A DNA stretch of 33,869 nt, taken from Elusimicrobiota bacterium. GTDB lineage: Bacteria; CAYTYR01; UBA6262. This document shows positions 1-33,869 of the stretch, in pieces. How positions within the stretch are numbered: the first letter of the stretch is position 1; each line of letters begins with the position of its first letter. The stretch spans positions 1 to 33,869 of the forward strand of contig JACRDM010000135.1 in NCBI GenBank assembly GCA_016218565.1. Reading direction: 5' to 3'. Below the pieces are notes generated by a model. The model did no database searches and was not told the DNA's origin. It saw only the letters and a list, made by a program, of their open reading frames with translations. Both the position numbers and the translations under genes were made by a program.

Positions 1-1888
1 AACCATCAGTGGTCTTCAGCATGGCCCTGATCCGGCATTGCGCCTCCTCAGTTTAGTCGGCGGCGATTAACAGGCAATACGCTTGGGCGCTGCTCCGTCC
101 TACTCGGCCGCGCAATGGATGCAGGGTAGCCAAGCCAAACCTTTCCGCGTGTTCAATCAGGATCACGGTGGCATTAGCTACGTCTAGACCCACTTCGACA
201 ACGGTGGTGGCCACCAATACATCAATCTCTTTCCCCACAAATGCTTTCATGATCTGCTCTTTCTCTTTGACTTTTAAACGGCCGTGCAGCAACCCCACCC
301 GAAACTCGGGGAATACTTTATCCTGCAGGTTCTGGGACATTTTCCTGGCTGCTTTCAGCGTAAATTTTGGCGATTCCTCAATTAAAGGATAGACCACAAA
401 AGCCTGGTGACCGTTGTTTATCTCGTCTTTAATGAAGCGATAAGCTTCCAGTTCATTTATTTTCAACGTTCTAACCGGTTTTCGTCCAGGCGGCAATTCC
501 CTGATCGTAGAAACAGCCAAGTCCCCGTAAATGGTCAAGGCCAGGGAACGGGGGATAGGCGTAGCGGTCATTACCAATACATCAGGATTAGGCCCCTTTT
601 GCCGCAACAGAGCACGCTGTTTCACTCCGAATCTATGCTGTTCATCAATCACGATCAGGCCGAGTTTGCGGAACACCACCAGTTCTTCCAACAAAGCCTG
701 AGTGCCGATAGCTAGCTGGGCTGTCCCGGCAGCCAGAGCTTCCCGATTTTGCTTTAAATTTTTTTTATCCATACCGCTGGTCAATAACACTGCCACCAGT
801 CCAAGTGGCTTTAGATACTGGCGCAGATAGATAAAATGCTGTTCCGCCAGAATTTCGGTCGGGGCCATTAATACTGACTGATAACCATTCTCAGCTGCCA
901 ACAGCATCGCGCACAGGCTCACGATAGTTTTGCCGCTGCCAACATCTCCCTGCAGCAACCGGTTCATCGCTCGCGGCGATTTCATATCCGTGAAAATTTC
1001 ATTGATTACCTTCTTTTGGTCCGCGGTGAACTCAAAAGGCAATAATTTTTTAAAGGGGGCGAGGAAAGTCTTATGGACACGGTAAACAGTCCCTTTGGGT
1101 TGGTATTGCTGCTGAAAATGTTTCCTGGCCAGCGCTGTCTCTAGCAAAAAAAACTCGCCAAAAGCCAGTCGTTTCCGGGCCTGTTGCTGAGCCGGGAAAT
1201 CCGGCGGAAAATGCATCCATTCCACAGCTTCTCTAAAGCCTGGCAAAAACTCCTGCCGGCACACGGCAGCAGGGAGAAATTCAAGTAACTCCGCGCTATA
1301 ATCGTCCAAGGTCCGCCGGATCAACGCCCGCAAGAACCGCATCTTCAAATTTTTGGTAACCCTATAAAGCGGGACAATGCGGCCGGTATGGATCAAATCT
1401 TCATGATCACCGGATAATATTTCATGAGTAAAATTACTGGCCTCAAAAGTGTTTTTTTTATGGACGGCTTTGGTAAACCCCGTTAGAAAGGACTGAGTTT
1501 TATCCCGGCCATAAATGGCGGGGCCTTCTAACAGGGTAAATTTACCGCTGATAATAACTGTAGTTCCTTGAGGCAGGTAGTTTTTTAAATAAACCTGGTT
1601 AAAACACACCAAGACCACGGTTCCGGTACCATCGCTGACGGTAATTTTTAATAATTGCCGCCGCGGCCCGGTATGAATCACTTGATGACTGAGGACCGTT
1701 GCCTGGATAGTGGTTATTTCTTCAGGCTGTAGCTGGGCGATGAGTTTCAAACGGCTGCGGTCGGCATAATCGCGGGGGAAATAGGTGAGCAGATCATAAA
1801 CCGTATGGATCCCCAGATCTTGCAAGAGCTTAGCTCGTTGGGGACCCACGCCTTTTAGATATTGCACATTATTATTTAGATCGATCAT
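1..1888 (-). CDS. recG: ATP-dependent DNA helicase RecG, interrupted by in-frame TAA at 53-55; right end probably at M26 of the listed ORF (1888)
   Basis: Wedge/OB N-terminus (VQYLKGVGPQRAKLLQDLGI), Walker A GDVGSGKT, DEQH, VMTATPIPRSL, LRGRVGRS. After TAA the same frame reads TEEAQCRIRAMLKTTDG up to base 2, matching the expected RecG continuation. Confidence 0.93.
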
Positions 1889-1906
1889 AGTATTAACCAA
1901 ATAAAA

Positions 1907-1962
1907 AATCGGTGTAATCCCTGCCTGACGGCAGGCAGGTGTTTTTATAATCTGCGTAATCA
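1907..1962. repeat. Short composite palindromic repeat, copy A (aatcggtgtaatccctgcctgacggcaggcaggtg...ataatctgcgtaatc)
   Basis: Aligns with copy B at 2028-2092: shared aatcgNtgtaatccctNcctgac ... ggcaggt ... taatcNNNgtaatc. Confidence 0.7.
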
Positions 1963-1988
1963 TAGGTTTCTCTTTTTTGAGAAACCTA
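1963..1988. repeat. Perfect 10-bp hairpin with T6 loop (TAGGTTTCTC-TTTTTT-GAGAAACCTA) in the recG/rpmB divergent region
   Basis: Direct reading of inverted arms. Confidence 0.7.
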
Positions 1989-1999
1989 AAAATATTCTC

Positions 2000-2028
2000 T
2001 TGCCAAGGTTTACTAAATATGCTATATT
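2000..2028 (+). promoter_or_regulatory. Candidate sigma70-type promoter for rpmB (TTGCCA - 17 bp - TATATT)
   Basis: -35-like 2000-2005, -10-like 2023-2028, 17-bp spacer, about 85 bp upstream of rpmB. Confidence 0.5.
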
Positions 2029-2092
2029 AATCGCTGTAATCCCTACCTGACCTGCCGTCGTTAGGCAGGTTTTTCTTTAATCACTGTAATCT
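2028..2092. repeat. Short composite palindromic repeat, copy B
   Basis: aatcgctgtaatccctacctgacctgccgtcgttaggcaggtttttctttaatcactgtaatc; homologous to copy A. Confidence 0.7.
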
Positions 2093-2111
2093 TAATTAAA
2101 CGAGGTGAATC

Positions 2112-2300
2112 ATGCTTATCAAGTGCGCAATTTGCGGCAAACACGCTACTTCCGGCAACAAAATAAGCCATTCCCACAAGGTTAGTAAGCAGCGCTTCCA
2201 TGTCAATCTACAGAAAATCCGTATTAAACTGAATGGCCAAACCGCCAAAAAATACGTTTGTACTCAATGTATCCGCAGCCAAACAGTCCAGAAAGCCTAA
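2112..2300 (+). CDS. rpmB: 50S ribosomal protein bL28
   Basis: 62 aa with CAICGK...GNKISHSHKVSKQRFHVNLQKIRI...YVCTQCIRS; SD-like gaggtg upstream. Confidence 0.95.
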   Translation: MLIKCAICGKHATSGNKISHSHKVSKQRFHVNLQKIRIKLNGQTAKKYVCTQCIRSQTVQKA

Positions 2301-2303
2301 AAA

Positions 2304-2378
2304 TAGCGTTAAGCGGGTAGCGTTTAGCGTATAGAAAATCCTTTAAACTATCCGCTATACGCCATACGCTATACGCTA
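2304..2378. repeat. Palindromic intergenic repeat R1, built of TAGCG(TA) units
   Basis: tagcgttaagcgggtagcgtttagcgtatagaaaatcctttaaactatccgctatacgccatacgctatacgctaat; aligns with R2 at 13915-13989 and forms an imperfect hairpin. Confidence 0.8.
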
Positions 2379-3416
2379 ATTAGATCCAAAAGGCAGGCTT
2401 AAAGAAACCACATATGTAGCGATTGAGTTCATTTGCTCAGGAACTACCGAGTCCCTGATTTTATTTCTCTTCATGGCCAGGTCTAACCTATAACCTTTAT
2501 CCGTAAAACCCATCCCAAACGTGTACGTCACTTTATCCGGATCATTCCAATTTTCCCCACTCATGCCTGCTCTGAAAATAAACAGGTCAAACAAATACTG
2601 CTCGACCCCAACATGCTTGGTGGTCAGGTCGTCATGATCAGCATAATATATCTTTTTTATATCATACACAAACGTTACCTTCTGCGGCAGACTCATGGCC
2701 ACTCCGGTGTTCAGAGTAAGGGGTAACCGGCTCTTATCATAATCGCTCCAGTACATGTACCCGCAGGCATTTATGGCGCTGATACCAAAAGAAAGATACG
2801 GGCTTGGTACAAACACAATCCCCAGGTCAAGGCTCCAGCCATTACTTGTATCCACATTGATCTTACTCACATCATTAGATGCATCTTTGGTCCGCTGGGC
2901 AATAGATAAATTGCCATTGAGATAATTTAAACTCACCCCGGTAAAAACATTCTCCCGGTACATTTTGGCCGTGGTCAACATTAATTCGTTGATATTGACT
3001 TTCTTATTGACCCACTGTTCCACCCCATTTTCATTAGTATAGGTATCAGTGGCTATTTTGGATAAAGGACGGATAGACAATGCTCCGTTGGGCGAGGCAA
3101 AACTCATAAAAGCTAATTTCCCACCCCGTAAAGGATCGCTTTTGATCACCTCCTCCCACTTGGCGTTGCTTTCTCTCTGCAGATAAGAACAAACAGTAAA
3201 AGAATTAGTTCCCATTAAAGCCAGACCAGCCGAATTCCAATAGGGGGCCGAAGCATCGGCGCTCAAGCCGGTAAAAGCCTCTCCCAGTCCAATCGCCCTG
3301 GCGCCTATAACCTGTCCATCAAACGCATCATACTCAAGCGGCGCTTTCTCCGCCCAAGCGCTACTCGCGGCTAAGAGTAATAATACTGTTATTAATCTTT
3401 TCTTTTCTTTAGGCAC
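2376..3416 (-). CDS. PorV/PorQ-like (UPF0164-type) outer-membrane beta-barrel protein, GTG start
   Basis: Signal peptide then GARAIGLGEAFTGLSADASAPYWNSAGLAL, typical of the PorV/UPF0164 N-terminus. Confidence 0.75.
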   Translation of the reverse strand: MPKEKKRLITVLLLLAASSAWAEKAPLEYDAFDGQVIGARAIGLGEAFTGLSADASAPYWNSAGLALMGTNSFTVCSYLQRESNAKWEEVIKSDPLRGGKLAFMSFASPNGALSIRPLSKIATDTYTNENGVEQWVNKKVNINELMLTTAKMYRENVFTGVSLNYLNGNLSIAQRTKDASNDVSKINVDTSNGWSLDLGIVFVPSPYLSFGISAINACGYMYWSDYDKSRLPLTLNTGVAMSLPQKVTFVYDIKKIYYADHDDLTTKHVGVEQYLFDLFIFRAGMSGENWNDPDKVTYTFGMGFTDKGYRLDLAMKRNKIRDSVVPEQMNSIATYVVSLSLPFGSN

Positions 3417-3454
3417 TTCTTGTCCTCCTAGGATATTAATCCGCGCAATCGTAT

Positions 3455-3853
3455 TTACAATATTTCTGTAATGTGCACGATCAACTTATTTTCCCTTTTC
3501 AACTTCCGGTCATAATAATGAAGACTAAATAAAACTAACAGCGCGCCACCTATCCCGACAATGACTCCTAATTTCTCACCGCCTAAATACCATCCCAGTA
3601 AATACCCAAGAACTAAACCAAAGAGCGGAATAATATAAACCACAAATGCTGATTTCAGAATGACCGGACCGGAGACTGAGACTTTAACCTGGTCATTCAC
3701 CTTGGCCCCCAGGCTATTATTAGCCAGGATCTCCATTTTATCCTGGCTACCAAGAGCGCAGATACCGCAATGAGCGCAGGCGCTATGGCGGTTCATTTCC
3801 ACCAGGGCCTCTAACCCCTCTACTTTAACCACCTGTCCAATTTCTTCCAGCAT
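3455..3853 (-). CDS. RseC/MucC-family (SoxR-reducing) membrane protein
   Basis: N-terminal G.V..VEG..A.V...RHSACAHCGIC.LG Cys motif followed by two TM helices. Confidence 0.85.
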   Translation of the reverse strand: MLEEIGQVVKVEGLEALVEMNRHSACAHCGICALGSQDKMEILANNSLGAKVNDQVKVSVSGPVILKSAFVVYIIPLFGLVLGYLLGWYLGGEKLGVIVGIGGALLVLFSLHYYDRKLKRENKLIVHITEIL

Positions 3854-3907
3854 TACTATTTACCCCGTTAGAAAAAGTCCCGTCATTTATAGCGGCATAT
3901 TCCGCTT

Positions 3908-4090
3908 TTAGAATCGTGTGGCGCGGAGAAAAAGCAGGGTAAAAGCCCTGTTTTCTAACAGGGTTCTCTCTCCCGTAAACTCAACTGCTATACTATCCAC
4001 TCCGGACCTAGCTTCAACTTTTTGTTTGATCAGGTCAGCAAAATATTCAGCCAAAGGTGTTCCGGCATACCAGTAAGAAATTAGGATTTC
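3908..4090 (-). pseudogene. Unlisted open fragment ...EILISYWYAGTPLAEYFADLIKQKVEARSGVDSIAVEFTGERTLLENRAFTLLFLRATRF*, no ATG; possible decayed or 5'-truncated gene
   Basis: Codon-by-codon reading of the minus strand; stop at 3908-3910; protein-like composition but no good start; 5' side runs into a heptad repeat. Confidence 0.35.
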
Positions 4091-4112
4091 AGACTTAGGA
4101 CCTAGGACTTAC
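4085..4112. repeat. Heptamer repeat gatttca-gacttag-gacctag-gacttac
   Basis: Four consecutive 7-mers of form GAYYTAG. Confidence 0.6.
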
Positions 4113-4144
4113 GTCATTCTCCGACGGTCTATGTCCTCTGGCAA

Positions 4145-5005
4145 CTATTTTACTTTATTTAAAATTTCCAGTATATGTTCTTCCAATCCCAGCGCCATCA
4201 GATGCACCCCGTCAACTTGCGGTTTCATCCGGGAAATAAGCTCACTGGCGATAGCGATTCCCTCAGCGAGCGGATTAGCGGCCCGGCTCAAGCGTTCAAT
4301 GCAATCCTGGGATATGTTGAGGCCTAATTTCTCCTTCATAAAAATAGCGGCCTGGGCCGATTTTAGCAAAAATACTCCAATTAAGATCTTTGTTTTCAAG
4401 CTCCTGGTCTTAGCGCTGAAAGTTTTTAGTGGTTTAGAATCAAATATCGGCTGGGTCTGGAAAAATTCAGCGCCGGCAGCTATTTTTTTCTCCATCATGG
4501 CTAACTGCAGATCCAGGGGATCAGCCAGCGGGTTCACCACTGCTCCCAGGCAAAAATGCGGCGCTCCATCTAATTTTTTCCCAACCATATCCACCCCTGT
4601 TTCCAGGACCCGGGCCGTTTTCAGCAGCTGTACCGGATCCAGATCATACACTGGCTTAGCTTCTTTGTGGTCACCCTGCTGCGGATGGTCGCCGCTCAGA
4701 ACCAGTACATTTTCAAGGCCCAGAGCATTAGCGCTCAGCAAGTCTGATTCCAGGGCAATGCGGTTGCGGTCGCGGCACGTCACCTGCATGATCGGCTCAC
4801 AACCTTGTTCTTTCAGCAAACAGCAGATCGCCAAAGAACCTAATCTCATCACTGCCCGCTGATTATCGGTAACGTTAAAAGCATCCACGCAACTTTTCAA
4901 AAGTTGTGCCTTCCGCAACAGCGGCTGAACGTTGGTACCCTTTGGGGGAAATAACTCCGCGGTGATAATAAATTTTTTAGTTTTTAACACTTCTTTAAAG
5001 CTCAT
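4145..5005 (-). CDS. metF: Methylenetetrahydrofolate reductase (MetF)
   Basis: TAELFPPKGT, DAFNVTDNQRAVMRLGSLA, PIMQVTCRDRNRIALESDLL, VLVLSGDHP, GAEFFQTQPIFD. Confidence 0.93.
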   Translation of the reverse strand: MSFKEVLKTKKFIITAELFPPKGTNVQPLLRKAQLLKSCVDAFNVTDNQRAVMRLGSLAICCLLKEQGCEPIMQVTCRDRNRIALESDLLSANALGLENVLVLSGDHPQQGDHKEAKPVYDLDPVQLLKTARVLETGVDMVGKKLDGAPHFCLGAVVNPLADPLDLQLAMMEKKIAAGAEFFQTQPIFDSKPLKTFSAKTRSLKTKILIGVFLLKSAQAAIFMKEKLGLNISQDCIERLSRAANPLAEGIAIASELISRMKPQVDGVHLMALGLEEHILEILNKVK

Positions 5006-5030
5006 GTTTATGTTTTCCTATCCGCTGTAT

Positions 5031-5669
5031 TTACCTGTTTTTGATTCTTTGCGGCCCGCTGCTACTGGCATTACTCTTGATTTTTCTGTACTTCTTTATT
5101 TTCGCCGGGTTCTTTTTTAGCTTTTCATAGATTAGGACCCAGACACAATCAAGGTCTGAATTTACTTCACATTTACCATCCATAGCTCCGCCGCATGGCC
5201 CGTTAATTAGCGCTTTGGCGCAACGGGTCACCGGACAAAGTCCACCCGTTTCATCAATGATACAGTCTCCGCACAGAGAACAATACTGATTAAAATTACC
5301 CAGCCGCTCGATCGTCCCGAGAAATAACGTATCTAGGGCCGGTATCAACTCCATATCCTCACAAACCTGGGCAATCGACTGGACCCCGGCGCCGCAGCTT
5401 AAAAGCACCAGGCTATCTGCTTGCCTGGCTTTGTCATTATTGATCAGGTCTTTCTTGACGATCCGCATATCGCAGGGAGTATCCAAAACTAAAGTCCCGG
5501 TTACCTGTTTCTGCTGTTTTACCAATTCCCCTGCCAATACCTTGACTTGCTCTTCCCCACCGGTAGCACACTTAGTGGCGCAAGCCGCGCACCCCACGAC
5601 AAAAACTCTTCTTTTGTCTTTTAATTGCTCCAATATTTTATTTAATTCTTTTCGCTTGGTGATAATCAT
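5031..5669 (-). CDS. metV: MetV-type protein (methylenetetrahydrofolate reductase C-terminal domain, Cys-rich)
   Basis: VVGCAACATKCATGGEEQV, LLSCGAGVQ, CSLCGDCIIDETGGLCPVTRCAKALINGPCGG; adjacent to metF. Confidence 0.85.
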   Translation of the reverse strand: MIITKRKELNKILEQLKDKRRVFVVGCAACATKCATGGEEQVKVLAGELVKQQKQVTGTLVLDTPCDMRIVKKDLINNDKARQADSLVLLSCGAGVQSIAQVCEDMELIPALDTLFLGTIERLGNFNQYCSLCGDCIIDETGGLCPVTRCAKALINGPCGGAMDGKCEVNSDLDCVWVLIYEKLKKNPAKIKKYRKIKSNASSSGPQRIKNR

Positions 5670-5678
5670 GTTTCCCTT

Positions 5679-6056
5679 TTACATCTTGAAATAAAGATAG
5701 CTGATTTTACGTATTTTGTTCATTATCAAGATAGCTTTTTCGGTTTCATCTTTGGTCACTTCCAAACCGGGATAGCGGACTTCCACCGCAAAACTTGAAA
5801 CCTCCAGCAATTCCATATGATATTTAGCTAATTGGGGAATAAAACTTTTGCATTGCTCCAACAATGAACCCAGATCATGTGTCTTTTCAAACTCAATATT
5901 ATTTTCTTGCAATACAGCTTTCATATATTTCTCAATACATTGCTGCGCATGGAAACAAACTGCTTCATATACAGGCGGAGTAGATTTAAACTCGCGTTTT
6001 GCGACTAAATAATCTCCTTCCGCTTTCTTGATCCATTCCATAGTCAGTTTTTTCAT
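5679..6056 (-). CDS. HEPN-domain protein (HepT-like)
   Basis: WIKKAEGDYLVAKRE...EAVCFHAQQCIEKYMKAVL...HDLGSLLEQC...VRYPG; 4-bp overlap with the MNT gene. Confidence 0.88.
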   Translation of the reverse strand: MKKLTMEWIKKAEGDYLVAKREFKSTPPVYEAVCFHAQQCIEKYMKAVLQENNIEFEKTHDLGSLLEQCKSFIPQLAKYHMELLEVSSFAVEVRYPGLEVTKDETEKAILIMNKIRKISYLYFKM

Positions 6057-6376
6057 AAATAAACGCCTTTGTTCATAATTTTTTTAATAAAAAAATCGCC
6101 CAGTTGTAATCGCTCCTTAATCTGCTGCGGTGTTCTGACCATCAGATCCATGGGAAATTTCATACCTATTTCCTTACTAAGATACATACGTATTAACGCT
6201 GCCTGTTGATATGGCTTTAAATGGGTATTTAGAATAACCAAGATATCAACATCACTGGATTTAGAGGGGTTTCCATAAGCATAAGAACCAAACAAAATAA
6301 CCTCTTTGGCCTTAAACTCTTTTTTTATAATATCTGCCATTTTTGAAAATTGTTTTTCCTTCTTCAAGGCACTCAT
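6053..6376 (-). CDS. Minimal nucleotidyltransferase (MNT, MntA-like)
   Basis: ILFGSYAYGNPSKSSDVDILV (GSxxxG...SDxD). Confidence 0.9.
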   Translation of the reverse strand: MSALKKEKQFSKMADIIKKEFKAKEVILFGSYAYGNPSKSSDVDILVILNTHLKPYQQAALIRMYLSKEIGMKFPMDLMVRTPQQIKERLQLGDFFIKKIMNKGVYL

Positions 6377-6391
6377 AGTAATCTCTTTTGC

Positions 6392-7488
6392 GTTTTAAGG
6401 GACGTTTTAAGGTTTTAAGGGACGTTGTTAGGCAATTAGGTATTCATTTTCTGCGGCGATCATTCTACCGCGTGTTATCGCTTCGCTTATAGAAGCTGGA
6501 GTTATCTCAAAGTAGCGCGCTATATCTACCCCGCTGATCCCTAATTCCTGATTAGCAAAATACGCTATCAAGCTTCTGGCTTGGGCTATTTTGTTCCTTT
6601 TACTCAATCTCTTTATGTCTTTTATGTCCACCCCTAATAAATCACATACCTTCTGTACCACTGTATCTATATCCCACCCTTCCTGTTGCAACTTGGCTTT
6701 CCTCTCCAAGTGTTCTTCTGCGGCATTGAGAGCCTGGCTGACAAAATCACCATCGCCCAATATCCGTTCATCTGCATACCATTTCTCCTTGGATTTCCTC
6801 AACTGTTGTATGCCTTTCCAACCACCCGCGCTTCTCAGCAATCCTCCACCGCTTAAGTCTTCTCTCTTCCCTATGTTTTTCCCTTCAGCTATAAATTCCT
6901 CATATCGCCTGATTGCCTCTGCTTTCTTAGTCCCAAAACGCTCCAGTATTTCTCCCGTCTCTTGCCATGACGATTGGATCTTCCCCATCAAAACAGCATG
7001 GCCGCTCCATTTATAACCACCGAGACTTTTACTATCGAGAAGTAATCCCGCCCGGAATGGATTCAAATGGATATAACGTACTAACTCTAGTAAATATGCT
7101 TCCTCTTGGCATAATATTGATTTGTACCTGCCTTGATAAAGATAACCGCTACGCTTATACCGCCGGTTAAAATATAGCGCGTAACCAGTTAATAACCCCC
7201 TCATGAGATCGCTTAACGGTCTTACCCCACTCCTGATCAGCAAGTGAAAATGGTTAGGCATTAATACCCAACCATAGCATTTATGTCCGGTCTGCTTCAG
7301 GCCCTTAGCTAAACGACGAGTAAATTCTTTCCGATCAAAATCATCAATAAATATTTTACGGCGTTCCAAGCCGCGCTGGATCACATGATAGATAGCACCT
7401 TCTATATATATTCTTCCTTGTCTGGGCATGGCATATATTTATCACATCTTAATTTCATTGTCAATACCTAATTGCCTAACAACGTCCC
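6392..7488 (-). mobile_element. RAYT/REPtron-like element: Y1 transposase gene bounded by 26-bp perfect inverted repeats
   Basis: gggacgttgttaggcaattaggtatt at 6419-6444; exact reverse complement aatacctaattgcctaacaacgtccc at 7463-7488. The outer left side also has a 15-bp direct repeat gttttaagggacgtt at 6392-6406 and 6412-6426. Confidence 0.75.
6428..7429 (-). CDS. REP-associated tyrosine transposase-like (Y1_Tnp / Transposase_17) with DnaA-C-like HTH C-terminus
   Basis: MPRQGRIYIEGAIYHVIQRGLERRKIF, GWVLMPNHFHLLI (HUH), YIHLNPFRAGL; C-terminal LSKRNKIAQARSLIAYFANQELGISGVDIARYFEITPASISEAI. Confidence 0.92.
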   Translation of the reverse strand: MPRQGRIYIEGAIYHVIQRGLERRKIFIDDFDRKEFTRRLAKGLKQTGHKCYGWVLMPNHFHLLIRSGVRPLSDLMRGLLTGYALYFNRRYKRSGYLYQGRYKSILCQEEAYLLELVRYIHLNPFRAGLLLDSKSLGGYKWSGHAVLMGKIQSSWQETGEILERFGTKKAEAIRRYEEFIAEGKNIGKREDLSGGGLLRSAGGWKGIQQLRKSKEKWYADERILGDGDFVSQALNAAEEHLERKAKLQQEGWDIDTVVQKVCDLLGVDIKDIKRLSKRNKIAQARSLIAYFANQELGISGVDIARYFEITPASISEAITRGRMIAAENEYLIA

Positions 7489-9889
7489 CTATGACTCGTG
7501 CTGCTTCTACTGCATCCTTGGCGTAACCATCTGCACCGATACTGGTGGCATAATCTCCGGTCACTGCTGCGCCGCCAATCACTGTTTTTACCTTCAATCC
7601 TGCCTGTTTTAAGGCAGTTATGACGGCCGGCATCTCTACCATAGTCGTAGTCATCAAGGCAGAAAGAGCCACTATCTGGGCTTTATGCTTTTTTACAGCC
7701 GCCACTATTCTTCCCGCAGTTACATCTTTACCCAGATCAATGATTCTATAGCCATAATTTTGTAGAATAGCAATGACGATGTTCTTGCCGATATCATGCA
7801 CATCGCCTTTGACGGTAGCGAAAACAATGGTCAATTGTTTTTGAGAGGGGCCAGAAGTACCTTTCTCCAATTCTTTTTGCAGGCGTTTCATCGCTACTTG
7901 GGCACACTCAGCCGACATCATCAACTGTGGCAGGAAATACTCTTTGCTTTCATATTTCTGGCCTACTTCTTCCAACGCCGGTATTATTTCTTGGTTTACA
8001 ATAGCCAGCGGTTTCTGTTTAGTTATCTTCTCCTCTACCAGTTTTATTACCGCGTCCTTATCCCCAGTAATTATAACTGACCTCAAACTGGTGTCCGCCA
8101 TCTGCCGTCCGCCATCTGCCGTCCGCCATCTGCCGAATTTCGCCAGGTACTTCTGCCCATTAGCATCCCGGTTGGATAGATACGCCGCCGCTAATAAAGT
8201 TTCCTGCATTTTTTCATCTAACGGGTTCATGATTACTGCGTCCAGACCAGCGACAACAGCCATGTCCAGAAAACTGGCATTGACCAAACTCCGGTTAGGC
8301 AAGCCATGAGACACATTGCTTACTCCCAGGACAGTCCTTACCCTATATTTTCTTTTAGTTTCAGTAATAGCTTTTATAGTATCTAAGGTCCCGCCTGGCT
8401 CAGCGGAGATAGCCAGGGCCAGGCAATCAATAAATACATCCTGACGGGGAATCTCGCAGGCAGCGGTTTCTTTTACAATTTTTCCGGCGATCTCTACTCT
8501 CTTTTGCCAGGTTTTAGGAATACCTTTTTCATCAATGCATAACCCAATCACGGCAGCGCCATATTGTTTGACCAGCGGTAGTATTTTCTTTAACTTTTCC
8601 TTTTCCCCGGTGACCGAGTTGACAAGCGCTTTGCCGGGATATTGCTTCAGGCCCTCTTCTAATACTTCTGGATTGGGAGAATCCAACACCACTGGCTTAT
8701 CCACGTGCGAACTCAAATCAAGGACAAGCTTCCTGATTGAATCTTTTTCAATAGTCCCCGGCACACTGACGTTGACATCTAACAGATCACAACCTGCACT
8801 AATCTGCGCTTTGGCTTCCTGTAAAAGGAGAGAGAAATTTTTAGATCTAATCGCTTCAGCTAGCAATTTCCGAGCGGTAGGATTTATTCTCTCGCCAATT
8901 ATTATTGGATACTCCCCTATCTCCACCGTCTTTGTCCGTGAAGTTAAATATGATCTTGCTTCCGCCTTTGTTTGTGCAGATATTTTCTTTGCTTTTACTA
9001 GTGACCAGCGACTAGCGACTGATAACCGCCTTATATGTTCCGGCGTCGTGCCGCAGCAGCCACCCAGGCAAGACACTCCTAATTTGGCAAAATCATTGGC
9101 CAATGAAGCGAATTCTTTGGGTCCAAGAGGAAACACTGTTTTTCCGCTTTCCAGCCTGGGCAAACCGGCATTTGGCTGAATAATGACCGGCACATGCGCT
9201 ACTGACAGCATCTCCCGGGCCACTGCCAGTAATTCCTTTGGCCCGGCGCTGCAATTAGCCCCGATCACATCTGCTCCCAGGGACTGCATGACTATGGCCG
9301 CGGTTCTGGGATCAGTCCCAGTCACTGTCCGCAATTCATTTTCAAAGGTCATAGAAGCGATCACTGGTAATCCGGTTTTCTTGCTGCCAATGATAGCCGC
9401 GCGCATTTCCTGCAGATCAGTCATAGTCTCTATGACCAGACAATCACAGCCGGCATTTTTCAGTAACCAGGCTTGTTCAGCGTATATATCTACGGCTTCG
9501 CCAAAGGATACTCTCCCCAATGGCTCAAGTAATTCACCTAAGATACTAATATCGCCGGCCACGAGAATATGTTTAGACTTGGCTGCTTCTTTAGCGAGCT
9601 TTACGCCGGCGTAAATTAATTTTTCCTGGTCCGCTTTCAAGCCATAACCCTTCAGTTTCAAGCGGTTAGCGCCAAAAGTATTGGCAATGATGACCTGGGC
9701 GCCAGCGGCAATATAGGATAGATGGATTTTCTTAACGATATGCGGATGGGTAAGATTATAGGTCTCGGGACAAACGCCTTGAGGCAGGTTTTCTCTCTGG
9801 AGCATGGTCCCCATAGCTCCATCGAAGATAATGATCTTGTTCTTTTTAAGCAGATTCTTGAAAGTCACTTTCCTTCCTTTGAAAAGCAA
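7442..9889 (-). CDS. metH: Cobalamin-dependent methionine synthase (Hcy, pterin and B12 domains; no activation domain)
   Basis: IFDGAMGTMLQ, NTFGANRLKL, GANCSAGP, GGCCGTTPEHI, GERINPTARK, DVHDIGKNIV (B12 DxHxxG), VIGGAAVTGDYATSIGADGYAKDA. Confidence 0.95.
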   Translation of the reverse strand: MLFKGRKVTFKNLLKKNKIIIFDGAMGTMLQRENLPQGVCPETYNLTHPHIVKKIHLSYIAAGAQVIIANTFGANRLKLKGYGLKADQEKLIYAGVKLAKEAAKSKHILVAGDISILGELLEPLGRVSFGEAVDIYAEQAWLLKNAGCDCLVIETMTDLQEMRAAIIGSKKTGLPVIASMTFENELRTVTGTDPRTAAIVMQSLGADVIGANCSAGPKELLAVAREMLSVAHVPVIIQPNAGLPRLESGKTVFPLGPKEFASLANDFAKLGVSCLGGCCGTTPEHIRRLSVASRWSLVKAKKISAQTKAEARSYLTSRTKTVEIGEYPIIIGERINPTARKLLAEAIRSKNFSLLLQEAKAQISAGCDLLDVNVSVPGTIEKDSIRKLVLDLSSHVDKPVVLDSPNPEVLEEGLKQYPGKALVNSVTGEKEKLKKILPLVKQYGAAVIGLCIDEKGIPKTWQKRVEIAGKIVKETAACEIPRQDVFIDCLALAISAEPGGTLDTIKAITETKRKYRVRTVLGVSNVSHGLPNRSLVNASFLDMAVVAGLDAVIMNPLDEKMQETLLAAAYLSNRDANGQKYLAKFGRWRTADGGRQMADTSLRSVIITGDKDAVIKLVEEKITKQKPLAIVNQEIIPALEEVGQKYESKEYFLPQLMMSAECAQVAMKRLQKELEKGTSGPSQKQLTIVFATVKGDVHDIGKNIVIAILQNYGYRIIDLGKDVTAGRIVAAVKKHKAQIVALSALMTTTMVEMPAVITALKQAGLKVKTVIGGAAVTGDYATSIGADGYAKDAVEAARVIGDVVRQLGIDNEIKM
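8093..8134. repeat. 14-bp tandem repeat, 3 perfect copies (gtccgccatctgcc) inside metH
   Basis: 8093-8106, 8107-8120 and 8121-8134 are identical; encodes GRWRTADGGRQMAD in three frames. Confidence 0.95.
8999..9026. repeat. Heptamer repeat tagtgac-cagcgac-tagcgac-tgataac inside metH
   Basis: Four consecutive related 7-mers; encodes LSVASRWSLV in the linker after the Hcy domain. Confidence 0.6.
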
Positions 9890-9908
9890 TTACGCGGATT
9901 TTATTCTT

Positions 9909-9941
9909 ACCACTCTACCACTTTATCACTATACCACTATT
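9909..9941. repeat. Octamer repeat taccactc-taccactt-tatcacta-taccacta
   Basis: Four consecutive TAYCACTN units between metH and the activation-domain gene; similar units at ~28181-28212. Confidence 0.6.
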
Positions 9942-10548
9942 TTTTATTGTTCCTTACCAGGCCCCAAATTCCGGTTACGGTTTTCTGCGGGATTAGCATG
10001 AATTTAGAAGATACGTTCACTCTTATAATTTGCGCATCCAATAATTTCAGGATCGTCTTATTTATTTTGAGCGGCCAAGCAGCGTATCCTGGACTAAATC
10101 GCGGTGTAGCCTGATATGACCCGGCTTTCCTGGTAACAGCTTCCTGTACCCGGTCGCAAAGAACCTCAACCCCCTCGCTGCCCACAGCATCCAGAATCAC
10201 AGCCTTAGTCGGTTCAGCGGCAGCAAACAAACGGTTGATCTCTTGTTCTAGGGCCGGGCCGATAGTGGTCACAAATAGCACCGCTTTCTCAGCACTCTTG
10301 AGCCGCCTGGCAATATTTTTATTTTCAATAATAAAATCAGGCAAGGTTACTTTTTGCCCATTATTACTAAGAATAGGAAAAATTTTATATTTCAGTCCTG
10401 GCCTTGCCAACGCGGCGCCTGTTTTTATCTGTTCTCGCACTAAGTTGTGCATACTGCTATCGGCTTTGGTTTTAGCCAAATCGTATTTCAAATACCGCAG
10501 GACTTCTTTTTCTCTGATCTTAAGAACGAGCTTTAAAGCCTTAGGCAT
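9937..10548 (-). CDS. Stand-alone vitamin B12-dependent methionine synthase activation domain protein
   Basis: TIGPALEQEINRLF, LDAVGSEGVEVLCD, PRFSPGYAAWPL (AdoMet-binding RxxxGY motif), upstream of metH. Confidence 0.85.
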   Translation of the reverse strand: MPKALKLVLKIREKEVLRYLKYDLAKTKADSSMHNLVREQIKTGAALARPGLKYKIFPILSNNGQKVTLPDFIIENKNIARRLKSAEKAVLFVTTIGPALEQEINRLFAAAEPTKAVILDAVGSEGVEVLCDRVQEAVTRKAGSYQATPRFSPGYAAWPLKINKTILKLLDAQIIRVNVSSKFMLIPQKTVTGIWGLVRNNKK

Positions 10549-10549
10549 G

Positions 10550-11464
10550 TCACTTTACCGCGACCCGCTTTTTAGCTTTTCTGGTTTCCCATTCATACAC
10601 CAGCGGACTAGCCACGGCAATAGAAGAATAGGTCCCGACTATTACACCGCTAAGCAAGGCCAGGGAAAAATCATGGATCACTTCTCCGCCCCAAACATAA
10701 AGGGCAATAAGCACAAAAATGACTGTTGAGGAAGTAATAATGGTCCGACTGAGCGTATCATTGATGCTGGTATTGATTATCTCGCCAAGTGTTTTACTGC
10801 GCAATAAACGCATATTTTCACGGATGCGGTCATAGACGACGATAGTATCGTTAATAGAATACCCGATCAGAGTTAATAAGGCAGCGATGATGGTCAGGCC
10901 GATCTCCTTATTCAGAATGGAAAAGATACCAACCGTAATGGTTACATCATGCACCAGGGCAATAACACCGGCCACGCCATGCGCGGCTGATTTAAACCTG
11001 AAGGCGACATAAATAATGATCCCGATCCAGGAAAAAATAACCGCCCATAAGGCTTGTTCACTCAAAGCTTCTCCCACCCGCGGGCCTACCATTTCAGTGC
11101 GTTCAACAATAAAAGTGCCTTCCCCCCATTTTGTCTTAAACGCCCGCTCTATTTTATTGCCCACTTCAATCATCGGAATAACTGATTTTTGGATACGGAT
11201 AATAAAAACATTCGCATCCAGGAAACTCTGGATTTCCGAGTTAGTAAAACCATTATCATCCAGGGTCTTTCTGACCTCTGCGGTAGCTGTTACCTGATTA
11301 AATTTTACCTGGATCAGTGATCCGCCGGTAAAGTCAACCCCTAACCTGGGGCCTCCTTTGGTCGCCAATGATACTATCCCGGCCAGGATCATAATGGCGC
11401 TGACCGTAAAGAACAGCCACCTTTTACCTATAAAATCAATATTGGTTTTATGAAATAATCGCAT
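10550..11464 (-). CDS. secF: Protein translocase subunit SecF
   Basis: IDFIGKRWLFFTVSAIMILAGI, LGVDFTGGSLIQVKF, GYSINDTIVVYDRIREN. Confidence 0.96.
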   Translation of the reverse strand: MRLFHKTNIDFIGKRWLFFTVSAIMILAGIVSLATKGGPRLGVDFTGGSLIQVKFNQVTATAEVRKTLDDNGFTNSEIQSFLDANVFIIRIQKSVIPMIEVGNKIERAFKTKWGEGTFIVERTEMVGPRVGEALSEQALWAVIFSWIGIIIYVAFRFKSAAHGVAGVIALVHDVTITVGIFSILNKEIGLTIIAALLTLIGYSINDTIVVYDRIRENMRLLRSKTLGEIINTSINDTLSRTIITSSTVIFVLIALYVWGGEVIHDFSLALLSGVIVGTYSSIAVASPLVYEWETRKAKKRVAVK

Positions 11465-11526
11465 CTTACCACTTCCCCCTTTTTAAATCGTTGTAAGCAT
11501 TTTTAAAATCTCCGTAATCAGCATCG

Positions 11527-12885
11527 TCAGATGCTCAGTTTCTTAATATCTTTGCCGGCTAAGGCATAATCAAATATCAAATGGGTCACCACGATAGCGG
11601 TGAACATACTAATAGTAATACCCAAGGTCAGGGTTACGGCAAATCCCTTGACCGGACCAGTCCCGAACTGGAACAGGAACGCGGCTGCAATCAACGTAGT
11701 CAAATTCGAGTCAATGATAGCGCTAAAAGCTTTTTCATATCCTGTGTCAATAGCCACCCGAATGGTCTTGCCAACCCTTAGTTCTTCCCTGATCCTTTCA
11801 AAGATCAGCACATTAGCATCCACTGCCATACCCAGAGCCAGGATGACACCGGCGATACCCGGCAAGGTCAACGTAGCGTGGAATGCCGCCATAGCCGCCA
11901 TTAAAACGATCAGATTCAAAATTACGGCCAGATTTGCAACCAAGCCGGACAATCCATAATAAATCGCCATGAAAATTACCACAAAAGTCAATCCGATCAG
12001 ACAAGCTTTTAAGCCTGCCTTTATAGAATCCTGGCCCAAAGACGGACCAATGGTCCTGTTTTCAATTATATTCACCGGAGCCGGTAAAGCGCCGGCCCGC
12101 AGGACGATAGCCAGGCCGCTGGCATCCTCCATGGTAAAATTACCTTCAATGATGGCATGGCCATCAGGGATACGCGATTTGATCACTGGCGCGGACTGGA
12201 CTACACCATCCAGCACTATCGCCAGCCTGCGGTTAATATTATCTCCGGTCAGCTTGGCAAAATCCTTGGCTCCCTGCTCGGTAAAATCTATGCCTATATA
12301 CGGCATGTTATACTGGCCGCCGATCTTTACCTTGGCGTTGGAAAGCGCCGCGCCAGTGAGCAAAGCTTCCTTTTTCAGCAGAATATGGTCTTCATGCTGA
12401 TCTTTCACTAATTCATATCCTTCAGGGATCTTCCCCTGGATAGCGTCGTTTAATTTATTGGTATCATCTACCAGCTTGAACTCCAGCAAAGCAGTCTGGC
12501 CGATCAAATCAATAGCTCGTTGGGTATCTTTGACTCCCGGCAATTGCACCAGGATCAGGTTATCACCTTGTTTCTGGATCAAAGGCTCAGCTACCCCGAA
12601 CTGGTCGATACGATTACGCAGGATCTCTATAGCCCGGTCCATAGCGTCATTCAACGTGGTCCCTTTTGGGATCTTAGTCTTATCTACTTCCAGGACCAGA
12701 TGCATTCCGCCTTTCAGGTCCAATCCCAGGTTAATGATCTTATTTACTATTTTATCCTGGTTCTTCTCTTTCTCCTCACGTTGTTTCGGAGTATATCTAT
12801 ACCATTTAATAGAAGGATATAAATACCACCCCGCTAAAACCATTATCACTAATACCAGTATCCATTTTATCTGCTTTGCATTCAT
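11527..12885 (-). CDS. secD: Protein translocase subunit SecD
   Basis: LGLDLKGGMHLVLEVD, ILRNRIDQFGVAEPLIQKQG, GMAVDANVLIFERIREEL. Confidence 0.96.
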   Translation of the reverse strand: MNAKQIKWILVLVIMVLAGWYLYPSIKWYRYTPKQREEKEKNQDKIVNKIINLGLDLKGGMHLVLEVDKTKIPKGTTLNDAMDRAIEILRNRIDQFGVAEPLIQKQGDNLILVQLPGVKDTQRAIDLIGQTALLEFKLVDDTNKLNDAIQGKIPEGYELVKDQHEDHILLKKEALLTGAALSNAKVKIGGQYNMPYIGIDFTEQGAKDFAKLTGDNINRRLAIVLDGVVQSAPVIKSRIPDGHAIIEGNFTMEDASGLAIVLRAGALPAPVNIIENRTIGPSLGQDSIKAGLKACLIGLTFVVIFMAIYYGLSGLVANLAVILNLIVLMAAMAAFHATLTLPGIAGVILALGMAVDANVLIFERIREELRVGKTIRVAIDTGYEKAFSAIIDSNLTTLIAAAFLFQFGTGPVKGFAVTLTLGITISMFTAIVVTHLIFDYALAGKDIKKLSI

Positions 12886-12911
12886 GTTTAGCTAACATTC
12901 TCCTCTCGGAT

Positions 12912-13580
12912 TTATAGAAGCTTGTGTTCATTTATCACTAGCGAAAAATTACACTCCAAAAGTTTAGCCGCCCGGCGGGAAATTACCATGCGAGACAAGA
13001 AGATCTCAAAATATTCCATCACCTGTGAAATAGTTGTATCAATGGTGATCTCCAGAGTAATTATCCTTTTCTCAGCATCCACGCGCAAAAATGACTTCTC
13101 CGCGGCATAATTCACCCGGTCATGGATATCAAACATCACCATATTTGGATTACGTACCCGGCTGCGGTGCACATCACTCTTATCCGCCAGGATCAAAGCA
13201 GCGGCCACCGCGCTCACTGGATCGCCAATTTCTTCCTCATGGTTGCCAATAGCGCCGATAATCTCGGTGATCTCGTCCGGGTCCATATTCATATCCCGCA
13301 ACACCATAATCGCGATATTGGCTGACGATATCCCGTGATCCACCCGGCTGATGACGTTTCCAATATCATGCAAATAACCGGCGATCGCGGCCAACTCGGC
13401 CAGCCTCTCGGTATACTTTAGATGCATCAATACATTCTGGGCAATATTTGAAACCAGGTTGGCATGCCTGTGCCCATGCTCGGTAAAACCGATCACTCCT
13501 AGATAACGGTTAGCGCCTTCCAGCAGTGAAACAACCAATGGGTGTTTTTTTACCACGGCCAGGGCGCTATTATTACTCAT
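12912..13580 (-). CDS. HD-domain phosphohydrolase
   Basis: EHGHRHANLVSNIA, AGYLHDIGNVISRVDHG, LADKSDVHRSRVRN. Confidence 0.85.
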   Translation of the reverse strand: MSNNSALAVVKKHPLVVSLLEGANRYLGVIGFTEHGHRHANLVSNIAQNVLMHLKYTERLAELAAIAGYLHDIGNVISRVDHGISSANIAIMVLRDMNMDPDEITEIIGAIGNHEEEIGDPVSAVAAALILADKSDVHRSRVRNPNMVMFDIHDRVNYAAEKSFLRVDAEKRIITLEITIDTTISQVMEYFEIFLSRMVISRRAAKLLECNFSLVINEHKLL

Positions 13581-13581
13581 C

Positions 13582-13899
13582 TCACTTCACCACCTCAACC
13601 TTGTTTTCCAGCTCGATATCCTGTGGCTTCTTTATATTGGAGATGGCCTCCTTAGAAAACGTGATCCTTGTTTCCTCATTTACCTTTAAATCCACCAAGT
13701 TACCCCGCACATTGGAAATGACCCCGTGCATACCTCCGCTAGTGATCACAGCGTCACCTTTTTTCATTTCTGCTAACATTTTTTTGCGCTCTTTCAACTG
13801 TTTCCTTTGCGGCAGCCAGACTACCACATAAAATATCACCACAATGAAAATGATCGGCAACAAATTCATTAATGGATTTGGCGTTGCTCCTGTCGGCAT
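13582..13899 (-). CDS. yajC: Preprotein translocase subunit YajC
   Basis: Single TM then PQRKQLKERKKMLAEMKKGDAVITSGGMHGVISNV. Confidence 0.94.
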   Translation of the reverse strand: MPTGATPNPLMNLLPIIFIVVIFYVVVWLPQRKQLKERKKMLAEMKKGDAVITSGGMHGVISNVRGNLVDLKVNEETRITFSKEAISNIKKPQDIELENKVEVVK

Positions 13900-13914
13900 G
13901 GTTCCTCCTGTATT

Positions 13915-15138
<1,224 letters not shown>

Positions 15139-15139
15139 T

Positions 15140-15161
15140 TAACCTGCTTTTAGGCAGGTTA
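15140..15161. repeat. Perfect 8-bp hairpin TAACCTGC-tttta(g)-GCAGGTTA
   Basis: Inverted arms upstream of tgt; shares the aggcaggt core with copies A and B. Confidence 0.55.
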
Positions 15162-15314
15162 GTTATATTTTAATACTATTTTCATAAAAAGGCAACAGAT
15201 ACTTTGTCACAATTTGCCTCAAGTTCAATATACCTTCAGAGACGTTACTTCAGGACTGACTCTCTTCCCTTCCCTTCCCTTTCGATGATAGTAATGTCAC
15301 CGGAGGTTTTATAA

Positions 15315-15359
15315 GATAGTCGGGCCGCTATCTGGATTGATTCCAGGAGCGGTTTTTTT
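15315..15359 (+). terminator. Rho-independent terminator-like structure (CCGCT..CTGGA-ttgat-TCCAG.AGCGG-T7) with an overlapping alternative hairpin GATAG...CTATC
   Basis: Arms 15325-15329/15348-15352 and 15332-15336/15342-15346, followed by T7 at 15353-15359; alternative pairing 15315-15319/15328-15332. Confidence 0.55.
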
Positions 15360-15383
15360 ATTTAAATTAAGGAGGATTTGTTT

Positions 15384-15446
15384 ATGTCAGAAAAATCGTT
15401 TGTATTAATACTACTAGGGATTGTCATTTGGTTTATAAAGCAGTAG
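15384..15446 (+). CDS. Unlisted 20-aa putative membrane peptide MSEKSFVLILLGIVIWFIKQ
   Basis: AAGGAGG at 15369-15375, 8 nt before ATG; single hydrophobic helix with charged ends. Confidence 0.5.
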   Translation: MSEKSFVLILLGIVIWFIKQ

Positions 15447-15495
15447 CTATTAATAGCCGTAAAAACCGAGGGAAATAATATTCCTCAGTTCAGGG

Positions 15496-16728
15496 TTACT
15501 CGATCCAGCGTACAACAGCAAACCGGGTAGCCTGGGGCAAGGAAACAAATCCCTCATAATTAAACTGGTTTATCCTGGGTTCCGACGGACCGCAATGCAA
15601 GATGAGGTCATACTTATCCAAAAGACCATTAGGGGTTCCGTTTTCACTGGAATCAGCATACAAAATACCGACATGATCCCAGCTCCTGTCTGCTTTATCA
15701 GGTATATAATTAAATAAGATAATGTCTCCTGGATGAATACCATTCTGCCCTATTTTGATGATCTTTTGATCAGCAGGCGCTCCGGCGGCATCATTATATT
15801 TCGCATAGATGATTCCATCTGAGTCATAATAATGATCAGAGAGGATCAATTTCATTAAGCCCCCCGTTGGCAGGGAATAACGCAATCCAGTGACATTAGT
15901 ATAAGGGATCCTTTTTCCCTTATATTTATTCCAGCCACCTACCACAAGATCCGCGCAATCTACTCCGACATAATTATCAACCTGGGCAGGATAAGAACCG
16001 AACACTCCCGGGACATTGAAATACCCGGTCAAATATCCCAGATAAGAAACATCTTGCTGAACAGTGACCCGACAGACTTCATTACTAATACCATTATTAG
16101 CATATCTTTCCATCCCAGGCGATCCCAAACGTTTCCGCGCTCCGCTGACATCTTTATATTCAATTACCACGCCATAACGCATGGTACCGAGGCCATCATG
16201 TATATCATATTCCGGATCAGTAGGATGCGCATCGGCTAATATGGTCCATTTATTGTTTTCTGCAACTAATTGGTTCTCTCGATAAGTGATCTTATCAACA
16301 GATAACGGCTGCCTGTCTGTTTTTCCTCCCGGGGCCCCCGCATTCGTATACCATAAGAACCACGGATTTACCGGATCATGTCCGCGGCCAGTCAAATGAT
16401 ACATTTCCGGCTCAACTTTAAACCAGGTGATATCGATCTGACCGATGTAATCACCGGGTTTTTTTGGGATGATCTCGTAGTCATCGATCTTTATCCTTTG
16501 GACATCACTAAAATAGATTACTTTACCGCTTTCTCTGGCTTTAATCACCAAGTAAAGAGCGCATGTATCCTTCTTCAATATATTCTTGGCTAAAGTATCG
16601 GCAGTATTATTTTTATTGACTTGTGAAACAATAAAAACTTTTTCCACAGAAAGCGCCGAGCCTGTTCCTGCCCGCCCCAGGATACACATAACGATCATAA
16701 ATAAGCATATTCTATTACGGTAAGACAT
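15496..16728 (-). CDS. Secreted NlpC/P60- or CHAP-like cysteine amidase candidate
   Basis: Signal peptide; VGVDCADLVVGGWNKY (Cys) and SWDHVGILYAD (His) plus HPGDIILFN. Confidence 0.65.
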   Translation of the reverse strand: MSYRNRICLFMIVMCILGRAGTGSALSVEKVFIVSQVNKNNTADTLAKNILKKDTCALYLVIKARESGKVIYFSDVQRIKIDDYEIIPKKPGDYIGQIDITWFKVEPEMYHLTGRGHDPVNPWFLWYTNAGAPGGKTDRQPLSVDKITYRENQLVAENNKWTILADAHPTDPEYDIHDGLGTMRYGVVIEYKDVSGARKRLGSPGMERYANNGISNEVCRVTVQQDVSYLGYLTGYFNVPGVFGSYPAQVDNYVGVDCADLVVGGWNKYKGKRIPYTNVTGLRYSLPTGGLMKLILSDHYYDSDGIIYAKYNDAAGAPADQKIIKIGQNGIHPGDIILFNYIPDKADRSWDHVGILYADSSENGTPNGLLDKYDLILHCGPSEPRINQFNYEGFVSLPQATRFAVVRWIE

Positions 16729-17461
16729 GTTTTAACTCTGGATAGTATTCAAATGGTTTTAAAATCCCGTTTTCATATTTCAAAACCATAAGATGCGTAT
16801 GGGTGGGACTGCTTTTCTTATTGGCTAGCAGCCCGGTCCTACCTACTGTTCCTATTACTGTTCCGGCTTTCACAAAATTCCCTGAGGCCGCTAACACTTT
16901 GTCCAAATGAGCATAATAAAAGAACTGGTCAGATTTTGGATTATATAACCAGATATAATTCCCGCCCCGCAGCTTACTGCCCTTTTGCCAAGTAGTATAA
17001 GTACTAAGCACAATACTATCAACCATAGCTAATGCTTCCACTGGTTGATGGGTCTGATCATCAAGACTATTTTGATCTTTATCCCTGATAAAAATATCAT
17101 GCGCCGGATGCCCGCCGTGCCGGTTACCGTCAAAAAAGTTATATCCTTTGATAGGACTCACCCCATAGACAACATCCGGCTGGAAATCACTTCCTTTAGG
17201 AGCGATACTTTTCAAACCATATCCTTTTAAAGGGAATATCCAGGCTTGATTTCCTGTAAAATCATATTTAGCGCAAACTAACCGAATATCATTCAGTATA
17301 CCTGGCAACTCAGCCTGGGCGGAAGTCTTAGTAATCAGTCCATCCCTGATTTTCACTTCATAATTTTCCCAGGAAATTATTGGGGCAGCTGACAATGAAG
17401 CTATGGTCAGCGGCACCAGTAAAAAAGCAATAATAAAAGCATTACTAGCTATTTTCTTCAT
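16715..17461 (-). CDS. Secreted M23-family metallopeptidase
   Basis: HGGHPAHDIFIRD, FYYAHLDKVLAASGNFVKAGTVIGTVGRTG, HTHLMVL. Confidence 0.85.
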   Translation of the reverse strand: MKKIASNAFIIAFLLVPLTIASLSAAPIISWENYEVKIRDGLITKTSAQAELPGILNDIRLVCAKYDFTGNQAWIFPLKGYGLKSIAPKGSDFQPDVVYGVSPIKGYNFFDGNRHGGHPAHDIFIRDKDQNSLDDQTHQPVEALAMVDSIVLSTYTTWQKGSKLRGGNYIWLYNPKSDQFFYYAHLDKVLAASGNFVKAGTVIGTVGRTGLLANKKSSPTHTHLMVLKYENGILKPFEYYPELKHVLP

Positions 17462-19146
17462 TATTCAGCCACTCGGTCCACTTTCAAGTCCTTACCTGAG
17501 AATAGGGATGGACATACAGTGTATTTTATTTCCTTGAATCCAAAACCATCCCAAGTAAAAGCCAGGGGTCCTTTTTCATTGTTTTGACCACTGGCATAGG
17601 TAACAAGATCATCTTTAGCATCGTTATTAACGTTCAGAATTTCAAAATCGGAAAAAGAAGGCCCTAATTTTGAACCAAGCCATTTAGGATAAATATAATC
17701 ATCAAAACGATTATAGACAAAAATATGATTTTCTATCTGCGGAAAATATTTTGTTGCTTTCCAAACACCTACGATCAAGTCCTGTTCGCCATCTCCATCC
17801 ACATCTCCAGCCCTGATCTTCCAGGGATTATAGTAGTTATGCGCGTCAAGTGATGGTATTTTAAAAGTTTTCTTTTGCAAATCTATGGGGAAAATAGCGA
17901 TCTGCTTTCCCCTGGGCTCAAGTATATCACCGACAATAGCATAAACATAGGCATATCCTTTATCTCTAACCAAACAAGCATCCTTCACTACTCCGGCGCT
18001 TTCTTTAAAAGGCAATACCCTGGCGGTTTCATCCTCCGGGAATCGTATTTCCATCCGGGACGAAAATACCGTAATCCTCACCCCTGGCAAATTCCATTCT
18101 TTAATCGGAACCGTAACAATTTCCTCAGGATAGTTGGTGGCCAGGTGAATAGCCTGCGAAAAGGTTGACTTGGCCATGATAAACTCTTTTGAACTATCTA
18201 TGGCCCATGCGCTAAATATCTCTAAGTCTTTACCTTCGGCCAATCCCGGCTGACAATCTTTCATTCTTACGGGAATAATTATTGGCTCTTTTATTTTCCC
18301 TTTATCAAAAATGCAGGAAAAGATAGCTGTTCTTTGCTGTTCTGGCTTAGTACTATCAAACACAAAATTACCTAAGCTATAAAGAATGAATCTATCTTTA
18401 TACTTCTCAATGGTTTGCAGCACATGAGGGTGATGCCCGATAATTAGATCGGCTCCGGCATCAATCATCTGGTGAGCATATCGCACTTGCCTGGTAGCAG
18501 GTTTAGTTTGTTTTTCTATTCCCCAATGCAGAGTAACGATCACAAAATCAACCTGCTTTTTTGTTTCTTTAATAAGTTCGGTAAGAGTATTAATATCTGT
18601 ATACGCTGGCCCGCATTTATTCTCATTATAAACAATGCCTTCTAACAGGAATCCAAGAGTACTGATAAAGGCAAAAGTTAAACCATTCTTTCTGATAATC
18701 ACCGGCGTGGCGGCAGTTGATTGGTTGGCTCCAGCGCCAATAGCTTGAATGTTATTTTCTTGTAAAATTCGTAATGTTTCAGTCAAACCGTCACGGCCCC
18801 AATCCATAGTATGATTGTTCGCCATCGTAGCAATATTAAACCCGGCATAGGTAAGACCGGCTATCGATTCCGGGTCTCCCCGGAAACAAAAACGTTTTAA
18901 CAGAGGATAACCAATATTTTTAGGGGTTAATGGACATTCCAGATTACATAGCGCCAGGTCATGAGCAGAGATTATTGGTTTTACTTTTTCAAAGAGGTAG
19001 TTTATCCCATGTTCCTCTATGCGAGTGCGAATCCCGCGATCAAAAAGTATATCCCCAACAGCGCAAAATTTCACTTCAGCGCAAAAGATTGAGCTTGCCA
19101 AGAGCATAAAAGCCATCAGGATCAGGGTAAAACGAAACACTTTCAT
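17461..19146 (-). CDS. CapA/PgsA-type metallophosphatase with C-terminal VCBS/FG-GAP-like repeat; start taken at M23 of the listed ORF
   Basis: CAVGDILFDRGI, LCNLECPLT, ATMANNHTMDWG, VTLHWGIEKQ, GHHPHVLQ; DVDGDGEQDLIVGVW. Confidence 0.85.
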   Translation of the reverse strand: MKVFRFTLILMAFMLLASSIFCAEVKFCAVGDILFDRGIRTRIEEHGINYLFEKVKPIISAHDLALCNLECPLTPKNIGYPLLKRFCFRGDPESIAGLTYAGFNIATMANNHTMDWGRDGLTETLRILQENNIQAIGAGANQSTAATPVIIRKNGLTFAFISTLGFLLEGIVYNENKCGPAYTDINTLTELIKETKKQVDFVIVTLHWGIEKQTKPATRQVRYAHQMIDAGADLIIGHHPHVLQTIEKYKDRFILYSLGNFVFDSTKPEQQRTAIFSCIFDKGKIKEPIIIPVRMKDCQPGLAEGKDLEIFSAWAIDSSKEFIMAKSTFSQAIHLATNYPEEIVTVPIKEWNLPGVRITVFSSRMEIRFPEDETARVLPFKESAGVVKDACLVRDKGYAYVYAIVGDILEPRGKQIAIFPIDLQKKTFKIPSLDAHNYYNPWKIRAGDVDGDGEQDLIVGVWKATKYFPQIENHIFVYNRFDDYIYPKWLGSKLGPSFSDFEILNVNNDAKDDLVTYASGQNNEKGPLAFTWDGFGFKEIKYTVCPSLFSGKDLKVDRVAE

Positions 19147-19147
19147 T

Positions 19148-21613
19148 TTAACACCCTGTTTCATAATAAGGGATCGTTTTCCATCCCGGTTCAGGAGACC
19201 AATCCGGCACATCTTCTATTTTAGGCTTATAAAGCGGCCTGAGTTTTTTTCCTTCCTTACTCGGAGAACGAAAATAGTCGCTCCATTTTGGCAATTCCGG
19301 AGCATTGCCTTTCTCTAGTATCTCTTGCCATTTTTCATCAGTTAACCGATTTGTTGCTTCCCAGGGGAATTCATAATAGGAAAATATCGCGCCCCGAGTG
19401 AGCTTTAATTTACCATCTATCTCCACGATCACGTACATTTCATGAGCTTTACCTACTCCCACCTCTAAAGCAAATGAATCAGCAGTATGGACATCGGCAA
19501 TAACCGGCATATTCTTGTCCGGGCCACCTACATAATCCCACGACTTAGCGCTGTCTGGGTCCCGAAGAACTTCTAAGGTGAGATTATCCAGTAATGAACC
19601 CAGCTTTTGGATCTGTTCATATTCCTGTAAAGTTCGGGGAATATTATTCACCTCTTTATTGGATACTGTTTCCAGGAAAGCTATTAAATCCGCGAATTGA
19701 TTGCATAAACCTTCCATCCTTGCATCAATGACCTTTCTGGCGGCAAGCTCTGTTCTGGTAAAATCAAGTGAGTCTCCCATTTTTTTATAGAATTCCAGGT
19801 TAGGCTCAACATACCCTTTCGGAGGCTCGGGGATCCATACTCTTACTTCTCCACCTCCGTTGCCGCATTCCGCAACATAGCTCTGCTTGGCATAAAGAAT
19901 CGTATCATGCCGCAGCTCTGCCCAGCTTCCTAAACTGGAGCTTAAGCTTTTTCTTTTCCACCCCTCTGTTTTCATAAAGAAGGGATATTTATACTCATTT
20001 TTAAGTACGATTAAAGACTTTAAACACCATAGCCAATTATAATATAGATTGTGCTTCCATTCTTTTTCACTTAGATCGCTGTATTCAGTTATCAATTCAT
20101 CCAATTTATCAGGATACTCTGGCCAATCTTTCCATGAGTCTTTTTCTTCTGTAAGCATAATTGTTTTGGCCGTTGGACTACCGAAAATTGACATCACATC
20201 CAACCCATTGGGGAAATCTCTAAAATACTGTTTGTCTCTATCCCTAATGGTCAAACGTTGAAAGAAATATGAATCAGGAACAAATCTCTGTCCCATAACC
20301 CGGAATTGCGCATCCTGTGTTCCCCAAATACCATGTCCGGTTATTTTGGTCTTCTGTTTGAATTTTGCGACTAATATTTTTCTTATATCCGTAAGCTTCT
20401 TGGAATTACTAAAATCATTATAGGTGTACTTTTTTCCTAATACTTCTTCCATCGCCTCCTTAAAATCATCCGGCCCCAGGTCATCTGCCAGACCGACATA
20501 GAACACTGTTGGTTCATAGATCTCTTTCCATAGCTCAATCAAAGGACGTCCATCTATTGATGACTTTTTTGTATATAAAATATTAGTGATGATCAATCCC
20601 TGGAGCATTCCCAAATTATCCTCTTTCATATCAATACCGGCAAAACCCAGCCACATCATCGCCATAAAATAATTTTTTAGAGTTTCATTCCGCGTATAAT
20701 GGCCCCGGGGAATGAACTGGCTGTAGTCAAACTTTCTTTTAAGTAAGGCGGAATCCGTCCATGAAGGATGCGCCTTACAGAATTCAATCTCCCCTTTGGC
20801 TATTTGGCCAGCCGGCACATCCAAATTGATTTGCCCGCCATTGATAAAATAAGACGGTATCAGCACATAAGCAGAATTATTAAAAGCTGCCTGTTTAAGC
20901 AGTTCATTTGTTGCCTGGTTATAAACCTGATCGTTGTTTTTCAATATTTCCCGGCAAAGAGTATTTAATGTTTTAGACAAATAATTCTGTTCCAGATTTC
21001 TCAGGGTCATATCAAAAAATAAATGATACAACTGCAGAACTGAATCAGTAGTAATAAAGCTGGGTATCCCCAGGTAGTCGTTATTTTCGTACACATGAAA
21101 AAGCTGATTGTATTCTGTGGGTAAGGTTACAAAACCATTTTGGCCCAATTTTTCTTTTTCTTCAGCGCTGAATTCAGGATATTGGAAAATATTGTAAATA
21201 TTATTAAAATTCACTTTCTGCTGACCGTTTTTCTTAATATAATCCGTTCTATGCCTTTTATCTTCCTCTTTCTGCAGCAACAGAGCATTGGCTAATTCCA
21301 CTTTAGAAAGCATGCTCTCTGAATACTGCTCATTCGGCTTATACCAACTCTGGGCCATAAAATAGCTGTTCAATTCATAGTTCATAAAACAGCGGCCACG
21401 CCTGGCATAGATCTCATTACGCGACAGCCATAGTTCTGAAACTGTTTTATTGAGTAGTAAATCAGGATTAAGCGACATGGTGGATGCCCCTTGGATCTCC
21501 CCGGCAGAAACATTCAAAACAAGCGCCCAGGTCATTCCCAACATAAAAGCGCAGGCTAAAATATTTTTACTATTTATCAGGCGCTCCCACTTGAGAAGTG
21601 TATTTACTTTCAT
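19148..21613 (-). CDS. Secreted YARHG-domain plus DUF3160-domain protein
   Basis: LWLSRNEIYARRGRCFMNYELNSYFMAQSWYKPN (YARHG); FVTLPTEYNQLFHVYENNDYLGIPSFITTDSVLQLYHLFFDMTLRNLE and ADVHTADSFALEVGVGKAHEMYVIVE (DUF3160). Confidence 0.85.
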   Translation of the reverse strand: MKVNTLLKWERLINSKNILACAFMLGMTWALVLNVSAGEIQGASTMSLNPDLLLNKTVSELWLSRNEIYARRGRCFMNYELNSYFMAQSWYKPNEQYSESMLSKVELANALLLQKEEDKRHRTDYIKKNGQQKVNFNNIYNIFQYPEFSAEEKEKLGQNGFVTLPTEYNQLFHVYENNDYLGIPSFITTDSVLQLYHLFFDMTLRNLEQNYLSKTLNTLCREILKNNDQVYNQATNELLKQAAFNNSAYVLIPSYFINGGQINLDVPAGQIAKGEIEFCKAHPSWTDSALLKRKFDYSQFIPRGHYTRNETLKNYFMAMMWLGFAGIDMKEDNLGMLQGLIITNILYTKKSSIDGRPLIELWKEIYEPTVFYVGLADDLGPDDFKEAMEEVLGKKYTYNDFSNSKKLTDIRKILVAKFKQKTKITGHGIWGTQDAQFRVMGQRFVPDSYFFQRLTIRDRDKQYFRDFPNGLDVMSIFGSPTAKTIMLTEEKDSWKDWPEYPDKLDELITEYSDLSEKEWKHNLYYNWLWCLKSLIVLKNEYKYPFFMKTEGWKRKSLSSSLGSWAELRHDTILYAKQSYVAECGNGGGEVRVWIPEPPKGYVEPNLEFYKKMGDSLDFTRTELAARKVIDARMEGLCNQFADLIAFLETVSNKEVNNIPRTLQEYEQIQKLGSLLDNLTLEVLRDPDSAKSWDYVGGPDKNMPVIADVHTADSFALEVGVGKAHEMYVIVEIDGKLKLTRGAIFSYYEFPWEATNRLTDEKWQEILEKGNAPELPKWSDYFRSPSKEGKKLRPLYKPKIEDVPDWSPEPGWKTIPYYETGC

Positions 21614-21671
21614 GGCATGCTCCTTTATATCCTTTTATATTTCGCTTTTTCAGTCTTGATGAGCTTAATCA

Positions 21672-22001
21672 TTACCACTTTTTAAAGATAAAGAATACGG
21701 CGGCAATAATGAAACCAAATCCTACCAGATAATTCCACCGGAAATCCTCTTTCAGGTAAATTATCGAGAAGACGGAAAAGACAACCAACGTTATTACTTC
21801 CTGGATAGTTTTTAATTGAGCTGTAGTGTATTGGTAACTGCCAATGCGGTTGGCGGGCACCTGGAAGCAATACTCAAAGAAGGCGATCAACCAACTCACT
21901 ATTATTACGATCCACAGCGGTGAACTCTTGTATTTCAAATGCCCATACCAAGCAAAGGTCATAAATACATTGGATACTATCAATAAAAGAATCGTCCTCA
22001 T
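21672..22001 (-). CDS. DMT-family membrane protein, DUF486
   Basis: SNVFMTFAWYGHLKYK...FEYCFQVPANRIG..QYTTAQLKTIQEVITLVVFSVFSIIYLKEDFRWNYLVGF. Confidence 0.9.
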   Translation of the reverse strand: MRTILLLIVSNVFMTFAWYGHLKYKSSPLWIVIIVSWLIAFFEYCFQVPANRIGSYQYTTAQLKTIQEVITLVVFSVFSIIYLKEDFRWNYLVGFGFIIAAVFFIFKKW

Positions 22002-22060
22002 TTTACTTAAATCCCCTCTGATGCCAATTACTTAAATAAGTGTTTTATTAAACTTAGAAG

Positions 22061-22630
22061 CTAAACTATTAATTGCAAACCAAATACAAGAAAGATCGAA
22101 CCTAACAAATAATACGCACTGAACTTCTGTAATTTCTGTTGCCCGGTAAGACTTGGATCAATATCCTTTTTATCTTCTACCGTCATTAACTGCCGATAAA
22201 CTATGTATTTCCTGCATGCCGGGTACTCACTAAGGACAGCCACCGCCCTTTTTACATCCCTTTCATGTACCTGTAGCTTGATACCTCTTTCAACTGGGTT
22301 AGGTTTTACATAAATCTGGCCATCATAAGGCGCATAATCATTTGGCACAAAGCTCTTGATACCTTCCTGCGCCAAAGCTTCCTGGTATATCTTCACTAGC
22401 CCCGGTATATCAAACACTGCAATGGTTTCATAATCTTCAGTATCTAAAAATCCTTCAGCTGTCTCTTTTTCAGCATGCTCTATTTCTTTTTCCTTCAAAA
22501 GATCAGGGTCAAGTCTTCTTCTTTTAAATTCTCCAATTATACAATCATAAAGACCTTCAACATAAGCTTCTTTGCCTTGCCTGGCCAATTCCACTAGCCC
22601 CTCATCAGTTTTTTCTGTGAGGCTTTTCAT
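22061..22630 (-). CDS. DUF2007-like (putative signal-transducing) protein with C-terminal TM
   Basis: AVFDIPGLVKIYQEALAQEGIKSFVPND...IKLQVHERDVKRAVAVLSE. Confidence 0.6.
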   Translation of the reverse strand: MKSLTEKTDEGLVELARQGKEAYVEGLYDCIIGEFKRRRLDPDLLKEKEIEHAEKETAEGFLDTEDYETIAVFDIPGLVKIYQEALAQEGIKSFVPNDYAPYDGQIYVKPNPVERGIKLQVHERDVKRAVAVLSEYPACRKYIVYRQLMTVEDKKDIDPSLTGQQKLQKFSAYYLLGSIFLVFGLQLIV

Positions 22631-22682
22631 AAATGGGATTCATGAATAGCTTCCTTATACACTGACCCTACTCCCTACTTTT

Positions 22683-23474
22683 TTACCTATTCTGACTTCC
22701 AATTATTACTAATGTATCCTGGGCTAATGACTCTTCTAATTTTAAGGCTTTTATGGCATTAAGGTCTACCTTATCTTTTTCAATGAAACGGACTGGTATT
22801 TTCTTTATTTCAGGCGGGAAAACATTATTATCAGTTACCTTCCTTCTATAGCCATTATACAGGTCAGGATATTTCTCTATATTAACCAGATCATTATTTA
22901 TCGTTATTCTATTTGGTTTATAATAAATATCAACTTTTGTCCCGATTTTAATAAAATCAAAAATACCTTCTATATCCTCTTTTAATAAAGCCACGCAACT
23001 TCCATTCTTTGTTCGACCGATAAAATTTCGCTTGTTCTGAGGCAGACCGTGAATGTAAATTGGTCCGTAAATATGCATTTTCCTTGTACCCATAGGATTA
23101 TTTTCCCCAGGCGCGAAGTAGTCGGCAATTTTTTTGTTTGGCGATCCCTCTAACGGGATATAATATGGGTCTTTTACTTTTCTATCAATAATAAAGTTAC
23201 CCTCAGGGGTGGGGAGCCCGATCCTTCCTAAACTTACTTTACATGTTTTTATTATTTTATTACCATTGCAGATAAATAGCTCAAATGATGGGATGTTCAC
23301 GACAATACGATTCGCAGAATCCATATTTTCATCTTTTCCCATTGTCAGAATCACCAAGTTATCACTTTTGGCGACATCATTTTTAACCACTGCCTCGAAA
23401 CCTGATAAATTTACTGAAAGTGTTAAGATTAAAAGTATTAATAACGCTGTTTTAGCTGATCTTTCGGCCATCAT
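22683..23474 (-). CDS. L,D-transpeptidase (YkuD) family protein
   Basis: IVVNIPSFELFICNGNKIIKTCKVSLGRIGLPTPEGNFII, HIYGPIYIHGLPQN, GSCVALLKEDIEGIFDFIKIGTKVDI. Confidence 0.85.
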   Translation of the reverse strand: MMAERSAKTALLILLILTLSVNLSGFEAVVKNDVAKSDNLVILTMGKDENMDSANRIVVNIPSFELFICNGNKIIKTCKVSLGRIGLPTPEGNFIIDRKVKDPYYIPLEGSPNKKIADYFAPGENNPMGTRKMHIYGPIYIHGLPQNKRNFIGRTKNGSCVALLKEDIEGIFDFIKIGTKVDIYYKPNRITINNDLVNIEKYPDLYNGYRRKVTDNNVFPPEIKKIPVRFIEKDKVDLNAIKALKLEESLAQDTLVIIGSQNR

Positions 23475-24387
23475 CGCTCCGATATTGATAATAAATATAT
23501 GTCAAATAAGAAATTTTTGATATTAACTTTTTAGCCCTTCTAGCATGATTATACTGGTAATGGGTTAATACGCAAATCAGGAAATCGCCTTTAGGCGTAA
23601 AAACAATACCAACATCATGGCACACCCCTTTTTCTAATCCTGTTTTATGCGCCACTTCTATAGATTCCGGTAAATGAGCGGGGATGCGGTCATTAACTTT
23701 TTGTTTTTTTAATATTTCCAGGCTTTTTCTGGAAAAATAGGCATTAATTATTTTTTGATTGTAAATCCGCTCCAAAAGAAACGCCATATCAGCCGCGCTG
23801 GTATAATTTTCCCTGCCTTTGCTCCTGCTGCGAGAGTCCAAAACATGCCTACTGATGTTAGTGTTCCTCAGCCCTATTTTCTCAAAGCAGTAATTCAAAT
23901 AATCAAATCCCAAACAATCAATAAGCATATTAGTAGCGCCATTATTACTTTCCGCAATCATAAAACTAATTAGTTCATCTATAGAGAATGCAGTGCCGTT
24001 AGGTACGCGTAATAGCTTTCCCGATCCCTTAATCCGGTATCTCCTTTTGAGCTCTAAGCTATTCTCTAAACATATTTTCTTCTCATTATTGGCATAAAAG
24101 CAACCGATCATTACTGGTAGTTTTACTAAACTTGCCGAAGGATATAGTTTATTGCTATCAAGGTCAATCACCCGGCCGGTATGCAAATCTTTAATAATTA
24201 TTGACACTTCGCCGTTAAATTGCCTGCACTGTTCCTTAATTTGGCTGCTCAGGTCGTCCCAGGAGCGGGCTGGGATAAGATTTTCTGCCTTAGCTTTATC
24301 ACCCAGGTTCATGCCACAAACAAGACTAACGAAGGTAAATATAATCAAAACCGCAAATTCAATCAAAGTTACGATTTTCCTATACAT
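23452..24387 (-). CDS. Class A beta-lactamase-like serine hydrolase
   Basis: SASLVKLPVM (SxxK), ESNNGATN (SxN), HKTGLEKGVCHDVGIV (KTG). Confidence 0.85.
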   Translation of the reverse strand: MYRKIVTLIEFAVLIIFTFVSLVCGMNLGDKAKAENLIPARSWDDLSSQIKEQCRQFNGEVSIIIKDLHTGRVIDLDSNKLYPSASLVKLPVMIGCFYANNEKKICLENSLELKRRYRIKGSGKLLRVPNGTAFSIDELISFMIAESNNGATNMLIDCLGFDYLNYCFEKIGLRNTNISRHVLDSRSRSKGRENYTSAADMAFLLERIYNQKIINAYFSRKSLEILKKQKVNDRIPAHLPESIEVAHKTGLEKGVCHDVGIVFTPKGDFLICVLTHYQYNHARRAKKLISKISYLTYIYYQYRSDDGRKIS

Positions 24388-24442
24388 TTTTTCCCTTCAA
24401 ATTCCCTAATCCGTGTAAGAATCTTTTAAATTCCTCCTGGCC

Positions 24443-24742
24443 TTACAGCTTGCTCAGGCGGGATAACATTTCCTTATACACTTCTTGGTCACGCCTCAGG
24501 CCAACCTTGAGTACGAAAACTAACACTTTTTCTTTCTCAATTCGATAAATAACTCTGTAATGCGATATCTTCAGCTTCCAAAAACCCTTTAATCCGTGCT
24601 TCAGTCCCTCACCATAACCCTCAGGATCAACACTAAGTTTTTTATTTATAGTCCTCAAAATAACAAGCTGATCATGTTTACTAATTCTCTTAAAATCTTC
24701 TGCCATGACCAGCTTATGTATTTGAACTTGCCACATTATCAA
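24443..24742 (-). CDS. RelE/ParE-family toxin
   Basis: LKHGLKGFWKLKISHYRVIYRIEKEKVLVFVLKVGLR; 4-bp overlap with the antitoxin gene. Confidence 0.88.
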   Translation of the reverse strand: MIMWQVQIHKLVMAEDFKRISKHDQLVILRTINKKLSVDPEGYGEGLKHGLKGFWKLKISHYRVIYRIEKEKVLVFVLKVGLRRDQEVYKEMLSRLSKL

Positions 24743-25020
24743 CGCCCAACTTTCTTTAATGCTGCTTCCATACTTATAAAACCCTTATCTGAGCTATTTT
24801 CATATCTCTCTTTAGCTAAATAACCCATAACAATATCTTCAGCCATATCCAACAAGGATTCGGTTTTTTCGTATTCCTCATTAGACATAATAACAGCTAC
24901 AGGTTTATTGCGCTTCTCTATTAAAACCCTGGAATGACGCATTTTCTTAAGAAGCTCATCAATTCTGGTGCGAAGCTCGGAAACTCCGATCAAAGTAGTA
25001 TCCTGTTTCACCGTAAGCAT
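24739..25020 (-). CDS. Phd/YefM-type antitoxin
   Basis: GVSELRTRIDELLKKMRHSRVLIEKRNKPVAVIMSNEEYEK. Confidence 0.85.
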   Translation of the reverse strand: MLTVKQDTTLIGVSELRTRIDELLKKMRHSRVLIEKRNKPVAVIMSNEEYEKTESLLDMAEDIVMGYLAKERYENSSDKGFISMEAALKKVGR

Positions 25021-25068
25021 ATCCTACCTCCTATCTATATATCCAATATAACCATACCATATGCCATG

Positions 25069-25090
25069 TCATTTGTCAATTCATTTGTCA
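25069..25090. promoter_or_regulatory. Candidate TA operator: direct repeat tcatttgtca x2
   Basis: tcatttgtca at 25069-25078 and 25081-25090, 12-bp period, 48-70 bp upstream of the antitoxin start. Confidence 0.4.
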
Positions 25091-25140
25091 TGTATATCGT
25101 CACTTAATTAACCTATTTAAGAAATATATTGGAAATTGCT

Positions 25141-25677
25141 TTATAATGCAATGAACTTTGCCGATTTATTCTTAAAAAACCTTGCAGTTAACAATTTGAC
25201 GTGCTTAGCCATTTTTTTTGCCTTTCTTATCGTCTTTCCTTCAATTTCAAATTCATGCACAAAAGCAAAGAATAAAATGCTTTCTTTATTATTTCTGTAG
25301 TACTTTTCCAGCTTATCTATATCTTCAAGAATTAAACTATCTTTAACAGTTTTGCTCTTATATTTAAATTCAATTATTGCTAATACCTGTCGAACACAAT
25401 CACGCAGATGCTTGTTACCCCTTTCTATATCATACTCGTTAACTTTAACAAGCGCGATATCCACTCTTTTTTTATTTTTTCTTAAATAATATTCTGGATA
25501 AATTCTTATGCAATTATCTTCAAGAAGTGCATCTTTAATTCTTCTCCGCAGGTGAAAATAAAAACTATTCTTTAAAGAATCTTCTAGTAAGAAATAACTT
25601 TTATTATAATCTTTTTGTATATCTTTTTCCCATACTGTACGAATTATTTTAGCAATATAATTTTTATTAATTATCAT
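25141..25677 (-). CDS. Hypothetical protein with PD-(D/E)XK-nuclease-like signature
   Basis: YPEYYLRKNKKRVDIALV ... VLAIIEFKYKSK (E...D...ExK spacing). Confidence 0.5.
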   Translation of the reverse strand: MIINKNYIAKIIRTVWEKDIQKDYNKSYFLLEDSLKNSFYFHLRRRIKDALLEDNCIRIYPEYYLRKNKKRVDIALVKVNEYDIERGNKHLRDCVRQVLAIIEFKYKSKTVKDSLILEDIDKLEKYYRNNKESILFFAFVHEFEIEGKTIRKAKKMAKHVKLLTARFFKNKSAKFIAL

Positions 25678-25709
25678 TATAATATTCTCCTTTATTTCAC
25701 TATTTTCAA

Positions 25710-25868
25710 CGGTTTCTGGCTGAGGTCTTTTGCGTAGCGAGAAGTCATGTTTTTGAACGAGACAATGAATGAGCGACGAAGCTTATCAGAGATAAGTTAG
25801 GAGCGAATGAAGCAGTCGCAGTCAAAAACATGACTTCGCAGTAGCAAAAGGACCTCTGTCAGAGACCG
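25710..25868. repeat. 159-bp near-palindromic element (MITE/cruciform-like)
   Basis: cggtttctggctgaggtcttttgcgtagcgagaagtcatgtttttga ... tcaaaaacatgacttcgcagtagcaaaaggacctctgtcagagaccg; inner stems gcgac/gtcgc and cttatc/gataag. Confidence 0.9.
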
Positions 25869-26981
25869 TCACTTGATAAACATCGCATCGCCGTAGGAGA
25901 AAAAGCGGTATTTCTCCGCGATCGCCACTTCATAAGCTTTCCTGATGGTTTCCCTGCCGGCAAAGGCCGAGACCAGCATCAACAGGGTTGACTTTGGCAG
26001 ATGAAAATTAGTAATAAGCTTCTTCACTATCTTAAACTCATATCCCGGATAAATAAAAATATCTGTACCGGCATTTCCCGCCTTCACTAACCACTGCCCC
26101 TCCTGCGCCAAGGCTTCGGAGGGCAAGCATCTGCTTTTTCTATCAACTATCAACAATGAACTATCAACATTTTTTACAGCGGCGCTTTCAATCGCCCTAA
26201 CCGCTGTCGTCCCCACTGACACTATATTCTTACCCTCTTTAATAGCCTGATTGATTTCCCTGGCTGAATCTTCCGATATCTCGTAAAATTCAGTTTCCAT
26301 TTTGTGCTTAGTAATATCTTCTTCCCTCACCGGAGAAAAAGTTCCCATCCCGACATAAAGGGTGAGGGGAATGATCTTTATCCCTTTAGCTTTGATCGCC
26401 TCAAGCAAGGCCGGGGTGAAATGCAGTCCGGCAGTCGGAGCGGCTACTGCCCCTTCTTTCTGCGCGTAGATGGTCTGATACCTGTCTTTATCCTCTTCTT
26501 CGGCTAAACGTTTTATGTATGGCGGCAAAGGCATTCTGCCTATTCTGGTCAGTACTTTTTCAAAATCCGGTGTATTGAAAGACAGGATCACCTTGCCTTC
26601 CGGGCCTTTTTCCTTGATCTCCGCCTCTAAGTTTTCATCTTTAAAGTAAACCCTGTCTTTGGGTTTGAACTTACGCGCGTCTGTGATCAAGGCTTCCCAG
26701 ATACGGGCATTAGCGCCTATTTTTCTGAGCAGCAGTATCTCTACTTTGCCACCGGTTTTTTTCTGCGCGAACAGCCGCGCCGGAATTACTTTGGCATTGT
26801 TAATGACCAAGACATCTTCTGGCGTAAGATAATCTATTATCTTTGAAAAATTACTATATTCAATTTTTTTGGATTTTTTATCTAAGATAAGCAGCCTGGA
26901 ATGGTCTCGTTCTTTAACCGGAGTCTGGGCAATGAGTTCCGGCGAAAGATTGTAATCAAAGTCCGATAATCGCAAAATCAT
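25869..26981 (-). CDS. queA: S-adenosylmethionine:tRNA ribosyltransferase-isomerase; start at M8 of the listed ORF
   Basis: LSDFDYNLSPELIAQTPVKERDHSRLL, VINNAKVIPARLF, GAVAAPTAGLHFT, FIYPGYEFKIVKKLITNFHLPKSTLLMLVSAFAG. Confidence 0.96.
   Translation of the reverse strand: MILRLSDFDYNLSPELIAQTPVKERDHSRLLILDKKSKKIEYSNFSKIIDYLTPEDVLVINNAKVIPARLFAQKKTGGKVEILLLRKIGANARIWEALITDARKFKPKDRVYFKDENLEAEIKEKGPEGKVILSFNTPDFEKVLTRIGRMPLPPYIKRLAEEEDKDRYQTIYAQKEGAVAAPTAGLHFTPALLEAIKAKGIKIIPLTLYVGMGTFSPVREEDITKHKMETEFYEISEDSAREINQAIKEGKNIVSVGTTAVRAIESAAVKNVDSSLLIVDRKSRCLPSEALAQEGQWLVKAGNAGTDIFIYPGYEFKIVKKLITNFHLPKSTLLMLVSAFAGRETIRKAYEVAIAEKYRFFSYGDAMFIK
26095..26168. repeat. Repeat cluster inside queA: palindrome TGCCCCTCC...GGAGGGCA (26095-26125) plus heptads tatcaac-tatcaac-aatgaac-tatcaac (26141-26168)
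   Basis: Direct reading; encodes VDSSLLIVDRKSRCLPSEALAQEGQW. Confidence 0.85.
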
Positions 26982-27053
26982 AAAAATAAAAGGGGGGCAC
27001 ACCCAGGACCTTTCTTGGATTCTGTAAACCGAGGTATAAGAAAAACTGGGTGA

Positions 27054-28175
27054 CTAATTAGCCCACTGTGACAGTTCCGTACCCGGGTAATAAAATTTGA
27101 GGATTTGCTTATAGTCGTAGCCTTTTTCCGCCATGCCCTTAGCGCCTTCCTGGCACAAACCCACACCGTGTCCCCAGCCAGCGCCTTCAAAAATATACGC
27201 GTCCTTATCTTTTTTGATCTTGAACCTAGCGCTGCGGATGACATCCGACCCGAGTAAAAGACGGAATTTATTGGCTTTCAGCAGGACTTTCCCATCTTTA
27301 TGGGTAACTTTTATTTCTATTGCCCGGCCAGATGAACTCTGATCATTGACTTTAATATTTTTAATTTTTCCAACCGGCAAACTGTTAGCAGTAAGTATCG
27401 ATTCAATTTTTGTCCGTTCAAACTTGGCAGACCAGCTATAACGCGGAGCTTTTTTGCAGAAATTGCATTTCTTTATCTGCAGGTATTTTACCTTGTTTAC
27501 CCCTTCCCAGACATTACGGGGGTCCTCGGTATAACCACCGCAAAATCCATGATACGGGGTAGAGATCAGCTCTCCCTGATAGGTCAGGATCACCCCGGTA
27601 GTCGCATCTACCAGAGCCTTAGATACCGGATCTTCACTTTCCAGCCCGCCATACACCTGGCAACAAGTGGTATTGCACACATCATAACCTTCCTTAGCGT
27701 GTTTGGCGAAATTTTTCAGAGCATAGGTCCGGGCCGCGACAATTTGAGCCTTTACTGCTTCTTCTGGCCACTTGGGAAAGATCTCATGCTTGATAATACC
27801 GTATACATACTCATCCAACGGCAGGATTTCTACTATGGTAAAGAATTGCGGGGCGTTGTTGATTATTTCCAATGTGCCGCGATATTTCCGCCCATTGACG
27901 GTCATGCGGTTATCTTCGGTACGCAGAGCAACCCTGTCACTAATGACCTTTTTGGTATCCACATACAAGCTTTTATCTTTTATTTTGATAATAATAGGAT
28001 GGTTATATAAACCTGTGTTATCAGTTTTGGAAAAGCTTACTTCGAAAACGTTCTGTGCTCCGACAGTGGCTTCGGTCACATTGCGGAGGATCCCCACGTG
28101 AATGATCGGCTGAGCCGCCACAGCCAGGGTTGTGGTGAATATTAAAAACAAAAAAAACAACATTATTCTTTTCAA
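27054..28175 (-). CDS. SpoIID/LytB-domain secreted protein
   Basis: LPLDEYVYGIIKHEIFPKWPEEAVKAQIVAARTYAL, TTCCQVYGG, GFCGGYTEDPRNVW, GWGHGVGLCQEGAKGMAEKG. Confidence 0.92.
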   Translation of the reverse strand: MKRIMLFFLFLIFTTTLAVAAQPIIHVGILRNVTEATVGAQNVFEVSFSKTDNTGLYNHPIIIKIKDKSLYVDTKKVISDRVALRTEDNRMTVNGRKYRGTLEIINNAPQFFTIVEILPLDEYVYGIIKHEIFPKWPEEAVKAQIVAARTYALKNFAKHAKEGYDVCNTTCCQVYGGLESEDPVSKALVDATTGVILTYQGELISTPYHGFCGGYTEDPRNVWEGVNKVKYLQIKKCNFCKKAPRYSWSAKFERTKIESILTANSLPVGKIKNIKVNDQSSSGRAIEIKVTHKDGKVLLKANKFRLLLGSDVIRSARFKIKKDKDAYIFEGAGWGHGVGLCQEGAKGMAEKGYDYKQILKFYYPGTELSQWAN

Positions 28176-28216
28176 TTTACTCTACCCCTTTATCTCTTTA
28201 CCACTCTACCACTGTT

Positions 28217-29239
28217 TTATAACAGCTCTTCTTGTTGGCCTATTGCTTTGGGAATAATATTCAAATGCTGGTAAGTATTGTCAGTTACCATCCGGCCGCG
28301 CGCAGTGCGCGACAAAAAACCTGCCTGTATCAAAAATGGCTCATAAACATCAGTGATCGTATCTACTTCTTCATTTACGGCAATGGCAATGGTTTCTATC
28401 CCCACTGGCCCACCGGCAAATTTACTAATGATAGTTTCCAGTATCCGCCGGTCCATTTCATCCAATCCTGCGCCGTCGATGGATAGCATATCCAGCGCTC
28501 TATTGGCGATATCTTCAGTAATAATACCCTGCCCCTTGACCTGGGCAAAGTCACGCACCCGCTTGAGTAACCGGTTGATTATCCTGGGAGTCCCGCGCGA
28601 ACGTTTAGCCATTTCTACGGCTCCAGCCCGGTCAATAGCAATGCTTAATATTTTAGCGGAACGGAAGACTATTGTTTCCAGCTCGGCCAAGGTATAAAAA
28701 TTCAAATGTCCGACAATGCCGAACCGGTCACGCAACGGACTGGTCAGCAATCCTGCTCTAGTAGTCGCCCCAATCAAGGTAAAATGCGGTAAATCCAGTT
28801 TGATGGAACGCGCGCTTGGACCCTCGCCAATAATGATATCCAATTTAAAATCTTCCATCGCCGGATATAAAGCCTCTTCCACCAGGCGGTTCAGCCGATG
28901 GATTTCGTCTATAAAAAAAACATCGCCGTCTTTCAAATCAGTCAGCAGCGCCGCTAAGTCGCCAACCCGTTCCAGTACCGGCCCGCTGGTCGCGCGAATA
29001 CCCATATTCATTTCATTGGCAATGATATGTGAAAGCGTGGTTTTGCCCAGTCCGGGGGGACTATAAAACAAACAATGGTCCAGTGGTTCTTTACGTTGCT
29101 TGGCGGCAGCTATAAAGATCCGCAGGTTCTCTTTTAATTTATTCTGGCCGATAAATTCACCTAATTTTTGCGGGCGCAGGGTGACGTCTAATCTTAGATC
29201 TTCGTTGTTATTTTCCGGTGAAATCACTTTTTCCGGCAC
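28217..29239 (-). CDS. ruvB: Holliday junction helicase RuvB
   Basis: [59 protein letters not shown]. Confidence 0.97.
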
Positions 29240-29240
29240 A

Positions 29241-29852
29241 CTATCCCCGCATTAATTTTAATGAGTGCTTGATCAAATCCGCTACCTGCAAGTCAGGTTT
29301 TTCCTGCGCGGCTCGCTCTACTGCTTCCCGCGCTTTACCCTGGGAAAATCCCATAGCCATCAACCCGGCTACGGCATCATTGATTTCCTGTATATTCTGC
29401 AGGTCTGCTCTTTCTTTTTCCGGGGAAGCGCCGCTGATCTGCCCGATCTTATCTTTCAACCCGAGGATGAGTTTATCAGCAGTTTTCCTGGTCAAGTCAA
29501 ATACGCCAACCAGGGTCTTTACATCCCGTTCCCGGATCGCTTTATTAAAGAGCAAGAAAGACTTGCTAACTTTGGATAATATTTCCAAAGCCCCCTTGGC
29601 TCCGATCTTGGAGATGCTTTTCAAGAGCAGAAAAACTTTTTTTTCTTCGGCAGTAAAAAACCCATATAAAGTAGTGCCAGACCCATACATGCCGGTAGAT
29701 TCACAGAGATAGAGCTTAACCGGCATATTCACTGCCGGCAATTTTTCAAAAGTGCTGGTCGGTATATTAACTTCGTAGCCAAGCCCGGCTGCTTCAATGA
29801 CTACTTTCTCAACATTCCTGGCAATAAGATTTCCATGGATATGATAGATCAT
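29241..29852 (-). CDS. ruvA: Holliday junction protein RuvA
   Basis: [44 protein letters not shown]. Confidence 0.95.
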
Positions 29853-30347
29853 TTAAAGTCCTGTCTTCTGATGATATTTAGCATTGGAAATATGAGTAAA
29901 AGCCACGGCCAGCGCATCAGCCACATCATCCGGGTGGGGGATTTCTTTCAATCCTAACAGTACCTTGATCATTTTTTGCATTTGGGCTTTCTCTGCCCGG
30001 CCATAGCCGACCAAGGATTGTTTTACCTGCAAAGGAGTATATTCATATATTCCCAGTTTTTCTTCTATGGCCGTCAGCAGAATCACGCCACGGGCATGCC
30101 CTACGCTGATTGCGGTCTTGACATTCTTGGCAAAAAATAATTCCTCAACTGCCGCCACTTCCGGCTTAAATTGTTTTATGATCTGTTTTAGCTCCTGGTG
30201 GATAGTCTTCAATCTCTCCGGAAATGGTGTCTGGCTTTTAGTGATAATAGCTCCACATCCATCAACTATCAACTTGGAACTATCAACTGTTCTTATTACT
30301 CCCCACCCCGTCGTCGCCGTCCCCGGATCCACTCCCACGACTATCAT
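29853..30347 (-). CDS. ruvC: Holliday junction endonuclease RuvC
   Basis: VVGVDPGTATTGWGVI, AVEELFFAKNVKTAISVGHARGVILL, YTPLQVKQSLVGYGRAEKAQMQKM, HPDDVADALAVAFTH. Confidence 0.97.
   Translation of the reverse strand: MIVVGVDPGTATTGWGVIRTVDSSKLIVDGCGAIITKSQTPFPERLKTIHQELKQIIKQFKPEVAAVEELFFAKNVKTAISVGHARGVILLTAIEEKLGIYEYTPLQVKQSLVGYGRAEKAQMQKMIKVLLGLKEIPHPDDVADALAVAFTHISNAKYHQKTGL
30260..30287. repeat. Heptads catcaac-tatcaac-ttggaac-tatcaac inside ruvC
   Basis: Same 4-unit architecture as in queA. Confidence 0.75.
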
Positions 30348-30369
30348 TATTTCCTCTTTGGGCTTTTTC

Positions 30370-30390
30370 TATCAACTATCAACTATCAAC
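30370..30390. repeat. Heptad repeat (tatcaac)x3 between ruvC and yebC
   Basis: Three perfect units; shares ctttttctatcaactatcaac with the queA copy. Confidence 0.85.
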
Positions 30391-30394
30391 AGTT

Positions 30395-31150
30395 TTATAA
30401 GTTGCTGATCCGTTCCATTTCTTTCTTGGATATATCAACGTTGGAGTGAAGATTTTTCACATCATCATGCTCTTCCATCTCATCTACCAAAGCCATCATC
30501 TGTTCCGCTTCACGTCCGGTCAATTTAATATAAGTTTGGGGGATCAAAGTCACTTCAGCAAAAGTATAACCTACTTTCCTATCATCAAGCTTCTTTTTTA
30601 CTTCAGCAAAAGTTACCGTATCGGTGGTAATTTCATATATCTCTTCATCATCGCTGGCGATATCAGAGGCGCCTGCTTCCAGCGCGATATCCATTAATTC
30701 CTCTTCTTTATAATCTTTCTTCAGAACTTCGATCAAACCTTTCTTTTTAAACATCCAGCCTACACAGCCAGACTCACCCATATTACCGCCATGCTTCGAA
30801 AAAACCTTCCTGATCTCATTGGACGTGCGGTTCTTGTTCTCAGTAGTCACTTCGACAATGATCGCCACTCCGCCTGGACCATATCCTTCATACGTGCACT
30901 CTTCATAGATTACACCAGGCAATTCACCAGTCCCTCTCTGGATCGCTTTTTTGATATTATCCTGGGGCATATTAGCCGACTTGGCATCATCAACCGCCTT
31001 TCTTAAACTGGCGTTACCTGCCGGATCACCACCCCCGGCTTTTGCCGCCATGGTGAGCTCCCTTATAATCCGCGTAAAAACTTTGCCCTTCTTGGCATCA
31101 GTAGCAGCTTTTTTATGCTTGATGCTGGCCCATTTTGAATGACCTGACAT
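30395..31150 (-). CDS. yebC: YebC/PmpR-family regulatory protein; start at M24 of the listed ORF
   Basis: MSGHSKWASIKHKKAATDAKKGKVFTRIIRELTMAAKAGGGDPAGNASLRKAVDDAKSANMPQDNIKKAIQRG. Confidence 0.96.
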   Translation of the reverse strand: MSGHSKWASIKHKKAATDAKKGKVFTRIIRELTMAAKAGGGDPAGNASLRKAVDDAKSANMPQDNIKKAIQRGTGELPGVIYEECTYEGYGPGGVAIIVEVTTENKNRTSNEIRKVFSKHGGNMGESGCVGWMFKKKGLIEVLKKDYKEEELMDIALEAGASDIASDDEEIYEITTDTVTFAEVKKKLDDRKVGYTFAEVTLIPQTYIKLTGREAEQMMALVDEMEEHDDVKNLHSNVDISKKEMERISNL

Positions 31151-31167
31151 GGGTATTTCCTCCTTAA

Positions 31168-31252
31168 AAAAGATTACAGTGATAAGATCCAGATTACAGT
31201 GATAAAAGCATATAATCACTGATATCGCTTTAAAAAATCACTGTAATCATCT
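31168..31252. repeat. gattacagtgat repeats: two direct copies then inverted atcactgtaatc
   Basis: agattacagtgataagatccagattacagtgat ... aatcactgtaatc; shares the aatcactgtaatc motif with copy B. Confidence 0.7.
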
Positions 31253-31288
31253 TATAATTTTAGCATATTTACCTTATCCTTTAAAGCA

Positions 31289-31320
31289 AAATAGGAGACA
31301 CAATAATAGTACTCCTATTT
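31289..31320 (-). terminator. Hairpin AAATAGGAG...CTCCTATTT downstream of the 31347-32042 gene
   Basis: 9-bp perfect stem, 14-nt loop; weak T-rich tail on the minus strand. Confidence 0.4.
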
Positions 31321-31346
31321 CTTATAAATAGCTTATTAGCGATCAA

Positions 31347-32042
31347 TCAAAATTTTACCGTCAACAAAGGAATTCTGATCCCTACTTCTGGCTTTTCTTC
31401 CAGTTTGGAACGACTGAAATTATAAAACAAAATCGGCATTCCCACTGCTCCTGCTACCCCGCCAAGAAATAATAGAGCAGGATGATGCACCATATTGCGA
31501 GAAACAAACATTATTAGAGCAATATTGACCGCTTCGCCTAAATACGCCGCCCACATTTTTCCGTTTTCATCATGAGCATTGCCAGTCTTAGCCACTCCAT
31601 AAGGAACACCTAATACAAAACCCGCCGTATAAGCGATCGCCAGTAACATAGCAGCGCCTAAAAAAGCAAATACAGAACCCAGGGGGCCAAGAACCGCACA
31701 AAAGGCTAATAGCGTCGGCAACCAGACCCACCAGTAAATAATCAGCCCAACCGAACCAGTCATGCCCGCGCCATGTAATCCACCTCTTAAAGCTCCGCTT
31801 ATTTTGTTCTCATATTCCCATTGGACAAGACCTTTGCTCTTGCCAGATTTTTCCTTTATCGATCGGTCCTCTGTCTGCCAGCCCTCATTTTCAGAGGCTA
31901 CATCCTCCTCTATTTGAGACTCGGCAGTTATAGCTGACAATCTTCTCGTATTTTCCTTAGCCTCACTCACTCCGGCCGCAGACAAAACACTTGACCAAAA
32001 AATACCTCCTAAAAAGATAATGGTTACCCTTTTCACTCTCAT
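31347..32042 (-). CDS. Hypothetical membrane protein with signal peptide
   Basis: N-terminal hydrophobic segment; several TM segments, Gly-rich GALRGGLHGAGMTGSVG; RBS-like aggt upstream. Confidence 0.6.
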   Translation of the reverse strand: MRVKRVTIIFLGGIFWSSVLSAAGVSEAKENTRRLSAITAESQIEEDVASENEGWQTEDRSIKEKSGKSKGLVQWEYENKISGALRGGLHGAGMTGSVGLIIYWWVWLPTLLAFCAVLGPLGSVFAFLGAAMLLAIAYTAGFVLGVPYGVAKTGNAHDENGKMWAAYLGEAVNIALIMFVSRNMVHHPALLFLGGVAGAVGMPILFYNFSRSKLEEKPEVGIRIPLLTVKF

Positions 32043-32054
32043 TACCTCCCATTT

Positions 32055-33065
32055 CTACTTTTTTGCTAAAAATGATTTCCGGTCTTTTAGCAGATCTACC
32101 ACTCTATCGCCTCTCAGCGAATAAACATGAATATCCTGATAATTCAGCGCTGTTGGAACGTTAGCCAGTTGAAAAGAAGTGATAATTTCCCGATAATCTT
32201 CCGGCTGTAAATTTTGGCCTTTGGTATCGAGAGCGTATAAACGGTTATACATGTCAGGAGAAAGCCTGACTAATTTATTCTCTACCGGCTCTAGCTGACT
32301 GTTTTCAATTTTCCAGACATCTATGCCAAAATCCCTCTCGTCATATTTCTTGCCGCTATTATCCATAGCTATTACTACCGGCACGGTTTGAAATTCACTT
32401 TCCTTAGGCGCTTCTTTATCTTCCTGCTTTTTGATTTGCCTAACTATTTTACTGGCAATATAACTGCTGTAAGAATCTTTAACCTTATCATAAAATTCAT
32501 CCGTTCCCCGGTGATCAAAAGTACCGGCAAAAAAAGCTCCAGCGATTATATCCAGTCCGCCATAAGGCGGCAAAATCCAGCCACAGAGAGAGGTAGTAGC
32601 GCCTCTGGCAAAACTGGTATATCTGATTTCATACGTAGTATTAAAAGTAGCATTTTTTAATACTTTACCGTCTTTATCCAGTAGAGTAGATATAGTGGCA
32701 ATGTCTATATAATACTTATAGCCGGCCCAGGCATGCGCGAATAAAATAAACCCGGGGAAGGTTATAATAAAATTTTGCCCATCAGCTCTATACTTTGCTT
32801 TGCGCTCCAATTTCTGCGCGTAATCAACTTCTACACCGGAATTTGGTTGATAATTGAACTTGATCTCAGCAATATTTGGATCCATTTGTAGTTTATTAAC
32901 CACACTGCTGAGCAGATCATCATTAGTATTCAACACGCCAAGTTTTACTTGCTGCTTGAGTGTCGTAGTCTCTGGTTCAAAATCTCCTTCATTGGTGACT
33001 TTTAAAGCATACGTACAACCCAAAGTTAAAGATACCACAAGCAACGCCGCCAATATTTTTTTCAT
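32055..33065 (-). CDS. Putative lipoprotein
   Basis: MKKILAALLVVSLTLGCTYA lipobox (LTLGC). Confidence 0.7.
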   Translation of the reverse strand: MKKILAALLVVSLTLGCTYALKVTNEGDFEPETTTLKQQVKLGVLNTNDDLLSSVVNKLQMDPNIAEIKFNYQPNSGVEVDYAQKLERKAKYRADGQNFIITFPGFILFAHAWAGYKYYIDIATISTLLDKDGKVLKNATFNTTYEIRYTSFARGATTSLCGWILPPYGGLDIIAGAFFAGTFDHRGTDEFYDKVKDSYSSYIASKIVRQIKKQEDKEAPKESEFQTVPVVIAMDNSGKKYDERDFGIDVWKIENSQLEPVENKLVRLSPDMYNRLYALDTKGQNLQPEDYREIITSFQLANVPTALNYQDIHVYSLRGDRVVDLLKDRKSFLAKK

Positions 33066-33127
33066 GATCCTGATCTCTCCTCCCTTAAAGGTACTTTGAT
33101 TGATCTTTATGACCGAGGCAAAGGCTT

Positions 33128-33321
33128 ATATATCCGGGTCTTCCAGGTCAAGTATAGGATTGAAATGGGCGTTATTCCTATACTTTAAAGTAGTTTTTCC
33201 CGGGAAAATCAGCTTTAACCAGGGATGTTTTACCTGACTGTTTGGGGCCAGTAATGGTTATTACCGGATACTTTTTCGCCAGCCTTTTTAATTCACCAAT
33301 AATCGCTCGTTTTATTATCAT
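33128..33321 (-). pseudogene. Remnant of an AAA-type ATPase (DUF4143-family-like), disrupted by a short palindromic insertion
   Basis: MIIKRAIIGELKRLAKKYPVITITGPKQSGKTSLVKADFPGKNYFKV* (33178-33321), then LDLEDPDI in another frame; AAGTATAGGA (33150-33159)/TCCTATACTT (33176-33185) lie at the break. Confidence 0.65.
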
Positions 33322-33466
33322 ATAAACACTATACCACTAATCTGTACAATTTGCAAGTTGTATTTTAATATTGCACACATTATCATCATCTCAAAACTTC
33401 AATACTTTAATGAACGTCCGCCTTCTTCCTTCTCACAATCCGGCGACGGGTCGATCTATTTGCCCA

Positions 33467-33489
33467 TATCAACTTATCAACGTATCAAC
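33467..33489. repeat. Spaced heptads tatcaac-t-tatcaac-g-tatcaac
   Basis: Three exact units with 1-nt spacers. Confidence 0.65.
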
Positions 33490-33689
33490 TGTTTCTATTT
33501 ATTTCCCTCTTCCCGGTGTTTCTTATAGTCCCCAATTAACGGACAATTCTAAAGCTAAATGGTCTTCTGCGCATTTTTGTAATTTACAGTTGGAATTTGC
33601 CTATTTTCTGTTCCACGGACCCGGTATAAACAAGATATCCTTTTTATCGATTTGTCTCTGGAGTGCTCTAATCATTATATAATATATTT

Positions 33690-33869
33690 TTACGGGCAGA
33701 TCTTTGTAGGATAACCTTCCCGGGAGAGTTTATTTTCCAAAGTTAAAATTTCCTGGCGCAGGCGCAACTTACCGACCCTTACACGATAAGATGTCTTGCC
33801 TTTGAAATTTGCCTCTTCCATATAAGCAGGATAGCCCTCCCGGATTAATCTCTGCTTAAGATTATTGGC
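33690..33869 (-). CDS. C-terminus of a SPOR-domain protein (partial, runs off the window)
   Basis: Minus strand: ANNLKQRLIREGYPAYMEEANFKGKTSYRVRVGKLRLRQEILTLENKLSREGYPTKICP*; typical SPOR pattern, not in the ORF list. Confidence 0.8.
   Translation of the reverse strand, partial: ANNLKQRLIREGYPAYMEEANFKGKTSYRVRVGKLRLRQEILTLENKLSREGYPTKICP

Follow-up and report, generated by a model that had tools for sequence, protein, structure and literature searches.

Among the systems closest to the locus described here are MslH and PgsA. MslH is an epimerase of the C-terminal Trp of a lasso peptide (NCBIfam NF038314); it holds the C-terminal carboxylate of its substrate and epimerizes that residue (PMC10406935). 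PgsA (CapA) is tied to the D-residue content of poly-gamma-glutamate (PMC6029982; PMC9266682, citing Ogasawara 2019), and removal of PgsA shifted the D/L ratio of the polymer from 75/25 to 5/95 (PMC6029982). For DUF3160 (PF11369), the other protein family involved, the relevant passage of PMC4158269 gives the identity with arCOG03316 and the label "secreted enzyme"; that passage mentions neither a pairing with CapA nor a Gly-Cys end. The open-access literature searched describes no function for DUF3160. Here, we report that many CapA-linked DUF3160 proteins carry a Gly-Cys tail, which is a new finding.

Gene layout and the DUF3160, CapA and FG-GAP module

The window (the whole stretch of 33,869 nucleotides that was analyzed) has four minus-strand genes, neighbors abutting or overlapping, and all four proteins have, as judged by eye, a signal-like N-terminus with a basic start, a hydrophobic core, and then a small-residue site nearby. 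The features are as follows.

19148 to 21613, minus strand: YARHG-DUF3160 secreted protein, 821 aa, ending in YYETGC; first gene of the conserved module (Pfam)
19148 to 19156, minus strand: codons of the C-terminal Gly-Cys and the stop, GGG TGT TAA (sequence)
17461 to 19146, minus strand: CapA/PGA_cap enzyme with an FG-GAP/VCBS domain fused to its C-terminus, 561 aa (Pfam)
16715 to 17461, minus strand: M23 peptidase, 248 aa; outside the conserved module (Pfam)
15496 to 16728, minus strand: secreted protein of 410 aa, C-terminal half distantly NlpC/P60-like; outside the conserved module (sub-threshold NLPC_P60)

The original prediction of four tightly coupled genes with signal-like starts is confirmed by the coordinates and by the junctions read from the sequence: TAA-A-ATG at 19150-19144 leads from the YARHG-DUF3160 gene into the CapA gene, TAATG joins the CapA and M23 genes with a 1-nt overlap at 17461, and the M23 gene and the gene of the 410-aa protein overlap by 14 nt (16715-16728). 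The CapA gene was taken from the TAAAATG start, giving 561 aa; the mechanical open reading frame starts at 19212. Five of the predicted domains (YARHG, DUF3160, PGA_cap, FG-GAP, and M23) all exceed their Pfam cut-offs. In the 821-aa protein, DUF3160 scored 589 bits over model positions 2-631 of 632, which is full length, and YARHG scored 69 bits, above its cut-off; in the CapA protein, PGA_cap (PF09587) scored 256 bits against a cut-off of 27 and FG-GAP 29.5 bits against 22.1. A search of Rfam gave no match.

We surveyed the neighborhoods of 43 named bacterial and archaeal DUF3160 loci. CapA adjoins DUF3160 at 14 of them, in unrelated phyla; Deinococcus and a Bacteroides plasmid have the same pairing. 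FG-GAP is encoded by a separate upstream gene at many DUF3160 loci; in the window and in Flammeovirga it is fused to CapA, and the fused part corresponds to the separate upstream gene found elsewhere. The first two of the four genes are one copy of a widespread, uncharacterized secreted module made of DUF3160, CapA, and FG-GAP.

The AF2 model of the DUF3160 protein of the window (pLDDT 85.9, pTM 0.82) has a disordered C-terminal tail. A Foldseek search with this model gave no meaningful PDB match to the DUF3160 fold (the best E-values came with a query TM of about 0.1), and the only confident match was that of a short, YARHG-like N-terminal piece to 4g2a. Invariant Arg, Asp, Glu, and His residues are numerous in DUF3160, which points to an enzyme.

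The Gly-Cys carboxy-terminus of DUF3160 proteins

Cys is the last residue in 30 of 137 DUF3160 proteins, and all 30 have a Gly-Cys end. A CapA gene is adjacent in 26 of these cases and not in 4, compared to 13 with and 94 without adjacent CapA among the proteins with other ends; none of 566 long non-DUF3160 open reading frames used as background ends in Gly-Cys. In the fetched loci of a DUF3160-rich phylum of 147 genomes, just two proteins end in Gly-Cys, and exactly these two and no others have CapA as a neighbor. Each of the four genomes with a Gly-Cys end and no adjacent CapA has a good CapA elsewhere, which is weak evidence since a control genome also has extra CapAs. A general rule that neighbors of CapA end in Gly-Cys had to be rejected: apart from the Flammeovirga module, none of 29 CapA loci of Bacteroidota has such a neighbor.

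At the Gly-Cys terminus, each of the four codons for Gly, either codon for Cys, and each of the three stops is in use, and beyond the RLTDExW motif the tail of this type of protein runs for 43 to 66 residues. With codon choice free and tail length variable, the fixed thing is the end of the protein, and hence selection acts at the protein level. Furthermore, Gly-Cys persists where CapA lies 136-184 nt away or is not adjacent at all, and therefore it is not a by-product of a ribosome-binding site. Causes at the nucleotide level (a ribosome-binding site, a gene overlap, or recoding of a following TGA as selenocysteine) are rejected because neither the codons nor the stops are constant, TAA and TAG both occur, and the motif is kept without a downstream CapA.

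Possible roles of the tail and of the neighboring genes

In the module type with Gly-Cys, the DUF3160 fold bears a flexible tail of variable length with a free, invariant Gly-Cys carboxy-terminus, and this tail is most likely what the partner CapA takes hold of and acts on. If CapA works as MslH and PgsA do, its metal site may bind the carboxylate of the C-terminus, and the last residue would then be epimerized, which would leave a D-Cys end; alternatively, CapA may keep the tail in place for a different chemistry of the thiol or the carboxyl group. We consider action of CapA on the Gly-Cys tail of DUF3160 the best explanation overall, and a tentative one. That CapA touches the tail at all is, on the same analogy, possible at best, and that the reaction would be an epimerization is unlikely. 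The fully specified proposal, in which a secreted, stand-alone CapA would turn the last L-Cys of DUF3160 into D-Cys or modify that carboxy-terminus otherwise, must be called slightly more doubtful still.

The Gly-Cys end might also be a thiol handle for anchoring or for a disulfide with the FG-GAP protein, with CapA, or at the cell surface, CapA being co-inherited and having another target, for example, a surface polymer; we take this to be quite possible, though short of probable. A flexible tail with a terminal thiol is what such a handle would look like, and in the T9SS-sorted DUF3160 proteins of Bacteroidota a sorting domain occupies this very place at the C-terminus, making the C-terminus an anchoring site in the wider DUF3160 family. 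FG-GAP tracks Gly-Cys no less closely than CapA does (27/29), and CapA is paired with a tail-less DUF3160 in the 13 cases mentioned, which include Chloroflexota, Deinococcus, and a congener of the window genome, so that what CapA does in these cases does not depend on Gly-Cys. However, a mere anchor needs neither the exact last position nor an invariant preceding Gly, and no Cys partner is conserved across all CapAs of the Gly-Cys type. An obligatory disulfide partner in CapA is rejected, as the best candidate Cys occurs in 18 of 25 proteins and another in 15 of 25; a recount with regular expressions was no cleaner.

It is somewhat less likely, and on the whole rather improbable, that the association reflects lineage history only, with an old DUF3160 subfamily that happened to have both CapA and Gly-Cys and no direct functional link between them. 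The Gly-Cys proteins cluster in few clades, with only 6-8 changes on the tree, and the test of independent pairs (2.2 in the same direction and 0.0 in the opposite one, of 4 pairs) had too few pairs for significance. On the other hand, hardly any pair of lineages runs in the opposite direction, and the Gly-Cys end survives deep divergence (pairs down to about 30-40% identity) although the preceding tail turns over almost completely.

The two remaining genes do not belong to the module. The M23 domain of the 248-aa protein (PF01551, 35.5 bits against a cut-off of 28.7) has intact metal motifs (HPAHD, YAHL, and HTH, as read from the sequence); a relative in a congeneric genome (55%) is located elsewhere, and a viral search returned nothing for it. 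The 410-aa protein had been called NlpC/CHAP-like. NLPC_P60 reached 12.4-14.6 bits, below the cut-off of 23, and CHAP gave no Pfam match; the Cys of DCADLV and the His residues of DHVGILY and LILHC form, by eye, a plausible triad. Its AF2 model, made with no alignment supplied, has a pLDDT of 32. No relative was found in congeners or in 4 further genomes from the phylum, nor in plasmid and viral searches; the single weak relative among 297 Bacteroidota genomes has different neighbors and apparently lacks the His.

Neither protein has relatives in the flanks (up to 10 kb on each side) of the 43 DUF3160 loci, and M23, NlpC, or CHAP is not a recurrent family among the 59 neighbor proteins sampled there. 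Hence, what was predicted as a conserved multi-gene unit shrinks to DUF3160, CapA, and FG-GAP: the neighborhoods support the pairing of DUF3160 with CapA and lack that with M23 or NlpC, and on these loci a conserved four-gene muralytic system is largely rejected. Archaea that have no murein wall (Thorarchaeota, Thermoplasmata, Methanophagales, and Methanofollis) possess DUF3160 as well, and therefore muralysis cannot be its general purpose. A four-protein operon for envelope remodeling or bacteriolysis, for which the tight coupling and the intact M23 motifs speak, is highly improbable given that M23 and NlpC are not conserved beside DUF3160 or CapA, that the M23 relative in the congener stands alone, and that archaea have DUF3160 too. 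Judging by gene layout, the M23 gene may be co-transcribed locally without membership of the conserved module, and both genes would be local additions to it.

Many phyla have DUF3160 and its CapA partner, for neither of which a function is known. A free, strictly conserved C-terminal Gly-Cys beside a family of peptide-end enzymes offers a concrete and cheaply testable biochemical hypothesis for both proteins. If this hypothesis is true, C-terminal epimerization would no longer be confined to small RiPPs and poly-glutamate but would include whole secreted proteins, an exported bacterial protein would carry a previously unknown post-translational modification, and CapA genes widely annotated as "capsule synthesis" may often encode protein-modifying enzymes.

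Comparison with T9SS-sorted DUF3160 proteins, PgsA, and MslH

The T9SS-sorted DUF3160 proteins of Bacteroidota share the domain and have sorting information at the C-terminus, but their last domain is a Por/FlgD-like sorting domain, no CapA lies next to them, and they make up a clade of their own; in the DUF3160 protein of the window, Pfam gave no match to Por_Secre_tail or CHU_C. PgsA shares the Pfam family and the extracellular location with the CapA of the window. Its setting is different: the partners of CapA here are DUF3160 and FG-GAP, and neither PgsB nor PgsC is present among the window open reading frames scanned.

MslH differs from these CapAs in several respects. The CapA of the window scored 97.8 bits against NF038314, below the equivalog cut-off of 700, the metal ligand His261 of MslH is replaced by Gly (in HWG), and the N-termini are signal-like, unlike that of MslH. 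The known substrates of MslH have aromatic ends (a Trp peptide), whereas the proposed substrate here would be a folded protein of 700-800 aa ending in Gly-Cys. The metallophosphatase-like residues GD, NxE, NNHxxD, HWG, and GHxPH are invariant or nearly so in the CapAs compared. Both His/Asp dyads of MslH (His88/Asp91 and His295/Asp11) and three metal ligands are conserved in the CapA of the window, the dyad residues being common to metallophosphatases in general and not specific to MslH. The CapA of the window is of the same PGA_cap/CapA fold family as MslH and has the equivalents of its catalytic positions Asp, Glu, Asn, His, Asp, His, and His. The substrate of MslH is a ribosomal peptide from its own gene cluster and is modified at the extreme C-terminus.

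The DUF3160-CapA-FG-GAP module and its neighbors

The four minus-strand open reading frames predicted originally, together with their junctions, are borne out by the sequence of the window, with CapA (a PGA_cap-family protein) starting at the ATG at 19146:

19148-21613, minus strand: DUF3160 protein
17461-19146, minus strand: CapA with a C-terminal FG-GAP part
16715-17461, minus strand: M23 protein
15496-16728, minus strand: 410-aa protein

Pfam agreed with the domain calls, the 410-aa protein being only a distant NlpC/P60-like candidate. A strong, bidirectional terminator-like hairpin (15137-15164) separates the operon from tgt, and upstream (22683-24387, minus strand) are two overlapping genes whose products look exported, one an L,D-transpeptidase (YkuD) and the other a class-A beta-lactamase-like protein. 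A genome search found one DUF3160 copy in the window genome; tandem copies are present on a KSB1 contig (L020, at least three) and a Methanophagales contig (L036, at least two).

When a DUF3160 alignment was used to scan GTDB at a single genome per species, 43 named loci were obtained, in Bacteroidota, Atribacteria, Armatimonadota, Firmicutes, Chloroflexota, KSB1, WOR-3, Thorarchaeota, Thermoplasmata, and others. In 14 of these loci DUF3160 is immediately followed by CapA, and in many of the 14 an FG-GAP protein, homologous to the C-terminal half of the window CapA, is encoded directly upstream of DUF3160, often abutting or overlapping it. CapA itself carries the FG-GAP part, as a fusion, in the window, Flammeovirga, and the S5B7_HD70 MAG. 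Annotations of Deinococcus and of a Bacteroides finegoldii plasmid also list the DUF3160-CapA pair, without remarking on it. In sum, DUF3160-CapA-FG-GAP is a widespread module, and sequence identity suggests its horizontal transfer, since the window DUF3160 is closer to the Flammeovirga and G1025 proteins (52 to 54%) than to that of its own congener (32%).

The four secreted proteins had been read as one envelope-remodeling or bacteriolytic operon. Half of this reading, the pairing of DUF3160 with CapA, is conserved; the inclusion of the M23 and 410-aa proteins was wrong. DUF3160 beside M23 or NlpC did not recur in the 43 loci, whose fetched flanks held no relatives of the window M23 or 410-aa protein, and neither neighbor clustering nor a Pfam scan of 59 neighbors of DUF3160 loci revealed a recurrent M23, NlpC, or CHAP family. 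A 55% relative of the window M23 is located elsewhere in a congener genome, where the adjoining genes resemble a phosphatase and an acetyltransferase. The window genome belongs to a small group, and five genomes, including it, were searched at the level of the phylum: the other four hold no counterpart of the 410-aa protein, which has one weak relative, with different neighbors, among 297 Bacteroidota genomes. Both proteins are local neighbors of DUF3160-CapA.

CapA has other neighbors, too. At L145:89-2427, in a genome of the same class that lacks DUF3160, a close CapA overlaps by 4 nt a gene whose product, judging from its sequence, resembles an M16 (insulinase-type) peptidase. CapA genes of the Bacteroidota sample (L120, L121, L123, L126, L132, L133, and L140) are preceded by another recurrent neighbor, a small protein whose C-terminus reads YL[FL]F[TS][IV]R.

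C-termini and fold of DUF3160

The window DUF3160 ends in YYETGC. Inspection of C-termini showed the same last two residues in unrelated phyla (YYDTGC, YSSGC, FTRGGC, and VYGTGC). A terminal Cys is present in 30 of 137 DUF3160 proteins, in all 30 as Gly-Cys, and none of 566 long non-DUF3160 open reading frames has this end. The Gly codon, the Cys codon, and the stop are all freely chosen, and the preceding tail, mostly of low confidence in the AF2 model of the window protein, differs in length and sequence between proteins. In the open-access literature searched, this C-terminal signature of the module looks unreported.

Nearly all of the Bacteroidota proteins sampled end differently: 28 of 30 (L050-L079, sampled with the Pfam model) have a T9SS-sorting-like tail and no adjacent CapA; the Pfam check of tails covered two of these and a third protein from a different phylum. 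DUF3160 thus seems to be a common T9SS cargo. A PorV/PorQ-family protein in the window (2376-3416, minus strand; 68.6 bits against an NCBIfam cut-off of 90) hints at T9SS-like secretion in this lineage. The window also encodes a 333-aa protein (6428-7429, minus strand) combining an IS200-like Y1 transposase domain and a DnaA C-terminal helix-turn-helix domain in a single chain.

The confident AF2 model of the window DUF3160 (pLDDT 85.9, pTM 0.82) had no convincing fold match among solved structures. Across 35 diverse sequences, polar residues such as R303, R443, D447, R465, D472, E603, D707, and E748 are conserved and H305, H569, and D570 are nearly always kept, a pattern typical of an enzyme; the one paper naming DUF3160 in the literature searched, PMC4158269, calls it a "secreted enzyme."

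Gly-Cys tail and CapA

CapA is adjacent to 26 Gly-Cys DUF3160 genes and not to 4, compared to 13 and 94 for other ends (Fisher P = 2e-14, computed without kinship correction), counts that are not a random sample because loci were partly picked by likeness to the window protein. In a tree built without the tail, the changes almost always run one way, but the supported independent pairs are too few for significance. Plain co-inheritance of CapA and the Gly-Cys end is a serious rival to a functional link. We found no Gly-Cys tail in a genome lacking CapA, and the four nonadjacent cases carry CapA elsewhere, which is weakened as evidence because a control genome also holds extra CapAs. The pairing with CapA extends beyond the Gly-Cys tail, since Chloroflexota and Deinococcus have CapA with a DUF3160 lacking Gly-Cys, and the CapA-linked DUF3160 at L006:8996-11380 has Tyr instead of the terminal Cys (YYSGY), with the rest of the tail kept.

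An invariant free C-terminus encoded by one gene, next to a gene for a member of a C-terminal-residue enzyme family, leads us to propose that CapA would act on the C-terminal tail of its partner DUF3160. Another serious rival is that Gly-Cys serves as a thiol anchor. The proposed action of CapA on the tail is drawn by analogy: the nearest solved relative of the window CapA is MslH, a metal-dependent epimerase that holds a ribosomal peptide by its C-terminal carboxylate and inverts the last residue (PMC10406935), and that is reported to take C-terminal Tyr and Phe (PMC9266682). For the relative PgsA, the D-content of poly-gamma-glutamate falls when it is lost (PMC6029982; reviewed in PMC9266682). 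Like its relatives linked to DUF3160, the window CapA retains the Asp, Glu, Asn-His-Asp, His, and His positions of MslH, but in these proteins one MslH metal ligand is replaced by Gly.
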